A DNA stretch of 53,622 bases from an uncultured Granulosicoccaceae bacterium. Its GTDB lineage: Bacteria; Pseudomonadota; Gammaproteobacteria; Granulosicoccales; Granulosicoccaceae. The first letter of the stretch is position 1. Every line of letters begins with the position of its first letter. This document shows positions 1-53,622 of the stretch, in pieces. Position numbers and translations under genes: made by a program. Under the pieces are notes generated by a model that did no database searches, was not told the origin of the DNA, and saw only the letters and a list, made by a program, of their open reading frames with translations. The stretch covers positions 1-53,622 of the forward strand of contig CALIHW010000044.1 of NCBI GenBank assembly GCA_938020525.1. The letters are read 5' to 3'.

Positions 1-665
1 GTCCCGGGTGGCCCGATCAACAGCATGTTGTGGCCGCCACTTGCAGCAATTTCAAGTGCACGGCGCGCCTGATACTGACCACGTACATCTGCAAGATCAG
101 GCATTGATCCGAGGCATTGGTCTGTTACCGATGGCGTTGGCTCAAGCTGCCGCAACCCGGACGGCGAGACGAGTTGATTGCATAAATCCAACAGTGTGTT
201 TGCAGCATAAACCTCACAGTGCTCCGCCAGACTAGCCTCGGCACTGTTCTCCGCGCTGACTACCAGTGCCCGGTCGCTATTTTGCGTTGCAAGTGCGGTA
301 GGCAATGCACCATCAACACCACGCAGTTCACCTCCCAAAGCCAGTTCACCAATAAACTCAAAACGCTGCAGCAGTCCACTATCAAGTTGACCGGATGCGG
401 CGAGTAACCCGAGTGCAATGGGTAAATCAAATCGACCGCCAGACTTCGGCAGATCAGCAGGAGCCAGATTAACGGTGATTCGACTGGGTGGAAATTCAAA
501 TCCGGAGTTGAGCAAAGCTGCCCGAACCCGGTCTTTGCTTTCACGCACAGCCGTCTCCGGCATACCGACTATAGACAACGAAGGTAATCCGCCGGATAGG
601 TGAATTTCAACGGAAACAGGGACTGCTTTTACACCAACTAGCGCGCGACTCTTTACTACAGACAA
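1..665 (-). CDS. comM: YifB/ComM family Mg-chelatase-like AAA+ ATPase (5' part, runs off the window)
   Basis: This is the N-terminal 221 codons of ComM, a hexameric helicase that supports branch migration during natural transformation. The translated minus strand has the family N-terminus (SRALVGVKAVPVSVEIH, then LSGGLPSLSIVGMPETAV), the substrate-domain stretch ITVNLAPADLPKSGGRFDLP, and reaches the Walker A loop (LLIGPPGT) at the window edge. No ATG fits. The best start is TTG at 665 (protein MSVVKSRALVG), which matches the MSxxxxxSRALVG beginning of homologues; GTG at 671 is the alternative. ubiK lies just upstream in the same direction, as in many gammaproteobacteria. The frame is open throughout. 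Confidence 0.9.
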   Translation of the reverse strand, partial: MSVVKSRALVGVKAVPVSVEIHLSGGLPSLSIVGMPETAVRESKDRVRAALLNSGFEFPPSRITVNLAPADLPKSGGRFDLPIALGLLAASGQLDSGLLQRFEFIGELALGGELRGVDGALPTALATQNSDRALVVSAENSAEASLAEHCEVYAANTLLDLCNQLVSPSGLRQLEPTPSVTDQCLGSMPDLADVRGQYQARRALEIAASGGHNMLLIGPPG

Positions 666-755
666 ATTCACAACTATTACAACCGTTACTTCGAAAGGAT
701 TACTTCTGTTTACAACAACCGGTTTTTACACCTTTGGTTTTTGACTTCACACTGA

Positions 756-1043
756 TTAGCGACTCGTCTTGTGTGGCTGACTCTCTTGCTGACTTTCTGG
801 CAGCTCCTCAAGCCGCTTCTCCAGCCGCTTCTCCAGCCGGTCCAATTTTTCGCGTGTTCTTTCCAATAACGCCACTTGAATATCAAATTCCTCACGTGTG
901 ACCAGATCCATCTTAGCCAACGCAGACTGAACTGTAGCACGGGCATTCTTGTCAAAATCCGCCTTTAGACCAGCAGCACCCGGCGGCAGGGCCTGGCCCA
1001 GCTTTTCTACCAACTCATCCAGCAACATACCGCTCTTTCTCAT
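756..1043 (-). CDS. ubiK: UbiK/YqiC family ubiquinone biosynthesis accessory factor (BMFP)
   Basis: A 95-residue protein of the membrane-fusogenic BMFP/YqiC family. UbiK helps organise the soluble ubiquinone-biosynthesis complex. Residues 1-50 form an amphipathic helix with the characteristic FDKNARATVQSALAKMDLVT segment; residues 52-82 are a charged coiled coil. The coiled coil contains RLEKRLEKRLEEL, written by an exact 12-bp tandem duplication at 811-834, so the helix length may vary between strains. ATG start at 1043. It lies upstream of comM on the same strand, with about 90 bp between them. Confidence 0.9.
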   Translation of the reverse strand: MRKSGMLLDELVEKLGQALPPGAAGLKADFDKNARATVQSALAKMDLVTREEFDIQVALLERTREKLDRLEKRLEKRLEELPESQQESQPHKTSR

Positions 1044-1342
1044 GACATTAGTCTCTTAACACTGTAGCGATAGATTGTATCGTTTTGATTAGAGCTTACC
1101 CAGTACAAACCACCAGTCTGGTGACGGACGTTTCAGTAAAACCGCATTATTAAACTGTGACCGAATCGTCTTTTGCAGGTTTTACTCCCCAATTCAATGA
1201 CTTCCACGCTGATTACATAAAGGTTAAAACAAAATTCTATCCTCAAAATTCCTTCAAAAACGCTACAATTGGCCTTCTGGGATGCCGGATGGCAACTTGC
1301 ATGGACCACAGACAGGCAACGCTGAATAATCGACACAAGATC

Positions 1343-1369
1343 TTGTCTGGCAGTACTGACGTATATAAT
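1343..1369 (+). promoter_or_regulatory. Probable sigma-70 promoter for the 1387 gene
   Basis: TTGTCT at 1343-1348 and TATAAT at 1364-1369, separated by 15 bp (slightly short). A start site near 1376 would leave only about 10 nt of leader before the ATG at 1387, with no Shine-Dalgarno visible. The rest of the 1044-1386 spacer shows no gene I can support. Confidence 0.45.
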
Positions 1370-1386
1370 AAGAAAAACAATAAAAA

Positions 1387-1767
1387 ATGATCAGATCAGG
1401 TACATCAAAAGACGCTAACCGACGAAAAGGCCGTGCACTGCAACCAGGCGTATTGATTCTTGCAGAAATTGCATTCGCAACACTTTTGCTCTATCTCGCT
1501 AATCAGCCCCTGCATATGGCAGATTTTGATATCGCAACTGCTGCAATTGATAGCGATATTGCCAGCCCAACGATTACTAGCCGTGAAATTGCCAACCCTG
1601 AGATTGCCAACCGTGAAATTGCTAACCGAGAGATCGCCAGGATGGAACCGACCCAGCAATTAGCCACGGTTCAGAACAGTGAAGCAGCGACCGATTTCAC
1701 AACAGCTGCCAGTGTTGCGTCCATATCAGCCAATATCAACGCCACAATCACACCAATCAGAAACTAG
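1387..1767 (+). CDS. Hypothetical small membrane-anchored protein with EIAN repeats
   Basis: I do not recognise a family. The 126-residue product has a basic N-terminus, one probable membrane segment at about residues 23-43 (LILAEIAFATLLLYLA), and then a Thr/Ala/Ile-rich tail. Residues 66-85 are four pentapeptides of the type REIAN, encoded by four 15-bp direct repeats at 1582-1641. A good -10 box sits 18 bp upstream of the ATG, which supports expression. Coding status is uncertain: there is no ribosome-binding site, the tail has low complexity, and overlapping frames are open too. Confidence 0.4.
   Translation: MIRSGTSKDANRRKGRALQPGVLILAEIAFATLLLYLANQPLHMADFDIATAAIDSDIASPTITSREIANPEIANREIANREIARMEPTQQLATVQNSEAATDFTTAASVASISANINATITPIRN
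1582..1641 (+). repeat. Four 15-bp direct repeats inside the 1387 ORF
   Basis: Units start at 1582, 1597, 1612 and 1627, with consensus CGTGARATTGCCAAC. Units 1-3 differ at one to three positions; unit 4 is more diverged. The unit length keeps the reading frame and gives REIAN-type pentapeptides. Confidence 0.85.
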
Positions 1768-2323
1768 GTCGTCTCAAGCTCGAATAGCTACTGCCGGGAC
1801 ATATCTCAATAAATTGAAATCACAGCCGTATCGTTGTAATGAGCAGGAACTGCTGGCCTAACAATCCGAAAGTTTGCTAGACTACCCGTATTGATTGGCA
1901 CCGAAGGTGCGATCCAAACGGCAAATTTAGCCGAACCGCAGCACAACTGCGACACAGCAGCGCAAAATATATAGCAGACAAATAATTCTGCCAGCGATTG
2001 CTGATACGGGCCACAGATGGGCCAGAGGAAAGCCAAAATCCCAACACCAACACATGTGTAAGGGGCAGGCTAGGAATTTAGCAAAATACGCCACTCAAAA
2101 CACTGAATGAGTTTTCTAATAGATGTTTGTTCGCGTTGAACTGATAACTGATCAACAGCAGCAAGAATGCTGAATAGAATTTCACCAGGCCGCCGGCATG
2201 TCGACTTATCCTCGGCTAGTAAATCTGCTGCGTTTCCCTAGCGGAACTGCCTGGTACCTGACCTGCGCGCATTGCGCAGTCACTGTCCTACTGAAGAAGC
2301 GATAAGCCCAAAGAAGCAGCAAT
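1768..2323. other. 556-bp spacer without a supported gene
   Basis: Short open frames here lack start signals and known protein features. I saw no terminator, RNA gene or insertion sequence end. The last 40 bases are the upstream region of the 2324 gene. Confidence 0.4.
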
Positions 2324-3217
2324 ATGTCAGAGACACCTAATAATAAACCAACAAGCAAGCCTGCTAGCAAACCGGCCAGTAAACCAGCCACTGCCAACAG
2401 GCGTCCACGCAAGCCTCGCCCGGATGATGCTCCATCAGCGAGCAGCCAGACAACTAACCAGGCAAACGGTCAGCAAAACGGCAAGCCCAAGCGCCGGCCA
2501 GCACAGAAGCCACGGCGACCCCAGAACAAGAATCAGCAGGGCCGACCACAACGAAATGCTGACAACTTCGGCAACCAGGCTCAGGGTAACAATCAGCCGA
2601 GCGGCCAGCACAACGGCAATCGCAGAATGCCAAACAGTAACCGGGCGCAGACAAACGGACGAAATGGTCAAAATCGAAATGCCCAGAACCGAGGCGTGCA
2701 GAACCGAAATGGTCATAATCCAAACGGAAACAGTTGGAACTATGGCTCCGATTCATACGGCGGCTTTGATCAATATAGAAGCAGCGATTGGTACAGAGAA
2801 GATCAAGCTCGGTTCGCGTCGCAACAAATCGCCGCAGAGCGCGCTGAAGCAAGAGCTGAATCAGGCCAGACCGACAGCGGAGCTAGAAATCAAAACAAGC
2901 GTAACCCGCGCAATCGCAATAATGGTCGCACCACTCGTAATCCTGCAACAGCCAGCGACAATTCCAGTGCTACTCCCGGTAACACGGAATCCGATGGCGT
3001 GAAGCCGGAACAGGCGCAAAGGCAAGATGCAGATCCAGGCAATGGAGAGGTGCAAAATACAGCTACCGATTCTTCGATAGAAACTAACAACGAAACAGCT
3101 AAACGCGAAACTGGTAAATCCAGACGTGCTCCGTGGCGAACCCAAAAGCACGCTACTGCTCGCAAAGCCGATGCAGCACCCAAATCAGACGATTCAGAGG
3201 GCAGCGCTGCGACCTGA
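2324..3217 (+). CDS. Intrinsically disordered Asn/Arg/Gln-rich protein, possibly nucleic-acid binding
   Basis: I recognise no family. The 297-residue product has almost no hydrophobic residues. Residues 8-25 are three SKPA repeats (12-bp DNA repeats at 2354-2389). Residues 26-70 are Arg/Lys/Pro-rich. Residues 80-135 are dominated by Asn, Gly, Gln and Arg (motifs such as NGRNGQNRNAQNRG). A short aromatic patch with Tyr, Trp and Phe follows at about 137-158 (YGSDSYGGFDQYRSSDWY), then a small Ala/Glu helix, and then a mixed-charge tail. The mix of RG/NG motifs with Tyr resembles RNA-binding or condensate-forming proteins, but that is inference. ATG start. The lack of stops over 894 bp with strong composition bias supports a real gene. 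Confidence 0.65.
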   Translation: MSETPNNKPTSKPASKPASKPATANRRPRKPRPDDAPSASSQTTNQANGQQNGKPKRRPAQKPRRPQNKNQQGRPQRNADNFGNQAQGNNQPSGQHNGNRRMPNSNRAQTNGRNGQNRNAQNRGVQNRNGHNPNGNSWNYGSDSYGGFDQYRSSDWYREDQARFASQQIAAERAEARAESGQTDSGARNQNKRNPRNRNNGRTTRNPATASDNSSATPGNTESDGVKPEQAQRQDADPGNGEVQNTATDSSIETNNETAKRETGKSRRAPWRTQKHATARKADAAPKSDDSEGSAAT

Positions 3218-3293
3218 TCATGTTGGCAACTCCTAATAACCCTGATTGACTGCCCTGTTTTAGCGATCCTGATCAGGTAGCTCTGGCCACAAT

Positions 3294-3329
3294 CAAGTGA
3301 AGACAAACCGGCAAGTGAAGACAAACCGG
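3294..3329 (+). repeat. Exact 18-bp tandem duplication
   Basis: CAAGTGAAGACAAACCGG occurs at 3294-3311 and again at 3312-3329, in the spacer between the convergent 2324 gene and zapE. Confidence 0.95.
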
Positions 3330-3362
3330 GTTAGACAACCTTATAAGGCAACGGCAATTAAA

Positions 3363-4535
3363 CTAAGAGAGATGCGGAGCTGCAAGATATTCCGACGACT
3401 GCATCTCGCTCAAACGACTGATCGTTCGATCGAACTCAAATTCAAGCCGATTCCCGGCATATAACAGCTCTGGTCGAGTTTCGGCAGTTACCACGAGCTT
3501 CACACCACGATCATAAAATTCATCGATCATATTAATGAACCTGCGTGTTGCATCATTGGTGGTATCGTTCAACACCGGTACATTTCCAAGCAACACGGTA
3601 TGGTGCGCACGAGCAAGTTCAATATAGTCATCGGTAGAACGCGTCGTGTCGCACAACTCATCAAACTCGAACCAGGCGATTCCATCTGCAAGCAATCTTG
3701 ATTGAATATCCCGACCGTTGATTTCGATTAATCCAGCCTCTTCAAACTCGCCTGATGCGATCATCGCTTTAAACTGTGCGGCGAGTGTCGCATCCGAATC
3801 ATCATCCAGCGGTGCGCGATAGACCTCTGCGTTTTGCAGTAGCCGCATGCGGTAATCAATATCACCACCCAGGAAGACTACATCCAGATGTTTTTTTATT
3901 GCTTCAATCGCTGGTAAAAATCGGGCGCGTTGCAAGCCATCTTTGTATAAGTCATCAGGCTCTATATTGGAAGTAGTTACAACAGAAACACCGCGCTTGA
4001 AAAGCCCTTGTAGCAAGCCACCCATCAACATCGCATCAGTAATATCGTTAACATGCATTTCATCAAGCACAAGAACAATACAATCACTTGCAATAGATTC
4101 TGCCACTATCTCCAATGGTGATTCTGCATGCTTAATACTTGATAGCTGATCATGAACTGCCTGCATAAACCGGTGGAAATGCACTCGCTTTTTTCTCTTT
4201 GTTGGTAAGCCTGTATAAAACATATCGCAAAGCAGCGTTTTACCTCGCCCCACTCCACCCCAGAGATACAGCCCTGTCACCGGTGCTACCGTCGGTGTGG
4301 CTTTCGGCTTACCAAACAAACCACTAAAGAAACCGCCTTTGCTTGTTATTGGTTCAGGTGTGTTTTCTGATGCAAGCAATCGATTGTAGAGATCCTGCAA
4401 TCTACCCACTACTTCGTGTTGCAACGGATCCGATTGAAGCCGCCCTGATTCAATGGCTAGCCGATAAGCTGCAATCGGAGGTACTTGACTCGTGGACGGT
4501 GGTTTATCTGTAGATACTGTTTTTTTGGAGTTCAT
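3363..4535 (-). CDS. zapE: Cell division protein ZapE (AFG1-like ATPase)
   Basis: About 390 residues of the AFG1/YhcM AAA-type ATPase family; ZapE acts on FtsZ at the division site in E. coli. Walker A GGVGRGKTLLCDMF lies near residue 95, followed by family segments FHRFMQAVH, the Walker B VLVLDEMHVNDITDAM near 155, and VVTTSNIEPDDLY. The C-terminal part has the usual RRFINMIDEFYDRGVKLVV. An open frame continues to TTG at 4553, but ATG at 4535 (MNSKKT) is preferred. The N-terminal 20 residues are Ser/Thr/Pro-rich. It is convergent with the 2324 gene. Confidence 0.92.
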   Translation of the reverse strand: MNSKKTVSTDKPPSTSQVPPIAAYRLAIESGRLQSDPLQHEVVGRLQDLYNRLLASENTPEPITSKGGFFSGLFGKPKATPTVAPVTGLYLWGGVGRGKTLLCDMFYTGLPTKRKKRVHFHRFMQAVHDQLSSIKHAESPLEIVAESIASDCIVLVLDEMHVNDITDAMLMGGLLQGLFKRGVSVVTTSNIEPDDLYKDGLQRARFLPAIEAIKKHLDVVFLGGDIDYRMRLLQNAEVYRAPLDDDSDATLAAQFKAMIASGEFEEAGLIEINGRDIQSRLLADGIAWFEFDELCDTTRSTDDYIELARAHHTVLLGNVPVLNDTTNDATRRFINMIDEFYDRGVKLVVTAETRPELLYAGNRLEFEFDRTISRLSEMQSSEYLAAPHLS

Positions 4536-4582
4536 TAATAATGATGTTGGCAAGTAATAGTTAAAACAACAAGCGCGGTATT

Positions 4583-5287
4583 CTAATCAAGCCACGGTGG
4601 TAAATATTTCCACGCTTGTGATAGCTGCGTATCGTGCATGGGTGTATCCGGATCCAGTTGATTTAACAGATGCCAGAATTTCTCAGAATGGTTCATATGC
4701 ACCGAGTGTGACAACTCGTGCAATATGACATGTCGCAACAGCTGCTCGGGTAAAAACAATAATTTATAATTGAGGCTTAACGTACCTCGGGATGAATAGC
4801 TACCCCATCGCGTTTTCTGGCCTCGCACAACGAGTTTCTTGTAATTCAATCCTGACTCTTCGGACAACTCTTCCGCGAGGCCTGCATAATGCTGCTTTGC
4901 ATAGTCCTTCAGCCAACTGACAAAAAGACTTACAAGACTCTCATCATCCGCCTCGGCAGGTTGCGATATTTCGATCCTGCTCCCCTCTTGCTCCAGATTG
5001 ATCCGGTTTCCGCTAACTTCACGATACATAAGTTCAAATTCAGTACCTGCCGCTTGCAGATAAAGCTGCTTTGGCGGCCAGTTTTCATCAAAACGCCCGG
5101 GCATAGATTCGATTCGCCTGAGCTGATCGTCGATCCAATCCTGTCGGGATGTCAGAATCTTTGGTACCAGCTGATGATCAAATCCCTCTGGTACAACAAC
5201 CTCGAGCCCGCACCGGCGACTGACTTTTAGCGTCACATTACGGGCCCGCTGCGATTCACGTACATTGTAATCAATATTGGCGATCAA
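4583..5287 (-). CDS. YgjP-type (DUF45, COG1451) zinc metallopeptidase
   Basis: A predicted cytoplasmic SprT/M48-like metalloprotease of unknown substrate. The C-terminal half holds LFLPEQLLRHVILHELSHSV with the HExxH zinc site (HELSH), preceded by KKLVVRGQKTRWGSYSSRGT, both diagnostic for DUF45; a later His near HSEKFW is the likely third ligand. The frame stays open upstream to 5443, but that N-terminus is not family-like. TTG at 5287 (MIANIDYNVRESQR) gives 234 residues, the usual length, with an AAGG sequence about 10 nt upstream. The start is therefore inferred. It is divergent from the antiporter gene. Confidence 0.85.
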   Translation of the reverse strand: MIANIDYNVRESQRARNVTLKVSRRCGLEVVVPEGFDHQLVPKILTSRQDWIDDQLRRIESMPGRFDENWPPKQLYLQAAGTEFELMYREVSGNRINLEQEGSRIEISQPAEADDESLVSLFVSWLKDYAKQHYAGLAEELSEESGLNYKKLVVRGQKTRWGSYSSRGTLSLNYKLLFLPEQLLRHVILHELSHSVHMNHSEKFWHLLNQLDPDTPMHDTQLSQAWKYLPPWLD

Positions 5288-5494
5288 AATTATTGGACCT
5301 TTCTGGCCATCTCTGACCAATTCTGTAACCCCGAAGCTAAATGAACAGTCATTTCCTCCCGGTATAAAGAATCCGGTTCTATAATCAACCAGACCTGTAA
5401 TAAGATAGTGCAGATTTTTCTTGCTTGCTCCAGACCGCACCAACTGGAATCGCAGCCTTTACCAGCATAATAAAAACCCACTGGATATAACCCC

Positions 5495-6763
5495 ATGGAT
5501 TTACTCGGTACCGCTAGTCTATTGATGACAGTCACTGCACTGTTTTCTTACATCAACTATCGGTTTATTCGTCTGCCGACCACAATTGGCATTATGGTCG
5601 TTTCCCTGGTCTTTTCGCTTTTAATGGTGTTGTTATCAAAAGCCGGGGTGTCCTTCGGAGTCGAGTATACGAAAAAGTTACTCTCCGGAGTCGATTTTGT
5701 CGCAACGTTAATGGAAGGCATGCTCAGCTTTCTGCTGTTTGCGGGCGCTCTTCACATTAATCTGAACGAATTGAAAGACAAAGCCTGGTTAGTCGGCATA
5801 CTCGCATCAGTCGGTGTGATTACCAGCACCTTCCTGGTTGGCATTGCATCTTATTTTCTGCTCGGGCTATTCGGCTTGGAGATGCCATTTATCTACTGCC
5901 TGTTGTTTGGCTCGCTGATCGCACCAACGGACCCGGTAGCAGTACTGGCTATCTTAAAAACAGCTAATGCAAGCAAATCTCTGGAAACCAAAATTGCCGG
6001 CGAATCACTGTTTAACGATGGCATCGCCGTGGTTGTTTTTCTCGTCGTGCTCGGCATTGCTGTTGGCGATTCACACGCAGCTACGCCACTGGGTGCCGCG
6101 AAATTATTTGTTCAGGAAACAATCGGTGGTGGAATATTCGGCTTTATCATCGGCTACTTCGTTTACCGCCTCGTTAAGTCAATTGACAACTACCACGTCG
6201 AAGTACTGTTAACTCTGGCACTGGTGATGGGTGGCTATGCAGCAGCGCGCGCTATGCACATATCAGGTCCGATCGCGATTGTAGTCGCGGGTCTTCTTAT
6301 TGGTAATCAAGGTCGGAGCTTTGCAATGACAGATACCACGCGCGAAAATCTGGATACTTTCTGGGAGCTAATTGACGAAATTCTCAACGCCGTTCTGTTT
6401 ATGTTGATCGGTCTGGAAGTGATTGTCCTGAGCATAACCGGCGACTACATCATTGCAGGTGTCATTATGTTCTTCGTTGTACTCGCTGCAAGATTTACAG
6501 CCGTGGGCATACCGGTTTCCCTTATGAAGCTGCGCCAAAGCTTCCATCCTCACGTAATTACCATTCTCACCTGGGGCGGCATCAGGGGAGGCATATCAGT
6601 CGCGTTGGCTCTATCACTACCCAAAGGACAAGAACGCGACATCATCGTCGCCATTACCTATGTGATCGTCATCATGTCTGTCACCCTGCAGGGCTTGTCG
6701 ATCAAGTCACTGGTTCAATATGCAGCAGGCAAGTTTCCGGAGCCCAAAAACCCGATTGCCTAG
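5495..6763 (+). CDS. CPA1-family Na+/H+ antiporter (NhaP-like)
   Basis: A 422-residue, about 12-helix inner-membrane cation:proton antiporter. The core motif LIAPTDPVAVLAILK (residues about 141-155) and ESLFNDGIAVVVFLVVLGI (about 167-185) carry the paired acidic residues typical of CPA1 exchangers. WGGIRGGISVALALSLP near residue 355 is another family signature. No regulatory RCK or cyclic-nucleotide domain follows. The stop codon TAG (6761-6763) lies inside the CTAG that starts a repeat element. Confidence 0.9.
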   Translation: MDLLGTASLLMTVTALFSYINYRFIRLPTTIGIMVVSLVFSLLMVLLSKAGVSFGVEYTKKLLSGVDFVATLMEGMLSFLLFAGALHINLNELKDKAWLVGILASVGVITSTFLVGIASYFLLGLFGLEMPFIYCLLFGSLIAPTDPVAVLAILKTANASKSLETKIAGESLFNDGIAVVVFLVVLGIAVGDSHAATPLGAAKLFVQETIGGGIFGFIIGYFVYRLVKSIDNYHVEVLLTLALVMGGYAAARAMHISGPIAIVVAGLLIGNQGRSFAMTDTTRENLDTFWELIDEILNAVLFMLIGLEVIVLSITGDYIIAGVIMFFVVLAARFTAVGIPVSLMKLRQSFHPHVITILTWGGIRGGISVALALSLPKGQERDIIVAITYVIVIMSVTLQGLSIKSLVQYAAGKFPEPKNPIA

Positions 6764-6988
6764 CGAGCATTATTTACGAGGCTATCAACAGGATAGAACG
6801 AAAAGCTATTGATAAAGTACCAAAAGCGCCGGCGGGATCATCAGCGAACAAAGCAGTTTAAATATTCGTCACCAGAACAAAATCTGGCGTCTCATCCAAC
6901 CAACCCTCCTTGGCACGTGGCAGGCCAGGGTACAGGCCAGGGTATTGGTGTTTGCGGGCAAAGGGCGGCGACTGCACGAACAGGCTAA
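6760..6988 (+). repeat. CTAG-ended palindromic miniature element, copy C (degenerate)
   Basis: By eye this spacer aligns with the reverse complement of the element at 33169-33415. CTAG at 6760-6763 starts a 22-bp end matching the other copy at 17 positions. A 24-bp hairpin core at 6868-6891 corresponds to 33283-33306, and GGCACGTGGCAGGCC at 6912-6926 is identical to the reverse complement of 33247-33261. CTAG-to-core distance is 108 bp here and 109 bp there. The right end is decayed and only roughly placed, near CAGGCTA at 6981-6987. A 12-bp exact tandem duplication lies inside at 6921-6944. Nothing else was seen in 6989-7175. Confidence 0.75.
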
Positions 6989-7175
6989 AGCAAACACACT
7001 GAATTCACACCACGGCCGAGAACCTCGCTATAATTCAAAGGATTCCGTTCATACCAGCTTGTTCGGGCCGAATCATAGGTATTGGGGCTTAAATTTCACG
7101 ATGTGTACCACGTTGAAATCCGCAGCCACAATCTGATATCCCTACAGAATCACACAAGAGCGCAAGTTCACTACG

Positions 7176-8132
7176 ATGTCGAATACACAAAACATTTGTC
7201 TGATCGGTGGCAGTGGTTTTCTCGGTACCGAACTCGCGGACCAGCTGTCGCGCCTCAGTGCAAAGAAGATCACAGTACTGACTCGAGACCTCAGAAAAAT
7301 GCGCTCGCTGCGCGTGGTACCAACAGTCAACGTTGAACAGGTTGACCCCTACGACGCCGATGCACTGGCGGATGCGTTTGAAAATCAGGATATCGTAATC
7401 AATCTGGTTGGTATTCTAAACACCAGTGTTGGCCGCGGAGGCACGTTCGAGCAGGCACACGTGCAACTTGCAGAGAACATTGTTACTGCGGCGTCAAGGA
7501 AAAACACCCGCGTTATTCAGATCAGCTCCCTGCACGCAGATGCAGAAAACGGCCCCAGTGAGTACCTGCGTACCAAAGGCCGCGCCGCAGACTTATTGAA
7601 TCACTCTGGATTACCGGTAACAACTTTCTGCCCTTCGGTAATGTTTGGCAACAGCGATGGATTGTACACACGCTTCGCTAATCTACTGCAGGCCATGCCG
7701 TTTATGCCGCTTGCTTGTGCTGAAGCACGCTTTGCACCTGTTTACGTGGGAGATGTTGCCAACGTTATTGTGGATGCAATTGATAACCCCGATACAATAG
7801 GCCAGTCATACAACCTGTGCGGCCCTGAAGAATTTACTCTGCAGGAAATTGTTCAATACACTTCTGAAGTTCTAGGAATAAAAAGAAAGATTATTCCGCT
7901 ACCAAATAGCATTGCAAAAATACAGGCTTTCATGATGGAGCTAATCCCTGGCAAGCCTTTCAGTCGTGACAACTACAATTCAATGAAAGTAGACAGTGTG
8001 TGCGAAAACAGTGATTCTCATCAGCCAACTCCTGTCTGTAAAATTGTTCCAACTTACCTTGGCAAAATGAATCGTCAGAGCCGCTTGCAGCACTATCGTG
8101 AACTAGCCAGACGTGACGTGCCAAACAAATAG
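7176..8132 (+). CDS. NDUFA9-like NAD(P)-binding protein (atypical SDR)
   Basis: A 318-residue atypical short-chain dehydrogenase of the complex-I NDUFA9 subunit family. Proteobacterial members usually stand alone and their role is unclear; quinone or respiratory-chain support is assumed by homology. The N-terminal Rossmann loop reads CLIGGSGFLGTELADQL (residues 8-24), with VINLVGILN at about 73-81 and the family segment TFCPSVMFGNSDG. The canonical YxxxK is replaced by YLRTKG, as often seen in atypical SDRs. ATG start. The stop codon is the beginning of a four-unit 13-bp tandem array. Confidence 0.85.
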   Translation: MSNTQNICLIGGSGFLGTELADQLSRLSAKKITVLTRDLRKMRSLRVVPTVNVEQVDPYDADALADAFENQDIVINLVGILNTSVGRGGTFEQAHVQLAENIVTAASRKNTRVIQISSLHADAENGPSEYLRTKGRAADLLNHSGLPVTTFCPSVMFGNSDGLYTRFANLLQAMPFMPLACAEARFAPVYVGDVANVIVDAIDNPDTIGQSYNLCGPEEFTLQEIVQYTSEVLGIKRKIIPLPNSIAKIQAFMMELIPGKPFSRDNYNSMKVDSVCENSDSHQPTPVCKIVPTYLGKMNRQSRLQHYRELARRDVPNK

Positions 8133-8183
8133 CCTGAATAAATAGCCAAGACGAAAAGCCAGAACGAATAGCCAGAACGAATA
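8132..8183 (+). repeat. Four 13-bp tandem units starting at a stop codon
   Basis: Units start at 8132, 8145, 8158 and 8171; units 3 and 4 are identical (GCCAGAACGAATA), and 1 and 2 are diverged. The array begins with the G of the upstream gene's TAG stop. The last unit plus flank forms a short hairpin GCCAGA-N8-TCTGGC (8171-8190) between convergent genes; without a T-tract it is only a weak terminator candidate. Confidence 0.85.
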
Positions 8184-8217
8184 ATCTGGCGCACACCGAT
8201 GTAATACCAGACTATTG

Positions 8218-9720
8218 TTAAACCAGGCTGAGGCCTTTGCCTGGCACTCTGATAGTTTCTGTCACCTCGTCTCCATTGTACGAGAATAGATAAACATCAA
8301 AGCCCCACAGCCTGTGAAGATGCTTCAACACTTCTTCTGAATTGCGGTTCAGTGGCCTGCGACTATTTTGTTGATGGTGCAACGACAAGGATCGATCACC
8401 CCTCACATCGACGTCATAAACCTGAATATCAGGTTCCTGTGCACTAAGATTGTAGTGTTGTGCCAAAGTATCTCTAACCTGTCGATAGCCGTTTTCATTA
8501 TGAATCGCAGATACCTCTATCGCATCTGACCGATCATTGTCAGTAATATAGTAAAGTTGAAAATCCCTGATCACCGTAGGTGACAGATACTGTTGAATAA
8601 AGCTCTCATCCTTGTAGTTCTGCATAGCGAAGTGCAGCGATGATAACCAGTCACTACCAGCAAGATCCGGGAACCAGTGTTTATCTTCATCAGTGGGTGA
8701 CTCACAAATTCTGCGGATATCCCTCATCATTGCAAAACCAAGTGCGTAAGGGTTTATACCGCTAAAATACGGGCTGTCAAAAGCTGGTTGTGCAACAACA
8801 CTGCTGTGCGAGTGTAGAAACTCCAGCATAAAACCTTCTGTAACCAGTCCTTGATCAAATAGATCGTTAAGAATGGTGTAATGCCAGAAAGTCGCCCAGC
8901 CCTCATTCATCACCTGTGTTTGACGTTGCGGGTAAAAATACTGTGCAATTTTTCTTACTATGCGGACGATCTCACGTTGCCAGGGTTCCAGCAACGGCGC
9001 GTTCTTTTCAATAAAGTAGAGTAGGTTTTCCTGTGGCTCAGACGGAAAACGTGCAACCTCGCTGGTAGCTGCAGAAGATTTACTGCGCGGGATGGTACGC
9101 CACAAATCATTCAATTGTCTTTGTATGTACTCTGCCCGCTCCTCCTGCCGGGCTTTTTCTTCTGCCGCAGATATCGGATAAGGTCGCTTATACCGATCAG
9201 TACCATAATTCCTCAGCGCATGACAGGAATCAAGAATACGCTCTACTTCAAGAGCACCATGTCGTTCTTCACAGTCAGCAATGAACTTACGCGCAAAAAC
9301 CAGGTAATCAATAATGGAACTGGCATCCGTCCAGCTCTTGAATAAGTAGTTGTTTTTGAAAAACGAGTTATGTCCGTAGCACGCATGCGCAATAACCAGC
9401 GCCTGCATCATCATACTGTTCTCTTCCATAAGATAGGCAACACAAGGATCACTGTTGATCACAATCTCATACGCGAGTCCCATTTGACCTCGCTGGTATC
9501 CCCGCTCTACATTGAGAAATTCCTTACCAAAAGACCAATGGTTATAGCCAATCGGCATACCCACTGATGCGTAGGCATCCATCATCTGATCAGAACGGAT
9601 TATTTCTATCTGATTCGGGTAAGTCTCAAGGCCGTAAGACTTTGCGATTCTGGCAATTTCCGTGTCATACTTTTCGATAAGCTCAAAAGTCCATTCCGAA
9701 CTTTCTGATATTACAGCCAT
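8218..9720 (-). CDS. spoVR: SpoVR family protein (YcgB-like)
   Basis: A 500-residue member of the SpoVR/YcgB family, a cytoplasmic protein of unknown biochemical role. It is co-expressed with PrkA and YeaH under starvation in enterobacteria and needed for spore cortex formation in Bacillus. Family segments include WTFELIEKYDTEIARIAKSY at the N-terminus, GYNHWSFGKEF, the His-rich HACYGHNSFFKNNYLF, and MNEGWATFWHYTILNDL. It is the last gene of the prkA-yeaH-spoVR unit, starting 2 bp after yeaH ends. Full length compared with E. coli YcgB. Confidence 0.93.
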   Translation of the reverse strand: MAVISESSEWTFELIEKYDTEIARIAKSYGLETYPNQIEIIRSDQMMDAYASVGMPIGYNHWSFGKEFLNVERGYQRGQMGLAYEIVINSDPCVAYLMEENSMMMQALVIAHACYGHNSFFKNNYLFKSWTDASSIIDYLVFARKFIADCEERHGALEVERILDSCHALRNYGTDRYKRPYPISAAEEKARQEERAEYIQRQLNDLWRTIPRSKSSAATSEVARFPSEPQENLLYFIEKNAPLLEPWQREIVRIVRKIAQYFYPQRQTQVMNEGWATFWHYTILNDLFDQGLVTEGFMLEFLHSHSSVVAQPAFDSPYFSGINPYALGFAMMRDIRRICESPTDEDKHWFPDLAGSDWLSSLHFAMQNYKDESFIQQYLSPTVIRDFQLYYITDNDRSDAIEVSAIHNENGYRQVRDTLAQHYNLSAQEPDIQVYDVDVRGDRSLSLHHQQNSRRPLNRNSEEVLKHLHRLWGFDVYLFSYNGDEVTETIRVPGKGLSLV

Positions 9721-9722
9721 GG

Positions 9723-11006
9723 CTATAACCCCGCCAATTGACTGTGTTTCTGTTTGTCAGCCTGGCGCTGAAATAACTCACGAAACACTGGATAAATATC
9801 TGCGTAATCTTCAATATCTCGCAACGCAAATGCGTCACCATGCTGTTCAGCGAGCTTCTCGTAATAATTCCACAGCTCCTGATGCCCACGATCAGTAATT
9901 TCTATGTAGCAGTAATACTGCAACAACGGCAGCAACTCATTGGCTAACAAATCGTGGCAGATTGATGAGTCATTTGTCCAGTTGTCTCCATCCGATGCTT
10001 GAGCGCCATAAATATTCCACTCAGAAACGGGGTACCTGTCATCGACAATCTCCTGCATCAATTTTAATGCACTGGAGACAACAGTACCGCCTGTTTCACG
10101 AGAATAGAAAAACTCCTGCTCATCAACTTCCTTGGCGGTTGAATGGTGGCGAATAAAAACCACATCCGTTTTTTCGTAATTTCTTTGTAAAAATAGATAA
10201 AGCAGAATAAAAAATCGCTTGGCAATATCTTTGGTGCGCTGATTCATCGAGCCGGAAACATCCATCAGGCAAAACATCACAGCTTTTGATGTTGGCTGAG
10301 GTTGTTTCTTCTGTATGTTGTACTTAAGGTCAAAATCATCAATGAATGGAATATTGCCAAGTTTGCGCTGAAGTTCTTCAAGCTCCTGCTGCAAAGCCAC
10401 CAGTATGCTTCCGTCTGCGGTCTCAAGCTCCGCAATAATCTCTCTCACCCGACGGCGCTTTTTAGCGCCAAGTGCAATTCTTCTTGCATAGGCACTGCGC
10501 ATTGATCGAACTACATTAAGTTGATTGGGCGTGCCTTCCTCACTGATTCCGGCCTTTACCAATTTAAAAGTTTCGCTTGCTGCGAGTTGACGACGCACCA
10601 GATTCGGCAACTCCAAATCTTCAAACATAAATTCGAGAAATTCATCCTGAGTGATCTGAAAAACAAACTCGTCCATGCCCTCGCCGGCGTCAGAGGCGGA
10701 CCCACCACCCGCACCGCGGCCACCGCCACTATCCGGTCGTTTGATTCTGTCACCGGTTACAAAATCTTTGTTACCGGGCAGTACCCGCTCTCTGACACCG
10801 CCTTTTCCATGACCAAATGCAGGCTCACTGATGTCCTGCTGCGGGATACCGATATTCTCCCCGCGCTCCATATCAGTAATACTGCGTTTACTTACCGCAT
10901 CAGATACCGCTTGCTTAATATGTTTTTTATAGCGCTTGATAAAACGCTGCCTGTTAACAGCGCTTTTATCTTTGCTATTCAATCTGCGATCAATGATGTA
11001 ACTCAC
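9723..11006 (-). CDS. yeaH: YeaH/YhbH family protein (DUF444)
   Basis: A 427-residue DUF444 protein. The N-terminus [21 protein letters not shown] is typical. After a Gly-rich linker, the C-terminal half is a von Willebrand A-like domain with a MIDAS-type motif [12 protein letters not shown] (about residues 247-258). It is the constant partner of the PrkA kinase and SpoVR; the molecular role is not settled. It sits between prkA (54 bp upstream) and spoVR (2-bp gap), so the three are probably co-transcribed. Confidence 0.93.
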
Positions 11007-11060
11007 ATCAACTCTCCGCCGAGCTTTCTGTCTGTGAGGTTAACGCTGATAGTATTCATA

Positions 11061-12983
11061 CTACTGAGATTTGCGAACTCGTAAATACCACTCGGCCAGC
11101 AGTCTTACCTGCTTTTCTGTATAACCTCGCTCGACCATTCGTTTAACAAACTCATCGTGCTTCTTCTGCTCGTCCCCAGAAGATTTAGTATTGAAAGAAA
11201 TTACCGGGAGTAGATCTTCGGTACTTGAAAACATTTTCTTTTCTATCACACTGCGCAATTTCTCGTAGCTTGTCCATGCCGGGTTATTGCCATTGTTATT
11301 TGCACGCGCGCGCAACACAAAATTCACAATTTCATTGCGGAAGTCTTTCGGGTTACTGATACCGGCAGGCTTCTCGATCTTCTCCAGTTCTTCGTTCAAA
11401 GATAATCGATCAAACATTTCACCGGTTTCCGGATCACGATATTCCTGATCCTGAATCCAGAAATCCGCATAGGTAACATAACGATCAAACAGGTTCTGAC
11501 CGTATTCAGAATAAGATTCAAGGTAAGCTGTCTGAATTTCCTTACCGATAAAGTCAATGTAGCGTGGTGCGAGGAACTCCTTAATATGCCCCATGTAGCG
11601 ATCATGCAGCTCTTTAGGGAATTGCTCTTTCTCTATCTGTTGTTCCAGTACGTACAATAAGTGCACTGGATTAGCAGCAATCTCTGTAGTATCAAAGTTA
11701 AACACTTTGGACAAAATTTTGAACGCGAATCTTGTAGATAATCCGGTCATACCCTCATCTACGCCAGCGTTATCACGGTACTCCTGAATGGACTTAGCCT
11801 TTGGATCTGTGTCTTTTAGGTTTTCTCCATCATAGACACGCATCTTTGAGTAAATGCTTGAATTTTCCGTTTCTTTGAGTCGTGAAAGTGCAATAAATTG
11901 CGCCAGCATTTTCAGCGTGTCGGGAGCACAATGAGCATTCAACAAAGAACTGCCATTCAAAAGCTTCTCGTATATCTTCACCTCTTCAGAAACACGAAGA
12001 CAGTACGGCACTTTGACAATAAAGATTCGATCAATAAATGCTTCATTATTTTTATTATTTCGGAAGGTTTGCCACTCTGATTCGTTAGAGTGCGCCATGA
12101 TGACTCCATCAAACGGAATAGCACCAATACTTTCTGTACCGTTGTAGTTGCCTTCCTGGGTGGCAGTCAGTAATGGATGTAGCACCTTGATTGGAGCTTT
12201 GAACATCTCTACAAATTCCATAAGCCCCTGGTTGGCAAGACAGAGCGCACCTGAATAACTGTATGCATCCGGATCACTTTGCGGAAAATCCTCAAGCTTT
12301 CTGATGTCCACTTTACCGACAAGAGCAGAGATGTCCTGATTGTTCTCATCTCCAGGTTCGGTTTTAGACACACTGGTCTGGTCAAGTATCGATGGGAATT
12401 TTTTCACCACGCGAAACTGGCTGATGTCGCCACCGAACTCATGCAGCCGCTTAACCGCCCATGGCGACATAATGGTTTGCACATAACGAAGCGGTATTCC
12501 GTAGTCTTCTTCAAGAATTCCACCGTCTTCAGTTGGATCGAAAAGCCCTAACGGTGACTCGTTGACCGGAGATTCTTTCAAACAGTATATCGGCTGCTGT
12601 TGCACCAAAAACTTAAGGCGCTCCGCCAGCGAAGACTTACCACCACCCACCGGACCAAGCAGATATAAGATTTGCTTTTTTTCCTCAAGCCCCTGCGCTG
12701 CATGTTTAAAGTAAGCGACAATACTTTCGATTGCCTCTTCCATGCCGTAGAACTCAGAGAAGGCCGGGTAGCGCTTTATAACTTTATTGGAGAATATCCG
12801 GCTGAGACGCGGATCTTTTGAAGTGTCGATAACTTCCGGTTCACCGATCGCTTTGAGCAAGCGTTCTGCGGCGCTTGCGTAAGTATCCGGCTGTTCTTTA
12901 CACAGTTGTAAAAATTCCTGCAGCGAATATTCTTCCTGCTGCTTAACTTCGTAACGTGACTGATAATGATTAAAGATGCTCAT
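11061..12983 (-). CDS. prkA: PrkA family serine protein kinase / AAA+ protein (YeaG)
   Basis: A 640-residue PrkA/YeaG protein, close to the E. coli length of 644. An N-terminal AAA+ domain has Walker A LLGPVGGGKSSLAERL (about residues 108-123) and the family segment GVIMAHSNESEWQTFRNNKN. The C-terminal PrkA domain follows. YeaG shows Ser/Thr kinase activity and belongs to the general stress and nitrogen-starvation response in E. coli. ATG at 12983, preceded by a GAGAGG ribosome-binding site. First gene of the operon with yeaH and spoVR. Confidence 0.95.
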   Translation of the reverse strand: MSIFNHYQSRYEVKQQEEYSLQEFLQLCKEQPDTYASAAERLLKAIGEPEVIDTSKDPRLSRIFSNKVIKRYPAFSEFYGMEEAIESIVAYFKHAAQGLEEKKQILYLLGPVGGGKSSLAERLKFLVQQQPIYCLKESPVNESPLGLFDPTEDGGILEEDYGIPLRYVQTIMSPWAVKRLHEFGGDISQFRVVKKFPSILDQTSVSKTEPGDENNQDISALVGKVDIRKLEDFPQSDPDAYSYSGALCLANQGLMEFVEMFKAPIKVLHPLLTATQEGNYNGTESIGAIPFDGVIMAHSNESEWQTFRNNKNNEAFIDRIFIVKVPYCLRVSEEVKIYEKLLNGSSLLNAHCAPDTLKMLAQFIALSRLKETENSSIYSKMRVYDGENLKDTDPKAKSIQEYRDNAGVDEGMTGLSTRFAFKILSKVFNFDTTEIAANPVHLLYVLEQQIEKEQFPKELHDRYMGHIKEFLAPRYIDFIGKEIQTAYLESYSEYGQNLFDRYVTYADFWIQDQEYRDPETGEMFDRLSLNEELEKIEKPAGISNPKDFRNEIVNFVLRARANNNGNNPAWTSYEKLRSVIEKKMFSSTEDLLPVISFNTKSSGDEQKKHDEFVKRMVERGYTEKQVRLLAEWYLRVRKSQ

Positions 12984-13255
12984 ATTCGACAGCCTCTCGT
13001 GGTCAATGTGGTGTTAGCTCGGTCCCATGACCGAAGCACTATCGACTTTGCCGGACCAAAATATCATTTTGCCCCGATCTCTTTACAAATTCCCGGGGCT
13101 ATGCCGAAAATCTGCCACTCCAGGTTGTCGTATCGCCGATAGCTCCACACAAACAAAAGTTAAATTCGATTCGGCAACCCTAAAATCGCCGCACGCCCGT
13201 AAGCTACTCAGTGTGATCTGGCGCGCAATTCTAAATTTTCTACGGTGCTCCACGG

Positions 13256-13305
13256 TTCATTTCGATGGGTTCATTTCGATGGGTCCATTTCGATGGGTCC
13301 ATTTT
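13256..13305 (+). repeat. 14-bp tandem array, about 3.5 units
   Basis: Units TTCATTTCGATGGG at 13256 and 13270, TCCATTTCGATGGG at 13284, and a partial unit to 13305. It lies 10 bp beyond the stop codon of the minus-strand aminopeptidase gene. No gene is supported in the 12984-13314 spacer. Confidence 0.9.
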
Positions 13306-13314
13306 CTATTCGAT

Positions 13315-14457
13315 TCACTGACTCAAAGCTGAAGACTTGCTTAAAAGTTCTTCCATTACTTTAGAGCGCTCCGGAGCAGGCATCTTCGAAACCTCCAGAG
13401 CAGCACTATAAAATTTCTCGAGCGAACTACCATTTTGTTTGAACATTTCCTCAAACGCCGGAATATAGTCATTGTAAGTTCCCACCGATACCAACCTTGC
13501 ATTATTCAAATCCTGCTCAAACCAACGATCGTAGCCAGGGTAGTCATCCCAACTCTCTTTCAGTGCAGCATACTCTGAACGCATCTGATCAAAGCGCAAT
13601 GCTTTTGCTGAACGCATTTCCTCAACGTCAATAGATGAACCATAAATTTCTTCGAGATCTTCTCTGGTTCTTTGTAGTAAATCGATAAAGGCATTCTGGC
13701 GTTGTCGTCCCAGTGCTACCTGTTCTGCAATATCATTGTTCTGCTGTGGCGAATCAGTCTGTAGCATCTGCTGCAGCCACTGACGTAACCCCTCTCTTTC
13801 AACGAAAGAAGCAAAGGACTCATTGTAGGTACTGTCGTCACCTACATAGAGTTGCTGATGAGCCAACTCGTGAAACAGCAGTGACGCAATCGATGGATCA
13901 CTGCGATCAAGCATCGTGTTAAGTATTGGATCTTTAAACCAGCCGAGTGTCGAATAGGCGGTCGCGCCGTTGACAGTAACATCAAGTCCTTGAGCTGCCA
14001 GCCCCTGTGCATAGAAACTGGCATCTTGCTCGGCATAGTAGCCGCGATACGACACACAACCTGCAATCGGAAAGCACCAGGTTCGCGGTTCAAACGAAAA
14101 TTCTTCTGCCGCTACAACGTTCCAGGTGACGTAATTCTTGCCAGTATCATAAAAGCTGGTGTAGCTGCTATTGTTTGGTAGCCCCATTTTTTCGATAGCA
14201 AACTGCCTGGCATGCTGCGCCACTTGCAGCCGATGTTTGACTTCATCATTTACAGTCTCGTCAGAAATAATTTCTGCAACCGGTCGTTTGCCCATTACAA
14301 TACGCATGTGGCCAGATACAATTTGCGAGTAGTAACCAACAGAGCTGCAACCGGCTATCATTAAAACTATAGCTATTGGCAAGATTAGTTTGAAGTATTT
14401 TCCGTAGTCAGCCGGTGTCTTAGTCGCCGGTAGAATTCGGGTAATAATTTTTTTCAT
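13315..14457 (-). CDS. Lipoprotein predicted aminopeptidase (COG4324)
   Basis: A 380-residue putative zinc aminopeptidase anchored to the membrane as a lipoprotein. The signal peptide ends with the lipobox MIAGC, placing the lipidated Cys at residue 37 after an unusually long n-region. The zinc motif HELAHQQLYV lies near residue 193, with the downstream Glu in NESFASFVEREG as probable third ligand. Family segments VTWNVVAAEEFSF and STLGWFKDPILNTM are present. Substrate unknown. ATG start at 14457. It is divergent from cca and follows the prkA operon on the same strand across a 331-bp gap. Confidence 0.88.
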   Translation of the reverse strand: MKKIITRILPATKTPADYGKYFKLILPIAIVLMIAGCSSVGYYSQIVSGHMRIVMGKRPVAEIISDETVNDEVKHRLQVAQHARQFAIEKMGLPNNSSYTSFYDTGKNYVTWNVVAAEEFSFEPRTWCFPIAGCVSYRGYYAEQDASFYAQGLAAQGLDVTVNGATAYSTLGWFKDPILNTMLDRSDPSIASLLFHELAHQQLYVGDDSTYNESFASFVEREGLRQWLQQMLQTDSPQQNNDIAEQVALGRQRQNAFIDLLQRTREDLEEIYGSSIDVEEMRSAKALRFDQMRSEYAALKESWDDYPGYDRWFEQDLNNARLVSVGTYNDYIPAFEEMFKQNGSSLEKFYSAALEVSKMPAPERSKVMEELLSKSSALSQ

Positions 14458-14556
14458 AAGTTCGCTTGCTTATATTTTCCAGCTCTATTCCGGCCCCCAT
14501 AGTGAGGCGCGTAAGCGTTGAGCCGATAGGCAATTTCTAAATACGGTACCACGAAT

Positions 14557-15819
14557 TTGACCAAAAACTCCCACTTCAAGATCTACCTGGTTGGAGGCGC
14601 ACTACGTGATGAAATCCTGTCTCAGCCCGTGGTCGACAGAGACTGGGTGGTAGTGGGTGCCTCTGCTCAGGACATGCAAGAATTGGGTTACCGCCAGGTA
14701 GGCAAGGATTTTCCTGTCTATCTGCACCCGGAAACACATGAGGAATATGCGCTGGCTCGCACAGAGCGCAAAATCTCTGCCGGCCATCAGGGTTTCGCTT
14801 TTGACACCGCAACCTCTGTAACCCTTGAAGAAGACCTGCTGCGACGGGACCTGACGATCAACGCGATCGCGCGCGACGAGCACGGTGAATTAATTGATCC
14901 GTACAACGGTGTAAAAGATATACATGCTCGATTACTCCGTCATGTATCACCTGCATTTGCAGAGGATCCATTAAGGGTGCTGAGGGTGGCAAGATTTTGT
15001 GCCAAATTAAAACCACTTAACTTTAAAGTGGCCGATGAAACCATGGCATTGATGAAAGAAATCACTCAATCCGGCGAACTCCAAACACTTTCTGTTGAGC
15101 GAGTCTGGTCAGAGTTTCAACGCGCACTGACCTGCCCTGACCCACAACCGTTTATAAATACTCTACGAGAGTGCGGTGCACTGCAAATATTACTGCCTGA
15201 GTTACACGCGCTTTATGGTGTACCACAACGAGCAGAATTTCACCCTGAGATCGACTGCGGTATTCACAATGAAATGGTGTTGCGCCAAATTTGTAAGCAA
15301 ACCGATGACCCGGTGACAAGATTTGCAGCACTTTGCCACGACCTTGGCAAAGCCACTACCCCCTCAGATATTCTGCCGGGTCATCATGGTCATGAAGAAC
15401 GCGGTGCAGACATAGCAGAAGCCCTGTCTAAAAGACTCCGGCTTGCAAATGAATACAGGCAGCTTGCTACCTTAACAGCACGCTATCACACTCATTGTCA
15501 CCGCGCACTTGAACTAAAACCCACCAGTGTATTGAAGTTGCTGGGCAACCTTGATGCATTCAGACGCCCTGAACGTTTTGAACAATACCTTAAGGTTTGC
15601 GACGCGGATTCACGTGGCAGAAAAACATTTGAGAACCGCGATTACCCTCAGGCTGATTACCTGCGTGATGCACTACGGGCTTTGCAAAGCGTTGATACGG
15701 CATTTGTTGCGGCCAATGCAAAAGCGCAGTCAGAAGACATTGGAGAGGCAATTCGCAGGGCGCGACTCCAAGCAATAAAGCAGTTTATAAAAAAGTATCG
15801 AAACGAAACACCAGATTGA
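14557..15819 (+). CDS. cca: Multifunctional CCA tRNA nucleotidyltransferase
   Basis: A 420-residue class II CCA-adding enzyme that builds or repairs the tRNA 3' CCA end. Motifs: YLVGGALRD at the N-terminus, the catalytic pair in DRDWVVVG, RRDLTINAIA, and DPLRVLRVARF. The C-terminal part has an HD phosphohydrolase domain (FAALCHDLGKATTP, then GHHGHEERG), as in gammaproteobacterial enzymes with 2',3'-cyclic phosphodiesterase activity. The start is TTG at 14557; no in-frame ATG would keep the N-terminal motif. It ends 35 bp before the convergent HNH gene. Confidence 0.95.
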   Translation: MTKNSHFKIYLVGGALRDEILSQPVVDRDWVVVGASAQDMQELGYRQVGKDFPVYLHPETHEEYALARTERKISAGHQGFAFDTATSVTLEEDLLRRDLTINAIARDEHGELIDPYNGVKDIHARLLRHVSPAFAEDPLRVLRVARFCAKLKPLNFKVADETMALMKEITQSGELQTLSVERVWSEFQRALTCPDPQPFINTLRECGALQILLPELHALYGVPQRAEFHPEIDCGIHNEMVLRQICKQTDDPVTRFAALCHDLGKATTPSDILPGHHGHEERGADIAEALSKRLRLANEYRQLATLTARYHTHCHRALELKPTSVLKLLGNLDAFRRPERFEQYLKVCDADSRGRKTFENRDYPQADYLRDALRALQSVDTAFVAANAKAQSEDIGEAIRRARLQAIKQFIKKYRNETPD

Positions 15820-15853
15820 ATATACGCACAGCACAATTGGCAGACCCAACCTT

Positions 15854-16483
15854 TTACTGAAGCAAGTCAGGATGATCCTTTGTCGTTGCAGCATCCTGCA
15901 TTCCATCTTCACGATGCCGCAGTGGACTCTTGCGCGGAAAGTGCGAGCGCAGAAAATCCATTTGATCTGCAAGCACACGCTTGCCTTTCAGGTAAATATA
16001 TTCTGCATGGGTCGGTTGAAATGGTATTGCCAGTAAGGCCATACCGGCTTGCTCAGGAGTTCTTCCCGCCTTATGATTATTACAACGCTTACAAGCAGTA
16101 ACAACGTTCTTCCATGAATCAGCGCCTCCCTGCGACAAGGGCGTGACGTGATCACGAGAAAGCATTGAAGTCATAAAATGCTGACCGCAATACAGACAAA
16201 CTCTACCATCACGTTTAAACAACGTGCGATTACTCAAAGGCGGTATATATCGTTGAGTAAGAGTCTTGTTGGTCCCGTGGGTAGCAACAATTGCATTAAC
16301 TTCGATTTCGCTGCGCATACCGGTTCGGGAGTTGATACCGCCACGCAGCCGGTAAACCGGAGCGCCAAGAAAATACGCTACTCGGCCGGCGTGGTAAAAC
16401 CGCACCGCATCCTGATAGTTAATCCACTCCAGTGGCATCCCCGCCGCATCTGTTCGGAGTACCTGCTGCGATAATTCGTACAC
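15854..16483 (-). CDS. HNH endonuclease family protein
   Basis: A predicted HNH nuclease of the small stand-alone family common in proteobacteria; the biological target is unknown. The N-terminal part has QVLRTDAAGMPLEWINYQDA and VYRLRGGINSRTGMRSEIEV. The nuclease core carries two zinc CxxC pairs, CLYCGQHF and CKRCNN, with DHVTPLSQGG and NHKAGRTPEQAG between and after. The frame is open to ATG 16669, giving 271 residues, but that extra N-terminus is not family-like and would be coded through two hairpins. GTG at 16483 gives 209 residues and the expected beginning. Convergent with cca. Confidence 0.85.
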   Translation of the reverse strand: MYELSQQVLRTDAAGMPLEWINYQDAVRFYHAGRVAYFLGAPVYRLRGGINSRTGMRSEIEVNAIVATHGTNKTLTQRYIPPLSNRTLFKRDGRVCLYCGQHFMTSMLSRDHVTPLSQGGADSWKNVVTACKRCNNHKAGRTPEQAGMALLAIPFQPTHAEYIYLKGKRVLADQMDFLRSHFPRKSPLRHREDGMQDAATTKDHPDLLQ

Positions 16484-16523
16484 AGTAAAAACCCGAGATT
16501 CGATAACTTTAGTTATACCGGTC

Positions 16524-16567
16524 GCAGGGAAAAATGCAATCCCTGCACACCGAATTGTATATCGGTG
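16524..16567. other. Two adjacent hairpins upstream of the HNH gene
   Basis: GCAGGGA (16524-16530) pairs with TCCCTGC (16540-16546), and CACCGA (16548-16553) pairs with TCGGTG (16562-16567). On the minus strand they would sit in the leader of the HNH gene. The rest of 16568-16990 shows no supported gene. Confidence 0.5.
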
Positions 16568-16990
16568 CATCTCGCGGTGGACTGGCACTCGGTAACAACA
16601 GCAATTCATCAGACCGACACGTCTTTCTGACTGCCCGCTGGACTGCTGGCCGAACCACACCACATACATTGTTGAATATTTTAATGCTGCGTAGCCGTGC
16701 TTTTTTCACTAGATCGGATCTGAGATCAATCAATCCCGGATATCACAGGCTAACTACGCCAATTCCGTCAAATATACCTGTCGCACAAACTCACAAAGCA
16801 CCTTTCTAACGCGACCCAACGTTGAACCACGCACACGCCTAGAGAATGAAAAATTGATGTTCTTCAAAGCCAGGACCATCTTTAAATTTTGACCAGATTT
16901 GATGCTTCAATTACGAGCTGCTGAGGCACGCCAAAACGAAACTGCAGTAACAAGAAAGTCGGAATTCTGACAAAGCACGGCAAAAACGCG

Positions 16991-17032
16991 TTGATCAGTA
17001 ATAAATTATATGCATATACTGCAATTAATTGC
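16991..17032 (+). promoter_or_regulatory. Promoter with two perfect palindromic operators for the oxygenase cluster
   Basis: TTGATC at 16991-16996 and TATACT at 17015-17020 (18-bp spacer) form a plausible sigma-70 promoter. TATATGCATATA (17007-17018) and GCAATTAATTGC (17021-17032) are perfect 12-bp palindromes over the -10 and start region. They are good operator candidates for the XRE-cupin regulator encoded two genes on, but that assignment is inference. Confidence 0.5.
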
Positions 17033-17049
17033 CCACGCAGTTAGATTTT

Positions 17050-18021
17050 ATGACCTACGCGACCGCCCAACACACACAGAAAGACAGCATCCCTGTTGTT
17101 GATCTGAGTTCACTACAGAATGGGCAGGATCTAGATTCCGTGGCCCTGGCATTGCACGCGGCTAGTCAGAATCTGGGCTTCATATACGTCAAGGCGCACG
17201 GAATATCTGACCGATTGATCGCTGACGCACGCAGCGCAGCATTTGCATTCTTCCGACAATCAGACGATAAAAAATCAGACGTACTTATCTCACCTCAGCA
17301 CCGCGGCTGGTTGAAGCCCGGGGCTGCAAAAATGGGTGACAATGCAAAGGCTGACTTAAAAGAGAGTTTTATCTGGGGGCATCAGGGTGCAGATGGCCCA
17401 ACATTGAACGACCATCCCTTGCGTGGTCCAAACCAATGGCCCGCCGGTGTTCCTTTGATGGAACAAGCTGCCATGACCTACTTCGAGTCTGCCCATGATG
17501 TCGCTTATCTACTGATGCGCGGATTTGCCCGCGGTTTGAATTTAGAAGATAACTTTTTTCTTCGTACCTGCACTCACCCGTTGAGTCGTGCCTCGTTTGT
17601 ATATTATCCACCGCAGCCAGAGAGCTCCGGCGAGAATCAATTTGGGGTAGCACCTCATACAGACTTTGGTGTGTTAACCGTGCTGTGCCAGGACAACACC
17701 GGTGGTCTGCAAGTTGAAGATAAAGAAGGCAACTGGATTCACGCGCCACCTATAGACGGTACGCTGGTTGTTAATGTCGGTGATCTGCTTTGCCGCTGGA
17801 CTGGCGGGGCATATAAGTCCACACCTCATCGTGTAGTCAATACTTCAGGGCAGGAACGGTTATCACTGGTACTGGCATTTGATCCTGATCCGGAAACGGT
17901 TATCGATGCTAATGATATACCCGGTTTATCATCGAATGAAGAAAGCATCACCTGCGGTGAATATCTGCAATGGCGCTTTGCAAAAGCATTTTCCTACCGC
18001 ACTGAATCAGACCAACCCTGA
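17050..18021 (+). CDS. Fe(II)/2-oxoglutarate-dependent oxygenase, isopenicillin-N-synthase-like
   Basis: About 323 residues with the two usual domains: an N-terminal DIOX_N region (IPVVDLSSLQNG, NLGFIYVKAHGI) and a C-terminal jelly roll. Iron ligands are visible as HTDFG (HxD) and the later His in TPHRVVNTSG; RLSL supplies the RxS 2-oxoglutarate site. The substrate cannot be read from sequence. Start: TTG at 17029 lies inside a palindrome, so ATG at 17050 (MTYATAQH) is preferred. It is the first gene of a probable unit with the XRE regulator, AhpD-like protein and M29-like protein. Confidence 0.88.
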   Translation: MTYATAQHTQKDSIPVVDLSSLQNGQDLDSVALALHAASQNLGFIYVKAHGISDRLIADARSAAFAFFRQSDDKKSDVLISPQHRGWLKPGAAKMGDNAKADLKESFIWGHQGADGPTLNDHPLRGPNQWPAGVPLMEQAAMTYFESAHDVAYLLMRGFARGLNLEDNFFLRTCTHPLSRASFVYYPPQPESSGENQFGVAPHTDFGVLTVLCQDNTGGLQVEDKEGNWIHAPPIDGTLVVNVGDLLCRWTGGAYKSTPHRVVNTSGQERLSLVLAFDPDPETVIDANDIPGLSSNEESITCGEYLQWRFAKAFSYRTESDQP

Positions 18022-18041
18022 GCTAGGCTAGATGAGTTAAG

Positions 18042-18080
18042 AATAATCAACCTCAATCAATCCAACAATAATCAATCCAG
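18042..18080 (+). repeat. Degenerate tandem repeat of AATAATCAATCCA type
   Basis: Three imperfect 12-15 bp units (AATAATCAACCTC, AATCAATCCAAC, AATAATCAATCCA) fill the spacer between the oxygenase stop and the regulator start. Confidence 0.65.
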
Positions 18081-18091
18081 CAACGGTCGCA

Positions 18092-18706
18092 ATGGTAACT
18101 CTCAAAAAAGATAAGCAGTCCGAACAAACCAATTCTGAAAGCAACGACCGTGCAATTGGCGCCGCCTTGCGTGATCTGCGTGAAACGTCTGCACTTACTG
18201 CACGACAGTTGGCGGATGAATCGGGGGTCTCAGCTGCAATGATCAGTCGTATTGAAAGCGGTCAGGTTTCACCATCGATATCGACCATGACGTCGTTAAG
18301 TGGTGCGCTTGATGTTCCCCTTGTCAGTTTGTTTCGCGATATCGCAACAGAACGCACCGACTTTACCCATGTGCCGAAAGGCAGTGGCGTTGTTTCAACT
18401 CGTTTAATGGGTGACCACGAACATCATTACATCAATCTGGCCGTGCATCGGCGGCGTGATTTAAACTTCGAAGCGCATCGGGTCACGATGAAACAGCAGG
18501 ATTGCGAAGTACCTCGCTATATAGGTCACGGTGTGTTGTTTATCCACATACTCAATGGCTCTGGTATTTATCTCTATGGCAAACAAAAAATAACGCTAAA
18601 AGAAGGCGACAGTCTCAGTGTAGATGCGGAGCTTTTACACGGCTTCACGAAAATTCTAACACCTGAGCTGACCTTTTTATCAGTCCAATCAGAGGCCCGA
18701 CGATGA
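18092..18706 (+). CDS. XRE-family transcriptional regulator with C-terminal cupin
   Basis: A 204-residue two-domain regulator. The helix-turn-helix at about residues 24-78 reads ALRDLRETSALTARQLADES, then GVSAAMISRIESGQVSPSIS. The C-terminal cupin (LFIHILNGSGIYLYGKQKIT, then LKEGDSLSVDAELLHGF) probably senses a small ligand, as in PuuR/SutR-like regulators of amine or amino-acid catabolism. Its stop overlaps the next gene's ATG (ATGA at 18703-18706), implying translational coupling. It probably controls the cluster in which it sits. Confidence 0.88.
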   Translation: MVTLKKDKQSEQTNSESNDRAIGAALRDLRETSALTARQLADESGVSAAMISRIESGQVSPSISTMTSLSGALDVPLVSLFRDIATERTDFTHVPKGSGVVSTRLMGDHEHHYINLAVHRRRDLNFEAHRVTMKQQDCEVPRYIGHGVLFIHILNGSGIYLYGKQKITLKEGDSLSVDAELLHGFTKILTPELTFLSVQSEARR

Positions 18707-19284
18707 GCGCCTGGATCAGTATGATCAGCGATGCCGATGCCGATGAAGATTTGCTCGATGCACTTCAGCTGGCACGCACACCTCATGGCACAGTCGACAA
18801 TGTGATGCGAGTACATTCCCATCGGCCCAATACTATGCGCGGTCATGTTGCGCTGTACAGGGCTGCATTACACGACGACACCAACACGCTTCCCGAATGG
18901 TTACAGGAAACCATCTCATCCTATGTATCGATTTTAAACAAGTGCCCCTACTCTCTTGCTAACCATTGGGCAAATGCCCGTCACCTGATCGCAGACGATA
19001 TCAAAGCGGATGCGATTGAAGAAGCCTTGCAAGCGGGAACACCTGAAACCTTCTTTACAGGATCAGAGCTCGCACTGCTGAACTACGCTCGTAAGCTCAC
19101 ACTTCACCCAGCCGACATGCAAAAGGCTGATGTGGAATCGCTGAAAGCTACCGGACTTAATGATGGTGAAATTCTCGAAGCCAACCAGATTATTGGCTAC
19201 TTCAATTACGTTAACCGACTATTAAACGGATTGGGGGTAAGCACCGATGGCGACACTGTGGGTTACTATAAAAATGAAGCCTGA
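18703..19284 (+). CDS. AhpD-like / carboxymuconolactone decarboxylase fold protein, peroxidase-related
   Basis: A 193-residue all-alpha protein of the AhpD-like superfamily. The active-site region reads YVSILNKCPYSLANHWANAR. The family helix is present with the first Cys and the His, but the second position of the CxxC pair is Ser (C-P-Y-S). Thiol-peroxidase chemistry using two cysteines is therefore unlikely; some peroxidase-related relatives may share this, which I cannot check here. The C-terminal LNYARKLTLHPADMQKADVE is typical. Translationally coupled to the regulator. Its stop codon starts a five-unit 15-bp array. Confidence 0.8.
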   Translation: MSAWISMISDADADEDLLDALQLARTPHGTVDNVMRVHSHRPNTMRGHVALYRAALHDDTNTLPEWLQETISSYVSILNKCPYSLANHWANARHLIADDIKADAIEEALQAGTPETFFTGSELALLNYARKLTLHPADMQKADVESLKATGLNDGEILEANQIIGYFNYVNRLLNGLGVSTDGDTVGYYKNEA

Positions 19285-19355
19285 AGTAATAATCCCTAAA
19301 GTAATAATCCATCAAGCAATGATCCCTGAGGAGATGATCCCTGAAACAATAAGCA
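19281..19355 (+). repeat. Five 15-bp tandem units starting at a stop codon
   Basis: Units at 19281, 19296, 19311, 19326 and 19341. Units 1 and 2 (CTGAAGTAATAATCC, CTAAAGTAATAATCC) differ at one base, and later units are progressively more diverged. Unit 1 includes the TGA stop of the AhpD-like gene (19282-19284). Confidence 0.85.
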
Positions 19356-19422
19356 AAGGATTTATCATTTCAAGCATGAGCCAAAGTGCAACTGCTCATT
19401 GGTCGATCAGGCTAACTCTCTC

Positions 19423-20514
19423 ATGACAATCAGAGACGAACCCACTGATTTCGCCGGTGCCATGTCGCTTATTCAAAATTGCGTCGGAGGCAAAAAGGGT
19501 GAGAGACTGCTGATTGTCAGTGAGCCTGAAAGCTATGGCATATATGACAGACGTGCCGCAAAGCTAGCTGCTGCTGCAGGCCGTTCTGTTGGTATGACGG
19601 TTTATGAGCTGGAGTCGAGTTCATTTGTTAGCAATGACAATGAAAAAGCACTTCTACTTGACTCACTTCGCGGCTTTGATCATATCGTTTTCTTTTCAAG
19701 AGTCGGTGACCAGATTCGGTTCTTGTCTAATGACAATATGCCGCCTTCGACAATGTGCTACACGCTCGATCAGGAATCATTAAACTCTAACTTCGGTACT
19801 GCCTGCCATCACGGCATGGCAGAAATCAAACACCTCGTTGAATCGACCTTAGAGAATTGCAAAGAGATTCGAGTGACCTGCCCACTCGGCACTGACTATG
19901 TTGGTTGCCCGAACTGGGCAAATGACAAACCAACAGATGTGACGCTAAAACGCTTTCCGCTTCTTGTCCCGCAACCAATACCGGCAAGTGGCTTTCATGG
20001 ACAAGTAGCACTCAGCCGATTTCTTATTGGCACTGGATCACGATACTACGACCCCTACTGTCTATCTTTACCTAACGACGTTTTTGCTTGCATTGAAGAC
20101 AATCGTATTGTCAGTTTTGAAGGTGACGCGGAAGATGTTAGACGTGTAGAAAATCACTATCTTAATGTGTCCAGTCAATTATCAATTGACCCCTGGTTTG
20201 TTGATTCATGGCACGCTGGCATCCACCCGGGTTGTAATTTTGTGTCTGATGCAGAGACTGACATGATGCGCTGGTCAGGCTCAGCATTTGGCAACCCGCG
20301 TATCCTGCATTTCCATACCTGTGGACAATATGCACCGGGGGAAATCTGCTGGAATATTCTGGACCCGACTGTCACAGTTGACGGCATCGCTCTATGGGAA
20401 GCAGGCACCTTGCATCCGGAACGATTGCCTGACGGTCTGCCTGTGCTGGCACGACACCCACAACTAGCCGAACTATTCGAAAATCCGGTTAGGGAGATAG
20501 GATTAACTGCGTAA
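19423..20514 (+). CDS. M29 aminopeptidase / NicX (2,5-dihydroxypyridine dioxygenase)-like superfamily protein
   Basis: About 363 residues, distantly like the M29 metallopeptidase and NicX ring-cleavage superfamily. Visible family-like features are the N-terminal alpha/beta region, WHAGIHPGCNF near residue 275, and FGNPRILHFHTCGQ leading to PGEICWNILDPTVTVDG near 317. By manual comparison with remembered NicX-type sequences, the GHxD metal site before the PTVxxDG strand reads GEIC here, so the usual ligands appear substituted and another site (HFH) may be used. Function unknown. TTG at 19399 is possible, but ATG at 19423 is preferred. Last gene of the cluster. Confidence 0.6.
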   Translation: MTIRDEPTDFAGAMSLIQNCVGGKKGERLLIVSEPESYGIYDRRAAKLAAAAGRSVGMTVYELESSSFVSNDNEKALLLDSLRGFDHIVFFSRVGDQIRFLSNDNMPPSTMCYTLDQESLNSNFGTACHHGMAEIKHLVESTLENCKEIRVTCPLGTDYVGCPNWANDKPTDVTLKRFPLLVPQPIPASGFHGQVALSRFLIGTGSRYYDPYCLSLPNDVFACIEDNRIVSFEGDAEDVRRVENHYLNVSSQLSIDPWFVDSWHAGIHPGCNFVSDAETDMMRWSGSAFGNPRILHFHTCGQYAPGEICWNILDPTVTVDGIALWEAGTLHPERLPDGLPVLARHPQLAELFENPVREIGLTA

Positions 20515-20601
20515 AGCAATACTGTTCAGACAAACCTATAATTACAGGATTCCACAATGCTGAAAGCTTGCCTGCAATAGCATCAAGATACAGCAGTTTT
20601 A

Positions 20602-21135
20602 CTATTTGCCCGCTGATCCTGTCTGAGTGAGTCTGGTATACGCAGATCTCAACAATACCCTGCTGTATACCCGATGGAGACCATTAAACAAATAGAAAAC
20701 AGAACTTACAGATGCCTGACCGTCTTTTGAAATCTTCTTCGGCACAACAACTGTTCCGAAATACAAACGTGTGGTTTGCGTAGCTTCAGTTGTAGTCGGT
20801 TGCACCATAAGCCAGGATTTCGTATCACCTCTAAAGTCGCGTAGTAAAATTTGTTCAGGAGTTCTTTTCTCTACAGTCCAGGCAGAGAACGAATCTGATT
20901 GATTTTGCGAAAGTAATAGTGCGCCCTCATCAGTAGAGGGCTTTCGAACAAAAAACGATAATATTGCTCTTTCTGCCTTAAACAGTGCCGTCGTGTAAAA
21001 AGCAAAAACATACTCTTCCAGAGTAACTCTGCGAGGAAAGTCTATGTAGAAACAATCAGTCATAGCGCCCTGGTCGCGATCATGACTTGTTAACGCATCA
21101 GACGGAGCGCTTCCGGAATCTACTTTACTTGCCAC
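20602..21135 (-). CDS. Hypothetical protein
   Basis: A 177-residue protein without a family I recognise. It has no signal peptide or membrane segment. The middle part (TDCFYIDFPRRVTLEEYVFA, then LLRDFRGDTKSWLMV and RLYFGTVVVPK) alternates strands in the way of small START/DUF2867-like folds, but this is only a guess from pattern. The first 25 residues look disordered, so translation may begin at an internal codon. Convergent with the oxygenase cluster and separated from it by 87 bp. Confidence 0.6.
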   Translation of the reverse strand: MASKVDSGSAPSDALTSHDRDQGAMTDCFYIDFPRRVTLEEYVFAFYTTALFKAERAILSFFVRKPSTDEGALLLSQNQSDSFSAWTVEKRTPEQILLRDFRGDTKSWLMVQPTTTEATQTTRLYFGTVVVPKKISKDGQASVSSVFYLFNGLHRVYSRVLLRSAYTRLTQTGSAGK

Positions 21136-21237
21136 GAGCTATATTGCCCTATCCTATCCTGCGCCAATTCCAATATGAGCCTAACAAATGTAGAAATCCA
21201 ACTCAGCCTCTACTGGAAACCATTGAGTGCAACCAAC

Positions 21238-22638
21238 TTAGAAACTCACCTCGAACTCATTCAGTGTGAAAGAACCAGACCCCCACCACATCTCAGTACC
21301 TATCTCAATAGCTCCCATATAGTAGTCAGGCTCAAGCACATCTATCTCAAGAGCATCTGCGTTAGCGGCTGTCCAATCTCGCGTCCAGTCTACAAAACGT
21401 TTCCAGTTAAGCGTGCCACTGGTGGTTGGCGTTTGCGCGGTAAACGCTATGTAGTGTTTGTTACTTCGCGGTTTGATATAAACATTCCACAATTGATTGT
21501 CGACCATCACCCCGGTTAATGCCAGATCGCCCGGAGTTCTTATAGTCGGGTTGTTAACCCAGATCATCATTTCGTATACACGGTTGTCTGTGCGATTACC
21601 GTTTTCGTCAAAGTCGCATGGTCCACGGATATCATCTGAATCATGGAAGAATGATTCCAGCGCAACATTGCGTTCAGCATCTTCGTCTAATGTTTCGCTG
21701 AAGTCATACCGAACAACAAACTCAGGAATATTTGCCGCTTGTTCCGGCAAACCCGTTTCCTCTTTGGTACCGGATACATGGGTGCCGAGCTTAGGGCCAT
21801 ATAAAACTTCCGGATAGGCTTTCACTTCAAACTCACCGAATTGTGTATTGGTATCAAACTGCCCAAGCCAGTCATAAGACCACGCAGGCGTCACTGTGCC
21901 GTTGGAATTTTCCGTGACGTTAATGGTTTGCGACCAGCTATCGCTGGACATCACACGTGCATTCCATGCGTTATTCAGCACAACATACTTATCGTATGCA
22001 ACGGCCGCCCAGGCTTCACACTCATCGGTGGTGTTAGATAGTATCGGCTGCATGTTTTCCGAAAACGGTGTGGTGATGTTATAGGTATCCGAGACAGGTC
22101 CGGGTGCACCATTTACTGTCGACTCCACATACCAATCTAGATGATTGTCGAAATAAGCCAGTGCGGTTGTTGCACTGCACATTCCTTCACCTGTCTGACA
22201 ATTAGCAGCGACAGGATCAAGTGACCTTGCGTAGCCGCTGGCACCATCATCTTTAACAACAATTTTATATCGCTCTGCACCAGCAACCGCAGGCCAGACG
22301 AACAACGGCTGAGCAGTATCCAGAGCACCGCTGGGTGCAACCAGTGTAGCTGTAGTATCAGTATCCCCAATAGTATCGGTATCTCCAACAGTATCAGTAT
22401 CACCAGTGTCAACAACATCTGTGTCGTCCACACTGCCAGTCGCATCAACGTTGTCAGTATTATTTCCGGCGGTATCAGTGTCGTTGTTACCAACTACGAC
22501 TTCAGTATCTGTGCCGGCACTGTTATCAGCCGGAATAACTATTTCTATATCAGTTTCGGATCCGGCGCCTGACCCACTTCCGCCGCAGCCAACCAACAGA
22601 AAAGCGCAAAGCGCAGGTGTTGCTAATCGTTTAATCAC
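21238..22638 (-). CDS. Lipoprotein with GH12-like (endoglucanase/xyloglucanase-type) domain
   Basis: A predicted surface or periplasmic lipoprotein of 466 residues. GTG at 22638 gives MIKRLATPALCAFLLVGC, a short signal peptide with lipidated Cys at 18; the frame's upstream extension lacks this logic. An Asp/Thr-rich linker with repeated GDTDT follows. A Fn3-like segment comes next (TAQPLFVWPAVAGAERYKIV). The C-terminal 240 residues match the glycoside hydrolase family 12 pattern: LNNAWNA, VKAYPEVLYGPKLGT, EMMIWVNNP (nucleophile Glu region) and IEIGTEMWWGSG (acid/base Glu region). It probably cleaves beta-glucan or xyloglucan; the GH12 call is by remembered motifs only. Confidence 0.75.
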   Translation of the reverse strand: MIKRLATPALCAFLLVGCGGSGSGAGSETDIEIVIPADNSAGTDTEVVVGNNDTDTAGNNTDNVDATGSVDDTDVVDTGDTDTVGDTDTIGDTDTTATLVAPSGALDTAQPLFVWPAVAGAERYKIVVKDDGASGYARSLDPVAANCQTGEGMCSATTALAYFDNHLDWYVESTVNGAPGPVSDTYNITTPFSENMQPILSNTTDECEAWAAVAYDKYVVLNNAWNARVMSSDSWSQTINVTENSNGTVTPAWSYDWLGQFDTNTQFGEFEVKAYPEVLYGPKLGTHVSGTKEETGLPEQAANIPEFVVRYDFSETLDEDAERNVALESFFHDSDDIRGPCDFDENGNRTDNRVYEMMIWVNNPTIRTPGDLALTGVMVDNQLWNVYIKPRSNKHYIAFTAQTPTTSGTLNWKRFVDWTRDWTAANADALEIDVLEPDYYMGAIEIGTEMWWGSGSFTLNEFEVSF

Positions 22639-22959
22639 AGTCTCAATCCAATCATTATTGCTATCCCGGTTGAAACCGGAATAAAAATTCGGGAAGTGGC
22701 TGGCAGAAACATCGCCCAGTGCGTGCACCACTATTCGTCATGACAAAATAGATCAGCTTTACATTCATTGCAAGCGAAAATTGCGATTGTCACAAAATTT
22801 GTCGACCGCAACTGCTGACCGCGGGATGTGGTACCGCACTATTTTCTATTGAAGCCTATCGACCAAAGAAGATTAGCGTTGAAGCTGCCGGGGACAGGTA
22901 GACACACAAACTACTAATTATTTGATCTTGCGTATCAATAATTCACATTTGGATCCAGC

Positions 22960-22982
22960 TTGCCGGGACAACCGCCCGGCAA
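22960..22982. other. Perfect 8-bp-stem hairpin
   Basis: TTGCCGGG (22960-22967), a 7-nt loop, then CCCGGCAA (22975-22982). No T-run follows on either strand, so it is not a classic intrinsic terminator. It lies 22 bp from the CTAG-ended element at 23005. The remaining 22639-22959 spacer holds no gene I can support. Confidence 0.6.
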
Positions 22983-23004
22983 AAATAAAAGCTCACCGCT
23001 GAAG

Positions 23005-23189
23005 ACTAGTGGGTTGTGCGGGAAGTTCGGTAACAAACTTTTCATAGCCACAGTCGGCTGAGCTTGCGCGAAAAAACGCAGGCATAGCAGGGCCTACGTC
23101 GAGCCAAGTTATTAACAACAAGGGTCAACGCAGCTATGGCGGCTGTGGCTTCGAGGCGTGTTATCGAACTTTCCGTACAGCCCACTAGT
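23005..23189. repeat. CTAG-ended palindromic miniature element, copy A (185 bp)
   Basis: Terminal 30-bp inverted repeats at 23005-23034 and 23160-23189 match at 26 positions, both ending ACTAGTGGG. All four mismatches would be G-U pairs in a plus-strand transcript. Inner pairing continues: AGCCACAG (23046-23053) with CTGTGGCT (23143-23150), and GCTTGCG (23062-23068) with CGCAGGC (23077-23083) around a CGAAAAAA loop. The whole unit is one long imperfect hairpin. The right-hand CTAG contains the TAG stop of the DUF3179 gene. No transposase is present; MITE is the likeliest class, structured RNA the alternative. Confidence 0.75.
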
Positions 23190-24294
23190 GTTTGAAAATC
23201 TCTGCTTCCGGATCAAATGCCAGCCATGCAAAGGCAAAGTGCACACCGTGATCAAGCTGTTGTAATTGCTTGCCGGCGAGGTCACCTTTTTCCGCGATAC
23301 CGAAAATATTCCACTCCGAGCCGGTTTGAGTATCAGTGACCACACCTTCATTGATTTCAAAATTCAGTTCTTGACCGTCTACTGTTGCATCATATACAGC
23401 GGCAGACGGAATGAGGCGTGATGAACTGATATCTGATTTGTCTAACGCAGAATTCATGTCTTCAAACGCGAATATAACAAAGGCGGTGTCTTCGAAATCG
23501 GAGTTGACGACGGGTTTGGTTTTAAGCGAAGTCAGATCAAACAACACTGTTTTGTCATTCGACCTTAAGCTCAATACACGTTCCATTGGTTTAAGTCGAT
23601 CATCTACTTTGCCACGAAACAAAAACGGCGAAGAGTTTATATCATCGTAACCCGCGTACGGGTTGGTACCATAACGTCTTGAGTGACCAGTATCACGGGA
23701 CAGCACTTCACCTTTGGGAAACTGTTCTTTATAAGATTCAAATGCAACAATATTTGAAGGAATTTGCTTAAGCTTTACACCATTTAGCTCACCGATAATT
23801 CCCTCACCGGTAAATTGCTGCCACCAGGTTTCAGTCTGTCTGTCATACATAACCATGTCACTGCGTCTAAGGCGACCTGTGGTTCCGAAATCATAGCGCA
23901 CACCATCAAGGTCCCGATCAAAAACTATTGACGCGTTACAGAGCGGGCAAAACGTTACAGAAATAGCTTTATCTCCGATCTCATCGTTAACAATCTCATG
24001 CCACATGAGTATCTGCAGTGGATATGCCCTTGCAACACCGTCTATTTCCATGGCGATAACAGGTTCTTTGTCACCGAGCCATTCCGAGGCTGCTGAATTA
24101 TCGACAAAAGAAGGATTATCAATTGCTGGTATGCCATCTTTTGGTGGTCCGCCAGACATGATTTCACTGTGATCTACAGAACTATTGGTGAAATCTGTCT
24201 TTGGCCACTCTGCGGTATTTTTAAGCTCCAAGGAAAATGCAGCACTAGCGGACATAACCATCACTGCTGCTACAACTAAGCTATAAATCTTCAT
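23185..24294 (-). CDS. DUF3179 domain-containing exported protein
   Basis: About 369 residues of the DUF3179 family, exported and of unknown function. ATG at 24294, with GAGTGAGG just upstream, gives the signal peptide MKIYSLVVAAVMVMSASAAFS. Domain hallmarks are YPLQILMWHEIVND, SVTFCPLCNASIVFDRDL with a CxxC, and LSRDTGHSRRYGTNPYAGYD. The stop codon TAG is donated by the terminal CTAG of the palindromic element, so the last residues may have been altered by its insertion. Confidence 0.88.
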   Translation of the reverse strand: MKIYSLVVAAVMVMSASAAFSLELKNTAEWPKTDFTNSSVDHSEIMSGGPPKDGIPAIDNPSFVDNSAASEWLGDKEPVIAMEIDGVARAYPLQILMWHEIVNDEIGDKAISVTFCPLCNASIVFDRDLDGVRYDFGTTGRLRRSDMVMYDRQTETWWQQFTGEGIIGELNGVKLKQIPSNIVAFESYKEQFPKGEVLSRDTGHSRRYGTNPYAGYDDINSSPFLFRGKVDDRLKPMERVLSLRSNDKTVLFDLTSLKTKPVVNSDFEDTAFVIFAFEDMNSALDKSDISSSRLIPSAAVYDATVDGQELNFEINEGVVTDTQTGSEWNIFGIAEKGDLAGKQLQQLDHGVHFAFAWLAFDPEAEIFKH

Positions 24295-24332
24295 CAAAGG
24301 CCTCACTCTCTAAATAACCACAAATATACGGT

Positions 24333-24722
24333 TCAAACTTTTAAACATCGCCTCTCGAACGACACTAGAGTTTTATCGGCACCGAAATTCAGTGCCAGCG
24401 TACCGACAAGTACACCCAGGGTATTTGCAACAGCATCAAGCAAATCAAAAAAGCGATGAGGCGTCATTCCCTGTAAAACCTCCATCACAATACCAAGCAA
24501 AACAAGAATAATGGCAATCATAATTCTCTTTTGATGCGTCGTGAATAACTGACCAAACCAACCTGCCAATACTCCATAGGCAATCAAATGATTGATCTTG
24601 TCACCAATCGTCGATGGCACTTGCGGCATAGTGATATCCGCCAAAGACAGATATACAACAACCAGGGTCAATACGATACCCAGCACGAACCACCAGTGCC
24701 AATAGCGCAGACCCTCAGTCAT
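24333..24722 (-). CDS. VanZ-like membrane protein
   Basis: A 129-residue, four-helix VanZ-like protein. Helices lie at about residues 9-29, 42-58, 64-84 and 95-112. The signature DKINHLIAYGVLAGWF and the later HRFFDLLDAVANTLGVLVG are typical. The role of chromosomal VanZ-like proteins outside glycopeptide-resistance operons is unknown. It lies upstream of the DUF3179 gene on the same strand. Confidence 0.85.
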   Translation of the reverse strand: MTEGLRYWHWWFVLGIVLTLVVVYLSLADITMPQVPSTIGDKINHLIAYGVLAGWFGQLFTTHQKRIMIAIILVLLGIVMEVLQGMTPHRFFDLLDAVANTLGVLVGTLALNFGADKTLVSFERRCLKV

Positions 24723-24800
24723 CCGATTATTAACCGGAAAATTAGCAGGCTACAGCTCATACGATTTCTAGTGCCACGACAATATGCTTGTGCCAGAGGT

Positions 24801-24828
24801 AATTGGTACTGGGAAATTGGTGCTGGGA
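24801..24828 (+). repeat. 14-bp tandem duplication
   Basis: AATTGGTACTGGGA (24801-24814) and AATTGGTGCTGGGA (24815-24828), followed by a partial third unit. It lies about 70 bp beyond the stop of the minus-strand membrane-protein gene. Confidence 0.9.
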
Positions 24829-24897
24829 AATTGTGTTGGCGGCTGGTTCTCCATTTACGACCAGGAACCACTGTCACAGTTCAATCACAACTCGTGT

Positions 24898-25239
24898 TCA
24901 GCTCAAAAGTGTGGCTATTAACGCCGTCAATGCCAGTGCTATCGAGATATGAACGATCGGCGAAACCCAGAGCAGGTGAGAGAATTTCAGACGATGGAAT
25001 AACGCGTAAGCCATCACCAATACATTGATCGCGACAATTATCATCGCACTGAGAATACCCACCTGCAGCGCTTCGTCACTCCACTTAATCTTGTCCGAAC
25101 CGTCGATTATCAAACCCACCAGCGCATAGACAAGATAAAAACCGGTCATCACAACAGGCGCTAACAGACAGACAAACTGCCATACTGGTGACACAGGTCT
25201 TGGAACAGGCGATTGTGTGTTGGTTGTCGCTTTACTCAC
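24898..25239 (-). CDS. Hypothetical integral membrane protein
   Basis: A 113-residue protein with three probable membrane helices, at about residues 21-44, 59-79 and 88-112, and a Ser/Thr/Pro-rich cytoplasmic N-terminus. I recognise no family. GTG start (VSKATTN read as MSKATTN). It is divergent from the exported protein at 25316. Confidence 0.65.
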   Translation of the reverse strand: MSKATTNTQSPVPRPVSPVWQFVCLLAPVVMTGFYLVYALVGLIIDGSDKIKWSDEALQVGILSAMIIVAINVLVMAYALFHRLKFSHLLWVSPIVHISIALALTALIATLLS

Positions 25240-25315
25240 AATACATGTCTCGTGATAATAGGGTCAGGTCAATAGCGCCGACCACTGGTCGGCACAGATA
25301 AATAAGGAAAAAACT

Positions 25316-25744
25316 ATGCGTAAAATAACACAGGCTACGCAACGGGCCACACAATTTAGAGTCCGTATGTTCAACACTTGCCGAACATGGTTGCTGACAG
25401 TCGCTACAGCACTTTGTCTCAGTGTTCACGTACACGCTGGGGAAGCTGCAATTACAGCAGTAGAGATAAACCCGGCGGGAGATGGTGTCTACCAGATCAG
25501 TGTCACGTTGCGCCACGATGATACAGGTTGGGATCACTATGCCAACCGTTGGGACGTACTCGATGAGAATGGCAACCTGCTTGGTTCCCGCGAACTACTC
25601 CACCCACACGTTAATGAACAACCATTCACGCGTAGCCTGCGGGTAAAAATCCCCGAGTCAGTAAAAATGGTCACAATTGTCGCGTCGGATTCTGTACACG
25701 GCGACAACGAAGTAACAGTGACTGTGGAAGTGCCAAAGGAGTAA
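25316..25744 (+). CDS. Hypothetical exported protein
   Basis: A 142-residue secreted or periplasmic protein. ATG at 25316 has an AAGGA ribosome-binding site 8 nt upstream. The signal peptide is long: a basic n-region, the hydrophobic stretch WLLTVATALCLSV, and a likely cut after HVHA near residue 41. The mature 100 residues look all-beta (ISVTLRHDDTGWDHYANRWD) and resemble small conserved periplasmic proteins of marine proteobacteria, but I cannot name the family. Its stop codon lies in the first copy of a 17-bp tandem duplication. Confidence 0.75.
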   Translation: MRKITQATQRATQFRVRMFNTCRTWLLTVATALCLSVHVHAGEAAITAVEINPAGDGVYQISVTLRHDDTGWDHYANRWDVLDENGNLLGSRELLHPHVNEQPFTRSLRVKIPESVKMVTIVASDSVHGDNEVTVTVEVPKE

Positions 25745-25766
25745 TGGGGCCAAAGTAGTAATTAGG
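25733..25766 (+). repeat. 17-bp tandem duplication spanning a stop codon
   Basis: CCAAAGGAGTAATGGGG (25733-25749) and CCAAAGTAGTAATTAGG (25750-25766), 14 of 17 identical. The first copy contains the last codons and the TAA stop of the exported-protein gene. Confidence 0.9.
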
Positions 25767-25770
25767 AAAG

Positions 25771-26946
25771 TCACAAGAGACGAGACCAATCAGCCCGGGA
25801 GAATCCCCTAAGGGGCAGGTCAAGCCCTTTGGAAAATCCAATCACCATAAATCGATCCCCCATCTCCTGAGACAATATTACTCTCTTCAGCTGACCAGTT
25901 GCCACAAGCTGCTCGCGCTCATCAAGCGTTTGCAGTTTCTGCTGATGATGGTCAAGCACATCAAGCGACAACATAAACTCAGACAATGGTGAGTATCCCT
26001 GCAGCTCCATACCAGCGCCGGTTGCCGCCATTGTTACAGAGGTAAAATCCACATCTGCTGTGATGTCCTGCACCGCAGCACGTGCGAATGGATCATCATG
26101 CAGCGTATGCCGGAAAAAACACCGCAGAGTTCCAGCGGGCTGTTTGGGTGAATAATACTGACGCCTGTCTGAACCATAATCACAAACGATCGCAGCACCG
26201 GTTTCCATACACTCTGCAAGAGCCTGCCACCAGGGCGCTATCAACGTACAGTACTCCGAAGTAAAGCCATCAGTAAAAGCCCTATCGCAATCCTGTTCAA
26301 TGGCAGAGACGTTCTCTGCTACCTGATCGTCCGACTCCGGATACACATCAAACCCTGTCTTTGAGATTCCAACCATGATTCTTTTCGGCAGACCCTGAAC
26401 AAGAGTAAAACGCTCTACGGCAAACGCATCGAGCACTTCATTGGCCACTACAACTCCATTGAATTTTTCTGGCAGACGATCTAACCACGCTACTTTGCCA
26501 GCAGCTTCTGCAGGTAATTCACGCTCTATCAGTTGACGCTGCTCCTGCTGCAAGTCCGGACTCACCTCAAGAATTTGATAACTCTCGGGCAGGTGTCTTT
26601 TTTGCAGCAGCGTTTTTAATAAATCAACCGCAAGCTGCCCGCTGCCGCCACCAAACTCAAGAATGTGAGCCGTACCAATGGCCTCGAATACCTGCATACA
26701 CTGAGCGGCCAGACACACTGCAAAGTGCTCAGAAATCTCAGGCGCTGTGATGAAGTCACCATGCACACCCAATTTACTAAAACCGTTAACGTAATAGCCT
26801 AATCCGGGTTCATACAGGCTGCGCTGCATAAATTCACTGAAAGGGATAGCACCATCGCGCTCAATAGAGGCACGAACCCTTGCAACAAAAATATCGCTAA
26901 GCTCTTTTTGCTGTGGTGTCAGCGCTGGCAGCTCGACCTCCGCCAC
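25771..26946 (-). CDS. MidA/NDUFAF7-like SAM-dependent methyltransferase
   Basis: A 391-residue class I methyltransferase of the MidA/NDUFAF7 (DUF185) family. Eukaryotic NDUFAF7 methylates an arginine in a complex I subunit; the bacterial target is unproven. Family segments are PFSEFMQRSLYEPGLGYY at the N-terminus, GDFITAPEISEHFAVCLA, the SAM loop ILEFGGGSGQLAVDLL (near residue 100) and VVVANEVLDAFAVERF. It lies 50 bp downstream of folB on the same strand. Confidence 0.92.
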   Translation of the reverse strand: MAEVELPALTPQQKELSDIFVARVRASIERDGAIPFSEFMQRSLYEPGLGYYVNGFSKLGVHGDFITAPEISEHFAVCLAAQCMQVFEAIGTAHILEFGGGSGQLAVDLLKTLLQKRHLPESYQILEVSPDLQQEQRQLIERELPAEAAGKVAWLDRLPEKFNGVVVANEVLDAFAVERFTLVQGLPKRIMVGISKTGFDVYPESDDQVAENVSAIEQDCDRAFTDGFTSEYCTLIAPWWQALAECMETGAAIVCDYGSDRRQYYSPKQPAGTLRCFFRHTLHDDPFARAAVQDITADVDFTSVTMAATGAGMELQGYSPLSEFMLSLDVLDHHQQKLQTLDEREQLVATGQLKRVILSQEMGDRFMVIGFSKGLDLPLRGFSRADWSRLL

Positions 26947-26996
26947 TAGAGCTGCTTCCAGACCTGGACTGGATAATATTGCACCAGAAAGACTCT

Positions 26997-27371
26997 CTAC
27001 TCTGCCCGATGCTTATGCACAAACTGGCCACGCTCAATAGTCACACCAAGATCCTCAGCTGCTTCAATAGCGCCTGGCTTATGCACTGTGACCCTGACCC
27101 ACTGCACATCAAACTCCTTGCGTACAATTTGTGCGATGTTTTCAGCCAACGCTTCAATTAATCCGAAGCGACTTTCATTGGCAAACTCAACAATGCGATC
27201 AGAGATACTCTTGTAGTTTAGCGTGTACTGGATATCGTCAGTGGCGCCGGCTTTGGAAACATCAGTTGCCATTGTCAGATCGATATAGACATCTTGACGA
27301 ATCTCACGCTCCCAATCATAGATGCCTATAACAGGGGTTGCATGCAGAGCTTTTAAAAATACTTTATCCAT
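26997..27371 (-). CDS. folB: Dihydroneopterin aldolase
   Basis: A 124-residue FolB, converting 7,8-dihydroneopterin to 6-hydroxymethyl-dihydropterin in folate synthesis. The N-terminus MDKVFLKALHATPVIGIYDW has the substrate-binding Glu in the expected WERE context, and the C-terminal VRVTVHKPGAIEAAEDLGVT contains the conserved KPGA. Length is standard. It precedes the MidA-like gene. Confidence 0.93.
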   Translation of the reverse strand: MDKVFLKALHATPVIGIYDWEREIRQDVYIDLTMATDVSKAGATDDIQYTLNYKSISDRIVEFANESRFGLIEALAENIAQIVRKEFDVQWVRVTVHKPGAIEAAEDLGVTIERGQFVHKHRAE

Positions 27372-27432
27372 TCAATCTCTTTAGCATCTGGTAGAAATCA
27401 GCGCGGCTGCACAATTGCATCAGAACAACCAC

Positions 27433-28176
27433 TTAGTCGTTATTGTCAATCCAGCGCTTCGCAGAAGCCAGTGACCGGTTATAAAAATAAGCCGTTTGTT
27501 GTTCTGGGTATTTAAAAGCAGCACCCACCGGGCAGGCAAGGCGTGCCAGGCAGGTACTCGCACAGGAGGACTGTTCAGCGGTACGGTGCTTCACACAGGC
27601 ATTAAGATCCGGTTGCCGAGCTACTGCGAGTGCATCTGCAGGACAATGTGACAGACATGGCGTGGTCTCACAACTCAAACAGGGTGACTCAGATTCTTTT
27701 CGACGTTCGGATGATGCGATAACGTCGGCGTCAATTGCCACAACAGCACGATAGGCAAACCACAACCCGTGCGTCCCATTGATACCAATACCCAGCGGCG
27801 AAGCATGATGCCATCCAGCCTCCGCGCCCAGTTTCTGCAATGGCAATATGCTCGCTGACCTACTAATTGCTCTCGCGCCAGGAAACAGGATTGACCACTT
27901 GCCCGGTGGCAGATGATTGCCAAGGCAGTTTTCAATACAGTCGACCGAATATTCATCCACCGGGTTCGACCTGGTGAAGTACTGTGACGGTATTGCGCTC
28001 CATAGATCTGCACCAGTACTGCCCACAAGCAAAAGGTGGCTCCAGGACCCAGACAGTTCAAGATCCGGCACCGAATCTGCCAGATCAGCGGCTGCGAAGG
28101 CCTCAAATAAATTCAGACCGATTGCTGCGAGTTCCGTCTGCGCTTCGGCAATATCCAATAACGGGGTTCGATTCAT
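27433..28176 (-). CDS. Short QueG-like 4Fe-4S protein
   Basis: A 247-residue iron-sulfur protein resembling the ferredoxin part of epoxyqueuosine reductase (COG1600). The first cluster motif is CLSCETTPCLSHCP (about residues 167-180); a second Cys set lies in SSCASTCLARLACPVG near 208-223. It is much shorter than QueG (about 350-380 residues) and has no recognisable corrinoid-binding motif, so queuosine reduction should not be assumed. It sits downstream of the rpmB promoter region, in the opposite direction. Confidence 0.75.
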   Translation of the reverse strand: MNRTPLLDIAEAQTELAAIGLNLFEAFAAADLADSVPDLELSGSWSHLLLVGSTGADLWSAIPSQYFTRSNPVDEYSVDCIENCLGNHLPPGKWSILFPGARAISRSASILPLQKLGAEAGWHHASPLGIGINGTHGLWFAYRAVVAIDADVIASSERRKESESPCLSCETTPCLSHCPADALAVARQPDLNACVKHRTAEQSSCASTCLARLACPVGAAFKYPEQQTAYFYNRSLASAKRWIDNND

Positions 28177-28269
28177 GGCAAAAAGCGCTTTATAAAGAGA
28201 TTTGGGAATGAATATTGAGCAGAAATTAGGGTAAGTAGGTCATTAATTGACCCTACAAGCGAAATAGTA

Positions 28270-28298
28270 TTGGCAATAACTGCGATTGTTCATATAAT
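28270..28298 (+). promoter_or_regulatory. Strong sigma-70 promoter for rpmB-rpmG
   Basis: TTGGCA at 28270-28275, 17-bp spacer, TATAAT at 28293-28298. The rpmB ATG follows at 28340, with GGAG at 28328-28331. Confidence 0.8.
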
Positions 28299-28339
28299 AA
28301 GCGGTTCTGTGTAATGAAAGTTAGTGCGGAGCAAAGCAC

Positions 28340-28576
28340 ATGTCCCGAATATGCCAGGTGACCGGCAAACGTCCAATGAGCGGCAACAATGTCTCTCACG
28401 CCAAAAATAGAACCAGAAGACGCTTTCTGCCAAATCTTCACACCCACAAGTTTTGGGTTGAGGCAGAGAAACGCTTCGTGAAACTGCGCGTGTCTTCTAA
28501 AGGCATGCGAATTATCGACAAAAAAGGCATCGACAGCGTGCTCGCAGAATTGCGTGGCCGTGGCGAAAAAGTCTAA
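28340..28576 (+). CDS. rpmB: 50S ribosomal protein L28
   Basis: A 78-residue L28. The N-terminal [20 protein letters not shown] and the [16 protein letters not shown]-like core (here [18 protein letters not shown]) are diagnostic. It has a strong promoter and GGAG ribosome-binding site and is followed by rpmG, the usual pair. Confidence 0.97.
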
Positions 28577-28607
28577 TCTGACGCCATTTTTAGGCCCAAT
28601 TTCTACG

Positions 28608-28659
28608 CCCAACACATAGGCCTAATACATAGGCCCAACACATAGGCCCAACACATAGG
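28608..28659 (+). repeat. Four 13-bp tandem units between rpmB and rpmG
   Basis: CCCAACACATAGG at 28608, 28634 and 28647, with a variant CCTAATACATAGG at 28621. The array lies within the rpmB-rpmG transcript leader and ends 15 bp before the rpmG ATG. Confidence 0.92.
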
Positions 28660-28673
28660 CTAGGGAGCGAATA

Positions 28674-28829
28674 ATGAGAGATAAAATCAAGCTGGTTTCA
28701 AGTGCTGGTACAGGGCATTACTACACGACCACGAAAAACAAGCGCACTATGACCGAAAAAATGGAAATCAAAAAGTTTGATCCTGTGGTTCGCAAGCACG
28801 TGATGTACAAGGAAGCGAAGATCAAATAA
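28674..28829 (+). CDS. rpmG: 50S ribosomal protein L33
   Basis: A 51-residue L33 of the cysteine-free (zinc-independent) type: starts [20 protein letters not shown], ends [19 protein letters not shown] at 28674, stop TAA at 28827-28829, with a GGGAG ribosome-binding site just upstream. It is co-transcribed with rpmB and followed by an intrinsic terminator. Confidence 0.97.
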
Positions 28830-28851
28830 CCCGACTTCCAGATTATTTACG

Positions 28852-28876
28852 AAAAGCCCGGTACATCCGGGCTTTT
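28852..28876 (+). terminator. Rho-independent terminator after rpmG
   Basis: AAAAGCCCGG, 5-nt loop TACAT, CCGGGCTTTT continuing into TT. It closes the rpmB-rpmG unit. Confidence 0.93.
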
Positions 28877-29106
28877 TTGTGCCTGAAATATTCCCAGACC
28901 GATATAACAGCGGCACCCCGGCCGCAAGCAAGCCCACACCATGCCCGGATCGACGGTGGGACGGCAATATCGCCGATTGCAAGCAGCAATTCCCTGCCCC
29001 ATTTTCCCCGCTATCGACTATATAACTATCAGGATTTCTATCCCCTGATGGCACGGTCAGCAATGACTACCAATGCCACTCCGGTTCGACAAATACAACA
29101 GATCGA

Positions 29107-30285
29107 ATGGCCGTGAAAAACAACAATAATACCAGCGGGCCGACCGACGATGTCGTCTTAGACAAACCGCTAGCATCATCGCCTGTCGCCTTGCCAGAAA
29201 AACAGAGTGATCGCTGGACAGAAAGCTCATCCGACTGGATAGCCCCGCCAGCAAACAAGCCCGCTGCATTTCAATCACCGCGCACAGCAGCTCTCATAGC
29301 TCAAGATTTATCAGTCAGCTATGGCAAACAGCACGTGCTAAGTCGCATTAGCTTTACTCTTTACCAAGGAGATACTCTTGGCCTGCTAGGGTTAAACGGC
29401 GCAGGTAAATCTACGTTGCTCAAGATATTGTCAGGAGCGATGGCACCGAATCAGGGCACGGTAAAGATCGGCGAGCACGAGCTCTACGAAAACATCATTG
29501 CGCCACGCATGAAGATTGGCTATGCACCGGACAAGCCGGCCGTGTACCCGGAATTTCGGGTAACAGAATTTCTGCATTTCATCGCCCGCATGCGTCGGCT
29601 TGACAGGCGCATTATTAAAAGTAGCGTTGAATTAGTCATTGATCGTTGCGCTCTGGGAGAAGTGCGCAATCGAATCATCGGGAATCTGTCCACCGGTTAC
29701 CAGCAACGAGTCAATATTGCTCAGGCATTGGTACATTCACCAAAAATTCTAATCCTCGATGAGCCGACAAACGGCCTCGATCCGGTACAACTGATGGAAA
29801 TCAGAGAACTTGTGTCGTCACTGGCACCGGATCAGGCAATACTTTTTTCATCGCACCTGTTGTCAGAAGTAAATTCAACCTGCAATCGGGTCATGTTGAT
29901 TGACTGCGGACGGCAGATTCTGGATTCACCGCTCAAAGTGCTTTCCAATAAGAAAAACAATTCCTTCGAGGTACGATTGGCTAAAGATGGTGAATTTAAT
30001 CTAAATGATTTACCCGGTATTGCACATGCATGCCGGACCAAAGCAGGACACTGGTTAGTCACCGGTGACTCATTAACGCCAGAACACCTCAAGTCGATGC
30101 TTGGTTCAAGAGGTCAGCAGGCGATTCAAATCAATACAGAAGAAAATTATCTTGAAAGTATCTTTAAGCAACTGGCAACACCGGCGCATGAAGATGACCC
30201 GGTAGCAGGTGACCCAGTTTCAGGTGACCCGTCACCAAACACAACTGATACTAACGAACCAGGCAAGAAAGGCAATGCAATATGA
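29107..30285 (+). CDS. ABC transporter ATP-binding protein (GldA-like)
   Basis: A 392-residue ABC ATPase. After a disordered 65-residue N-terminal extension, the domain has Walker A GLLGLNGAGKSTLLK (about 95-109), the signature as LSTGYQQRVNIAQ (Thr for the second Ser/Gly position), Walker B ILILDEPTNGLDP, and H-loop LFSSHLLSEV. The C-terminal tail carries DPVAGDPVSGDPS, coded by 15-bp repeats at 30196-30225. It overlaps the permease gene by 4 bp (ATGA). With the next three genes it forms a Gld-like export system; substrate unknown. Confidence 0.9.
   Translation: MAVKNNNNTSGPTDDVVLDKPLASSPVALPEKQSDRWTESSSDWIAPPANKPAAFQSPRTAALIAQDLSVSYGKQHVLSRISFTLYQGDTLGLLGLNGAGKSTLLKILSGAMAPNQGTVKIGEHELYENIIAPRMKIGYAPDKPAVYPEFRVTEFLHFIARMRRLDRRIIKSSVELVIDRCALGEVRNRIIGNLSTGYQQRVNIAQALVHSPKILILDEPTNGLDPVQLMEIRELVSSLAPDQAILFSSHLLSEVNSTCNRVMLIDCGRQILDSPLKVLSNKKNNSFEVRLAKDGEFNLNDLPGIAHACRTKAGHWLVTGDSLTPEHLKSMLGSRGQQAIQINTEENYLESIFKQLATPAHEDDPVAGDPVSGDPSPNTTDTNEPGKKGNAI
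30196..30225 (+). repeat. 15-bp tandem duplication in the ABC ATPase C-terminus
   Basis: GACCCGGTAGCAGGT (30196-30210) and GACCCAGTTTCAGGT (30211-30225), followed by a partial GACCCGTCA unit. It adds DPxxG pentapeptides. Confidence 0.88.
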
Positions 30286-31022
30286 CGACTCAAATCACAC
30301 TACATGAGCTCAAACTCCTGCTGCGCTCACCGTTCGCATGGCTTGCTGCAGGGCTACTGCAACTAATATTCGGCTGGCTGTTTTTATCAGCCGTTGAACG
30401 ATACATTGAACAACAGGCTATAGCATCAGCGCCAACAGGAGGAATTTCCAACTTTCTTATAGTGAATTTTCTGGCACCAGTCAGTATCGTATTTATCGTT
30501 GCCACGCCGCTTCTATGCATGCACCTTGTTGCTGGCGACAAACAAGCTAATCGCTTCAATTTTCTCTTAAGCCTGCCGGTTACCGCATCTCAGCTGGTGG
30601 TCGGAAAATTCTTTGGCGCAACAATTTTTCAATGCGTAGTTTTGATGATTGGCGCGGTACTGGTGACTCTCCTATCTTTCAGTACAACACTTGATGTTTC
30701 GCACTTGATGACGGCAGGCCTTGGTCTAGTTTTATTTGTTTGCACGGCCTCTGCATTGACACTGTTCTACTCATCATTTTCCAATCGCCCGGTGCTGGCG
30801 GCATTTCTTAGTTTCGCAACGTTGATCATCTTATGGCTGGCAGCCGCAACTTCAGGCAATGGCATATTGCAATTTGCGTCACCATCAGCCCATCTGCATA
30901 GTTTCATGCAGGGGTTGCTCGACACACGCGATGTTGCCTACTTTCTAGCGCTTACCGGCATTCTGCTAACACTGGGTATATGGCGTGTGGATGTACAGCG
31001 AGTCAGGAACTCTTCGGTATGA
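30282..31022 (+). CDS. ABC transporter permease (GldF-like)
   Basis: A 246-residue permease with six probable helices, resembling the ABC-2 type permeases GldF/NosY. The N-terminus HELKLLLRSPFAWLAAGLL is typical of cytoplasmic start plus helix 1, and residues near 85-95 (KQANRFNFLLSLPVTASQLV) form the expected coupling region. Its start overlaps the ATPase gene and its stop overlaps the next ATG (ATGA), so the unit is translationally coupled. Confidence 0.88.
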   Translation: MTTQITLHELKLLLRSPFAWLAAGLLQLIFGWLFLSAVERYIEQQAIASAPTGGISNFLIVNFLAPVSIVFIVATPLLCMHLVAGDKQANRFNFLLSLPVTASQLVVGKFFGATIFQCVVLMIGAVLVTLLSFSTTLDVSHLMTAGLGLVLFVCTASALTLFYSSFSNRPVLAAFLSFATLIILWLAAATSGNGILQFASPSAHLHSFMQGLLDTRDVAYFLALTGILLTLGIWRVDVQRVRNSSV

Positions 31023-32383
31023 ACAGACTGACTAACATAGTGTCTTCTTCATTCACTCGTACCGGGTTGATCGTGTTGTGCCTTATAGCTGCCTGTACAC
31101 TGGGTCATCGTCTCTATGCTCTGAAAGATATGACGGCAGGTTCACAGCACACACTCAAGTCGCAGTCTGTTGAAATACTCTCCATCTTACCCGAACCACT
31201 TGAAATCGAAGTCTTCATCAACCCGCAAGACCCACTACTTGAAAACATTGTCTCGCTGTTAAATAAGTACCAGGCAAACAAACCGGATTTAACATTCACA
31301 CTGACCGACCCGGCTCTTGATCCACAAAGAATGCGACAACTCGACGTAGCACCTGGGGGTGAAATCTTTGTCCGCTACCAGAACCGTACTCAAAGATTGA
31401 CTCAGGTCTCTGAACAAACATTGTCAATGGCGATGCAGCGATTGGCTCGCACCAAAAGTCAAACTGTGCTTTTTACCACTGGTCACGGTGAACGCTCTAT
31501 CAATAGCAAAACCAACGCAGATCTAGGCGTTTTCGCACAACAACTTGCTGCATCCGGCCTAAATATCGACAACATTAATCTTACTGAACAGACGTCATTG
31601 TCTGCATCTGATGCGACAGTCGTGATCGCTGGACCATTACAAAGATTTCTGGCTCGGGAAGTCGCACTGTTACTTGAGTTCATCTCCGATGGTGGGAATC
31701 TTATCTGGTTAACAGAGCCGGACAGCGATGATGGCCTCAAGCCAGTCGCTATAGAGCTCGGTATAAATCGCCTACCCGGTGTAGTGATCGACATGGCAGC
31801 GCAACAACTGAATGTTGATCGACCCGACTTTGCGGTCGCCAATGATTACTATCGCCACGAAGCAACAAACGAATTTTCTGATATCACCCTCTTTCCTCAG
31901 GCCAGCGGTCTACTCTATCAGCCGCACGGCTATAACGAAGATATCGATAACGCCAATCGAAAATGGCAGGTTTCACCACTGGTGAAATCGACTGATAAAG
32001 CCTGGACGGAAACCGGAGCCCTCAGTGGTGAAGTCGTCTACGGCGATGACGCACGCGAGGTAGAAGGACCCATTCCTTTGGTATTCGCGCTGGAGCGTAG
32101 CCGCAACGGTAAGCAACAACGCATTGTAGTTGCTGGCGATGGTGACTTTCTGGCTGACGCATGGATCGCCAATGGTGGGAATCGCGATCTTGGCAATCGA
32201 TTGTTTAACTGGAGTGTCGACGACAGCAGTAAGATTGCGCTGGATACGGCTCTACATACAGATACCCAAATTGATCTGTCACGCACTGCTATGTTCCTGC
32301 TTGCGGGTGTTTCCTTGCTACTTGGTCCGGGCTTGATGTTCTCCACTGCTGCCGGTGTCTGGTATCGAAGACAGCATGGTTAA
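31019..32383 (+). CDS. GldG-like ABC transport auxiliary membrane protein
   Basis: About 454 residues. One N-terminal helix (TGLIVLCLIAACTLGHRLYA) and one C-terminal helix (TAMFLLAGVSLLLGPGLMF) flank a large periplasmic domain of the GldG/IFT52-like type. Visible motifs are LPEPLEIEVFI near residue 48, VLFTTGHGERS near 145, and VIAGPLQRFLAREVALLLEF. GldG proteins pair with GldA and GldF, originally in Bacteroidota gliding; the proteobacterial role is unknown. ATG at 31019 is chosen because it overlaps the upstream stop; an upstream in-frame start would overlap the permease more. Confidence 0.85.
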   Translation: MNRLTNIVSSSFTRTGLIVLCLIAACTLGHRLYALKDMTAGSQHTLKSQSVEILSILPEPLEIEVFINPQDPLLENIVSLLNKYQANKPDLTFTLTDPALDPQRMRQLDVAPGGEIFVRYQNRTQRLTQVSEQTLSMAMQRLARTKSQTVLFTTGHGERSINSKTNADLGVFAQQLAASGLNIDNINLTEQTSLSASDATVVIAGPLQRFLAREVALLLEFISDGGNLIWLTEPDSDDGLKPVAIELGINRLPGVVIDMAAQQLNVDRPDFAVANDYYRHEATNEFSDITLFPQASGLLYQPHGYNEDIDNANRKWQVSPLVKSTDKAWTETGALSGEVVYGDDAREVEGPIPLVFALERSRNGKQQRIVVAGDGDFLADAWIANGGNRDLGNRLFNWSVDDSSKIALDTALHTDTQIDLSRTAMFLLAGVSLLLGPGLMFSTAAGVWYRRQHG

Positions 32384-32392
32384 CTCGGATCA

Positions 32393-33172
32393 ATGAAAAG
32401 CAGACGCTCAGACAAATCAAAGCTATCTAACCTGTGCTTAATTGCAGTGCTTGGTATTCTGGGCATTGGTATTCTGCTCGACGGCACCTTGTACAACAAA
32501 GCACCACCCAACACTGCCATTCACCCAATAGACGATGCTCAATCAGTTACTGCGTATATCGACAACCAGCCTGTAGTGACACTAAAGAAAGTAGGCAACA
32601 ACTGGCATCAAATCCATCCGATATCAGCACCGGCGCAGTCGGGCCGCGTACAACCACTGTTGGACATCAACACTTACAGTCAAAGAAGTTATTCTCTGCA
32701 AGACCTGCCTCATCAGGAAATCTTCGCCAAGACAGTAAAAATCGAGATCAATAATGCTGAGTACCATCTAGGTACTATTGAACCCGTCAGCAAGCTCCGT
32801 TATGTGCGCAGTGGTAATCGGGTTTATCTGCAACCTGACACCATAATACCGATGCTGTCCGCTGCGAATACGGTGTTTGTCGATCTAAAAATAACCAATA
32901 GAGTTGAGCAGGTAACAATCGGAAACACAGATATAGAACAACCAGAAGCATGGCATGATCTAAAGGCAATAAGTGTTGTCGACAGCAATTTGCCAAGTAC
33001 TGAAATCAACAGTTCTGTCGAAATTCATATCACAGAAGAAAGTAAAACACGGGTTATGACCGCCGCACATTCAGAGTACGGCTATACGATTACCAACGAT
33101 CAGAATTTTACCTACCTGCTCTCTGATTCGACAGCAGAGAAACTGGGCCTACAAAAATTGCTGCCCAACTAG
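32393..33172 (+). CDS. DUF4340 domain-containing membrane-anchored protein
   Basis: A 259-residue protein with a single N-terminal helix (CLIAVLGILGIGILLDGTLY) and a periplasmic DUF4340-type domain (ITVxLKKVGNNWHQI-like start, YVRSGNRVYLQPDT in the middle). DUF4340 proteins are regular neighbours of GldG-like transporters, probably as an accessory subunit. The stop TAG lies in the CTAG at 33169-33172 that begins a palindromic element, so the natural C-terminus may have been changed by its insertion. Confidence 0.8.
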   Translation: MKSRRSDKSKLSNLCLIAVLGILGIGILLDGTLYNKAPPNTAIHPIDDAQSVTAYIDNQPVVTLKKVGNNWHQIHPISAPAQSGRVQPLLDINTYSQRSYSLQDLPHQEIFAKTVKIEINNAEYHLGTIEPVSKLRYVRSGNRVYLQPDTIIPMLSAANTVFVDLKITNRVEQVTIGNTDIEQPEAWHDLKAISVVDSNLPSTEINSSVEIHITEESKTRVMTAAHSEYGYTITNDQNFTYLLSDSTAEKLGLQKLLPN

Positions 33173-33415
33173 CCTGGATTATTCATGAGGATTCGGCGTC
33201 CAGAGGAGATCTGGCTAAACAGGTCGGCCTATCGTCTGAGAAACGTGGCCTGCCACGTGCCGAGGAGGATAGGCCGAGATGTGACGCCAGATTTTCTTCT
33301 GGCGTCGAATAGACACACTTGCTATTTTGAAAAAGGCGCTAAAAAAGTGGTTTGGAACTGTATACATAGCATTTCGCTCATATTTACTTGTCGCCTGATG
33401 AATAATCCAGGCTAG
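33169..33415. repeat. CTAG-ended palindromic miniature element, copy B (247 bp)
   Basis: Perfect 18-bp terminal inverted repeats, CTAGCCTGGATTATTCAT at 33169-33186 and its reverse complement at 33398-33415. Inside are three nested or adjacent perfect palindromes: TCGGCCTATC (33214-33223) with GATAGGCCGA (33268-33277); ACGTGGC (33243-33249) with GCCACGT (33252-33258); and GACGCCAGA (33283-33291) with TCTGGCGTC (33298-33306). It is homologous, in reverse orientation, to the copy at 6760. No transposase is present. It fills most of the spacer before mutM. Confidence 0.88.
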
Positions 33416-33519
33416 CTCCGCCAACCAGCGCAGGCAAGACAATATCCAACAGCTCTATACTTGTTATCTCGATCAATGTAATGCACGCTGCATTCTGACA
33501 AACAAGACTTCCCCGCAAC

Positions 33520-34332
33520 ATGCCTGAATTACCAGAGGTCGAAACCACATTACGTGGCATTTCACCTTACCTACTGAACAAAAAGATTAAGGCTATAAAA
33601 ATACGTCAACCGCGTCTTCGATGGCCAGTGCCTGATGATATTCACGCGGCGACTGATCAAAAAATTGTTTTACTTGAGCGGCGCGGCAAATACATTATCG
33701 CAGGCTCAAGGGTTGGCTCGATAATCATGCACCTCGGTATGTCCGGTAGTTTGCGTATTGCAGATCAACCATTTGAAGTGCGAAAGCACGACCATGTACT
33801 GTTTGAGTTGAGCCATAAAAAATTCATGATCTATCATGATCCGAGACGCTTCGGTTCCATCCTGTGGACTCGCGATCCCGCAGAGCAGTATCCGCTATTG
33901 GCTGATCTCGGGCCCGAACCGTTAAGCGACGAATTCACCGGCAAATATTTATTTAAAAAGTCCCGCAACAAGAAAGTCGCCATTAAGAACTTCGTTATGA
34001 ACAGCCATATCGTCGTCGGTGTGGGAAACATCTATGCCAGTGAAGCGCTTTTTCGGGCAGGGATCAGACCAGGTAGGGCTGCAGGCAGAGTCACTGCAGC
34101 ATCGTTTAATCTGCTGGCAACTGAAATAAAGTCTGTGCTAACAGCGGCGATAAAATCCGGCGGTACAACCTTGCGGGACTTCGTTAACTCAGCAGGTGAG
34201 CCAGGCTACTTTCAACAAACACTCAATGTCTATGGCCGTGAGGGTGAGCCCTGCAACCAATGTGGGGAGAACATAAAGCAACGCACGATTGGCCAGAGAT
34301 CAACCTTCTTTTGCACAAACTGCCAAACGTAG
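33520..34332 (+). CDS. mutM: Formamidopyrimidine-DNA glycosylase (Fpg)
   Basis: A 270-residue bifunctional glycosylase/AP lyase removing 8-oxoguanine and other oxidised purines. The mature N-terminal Pro-Glu catalytic pair is present in MPELPEVETTLRGI. HLGMSGSLRI, GIYASEALFRAGI-type region (here VGVGNIYASEALFRAGI) and the C-terminal zinc finger CNQCGENI...CTNC are intact. Length is standard. It is the first gene after element B and is convergent with the ferredoxin gene. Confidence 0.96.
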   Translation: MPELPEVETTLRGISPYLLNKKIKAIKIRQPRLRWPVPDDIHAATDQKIVLLERRGKYIIAGSRVGSIIMHLGMSGSLRIADQPFEVRKHDHVLFELSHKKFMIYHDPRRFGSILWTRDPAEQYPLLADLGPEPLSDEFTGKYLFKKSRNKKVAIKNFVMNSHIVVGVGNIYASEALFRAGIRPGRAAGRVTAASFNLLATEIKSVLTAAIKSGGTTLRDFVNSAGEPGYFQQTLNVYGREGEPCNQCGENIKQRTIGQRSTFFCTNCQT

Positions 34333-34406
34333 TTTTTTACAAGCCTTACAACTTTGGATCAATTCTGACTCTTACTGCGGCCTTGAATATGGCCTTGGCT
34401 ATAGCT

Positions 34407-35173
<767 letters not shown>

Positions 35174-35226
35174 GGACTCACTCCACCGTTATTGTAAAAC
35201 ACACCCGAAGCATGATTGCATGCATA

Positions 35227-35850
35227 TCAGCTGTCTGCAATCAAACGATAAAGCTGCATTCGAACTTCGCCCGCAACTTTTTCCCGGTGTAGCTCCCAAT
35301 TCTCAGGCACTGGAATCTTTTCATCTCTCTTGCTCGACTCGAGGTATACCCTGGCGTCATGGGTCAGAATGTTATTTCGCAACACACAGGCTATTGCGTC
35401 TGCGTGTAAATTGTCTGAGAACGGCGGATCAATTAGTACCAGATTGAACTGCCTCAGACTGGATTGGCCCTGACTGGATTGACCCTGATTAGATTCACTT
35501 TGGGATAGCTGCTTTTTGTACGGCAGGTCTGTCAATGAATCAGACGCAATGACCTCAATAGTGGTAAACCCTAATCTGGCGGCATTTTCGTTTAACGCCT
35601 CAACTGCCGCTGGATTCTTTTCAACCATCACCGTTCGAGCAGCCCCTCTGGAAGCCGCTTCAAAACCGAGGGCTCCAGACCCTGCAAACATATCCAGGCA
35701 GCTACAGTCCACAATTGATGGCTGCAACCAAGCGAACAAAGTCTCGCGAATACGATCTCCGGTTGGACGCAGTCCAGGCACTTCGGGAAAATGAATTTTG
35801 GACCCTTTCCGCGAACCTGAAATGATTCTTACTGCACGGCGCTTATTCAT
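35227..35850 (-). CDS. rsmD: 16S rRNA (guanine966-N2)-methyltransferase
   Basis: A 207-residue RsmD, modifying G966 of 16S rRNA. Family motifs are VRIISGSRKGSKIHFP, GLRPTGDRIRETLFAWL, the SAM loop DMFAGSGALGFEAASRGA, and catalytic IDPPF. Just before the IDPPF strand there is a Gln/Ser-rich insertion, SESNQGQSSQGQSSLRQ (residues about 118-134), coded by three 15-bp direct repeats at 35455-35499. It would be a loop near the active site, not seen in the E. coli enzyme. ATG at 35850, divergent from ftsY. Confidence 0.94.
   Translation of the reverse strand: MNKRRAVRIISGSRKGSKIHFPEVPGLRPTGDRIRETLFAWLQPSIVDCSCLDMFAGSGALGFEAASRGAARTVMVEKNPAAVEALNENAARLGFTTIEVIASDSLTDLPYKKQLSQSESNQGQSSQGQSSLRQFNLVLIDPPFSDNLHADAIACVLRNNILTHDARVYLESSKRDEKIPVPENWELHREKVAGEVRMQLYRLIADS
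35455..35499 (-). repeat. Three 15-bp direct repeats inside rsmD
   Basis: Plus-strand units CAGACTGGATTGGCC (35455), CTGACTGGATTGACC (35470), CTGATTAGATTCACT (35485). They code for a QGQSS-type loop immediately before the methyltransferase catalytic motif. Confidence 0.85.
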
Positions 35851-35961
35851 TCTTTATGCTGCATGTGCGGCTCGGTCAATAACAGTAGAAGTACAAAACA
35901 ATGTCTGGTCCAATCCGTAATCATATCAACCTGACTCTACGGCGAGTGCTAAAATCACGTA

Positions 35962-37071
35962 ATGGGCTTATTTAGTTTTCTTAAGAAAAAACCAGCAGAA
36001 GATGCAACGTCGGAAGAATCAATCCGGCAGACGATTCAGACCCGGAATCCCGATAAGGGTTCTACAGACAAGGCGGGCGGTAACTCGACAGAGGTCGCAT
36101 CATCTAACCCCTCGCTCTCAAACCCGGGGCTACTTGACGGTAGCAGCGATGATGCAGACAAGCTCGATGCCAAGCTCGCCAAAACCCGCAAGCGATTCAC
36201 CAGCGGCCTGCTGGATTTTTTAAGCGGCAACAAGATAGATGAAAATCTACTCGATGACCTTGAGGCACAGCTGGTCATGAGTGATGTCAGCGTTAATACC
36301 GCTCTGCGCATTGTTGAATCCGTCCGCAGTGCAGCGAAGAATGGCAATGCCGACTTGCAAGCCATTCTGCGTGAGCAGTTAAACAATCTGTTATTGCCAT
36401 GCCAGCAACCATTGGAGATACCCGATAGTGATAGCCCGTTCGTGCTGCTGGTAGTTGGTGTCAACGGTGCCGGTAAAACGACAACCATCGGCAAGATCGC
36501 ACGCCAGCTGCAAAATGGTGGCAAGACAGTTATGCTGGCCGCCGGTGATACCTTTCGTGCTGCAGCAGTAGAACAACTCAAGACCTGGGGTGAAAGGAAT
36601 AATATTGCAGTGGTCGCTCAAGACAGCGGCGCTGATTCTGCATCTGTAATTTTTGATGCATTACAATCGGCCAAAGCAAAGAACATTGATGTGCTAATCG
36701 CAGATACAGCTGGTCGTCTGCATACACAAAGCGGGCTAATGGATGAGCTCGGCAAAGTCAGTCGTGTGATTAAGAAAATCGATGACACCGCACCACATGA
36801 AACGCTTCTGGTACTCGACGGTACCACCGGTCAGAACGCACTTATTCAAGCTCGTGAATTTGGTAAATCAGTGGATGTCAGCGGACTTGTCGTGACTAAA
36901 CTCGATGGCACTGCTAAAGGTGGAGTACTGTTCACTTTGGCTGACGAGTTAAATTTGCCAATCAGATTCATCGGGGTTGGTGAAGGTATTTACGATCTTC
37001 GCGTTTTTGAAGCCCCTGATTTTGTCGACGCACTTCTTGGTGACGGTGTACCCGACGGCAGTATCGCCTGA
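35962..37071 (+). CDS. ftsY: Signal recognition particle receptor FtsY
   Basis: A 369-residue SRP receptor GTPase. The N-terminal A domain (residues 1-75) is acidic/Ser-rich and starts with the amphipathic MGLFSFLKKK. The NG domain has the G1 loop GVNGAGKTTTIGKIA, the DTFRAAAVEQL motif, DTAGRLHTQSGLMDEL, TKLDGTAKGG, and the C-terminal GVGEGIYDLRVF. No Shine-Dalgarno precedes the ATG; a TAAAAT box at 35950-35955 would start transcription almost at the ATG. First gene of ftsY-ftsE-ftsX-rpoH. Confidence 0.96.
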   Translation: MGLFSFLKKKPAEDATSEESIRQTIQTRNPDKGSTDKAGGNSTEVASSNPSLSNPGLLDGSSDDADKLDAKLAKTRKRFTSGLLDFLSGNKIDENLLDDLEAQLVMSDVSVNTALRIVESVRSAAKNGNADLQAILREQLNNLLLPCQQPLEIPDSDSPFVLLVVGVNGAGKTTTIGKIARQLQNGGKTVMLAAGDTFRAAAVEQLKTWGERNNIAVVAQDSGADSASVIFDALQSAKAKNIDVLIADTAGRLHTQSGLMDELGKVSRVIKKIDDTAPHETLLVLDGTTGQNALIQAREFGKSVDVSGLVVTKLDGTAKGGVLFTLADELNLPIRFIGVGEGIYDLRVFEAPDFVDALLGDGVPDGSIA

Positions 37072-37162
37072 TAGACGTGCGGCAAAAAATTTCCATTGCC
37101 CGGTACCCGAGCTGCTCACACCAGAACAGTAGTGCAAGACTCGTCGGGTGGAGCATAAGTAA

Positions 37163-37858
37163 TTGATTCACCTCCATGAACTGCAAAAAACTGTCGGCAA
37201 TCGGTGTGTATTCTCGGATTTGACCCTGTTTTTGCCAAAAGCCTCCTATACTCTTTTATGTGGTGAGAGACACTCTGGCAAGACTACGCTGGTGCGTATG
37301 CTGCTGGCCTACGAACGGCCTGACAAGGGCACGCTGACCGTTGACGGTATCGATATAGGCAGCATTCCCGACAGCCGGATTCCGTACTTAAGACGCCAGA
37401 TTGGACTGATCGCCGACACACCGGTACTGCTTGAAGACAGATCGGTATTAGAAAATATCGCCGTTCCACTTCAACTGGCAGGTTTTGAACAAGACGTCAT
37501 TAGTCAACGCACAAACGAATTACTGCAAACTACTGGCTTAAACAATGAAACTAATACACAGGTAAGCAAACTCACAGATAAGACACGTCAACTGGTTTCA
37601 GCTGCAAGAGCTGTTATTCACAAACCAACAATTGTGATAGCTGACGAGCCTTTGCAGAATGTTGATAAAGAAACGGCGGGGTTGATTGTCAGTCTGTTGA
37701 ATGAAGCAAACTCATCAGGTGCAACAGTGCTGATCACATGCCAAAGCGACGCACAGTTGTTGCATCTGGTTTCGACAAACGCAAAATCATTGGTGCTTAC
37801 TGCAGGATCCGATAGAAACAATGAATACTTTAAACCTGAGTCGGGAAAAAACGCGTAA
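37163..37858 (+). CDS. ftsE: Divergent FtsE, cell-division ABC ATPase
   Basis: A 231-residue ATPase in the ftsY-ftsE-ftsX position. FtsE powers FtsX, which controls septal peptidoglycan hydrolases. Walker A (GERHSGKTTL, near 34-43) and Walker B (IVIADEP, near 153-159) are intact, and LRRQIGLIADTPVLLEDRSV matches the FtsE region. However, the Q-loop Gln is absent (IAD for FQD), the signature LSGGEQQR is LTDKTRQL, and the H-loop His is lost (ITCQSDAQL for ATHD). Start is TTG at 37163. It overlaps ftsX by 38 bp. Position and flanks make the identity fairly sure despite divergence. Confidence 0.85.
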   Translation: MIHLHELQKTVGNRCVFSDLTLFLPKASYTLLCGERHSGKTTLVRMLLAYERPDKGTLTVDGIDIGSIPDSRIPYLRRQIGLIADTPVLLEDRSVLENIAVPLQLAGFEQDVISQRTNELLQTTGLNNETNTQVSKLTDKTRQLVSAARAVIHKPTIVIADEPLQNVDKETAGLIVSLLNEANSSGATVLITCQSDAQLLHLVSTNAKSLVLTAGSDRNNEYFKPESGKNA

Positions 37859-38864
37859 CGATTATCCGCCTAGCTTAATTAAGCATGCCCCGCCTGTGCT
37901 TAGCGTAGCACCCGCCCCTGCCCTGGTAGATCAATCACCGATAGATCAAACACTGGTGGATCAGGTAGTGGCGGATCAAACACCAGCAGATCAGGCACCG
38001 CCAAAACAGGTGCCGCAAGAACAGGTCGAACACTCCGTGCCGATGCCACTATACGGGGAAAAAGCAGGCCTCATATCCCAGTTAAAAGACTGCATTAGTT
38101 CACTGTTCCGAAAACCACCCAAAGTCACAGCGCTGATACTGGCACTTGCTCTAAGCATTCCCGCCACCATTGCGATTCTGTCTAGCAGCTTTACATCGGC
38201 CGAAGAAAACCTGCTCGACAGCCGACACTTAACTGTCTTCCTCGCACCAGGAAACGACAACGAAGTATCTCAGCTGGCAAAAACTCTCGCTGCCAACAAA
38301 TACATTACTGCCACAGAATTGAGACCGATTGACTTGCAGAACAAAGAGGTGATGGCACTGGACGTTCATCCGGCGATGACACTCGATAAGACACAGTTGA
38401 GTTTTATTATTAATGAACTGAACAGTCACACATTGGTCGACTATGTAGCTGCTGACTTAACGTGGTTGGAGCGCAATGTCGAGGCAGTAGAAGCTGCCAG
38501 AAAATTGCGTCTGGCGAGTATGATCGCCGCTGGACTATTTACATCGATTATTGTCTTTTTGCTGACCTGCTCTGATTTGCCACGTCAACATTCTGAGCTC
38601 AGAGCACTAACGCAAATGGGCGCAAGCCAAAAAATGCTCCAAAAACCACTGCTATTGAGAAGCATGTTGTTGGCCCTGGCGGCGGGCATAACTGGAACGT
38701 TGCTGGCATGGATTAGCATTGCAAACTTGCCTAACTTAGTGGAGATGTCCACTTACGAGCAGATTTTGCCTCGCTCATTCCCGGCAGCGAGCATGGTTTC
38801 TATTGTTTTACTGGGCATATTCTGCAGCATTATGACCGTTAGATTGCTTGGGAAAGTGCGATAA
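37821..38864 (+). CDS. ftsX: Cell division protein FtsX
   Basis: A 347-residue permease-like FtsX with four helices, near residues 95-115 and in the last 110 residues, and a periplasmic domain between that binds hydrolase activators. Helix 1 region is KVTALILALALSIPATIAIL. The cytoplasmic N-terminus is extended by an unusual VDQxP pentapeptide tract (residues about 36-70), coded by 15-bp repeats at 37926-38030. It overlaps ftsE by 38 bp. The C-terminal helices are conventional. Confidence 0.88.
   Translation: MNTLNLSREKTRNDYPPSLIKHAPPVLSVAPAPALVDQSPIDQTLVDQVVADQTPADQAPPKQVPQEQVEHSVPMPLYGEKAGLISQLKDCISSLFRKPPKVTALILALALSIPATIAILSSSFTSAEENLLDSRHLTVFLAPGNDNEVSQLAKTLAANKYITATELRPIDLQNKEVMALDVHPAMTLDKTQLSFIINELNSHTLVDYVAADLTWLERNVEAVEAARKLRLASMIAAGLFTSIIVFLLTCSDLPRQHSELRALTQMGASQKMLQKPLLLRSMLLALAAGITGTLLAWISIANLPNLVEMSTYEQILPRSFPAASMVSIVLLGIFCSIMTVRLLGKVR
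37926..38030 (+). repeat. Seven 15-bp tandem units in the ftsX 5' region
   Basis: Units begin at 37926 and every 15 bp; five are clear (GTAGATCAATCACCG, ATAGATCAAACACTG, GTGGATCAGGTAGTG and similar) and two are degenerate. They encode VDQSP, IDQTL, VDQVV, ADQTP, ADQAP, PKQVP, QEQVE. Confidence 0.9.
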
Positions 38865-38963
38865 TATTTTATATTTCAATATGTTAAGGTACTTTTTGCG
38901 TTTTTCTGTCATTGACTATGGTTCAGGGAAAAGTGGCCGTTAAATGGGGAACTTTTAGCGCTG

Positions 38964-38990
38964 TTAGCACTCTGATGCTGTGAGTGCTAA
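38964..38990 (+). promoter_or_regulatory. Perfect CIRCE operator (HrcA site) in the rpoH promoter
   Basis: TTAGCACTC, 9-bp spacer TGATGCTGT, GAGTGCTAA: an exact match to the CIRCE consensus bound by the HrcA repressor. It spans a likely promoter, TTAGCA at 38964-38969 with TAAAAT at 38988-38993 (18-bp spacer), 36 bp before the rpoH ATG. It predicts HrcA repression of the heat-shock sigma factor. Confidence 0.93.
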
Positions 38991-39025
38991 AATAGAGCAT
39001 AACAGTCATATCAGGAGAATATTAA

Positions 39026-39898
39026 ATGGCCCAAGCTATGGTGAAAGCGTCAGCGATGACTTTGCCAGCGGTCAATGATGATCTGAATGGATATCTGGCA
39101 AAGATTTCCGCATTCCCGGTTCTGTCCATTGAAGAGGAACAGAACCTCGCCCGCAAATATCGCGACGAAGACGATCTCGAGTCTGCCGGGCAGATGGTAA
39201 TGTCACAGTTGCGCTTCGTGGTCCATCTGGCCCGCAGTTACTCAGGTTACGGATTACCGCTGGCAGATCTGGTCCAGGAAGGCAACATCGGCTTGATGAA
39301 AGCCGTCAAACGCTTCGACCCGGATGTCGGCGTGCGTCTAATATCGTTTGCGGTTCACTGGATTCGCGCAGAGATTCACGAGTACGTGATTCGCAACTGG
39401 CGAATTGTGAAAGTTGCAACCACGAAGGCTCAGCGCAAGCTATTCTTCAAGCTGCGAAGCTCAAAGAAAGGCTTGGGCTGGTTCTCTGCCGCCGAAGCAG
39501 AAGCGGTAGCTAAAGACCTCGGTGTCACTGAAGAACAGGTCTACGAAATGGAATCGCGTCTCACCAGTGGAGATATGTCCTTCGATGCCACAAGTGCTGA
39601 CGATGGCTCTGAAAAGCGTGCGTTGCGACCTGCGGAATATCTGTATCAAGATGATGTCGACCCGGCTGTAGCAGCCGAGAACGATAACTTCGCAGATAGC
39701 CAGTCTGCTACGCTCGCTGCTGGCATGGAAGATCTGGATGACCGAAGTCGCGACATACTGCAACGTAGATGGCTGAATGACGATGGCAAATCTACATTGC
39801 AAGAACTCGCGGACGAATACGATGTTTCTGCTGAAAGAATTCGTCAAATCGAGAAAGCTGCGATGAACAAGCTTAAGAGTCATATGCTAGACGCTTAG
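39026..39898 (+). CDS. rpoH: RNA polymerase sigma factor RpoH (sigma-32)
   Basis: A 290-residue heat-shock sigma factor. The N-terminus PVLSIEEEQNLARKYRDEDD, region 2 (LRFVVHLARSYSGYGLPLAD, LVQEGNIGLMKAVKRFDPD), the RpoH box QRKLFFKLRSSKK, and region 4 helix (YDVSAERIRQIEKAAMNKLK) are all present. AGGAG at 39013-39017 serves ATG 39026. It follows ftsX as in E. coli, but here it has its own CIRCE-controlled promoter. A bidirectional terminator closes the gene. Confidence 0.97.
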   Translation: MAQAMVKASAMTLPAVNDDLNGYLAKISAFPVLSIEEEQNLARKYRDEDDLESAGQMVMSQLRFVVHLARSYSGYGLPLADLVQEGNIGLMKAVKRFDPDVGVRLISFAVHWIRAEIHEYVIRNWRIVKVATTKAQRKLFFKLRSSKKGLGWFSAAEAEAVAKDLGVTEEQVYEMESRLTSGDMSFDATSADDGSEKRALRPAEYLYQDDVDPAVAAENDNFADSQSATLAAGMEDLDDRSRDILQRRWLNDDGKSTLQELADEYDVSAERIRQIEKAAMNKLKSHMLDA

Positions 39899-39927
39899 AC
39901 GACGCCACTTCATAACAACCCTCAATG

Positions 39928-39957
39928 AAAAAAGCCGCTCACCAGAGCGGCTTTTTT
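39928..39957. terminator. Bidirectional intrinsic terminator between rpoH and ctaB
   Basis: Stem GCCGCTC / GAGCGGC around an ACCA loop, with A6 before and T6 after, so it can work for rpoH (plus) and for the converging cytochrome oxidase operon (minus). Confidence 0.93.
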
Positions 39958-40080
39958 GCATCAAACAGTAACTCATCTCACCCGCTATTTTTCAGCCAAA
40001 GCTTTTCTACACTTTGCTGAAACAAAGTTCCATCCGGAATAAACAGCTTAAAGCACATTAAGTGAAACTCAATCGTTGCT

Positions 40081-41031
40081 TTAGGAAACTAATAGCGCTG
40101 CGTAATGATCAACAAGAAGAGCTGCAAACAAACCCATCAGGTACTTAATTGATACGACAAACATACGTATCGGTTCTTCTTCATGCTGCGGGTTTTGAAT
40201 TTTTATCGCATGAAAAAGAAACCAGGCACCCAATACTACAGCGGCTATCAGATAGATCATTCCGCTCATCTGGATTAGGTACGGTGCAATAGTTACCAGT
40301 AGCAACAAGATGGTATAGAGCAAAATCTGAACGCGGGTGTACTGGTTACCATGAGTCACCGGCAACATAGGTATATTGACTTTCGCATAGTCATCACGCC
40401 GGTGAATAGCCAGCGCCCAAAAATGCGGTGGTGTCCAGATGAATACGATCAAAAACAATAACAACGGTTCTGCTGTTACCTCACCGGTAACAGCCGCCCA
40501 ACCCAATACCGGCGGCATCGCACCCGCAACGCCGCCAATAACGATATTTTGTGGCGTCGCACGTTTTAAATACATGGTGTACACGCAGGCATAGCCAATC
40601 AAAGATAGAAAAGTCAGCACTGCAGTCAGCACATTCACAAATACAACAAGTAATATCATCGCCACAACACCGAGCACAGCTGCAAACAATAATACGTGCG
40701 TACTGGTTAAATTTCCCTGCGGTATCGGTCTTTTATTAGTGCGTTTCATCTGCGCATCGGCATGCTGATCAACCACGTGATTAATAGCAGCAGCTGAAGC
40801 CGATGCCAGACCAATACCGATAATGCCAAAAAACGTTTCTTGCAGCGGCACCATACCGGGTATCGCCAGTGCCATGCCAACAACAGCAGTAAACACCAAC
40901 AATAAAACTACCTTGGGCTTAGTGACTTCAAGTAGGTCAGATACGATAGATGATGTAGCGGCAGCCGAACCTGTAGTAACAATCTCAGCAGCGTCTATTG
41001 ATTCAGAACTGTTATTAACTGGATTGACCAC
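40081..41031 (-). CDS. ctaB: Protoheme IX farnesyltransferase (heme O synthase)
   Basis: A 316-residue UbiA-type prenyltransferase making heme O for the oxidase. The first Asp-rich motif region is [20 protein letters not shown] and the second segment is [16 protein letters not shown]; about nine helices. GTG start overlaps the preceding stop (TAGTG). Last gene of the cytochrome oxidase operon. No ctaA/COX15 gene lies next to it. Confidence 0.94.
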
Positions 41032-41651
41032 TAACCAATCCTTGATATCTTGAGGAGATGCTTAAGATCCTTGAGAATTTTAGCGGGTGGCAAATCAGGC
41101 GGAAACCGCATCATCAGGTTGCCAAATGGATCAACAAGATAAACGCAACCTTCACAGGCAGTCATCTCACTTTGCGCTGCGTCAAATTGTGATTGCAGAA
41201 CAACCATCTCACTGTTATCACCACCGACGACAAACAAACCCTCACTGGCACCCTCCAATTTTTGATGCATCTGCTCCCAAGCCGGAGTGACCAGTACGCG
41301 CTGCACCCGCTCCATCCGGCGCCCGGTGGAGAGTCGGATCTGGCGCATGTTATACAGTACCGTCTCGCACGCTTCATCGCACGAGTCATTGGCAAAAAAT
41401 ACCATGCTCCATTTGCCACGAATATCATCCAACCCCCAAACAGGTTGCTCGGCACTTTTAAGACCAAAGGTCTCGAGCGGCACCGCCGGGTGAATTAGCT
41501 CCCCATTGACCGATACACCCGCACCCTCGTTACTGTTCACGTAAGCGAACCAAAGCCAGGCCGCTATTAAGGGTGCTGCGTAGAGTCCCATTAATCCAAG
41601 CAACTTGGCACGACTTAATTTGCGAGCAGATTCTTCGGCCTGTTCATTCAT
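41031..41651 (-). CDS. Sco-like / thioredoxin-fold cytochrome oxidase assembly protein
   Basis: A 206-residue membrane-anchored protein with one N-terminal helix ([20 protein letters not shown]) and a periplasmic thioredoxin-like domain. The CxxxC pair in [18 protein letters not shown] resembles the copper-binding Sco1/SenC motif, and [14 protein letters not shown] is the expected C-terminal strand. It probably supports CuA-site assembly. It overlaps SURF1 by 8 bp and ctaB by 1 bp, so all three are coupled. Confidence 0.8.
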
Positions 41652-42438
41652 CAGCTTTTTTAAAGATCATCAAGTATAAATAGAGAACAACGAGTGCAAG
41701 CAACATGGCAAACCACTGGAATGCATAACCCAAATGTTTGCTGGCACCGCTCGCGACAGGCTTAAAGTTATAGGTGAACCCGCCAGCCTGGCCCTTTGCA
41801 GCAATAATCACAGCATTCAATGCGGGTATTTTATCTAGTTTGGCTGCAATAGTCTCATAGTCAATAAACTGCAGTGTGAACGGCCACTGCTCATTTTCTA
41901 CATCCGCTTCTGCATCCGGGTCCACAGCAGGCTCAGTGCCGCCCAACACAAACCCTTTTGACGGAGTGACCACAACACCTTTTAGCGAAATTTCTGACCC
42001 CGGTAGATGGTCCGCGGCCACATCGACCTTTCTGTCACCGTTGTGCCCAATCCAGCCGAGATTGACCAGCACATAGGAATCATCAACAAGAATAAATGGC
42101 GCGATTACCTCAAATCCTGCCTGGCCCGCCACAATCTTGTTATCAAGTAGAAACAATCGATTTGTATCAAACTTGCCGGTTAATTCGACACGCCGGTACA
42201 AGATATTTTTAACATACTCTATATCGCCAATTTCGCCTGCTCGCAGGGATGTCAGTGGTGGCAACCCGGTGGCAACTTCATGCGCCTGCACGATAGATAT
42301 TTTTTCGTCCGCTCGACTTAACTGCCATATGCCGAGTTTGTAAAACATTGTCCCGACGAGCACGGCTGCGAGCGTTGAAATAATACCGGTTCGTGTTTTC
42401 AATCTTCGCAACCATCGGTTGTTTAAAATTCCGCTCAC
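41644..42438 (-). CDS. SURF1 family cytochrome oxidase assembly protein
   Basis: A 264-residue inner-membrane protein with helices at both ends (ISTLAAVLVGTMFYKLGIWQ at the N-terminus, YAFQWFAMLLALVVLYLYLM at the C-terminus). SURF1 signatures GIWQLSRADEK, RRVELTGKF and YVLVNLGWIGHNGDRK are present. It helps heme a insertion into subunit I. Located in the cox operon between DUF2909 (opposite strand) and the Sco-like gene. Confidence 0.92.
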   Translation of the reverse strand: MSGILNNRWLRRLKTRTGIISTLAAVLVGTMFYKLGIWQLSRADEKISIVQAHEVATGLPPLTSLRAGEIGDIEYVKNILYRRVELTGKFDTNRLFLLDNKIVAGQAGFEVIAPFILVDDSYVLVNLGWIGHNGDRKVDVAADHLPGSEISLKGVVVTPSKGFVLGGTEPAVDPDAEADVENEQWPFTLQFIDYETIAAKLDKIPALNAVIIAAKGQAGGFTYNFKPVASGASKHLGYAFQWFAMLLALVVLYLYLMIFKKADE

Positions 42439-42525
42439 AGAGATTAACGTCCATCATTTTGGCCAGTGCATCATAACCGCAGTAGTCGTGTGGTATTGTA
42501 GTGTTTTTATCAGATCTAAGAAGCC

Positions 42526-42720
42526 ATGCTACTGGTTAAGTTGATTATCATCCTGCTGTTGTTGGCGATTATCGTGAGCCTGTTTTCCAGTCTGTTTTTT
42601 CTTGTAAAGGATGACAGCAGCAAGAAACGCACGGTCAACGCTCTCACCTGGCGTATCGGTTTATCAATAGTCGCCATACTAGTTATTCTTATTGCCGGTG
42701 CTACCGGTGTGCTTAAGTAG
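42526..42720 (+). CDS. DUF2909 twin-transmembrane protein
   Basis: A 64-residue protein of two helices joined by a charged turn (FLVKDDSSKKRTVNALTWRI), the hallmark of DUF2909 (HIG1-like small proteins) seen next to SURF1 and subunit III in gammaproteobacterial oxidase clusters. It is on the opposite strand to its neighbours. Probably oxidase-associated, unproven. A strong bidirectional terminator follows. Confidence 0.88.
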   Translation: MLLVKLIIILLLLAIIVSLFSSLFFLVKDDSSKKRTVNALTWRIGLSIVAILVILIAGATGVLK

Positions 42721-42751
42721 GTCAAGCAGTTTGCGACTTACACCAGGACAC

Positions 42752-42780
42752 AAAAAAGGGCACTGTAAGTGCCCTTTTTT
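42752..42780. terminator. Bidirectional intrinsic terminator
   Basis: AAAAAAGGGCACT, GTA loop, AGTGCCCTTTTTT: perfect 13-bp arms with A6/T6 tails. It separates the DUF2909 gene (plus) from subunit III (minus). Confidence 0.95.
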
Positions 42781-42811
42781 ATTCCCACTAAATTATCGGG
42801 ATGCCCTGTAG

Positions 42812-43675
42812 CTACAGGATATAAACAAATATAAAGAGCCCCAGCCAGACCACATCGACAAAGTGCCAATACCAGGCAGCCGCTTCAAAGGCAAAGTGAT
42901 TGGTAGCTGAAAAGTGCTTTCGAGTCCCGCGTATCATCACGATAAGCAGGATGATCGCCCCCATACAAACATGGAAACCGTGAAAACCGGTTAGCATGAA
43001 AAAGGTTGAGCCGTAGATGCCGGTAGTCATCTTCAGATTAAGGTGAGCATAAGCCTCGTAGTACTCAACTGCTTGCATGATGACAAAGAAAAATCCCAGA
43101 GCGCAGGTTGCCAGTAACCATCTAACCATTTTGGCGCGATCACCATGTTTGATTGCATGGTGCGCAATAGTACAGGTGACACCACTGGTTAGGAGTATCA
43201 ATGTATTTAGAACCGGCAACGGGAACCAGTGCATTGGCGTGTAATTATCACCAAGCTGCTCGGGACCATTGTTTGGCCAGACATAATCAAACCCAGACCA
43301 AAGTACCGCGTTAGTCGCTGCAGCTCCACCTTCACCTAACCCTGATAACCATGGGCCAGAGAATGTTCGGGCATAAAACAACGCCCCGAAAAACGCACCA
43401 AAGAACATCACTTCAGAGAAGATAAACCACATCATCGACATTCGAAAAGAAACGTCTACTTGTGCGCTGTATTGTCCGTTCTCCGACTCGGCAATAACCT
43501 CACCAAACCATCGAACCATCATGTATACCAACAGCGCTGCACCTAACGCCATCACTATCCAGCCGCCACCGTTTAACAGGGAGGCGAATCCGGCAAAGAA
43601 AGCAAAAAGCGCTATCGAACCGATAATCGGCCACTTGGCTTCATGCGGGATGTAATAACTACTTGGAGAGCTCAT
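42812..43675 (-). CDS. ctaE: Cytochrome c oxidase subunit III
   Basis: A 287-residue seven-helix subunit III. Family segments include MWFIFSEVMFFGAFFGALFY, GVTCTIAHHAIKHGDR, FFMLTGFHGFHVCMGAIILL and the C-terminal AAWYWHFVDVVWLGLFIFVY. It belongs with subunits I and II upstream on the same strand. Confidence 0.96.
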   Translation of the reverse strand: MSSPSSYYIPHEAKWPIIGSIALFAFFAGFASLLNGGGWIVMALGAALLVYMMVRWFGEVIAESENGQYSAQVDVSFRMSMMWFIFSEVMFFGAFFGALFYARTFSGPWLSGLGEGGAAATNAVLWSGFDYVWPNNGPEQLGDNYTPMHWFPLPVLNTLILLTSGVTCTIAHHAIKHGDRAKMVRWLLATCALGFFFVIMQAVEYYEAYAHLNLKMTTGIYGSTFFMLTGFHGFHVCMGAIILLIVMIRGTRKHFSATNHFAFEAAAWYWHFVDVVWLGLFIFVYIL

Positions 43676-43716
43676 CTTGATTTTTCCTGATAGGCCTGGC
43701 TAGTTGACTGTGTTGT

Positions 43717-44268
43717 TTAACTGTCAGACAGGTTTTCCGGATCTTCGCCGGTATTAAAATAAGTGTATGAAAGAGTGATCGTATCGATACTTCGAGGCAG
43801 ATCAGGCTCGACAAAGAAAATCAGCGGCATTTCTTTCTCCGCACGGCCTGCAAATTCCTGCTTGGTAAAACAGAAACACTCGATCTTGTTAAAGTATTTG
43901 GCGGCAGAAGACGGCGCGACACTAGGCACAGCCTGTCCAACGGCCGGTCCACTGCTCAAATTCTTGGCGATATAATTCGTTGTGTAGGTCTTACCCGGCA
44001 CCACTTCCATGGTTTGGACCACCGGTTTAAAAGACCATGCTGCCGAGGAATTAATGACTGATACAAATTCAACCGTGATGGTGCGATCAGAAATCACCGA
44101 ACCATCGGGTGCCGCAACTGCAGCTGAATTTGTACGACCATTGAGACCAGTGATATCGCAAATCACGTTGTAAAGCGGTGGCATGACAACATAGCCAAAG
44201 GCGAACATCGCAATGCTAAGCGTTGCGAGTTTTCCGACCAGAAACATATGTGGACTGGATTTCATCAT
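43717..44268 (-). CDS. ctaG: Cytochrome c oxidase assembly protein CtaG (Cox11)
   Basis: A 183-residue periplasmic copper chaperone for the CuB site, with one N-terminal helix (LATLSIAMFAFGYVVMPPLY) and a beta-barrel domain. The copper motif IECFCFTKQ (CxCF) is intact. Start overlaps the stop of the 37-residue gene upstream. Between subunits I and III, as usual. Confidence 0.95.
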   Translation of the reverse strand: MMKSSPHMFLVGKLATLSIAMFAFGYVVMPPLYNVICDITGLNGRTNSAAVAAPDGSVISDRTITVEFVSVINSSAAWSFKPVVQTMEVVPGKTYTTNYIAKNLSSGPAVGQAVPSVAPSSAAKYFNKIECFCFTKQEFAGRAEKEMPLIFFVEPDLPRSIDTITLSYTYFNTGEDPENLSDS

Positions 44269-44378
44269 CCCGCACCCGTTTGCTTAAATTGCATATAGAT
44301 ACTCAGTAAGTAGAAGCCAAGCGCAATCACCGCGAGAATGATTGGTACCTTTAGATTGCGCTTTTGATTTGCCATCAT
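44265..44378 (-). CDS. Cytochrome oxidase small membrane protein (37 aa)
   Basis: A very short gene between subunit I and ctaG. Product MMANQKRNLKVPIILAVIAL continues GFYLLSIYMQFKQTGAG: a basic N-terminus and a single helix. Position, length and the overlap of its TGA with the ctaG ATGs match the small oxidase assembly/CtaG-associated peptides annotated in other proteobacteria. The start is ATG at 44378 or 44375. Confidence 0.75.
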   Translation of the reverse strand: MMANQKRNLKVPIILAVIALGFYLLSIYMQFKQTGAG

Positions 44379-44433
44379 CTGTGTCTTGAAAACGGTGCAG
44401 TAATTACTACTGCACCGAATTGTTCCGTGTTAC

Positions 44434-46017
44434 TTAGCTATATTGGGCCGGTGGCTTTTCAAAGGTGTGGTAAGGTGCTGGGGACGGTACTGTCCACTCA
44501 AGGCCGTCTGCACCTTCCCAGACTTCATCAGTTGCCTTCTCGCCACCCTTAATGCACTTATAGATCACGTACACGAAGATCAGCTGAGAAAAACCAAAAC
44601 CGAATGCACCAATAGTGGCGACCGCATTCCAGTCGGCAAACTGCAAGTTGTAATCAGGGATACGCCTTGGCATACCAGCAAGACCTACAAAGTGCATCGG
44701 AAAGAACAGTACATTCAGGAATACTGTTGATACCCAGAAGTGAATTTTGCCCCACTTCTCGTCATACATGTTACCCGTCCATTTGGGCATCCAGTAGTAC
44801 GTTGCTGCCATGATCGAATAGATTGCACCTGGCACCAGTACATAGTGAAAGTGAGCAACAACAAAGTAGGTATCGTGGTATTGGATATCAGCCGGGGTAA
44901 TCGCAAGCATTAATCCGGACAGACCACCGATGGTAAACATCACCAGAAAACCTATTGCAAATAGCATTGGTGTTTCAAAGGTCATTGAACCGCGCCACAT
45001 AGTCGCAATCCAGTTGAAGACTTTCACACCGGTAGGCACAGAAATCATCATCGTAGCAAACATAAAGAACATCTCACCAGCCAACGGCATACCCACAGTA
45101 AACATGTGGTGTGCCCAAACGATGAATGAAAGAAACGCAATTGATGCTGTGGCGTAAACCATAGACGCATAGCCAAACAGAGGCTTACGTGCAAAAGTCG
45201 GGATGATGCTTGAGATGATGCCAAAAGCCGGCAAAATCAAAATATAAACTTCCGGATGACCGAAAAACCAAAAGATGTGCTGATACATCACCGGATCACC
45301 ACCACCTGCGGCATTAAAAAAGCTGGTGCCGAAAAAACGGTCTGTCAGAAGCATGGTAACTGCACCGGCCAATACCGGAATAACTGCGATCAGCAAGTAA
45401 GCTGTGATGAGCCACGTCCATACAAACAACGGCATCTGCATTAGCGTCATGCCTGGTGCACGCATATTAAAGATGGTTGCGACAATGTTGATCGACCCCA
45501 TCACAGAAGAAATACCCATGAAGTGAATTGAAAAAATCACGAATGCGAAACTATCACCGCCTTGCAGTGACAGAGGAGCATATAAAGTCCACCCACCAGC
45601 GGGACCACCACCTTCCATAAACAAGGTAGACAGAAGCAGCAGAAATGCAAAAGGCATAATCCAGAAGCTCCAGTTGTTTAACCGTGGCAACGCCATATCC
45701 GGACCACCGATCATCATCGGTATCATCCAGTTGGCAAGACCGACGAACGCCGGCATCACCACACCGAAGATCATAACCAGCGCATGCATCGTAGTCATTG
45801 AGTTGAAGAACAACGGATCGACCAGTTGTAAACCCGGTTGAAAAAGCTCAGCTCTGATAATCAACGCCATACCACCGCCGATGAAAAACATCACCAGTGA
45901 AAACAGAAGGTAAAGCGTGCCGATATCTTTGTGATTGGTTGTCCACAACCAACGTGTCCAGCCTTTAGCTGGCCCGTGATCATCATGATCGTGATGTCCT
46001 GCGGCAGCAGTGCTCAT
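44434..46017 (-). CDS. ctaD: Cytochrome c oxidase subunit I
   Basis: A 527-residue catalytic subunit with 12 helices. Heme and CuB ligands are visible: His in [14 protein letters not shown], the His-Tyr pair in [22 protein letters not shown], and the HFHYVL double His. KTHGTLY-type K-channel Lys lies in the [10 protein letters not shown] region; the N-terminal [11 protein letters not shown] is typical. It is an aa3-type terminal oxidase pumping protons during oxygen reduction. Downstream of subunit II on the same strand. Confidence 0.97.
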
Positions 46018-46062
46018 AGTGACTCCGACTCTTTAATTGGTTAATCTTCTAGATTGATTTGG

Positions 46063-46092
46063 GTCTGATTTATCTAACAGTCTGATTTATCT
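46063..46092 (+). repeat. 13-bp repeat in a 17-bp tandem register spanning the ctaC stop
   Basis: GTCTGATTTATCT at 46063-46075 and 46080-46092, identical. The second copy contains the TAA stop of ctaC (minus strand, 46087-46089). Confidence 0.9.
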
Positions 46093-47259
46093 CAGGGCTT
46101 TAATAGCAGACGGTTGGATGGTGTCACCAACTGCATTGCCAAGCGCATTGCGCTGATAGGTAAGCACCGCCGCCATATCAGAATTGCTTAGACGATCAGC
46201 AAAAGCCGCCATCGCTGAACCGGCTTTGCCGCTATACACAATGTCTATATGTGCAGCATGATCACCAGTTGCGATTGCACTGCCGGTTATTGCCGGGAAC
46301 GCACCTTCTATACCCGCACCATCTGCCTGATGGCACGAAGCGCATTGTTGGGCATAGACGCCTTCTCCGATGGCGACCAGTTCATCCATGGCCCATTCGC
46401 GATCATCATCCACCGCTGCAACAGCGGCACTAGCACCATCACCACTGTCCGCAATCATCGCTTCTTCAGCCTGAGTATTTTCTGCAACCCAGGCGTCGTA
46501 TTCTTCTGCAGGAAGCGCTTTCACAACAACAGGCATAAAGCCGTGATCGCGTCCGCACAGCTCGGTGCACTTGCCGCGATAGGTACCAGGCTCTTCTATC
46601 AACGCCCAGTTCTCGTTAATGAAGCCAGGAATCGCATCTTTCTTTACAGCCAGATCCGGCACCCACCAGGAGTGAATCACATCAGCTGAGGTATGCAGAA
46701 AGCGCACTTTCTTACCGACCGGCAAAACAAGTGGGTTATCGACGTCTTTCAAATAATTATCGAACTGCGATACATCAATGCCTGAACCAACCTGACGTGC
46801 TGCGTTATGTTCGGCATTCAGATTACTGTAGAACTCAATTCCCGAGTCCAGGTATTCATAGTGCCACTTCCACTGATAACCGGTGATCTTGACGGTCACC
46901 TCCGCATCACTGGTGTCTTCCATTGCAATAAGGGTTTTGGCTGCAGGAATTGCCATAGCAATCAAAATAAATAACGGCACAGCAGTCCAGACAATCTCGA
47001 CTAATGTACTTTCATGAAAGTCCGCAGCGACAGCGCCTTTAGATTTGCGGTGCTTGAACATGGAGTAAAACATCACCCCGAAAACCGCGACCCCGATAAC
47101 ACAGCAGATATAGAAAATCAGCATGTGCAAACCGTAGACGTCTCTACTGATAGGCGTCACACCCACTGGCATATTGATGTCAGCACGAGCAGCAAAGCTG
47201 CCAAGTGACAGTACCGCGAGTAATGACAGACGCGATGTTAAAGACATTGCGGACCTCAT
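46087..47259 (-). CDS. ctaC: Cytochrome c oxidase subunit II with fused cytochrome c domain
   Basis: About 390 residues. A signal peptide (SLLAVLSLGSFAARA) and two helices precede the cupredoxin domain; CuA ligands lie in HSWWVPDLAVKKDAIPGFIN and GKCTELCGRDHGFMPV. The C-terminal domain has the heme c motif CASCHQADG with a downstream Met, so the oxidase is of the subunit II-cytochrome c fusion (caa3-like) type. ATG at 47259 is chosen because GGAGAAGG lies just upstream; the frame is open to 47283. Its stop lies in a short tandem repeat. Confidence 0.94.
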   Translation of the reverse strand: MRSAMSLTSRLSLLAVLSLGSFAARADINMPVGVTPISRDVYGLHMLIFYICCVIGVAVFGVMFYSMFKHRKSKGAVAADFHESTLVEIVWTAVPLFILIAMAIPAAKTLIAMEDTSDAEVTVKITGYQWKWHYEYLDSGIEFYSNLNAEHNAARQVGSGIDVSQFDNYLKDVDNPLVLPVGKKVRFLHTSADVIHSWWVPDLAVKKDAIPGFINENWALIEEPGTYRGKCTELCGRDHGFMPVVVKALPAEEYDAWVAENTQAEEAMIADSGDGASAAVAAVDDDREWAMDELVAIGEGVYAQQCASCHQADGAGIEGAFPAITGSAIATGDHAAHIDIVYSGKAGSAMAAFADRLSNSDMAAVLTYQRNALGNAVGDTIQPSAIKALR

Positions 47260-47387
47260 TCGGACCTTCTCCAAAAATGGCAAAATAAGATTTTAGCTTG
47301 CTCAACCGAAAACGGTAGTTGTGCCAAGCACTTAAGTATTACTATTCCCTGACCGCCGAATTAAACGACGGCTATGATTTTCAACCC

Positions 47388-47918
47388 TCAGCTGATCAGC
47401 TTAAGCTGAGGCTGATCCATACGCAGACAGTGCAACAATTCTTTGTGTAGCATTCGTTTTTCTTCTTTGTTAAGCGCCTGTCCGATCTCCAGACTTTGGC
47501 CACTGCACTGCAAACGCAACCGCCCAACTTCAAACGCGCTGGGAGGATCATCGAACTGTACCCGGGTCCAATGGCTCGGCAGTTCTGACGATGCCACAGG
47601 TTTGTCATATCCACTTTCCACCACAATGCTGTCACCGACTCTGGATATCACTTCCGTATAACCAAGCCGTTTGTAAGCCTTACTGAGGCAGAAAAACACA
47701 ACCAGAAATTCAAGCCCGGCAAATGGCAACACCAACCAGAAACCTTCTACCGCTACAATTCCACCAAACACGGCACTCAAGGCACCAAGCGAAGCCGCGA
47801 GCAATACATTGGCGCGCCAGCTCATAGACTTGTTCGCCCGAACTACAATCTGCGTATTACCGGTTTGGCTGTTAACTTGTCGTGAAACCATGGCTAAGGT
47901 CGTGTCATAACTGGTCAA
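47388..47918 (-). CDS. DUF2244 integral membrane protein
   Basis: A 176-residue DUF2244 protein with two helices, at about residues 34-54 and 58-78, followed by a soluble domain (FFCLSKAYKRLGYTEVI, HWTRVQFDDPPSAFEVGRLR). The family often sits beside cytochrome oxidase genes; function unknown. Upstream of ctaC on the same strand. Confidence 0.88.
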   Translation of the reverse strand: MTSYDTTLAMVSRQVNSQTGNTQIVVRANKSMSWRANVLLAASLGALSAVFGGIVAVEGFWLVLPFAGLEFLVVFFCLSKAYKRLGYTEVISRVGDSIVVESGYDKPVASSELPSHWTRVQFDDPPSAFEVGRLRLQCSGQSLEIGQALNKEEKRMLHKELLHCLRMDQPQLKLIS

Positions 47919-48159
47919 GTCTATCTCAACACTGTGTCCTGCTCAATTGGCGATAAAGCTTTAAGGCTACTCGAAAAGTTACCGGTTCGACCGACTGCAG
48001 CATCTCCTGTCAGTAGTGCAGCCGGATAAGCCTTTATTTTAAACAGCCAGATTCGCCACAAAACGCTGAATTACAGACATTTCAGAAATCTTTGAAACAT
48101 CATATGTCACTCACCATATCGGCGGCAAGGACTACGCCAAATTAAGCAGAAAAATGCTG

Positions 48160-49029
48160 TTATCGAAGCTTTAGCTGATCGATATCGAAATGATATTCGC
48201 CAGGCGGCGCTTTTGGCACTCCGCTCCAGCCGTGCGCTGTGACGAGTTCCAGTGTGGCATCGACTCCTCCATCATTATTCTTCGGGTAGTGAGCTTCCAA
48301 CCGCTGTCGCACACTCAATGCAGTCAATCCCCTTCGGCGACCGTTGAGCACATTGATAAAGCCAAGTGCAGTCAGCTCATCGAGCAGCTTATCAAGCGAT
48401 GAATAAGTAACGGTAATGCGTTCAGTATCCATCACCGGGTCCGCCATACCAGACCTGACCATAAGATCTCCAACGTCGTGCATGTCCAGAAACATATTAA
48501 TGTGCTGACTATCATCAATTTTAGCCCAAGCCTGTCGCAGCTCTATTAGCGTATCCGGACCTGCGGAACTAAGAAAGTAAGCGCCATCCCTAACTAACAC
48601 GCGATTTATTTCTGCCACCAGATCTTCAGCGCAGCAGAGCCATGGCAACATCATGTTAGACAACACAAGATCGAAGCTGTTTTTAGCGAAAGGCAGCGGT
48701 TTGTCAGCATCAAGGCAAACCAAAAGCGGGCGCTTTTGCCAAAATCTGCGCCTTAACAAAGCATGCTGAAGACGCGCCAGACTAAGATCAACACCCACGA
48801 CAGAAGCGTTCTTGAAACGCATTTGCAGTTGCGCCAGATGGCGCGCATCACCGGTACCGAGATCAATCACCCTCGAAGGAGCAGCCTTAAGTAAATCAAG
48901 GCGCTCAAACAGTCGCTCAGCCACCGCATCAAGAATTGTCTGAGCTGCAGGCGCTACCGCACGATTCATCGCTTTTTTCAGCAATTTTTCACTTGGTTCG
49001 AATTGTTGCAGCTCGGAGCTCTCCATCAA
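48160..49029 (-). CDS. bioC: Malonyl-ACP O-methyltransferase, BioC-like
   Basis: A 289-residue class I methyltransferase. SAM-binding DLGTGDARHLAQLQMRF (near 57-73), motif II region DADKPLPFAKNSFDLVLSNM, and LSSAGPDTLIELRQAW match BioC, which methylates malonyl-ACP to start biotin synthesis. There are no other bio genes in the window, so the role rests on sequence. It overlaps the region upstream of plsY divergently. Confidence 0.82.
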   Translation of the reverse strand: MMESSELQQFEPSEKLLKKAMNRAVAPAAQTILDAVAERLFERLDLLKAAPSRVIDLGTGDARHLAQLQMRFKNASVVGVDLSLARLQHALLRRRFWQKRPLLVCLDADKPLPFAKNSFDLVLSNMMLPWLCCAEDLVAEINRVLVRDGAYFLSSAGPDTLIELRQAWAKIDDSQHINMFLDMHDVGDLMVRSGMADPVMDTERITVTYSSLDKLLDELTALGFINVLNGRRRGLTALSVRQRLEAHYPKNNDGGVDATLELVTAHGWSGVPKAPPGEYHFDIDQLKLR

Positions 49030-49146
49030 CAGACCATCATTACTCTAGAATACGCCAATACTAGTGTGCTCAATATCCGTTGGATAATGAACAGTGCGGG
49101 AATATACGTCATACTGGCGCAAATCGACCCTCGCGACCTACTCTTT

Positions 49147-49746
49147 ATGCAGGTAATTCAATATCTATTGCCACTGGCGGCGTATCTTGTCGGCTCTATT
49201 TCTGCAGCCATCATAGTCTGCAGACTGATGAAGCTGCCTGACCCGCGGTCAGAAGGTTCCGGCAACCCGGGGGCTACCAATGTCCTGCGCGTTGGTGGAA
49301 AAAAAGCTGCTGCTATCACTTTGGTCGGTGACGCACTGAAAGGCTTTATCCCGGTATTTGTCGCGAGTAAGTTAGAGGCGCCCGCGTTAATGGTCGGGCT
49401 GACAGCTCTGGGTGCTGTGCTTGGCCATTTGTTTCCGATATTTTTTGGTTTTAAAGGTGGCAAAGGTGTGGCAACCAGCTTCGGCTCTTTTTTTGGCATT
49501 GCCTGGCTAGTCGGATTACTTACTGTGACAACCTGGCTCGCTTTCAGCCTTACTTTTAGAATTTCATCGCTTGCAGCGCTTGGCAGTCTATTAATGATGC
49601 CGTTGTTTATCTGGATAACCGTAAAGTCGGGCACACTTGTGATCTGCGGTGTGGTTATTACCGCTTTGGTATACCTCAGGCATAAAGATAATATTTCTCG
49701 CATTTTACAAGGTAACGAGCCCAGGATTGACAAGAAAGGTCGTTGA
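49147..49746 (+). CDS. plsY: Acyl-phosphate:glycerol-3-phosphate acyltransferase
   Basis: A 199-residue membrane enzyme starting phospholipid synthesis with PlsX-made acyl-phosphate. Motif 1 GSISAAIIVCRLM with DPRSEGSGNPGATNVLR, motif 2 near LVGDALKGFIPV, and motif 3 GGKGVATSFGSFFG are intact. The frame is open to 49003, but ATG at 49147 (MQVIQYLLPLAAYLVGS) gives the family's N-terminus and length. Convergent with tsaD. Confidence 0.95.
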   Translation: MQVIQYLLPLAAYLVGSISAAIIVCRLMKLPDPRSEGSGNPGATNVLRVGGKKAAAITLVGDALKGFIPVFVASKLEAPALMVGLTALGAVLGHLFPIFFGFKGGKGVATSFGSFFGIAWLVGLLTVTTWLAFSLTFRISSLAALGSLLMMPLFIWITVKSGTLVICGVVITALVYLRHKDNISRILQGNEPRIDKKGR

Positions 49747-49772
49747 GAGAAAACAGTAGAAATCTTCTATCC

Positions 49773-49820
49773 GCTCAATTTGGCCGCTCATTTGGCCGCT
49801 CTGTGACCGCTTTCTGGCCG
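49773..49820 (+). repeat. Degenerate 11-13 bp tandem repeat between plsY and tsaD
   Basis: Units GCTCAATTTGGCC, GCTCATTTGGCC, GCTCTGTGACC, GCTTTCTGGCC follow the plsY stop codon. Confidence 0.7.
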
Positions 49821-49865
49821 CGTGTTTATCCAGCCGTCTTTCTATCCTTCTATCAGTCCAGAGCT

Positions 49866-50888
49866 CTATCTATCCGAAGGCGCAGTCATTTCATCCAATG
49901 GCCACCGTGGCCTGACTGTAATTTCAGTACTACTGTTTTCTCCCTCCAACAGCCTGAACGCACCAGCATAGGCAATCATCGCGCCGTTGTCGGTACAGAA
50001 CTCCAGCCGCGGAAAATACAATTCTCCGTCAATCGATTGAATGGTTTGATCAAGCAAAGCACGCAATCTGAGATTGGCCGCAACACCACCGGCCACCACC
50101 AGGGTTTTCATATTTTCCTGCAACAGTGCTTTTCTGCATTTAGTTGCCAGGGCTTCAACTGCTGCAATTTCAAAAGCCGCTGCAATATCGTTCACTGCAG
50201 CAGGATCGCGTCCGGTTTTTTCAAAAGCGGTTATAGCGGCAGTCTTCAAACCACTAAAACTAAAATTTAAGTCAGCACTTTTCGCCATTGGCCTTGGAAA
50301 CTTAAATTTCTCTGCATCACCGTCGATGGCAGCCTTGGCCAAAGCGGGCCCGCCCGGGTAGCCAAGACCGAGCATTTTTGCTGTTTTATCAAATGCTTCA
50401 CCGACGGCATCATCAAGCGTGTCACCAAGCAATTCATAACATCCAACAGACTCTACTTTTACAAGCTGGCTATGACCACCTGACACCAGCAGACAAATAA
50501 AAGGGAATGCAGGCGCTGGCGATTCCAGCATGGGTGCCAGCAAATGCCCTTCCATGTGGTGCACAGCAAGCGCTCTGATGCCTAACTGCCAGGCCAACGC
50601 TCGGCCTGCGATAGCACCGGTGAACAATGCACCAGCCAGACCCGGGCCTGCTGTATAGGCAACCGCGTCGAGATCATTTAGCTCAATTTCGGCATCAATC
50701 GCGCAGGCTTTGGTGAGCGTCACCCACTTTCTGACATGATCACGAGAGGCTATTTCGGGCACCACGCCACCATATTCGGCATGGATATCGACCTGACTGT
50801 GCAGTTTGTGCGACAGCAATCCTCGCTCGGAATCATAGATAGCGACACCTGTTTCGTCACAGGAAGTTTCAATGCCAAGGACTTTCAT
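49866..50888 (-). CDS. tsaD: tRNA threonylcarbamoyladenosine synthase subunit TsaD
   Basis: A 340-residue TsaD/Gcp ATPase-fold protein for the t6A37 tRNA modification. N-terminal [17 protein letters not shown], metal-binding [11 protein letters not shown], and [17 protein letters not shown] are diagnostic. ATG at 50888, divergent from rpsU across 153 bp, the conserved tsaD/rpsU arrangement. Confidence 0.97.
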
Positions 50889-50933
50889 GTTGCGTTATGG
50901 CCAGTTAAACCTATATTGATGTGGGTCGATTAC

Positions 50934-50961
50934 TTGCTTGTACCGCGTAAACCCTTATAAT
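50934..50961 (+). promoter_or_regulatory. rpsU promoter with GC-rich discriminator
   Basis: TTGCTT at 50934-50939, 16-bp spacer, TATAAT at 50956-50961, followed by CCGCGGGC. A GC-rich discriminator is typical of stringently controlled promoters for ribosomal genes. Confidence 0.75.
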
Positions 50962-51041
50962 CCGCGGGCTCGACGGCAGATTTTCTGCCAAGCAGTTATC
51001 TGCTGTTTCCCAACCGAATTCATTGGAGATGTGTTTCCACT

Positions 51042-51257
51042 ATGCCGATTGTACGTGTAAAAGAAAACGAGCCATTCGAAATTGCTCTGCGCCGCTTCAA
51101 GCGATCTTGCGAAAAAGCCGGTGTTCTGACAGAAACTCGCCGCCGCGAGTACTATGAAAAGCCTACTACCGAGCGCAAGCGTAAAGCAGCTGCTGCGGTA
51201 AAACGCCATCAGAAGAAGCTCTCGAAAGAAGTATCACGCAGAGTACGAATGTACTAA
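51042..51257 (+). CDS. rpsU: 30S ribosomal protein S21
   Basis: A 71-residue S21 with [20 protein letters not shown] and the Arg/Lys-rich tail. GGAG lies upstream of the ATG. yqeY follows on the same strand; the usual third gene, dnaG, is absent from this position. Confidence 0.97.
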
Positions 51258-51307
51258 ACCAGTCGCTGGCTAACTACTGCCGGCTACTGAAGGTACAGAT
51301 TCCGGCG

Positions 51308-51754
51308 ATGTCTGAAATCAAAAGCACTGTTCTGGCTGATATAAAAGCCTGCATGAAAAGTGGTGACAAAGCCCGCCTAGGCGTACTGCGCCTGATCTCA
51401 TCAGCGGTCAAGCAACGCGAAGTCGACGAGCGAGTCGAAACTGACGATGCTGCGATGATCTCTATTCTTGACAAAATGGCCAAACAACGACGTGAGTCGA
51501 TAGAGCAATTCACCACCGCAGGCAGAGCTGACCTCGCAGATGCAGAAATTATAGAACTCGGCATTATAAAAGCCTACTTGCCCGCACAACTCTCGGAAGA
51601 AGAGATTGGTGCAGCAGTAGATAAAGCAGTTGCCACCACAGGTGCGAGCTCGGTTCGTGACATGGGCAAAGTCATGGGTATCCTTAAACCCGAGCTGCAG
51701 GGCAAAGCAGACATGTCTGCCGTCAGTTCTCTGGTAAAATTAAAACTCGGCTAA
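51308..51754 (+). CDS. yqeY: GatB/YqeY domain-containing protein
   Basis: A 148-residue YqeY protein: helical N-terminal domain (DIKACMKSGDKARLGVLRLI) and the small C-terminal domain shared with GatB (VRDMGKVMGILKPELQGKAD). Possible tRNA-related role, unproven. It follows rpsU by 50 bp. Confidence 0.94.
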   Translation: MSEIKSTVLADIKACMKSGDKARLGVLRLISSAVKQREVDERVETDDAAMISILDKMAKQRRESIEQFTTAGRADLADAEIIELGIIKAYLPAQLSEEEIGAAVDKAVATTGASSVRDMGKVMGILKPELQGKADMSAVSSLVKLKLG

Positions 51755-51778
51755 ACCTGCACGTCTCCGCTGGCCTGA

Positions 51779-53275
<1,497 letters not shown>

Positions 53276-53622
53276 GCGCAGGGACTGGCTCTAGCTCGGT
53301 TTATTCGTGAAATGGCGAGCATAGCGCGCAGAGCATTGGTTTCACAGGGTATTTTCTTCTCGCGTTCCATGTTTTCATTTACTTGGCTTACTGATATTTA
53401 CAAGAGAAAAAATTCGCTGTGAAATCAAGGATCAAGTGGGATGCCGTCATTTTCATGAATAAACCGGGCTAGGAGCTTGTACGAGAATGACGGTCGTAGC
53501 GAGAAAGTGAGATTTTGAGTCAGATATTTCGATCGATTGAGGCGAATAGTCATTCATATTTAACGATATCGATCGCAATAGCTGGCCAAAAGATCGCTTT
53601 CGCAGTAGATCATTCATTCTCG
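53276..53622. other. Spacer to window end, with one inverted repeat
   Basis: No gene supported. CCGTCATT (53444-53451) and AATGACGG (53486-53493) form an 8-bp inverted repeat with a 34-nt loop, resembling the ends of common REP-type palindromes, but a single copy cannot show that. Confidence 0.45.

Follow-up and report, generated by a model that had tools for sequence, protein, structure and literature searches.

A predicted CIRCE operator interleaved with sigma-70- and sigma-E-type promoter motifs upstream of rpoH in a Granulosicoccaceae bacterium and in sampled members of its class

The window analyzed here is the whole stretch of 53,622 nucleotides (53.6 kb) from an uncultured Granulosicoccaceae bacterium. 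On its forward strand, positions 39026–39898 hold rpoH, which encodes the heat-shock sigma factor sigma-32 (290 amino acids) and is preceded by a Shine-Dalgarno-like AGGAG read from the sequence (39013–39017, same strand). The initial annotation had taken this open reading frame (ORF) for rpoH, and a TIGR02392 score of 388.1 bits, above the cut-off of 323.1, bore this out. The predicted protein is 57% identical to Escherichia coli RpoH and keeps the stretch QRKLFF. Upstream on the same strand lies a diverged ftsX (37821–38864), which passed the PF02687 cut-off (29.6 bits vs. 25.5), fell under that of TIGR00439 (52 bits vs. 255), and was not matched to E. coli FtsX by BLASTP at E 0.001. FtsE in the window is strongly diverged like FtsX (157 bits vs. 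a cut-off of 265; the ftsE/ftsX region spans 37163–38864), and an unusual P-loop, by eye GERHSGKTT, was seen in the same region. On the 3' side of rpoH, at 39928–39957, GCCGCTC-ACCA-GAGCGGC stands between runs of A and T and resembles an intrinsic terminator; the terminator scan reported none there, and the A-T flanks possibly lengthen the stem into the T run. At E ≤ 1, Rfam gave six matches, none of which reached its gathering score. They lay together at 39895–40046 near the end of rpoH and none fell at the rpoH leader; a known RNA leader or thermometer at that place was therefore rejected.

The 161-bp gap between ftsX and rpoH contains a CIRCE operator, the predicted HrcA site, at 38964–38990 of the forward strand, with 9-bp arms and a 9-bp loop and with the rpoH start 35 bp downstream. 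It had been described as an exact inverted repeat of this type, and our scan of the window agreed: TTAGCACTC-TGATGCTGT-GAGTGCTAA has 0 mismatches to the consensus TTAGCACTC-N9-GAGTGCTAA. This was the single CIRCE in the window even when 3 mismatches were allowed, and shuffles gave 0.01. The whole assembly (4,530,489 bases in 224 contigs, 93.3% complete) held 2 sites at ≤3 mismatches, the perfect one at rpoH and one with 1 mismatch upstream of groES (Cpn10 match), and the reversed-pattern control gave 0 sites genome-wide. A 546-amino-acid ORF adjoins groES, as expected for groEL; the second site is taken as that of groESL.

The initial annotation made its reading of the site depend on an hrcA gene elsewhere in the genome, and such a gene was found (PF01628, 226 bits; TIGR00331, 327 bits vs. 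a cut-off of 197), followed by grpE, dnaK, and a dnaJ-like ORF. The 350 bases upstream of this hrcA held no CIRCE (best 7 mismatches), nor did those of 12 other members of the family (best 6 mismatches or worse); outside the family, a 2-mismatch CIRCE lay upstream of hrcA in 2 of the 4 genomes examined. This survey took 17 of 18 hrcA matches, a partial match of 48 residues being dropped. The sigma-32 consensus was then scored at the same places: upstream of the own hrcA it had 4 mismatches against 4 in the reversed control, and over the 17 genomes it did better than the control in 6, equally in 7, and worse in 4. A consensus sigma-32 promoter at hrcA, groES, or rpoH of the own genome was rejected, as none rose above the reversed control, and because the consensus scan was no better than that control, sigma-32 control of the own dnaK operon is only assumed.

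The initial annotation had suggested comparing the rpoH upstream regions of related genomes, and we found the operator to be kept. The family sample comprised 25 genomes, two of them without an rpoH over the cut-off and one with a contig beginning inside the right arm. At all 22 readable rpoH genes the operator was present, 21 times perfect and once with 1 mismatch. On average, identity to the most frequent base was 1.00 and 0.99 in the two arms, 0.66 in the loop, and 0.42 in the far flank. The class sample was made of 143 genomes, each with another family code, 129 of which had rpoH at E ≤ 1e-80; one genome carried two copies, so that 130 rpoH genes were scanned over 300 bases upstream and 30 bases inside the match. 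At ≤3 mismatches, 95 of the 130 had a CIRCE (50 perfect, 33 with one, 6 with two, and 6 with three mismatches), and the reversed pattern gave 0 at ≤4 mismatches and never came below 5.

HrcA was found in 101 of the 143 class genomes, and the operator at rpoH was linked with it. CIRCE stood at 86 of 93 rpoH genes in genomes bearing hrcA versus 9 of 37 in genomes lacking a detected hrcA. With independent pairs differing in hrcA, counted by a script of our own over all branches of the best RpoH tree, supported or not, the medians were 15 pairs in agreement, 0 in disagreement, and 9 without difference (median p 0.0002, range 0.00003–0.002). Restricting the tests to well-supported branches left 5 and 3 pairs, which is too small a number, and the 5 pairs for hrcA versus operator were not significant. 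Among the 31 genomes whose sites were listed in full (≤2 mismatches), 29 had an rpoH match and 28 an hrcA match; rpoH carried a site in 28 of the former, and hrcA in 14 of the latter. The class-wide exceptions were seven rpoH genes without a site in genomes having hrcA and nine sites without detected hrcA. Four of these nine were in incomplete assemblies (62–85%) and five in assemblies at least 97% complete (G159, G040, G118, G152, and G099), for which an assembly gap, a recent loss, or another repressor are candidate readings. One of the seven was a second rpoH copy whose genome has the site at the first copy; this genome, G056, carries two rpoH genes (L093 and L100), one with CIRCE and one without, and may possibly have split them into an HrcA-controlled and a free rpoH. 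Judged from sequence, the arrangement is the rule among the sampled hrcA-bearing members of the class, which goes beyond the initial annotation. Its reading of the site, with HrcA set over sigma-32, is supported by the presence of hrcA and by this comparison of rpoH upstream regions.

The operator had also been placed across the rpoH promoter, and a predicted sigma-70-type promoter, TTAGCA-18-TAAAAT with a TG extension (38964–38993, forward strand, 9 of 12 consensus matches), indeed takes in both arms. Its −35 element TTAGCA (38964–38969) lies in the left arm, and its extended −10 element TAAAAT (38988–38993) falls in the right arm plus AAT. A further promoter-like match lies upstream at 38848–38875. 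Because shuffles of the region gave 0.7 promoter-like matches on average, the sigma-70 match says little by itself, and the argument rests on the comparison among genomes. At the −10 position, A at +25 and T at +29 occurred in 85 of the 95 operator-bearing promoters of the class. The arms were also unequal: position 2 of the left arm was G in 26 of 95 (TTGGCA or CTGGCA), and its mirror in the right arm was C in only 2 of 95, an asymmetry that is as expected if the −10 element constrains the right arm.

With both hexamers inside the arms, the conserved sequence might be nothing but a strong sigma-70 promoter, its likeness to CIRCE incidental and HrcA without a role; the nine sites without detected hrcA would also suit this explanation. 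Such a promoter has no need of GCACTC and GAGTGC, yet these were kept at 91–100% per position across the 95 sites, a figure raised by the choice of sites at ≤3 mismatches. Nor does a plain promoter account for the tendency of the site to go with hrcA (86/93 vs. 9/37; pairs 15/0/9), and we regard this explanation as very improbable.

A predicted sigma-E-type promoter, GGAACTT-16-TCTGA (38948–38975, forward strand), is interleaved with the operator, a point absent from the initial annotation. GGAACTT begins at 38948 and TCTGA occupies 38971–38975, so that the sigma-E −10 element falls within the left arm and loop of CIRCE; the motif fits the sigma-E consensus, GGAACTT-N15/16-TCNNA. It was read from the sequence and from a coupling seen across the class. 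GAACT stood at −15 in 22 of 22 family rpoH promoters, and GAAC at −16 to −14 in 62 of the 95 operator-bearing promoters of the class, compared with 0 of 95 at the mirror position of the opposite strand. Loop position 11 was A in 56 of 62 promoters with GAAC versus 12 of 33 without (p 6e-8, by a looser criterion picked after the stricter one had been seen and with shared ancestry ignored). The stricter test, which paired GAAC at exactly −15 with both T at loop position 9 and A at loop position 11, gave no significant coupling (p 0.15). T-N-A at loop positions 9–11 was found in 45 of 95 rpoH sites in the coding orientation and in 14 of 95 in the other, against 6 of 80 readings of 40 CIRCE sites away from rpoH. 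These 40 came from 46 off-rpoH sites among the 31 genomes listed in full; the omitted six were a two-mismatch site and five sites of two genomes in which rpoH was not matched. GAAC was absent from −16 to −14 in 33 operator-bearing promoters, and 8 of these had a sigma-E-like motif 30–42 bases further upstream.

RpoE (TIGR02939) was above its cut-off in 96 of the 143 class genomes. GAAC was present in 60 of 80 promoters from RpoE-bearing genomes versus 2 of 15 from genomes in which RpoE was lacking or weak; in independent pairs on the RpoH tree, 7 went the same way, 1 the opposite way, and 3 showed no difference, which is not significant (median p 0.07). Our own genome supplied one of the 2 in 15: no canonical RpoE was found in its 93.3%-complete assembly (best 57 bits vs. 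a cut-off of 236), and 13 of 13 congeners had RpoE over the cut-off.

Considering that CIRCE is a perfect inverted repeat and that it has leader-RNA effects in Bacillus subtilis, the repeat could be thought to work as RNA, by a leader hairpin affecting mRNA stability or translation. The predicted sigma-70 start, at about 39000, is however downstream of CIRCE and the predicted sigma-E start, at about 38981, is inside it, so neither promoter would be expected to yield the full hairpin. The unequal arms (G at position 2 in 26/95, mirror C in 2/95) likewise fit promoter hexamers rather than kept pairing, with the caveat that G-U would still pair. Action as RNA seems to us a scarcely credible account of the site.

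Put together as GAACT-N10-TTAGCACTC-TNA-N6-GAGTGCTAA-AAT, the composite pattern was scanned over one genome per species. At least 118 stretches had it, all of them readable, and an RpoH match came next in 116 of those 118. In the remaining two, the contigs end 153 and 197 bases past the site, and each site comes after an ORF with a match to E. coli FtsX (32% and 30% identity, E < 1e-55). By record title, the matches belonged to gamma- or betaproteobacteria, Methylovulum and Halothiobacillus among them, apart from one Hydrogenophilia, one titled Deltaproteobacteria, and 11 of the 118 without a class. In that scan, the composite motif is a signature of rpoH at the level of sequence. A separate draw from the phylum, in which hrcA was not scored, had the pattern at ≤3 mismatches in 7 of 51 genomes of the same class, our own included; four newly checked ones were followed by RpoH, and the other three, our own genome (G000), G036, and G110, had already been placed at rpoH. 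In the other classes of the draw, it occurred in 1 of 149 genomes and at no rpoH, this one match having no RpoH downstream within the stretch of sequence examined.

Directly observed were the site and its conservation, the association with hrcA, and the promoter motifs interleaved with the site. From them we infer HrcA binding, repression, sensing through GroE, and use of both promoters, and we hold it very probable that 38964–38990 is the operator through which HrcA represses rpoH until misfolded protein titrates the chaperonin. Without stress, GroE-assisted HrcA on CIRCE would cover the −35 and −10 elements of the sigma-70-type promoter and the −10 element of the sigma-E-type promoter, and sigma-32 would stay low. 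HrcA would leave the operator once GroE is taken up by misfolded proteins, or once heat has inactivated the repressor. The free operator would allow rpoH to be transcribed by sigma-70 polymerase, joined by sigma-E polymerase under envelope stress, and sigma-32 would then turn on the wider heat-shock regulon with the other chaperones. Because the hrcA-grpE-dnaK-dnaJ cluster has no CIRCE, the DnaK arm would feel HrcA only via sigma-32, provided that sigma-32 transcribes it. GroE enhances HrcA binding in Campylobacter jejuni, and the titration model of B. subtilis is cited there (PMC8533110).

HrcA may also bind and do little beyond trimming the basal level, with translation and protein turnover mainly setting the output of rpoH, as in E. 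coli. The 57% identity with E. coli RpoH, QRKLFF included, speaks for this, and the predicted folding of 39001–39250 is modestly stronger than that of shuffles (z −1.7), which neither shows nor excludes a thermosensor. That lineages with hrcA keep the operator so strongly nevertheless suggests that HrcA has a material effect, and mere trimming appears to us rather unlikely, though far from negligible.

A link between CIRCE and rpoH is already known in kind, a precedent that the initial annotation missed. A perfect CIRCE upstream of rpoH (−51) was reported for Geobacter sulfurreducens, with HrcA in the genome (Rodionov et al. 2004, PMC545781). As described there, this case is like ours in its perfect TTAGCACTC-N9-GAGTGCTAA at rpoH in a genome with HrcA. 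It differs in that it concerns one deltaproteobacterium, whose hrcA-grpE-dnaK-dnaJ operon has a CIRCE, whereas the operon here is without one. The consulted portion of that report contains neither an interleaving with sigma-E or sigma-70 promoters nor a claim on gamma- or betaproteobacteria. The classical HrcA/CIRCE regulon (groESL and hrcA-grpE-dnaK-dnaJ) shares with ours the operator, the repressor family, and the groESL site, but here the target is the gene of the heat-shock sigma factor and no CIRCE lies upstream of hrcA. The literature searched, mostly outside subscription papers and partly in excerpt, showed neither the composite architecture nor its class-wide prevalence, and as far as it reaches, what is new is limited to these two.

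In E. coli, GAACTT-N16-TCTGA lies upstream of rpoH in the same geometry, in the sigma-E-like promoter labelled P3, and ftsX is directly upstream as well. The 300 bases before E. coli rpoH contain no CIRCE (best 7 mismatches), and the control genomes matched by HrcA did not include E. coli. Its rpoH promoter region is described as driven by RpoD or RpoE (PMC11609203).

The ancestral rpoH promoter of the class (gamma- with betaproteobacteria) could have been a three-input one, in which CIRCE interlocked a sigma-E-type and an extended −10 sigma-70-type promoter and HrcA gated both (AND). E. coli and other hrcA-less lineages would then have retained the sigma-E part after losing the operator, leaving the familiar OR logic, and the E. 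coli scheme would be a derived remnant. This history might equally well be right or wrong, its direction of change being one that we infer on an unrooted RpoH tree. If the AND gate is true, envelope stress would raise sigma-32 only when the chaperonin pool is overdrawn too, and an interlocked operator predicts that bound HrcA would keep sigma-E from inducing rpoH. Repression by HrcA and activation by sigma-32 are usually framed as separate strategies sharing some targets, in general knowledge and in PMC545781. The arrangement described here would place HrcA above sigma-32, at the sigma factor's own gene, in most of the sampled hrcA-bearing families of the class. If so, the textbook control of sigma-32 (translation, turnover, and sigma-E input) would describe lineages missing one layer.

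A few rpoH regions of the class depart from the common operator. Possible remnants were seen in G101 (L108), which has no HrcA match and where GAACTT is kept and CIRCE damaged, and in G137 (L074) and G061 (L148), where hrcA is present and the right arm alone is intact. In L007 (G036) and L309 (G254), both of one family, the rpoH operators are changed in both arms, to TTAGCAGTC..GATTGCTAA and TTAGCAGTC..GACTGCTAA, the latter altered identically in its two arms and so still perfectly repeated, which suggests that the specificity of HrcA may have shifted. Several other families had GACTGC in the right arm alone.
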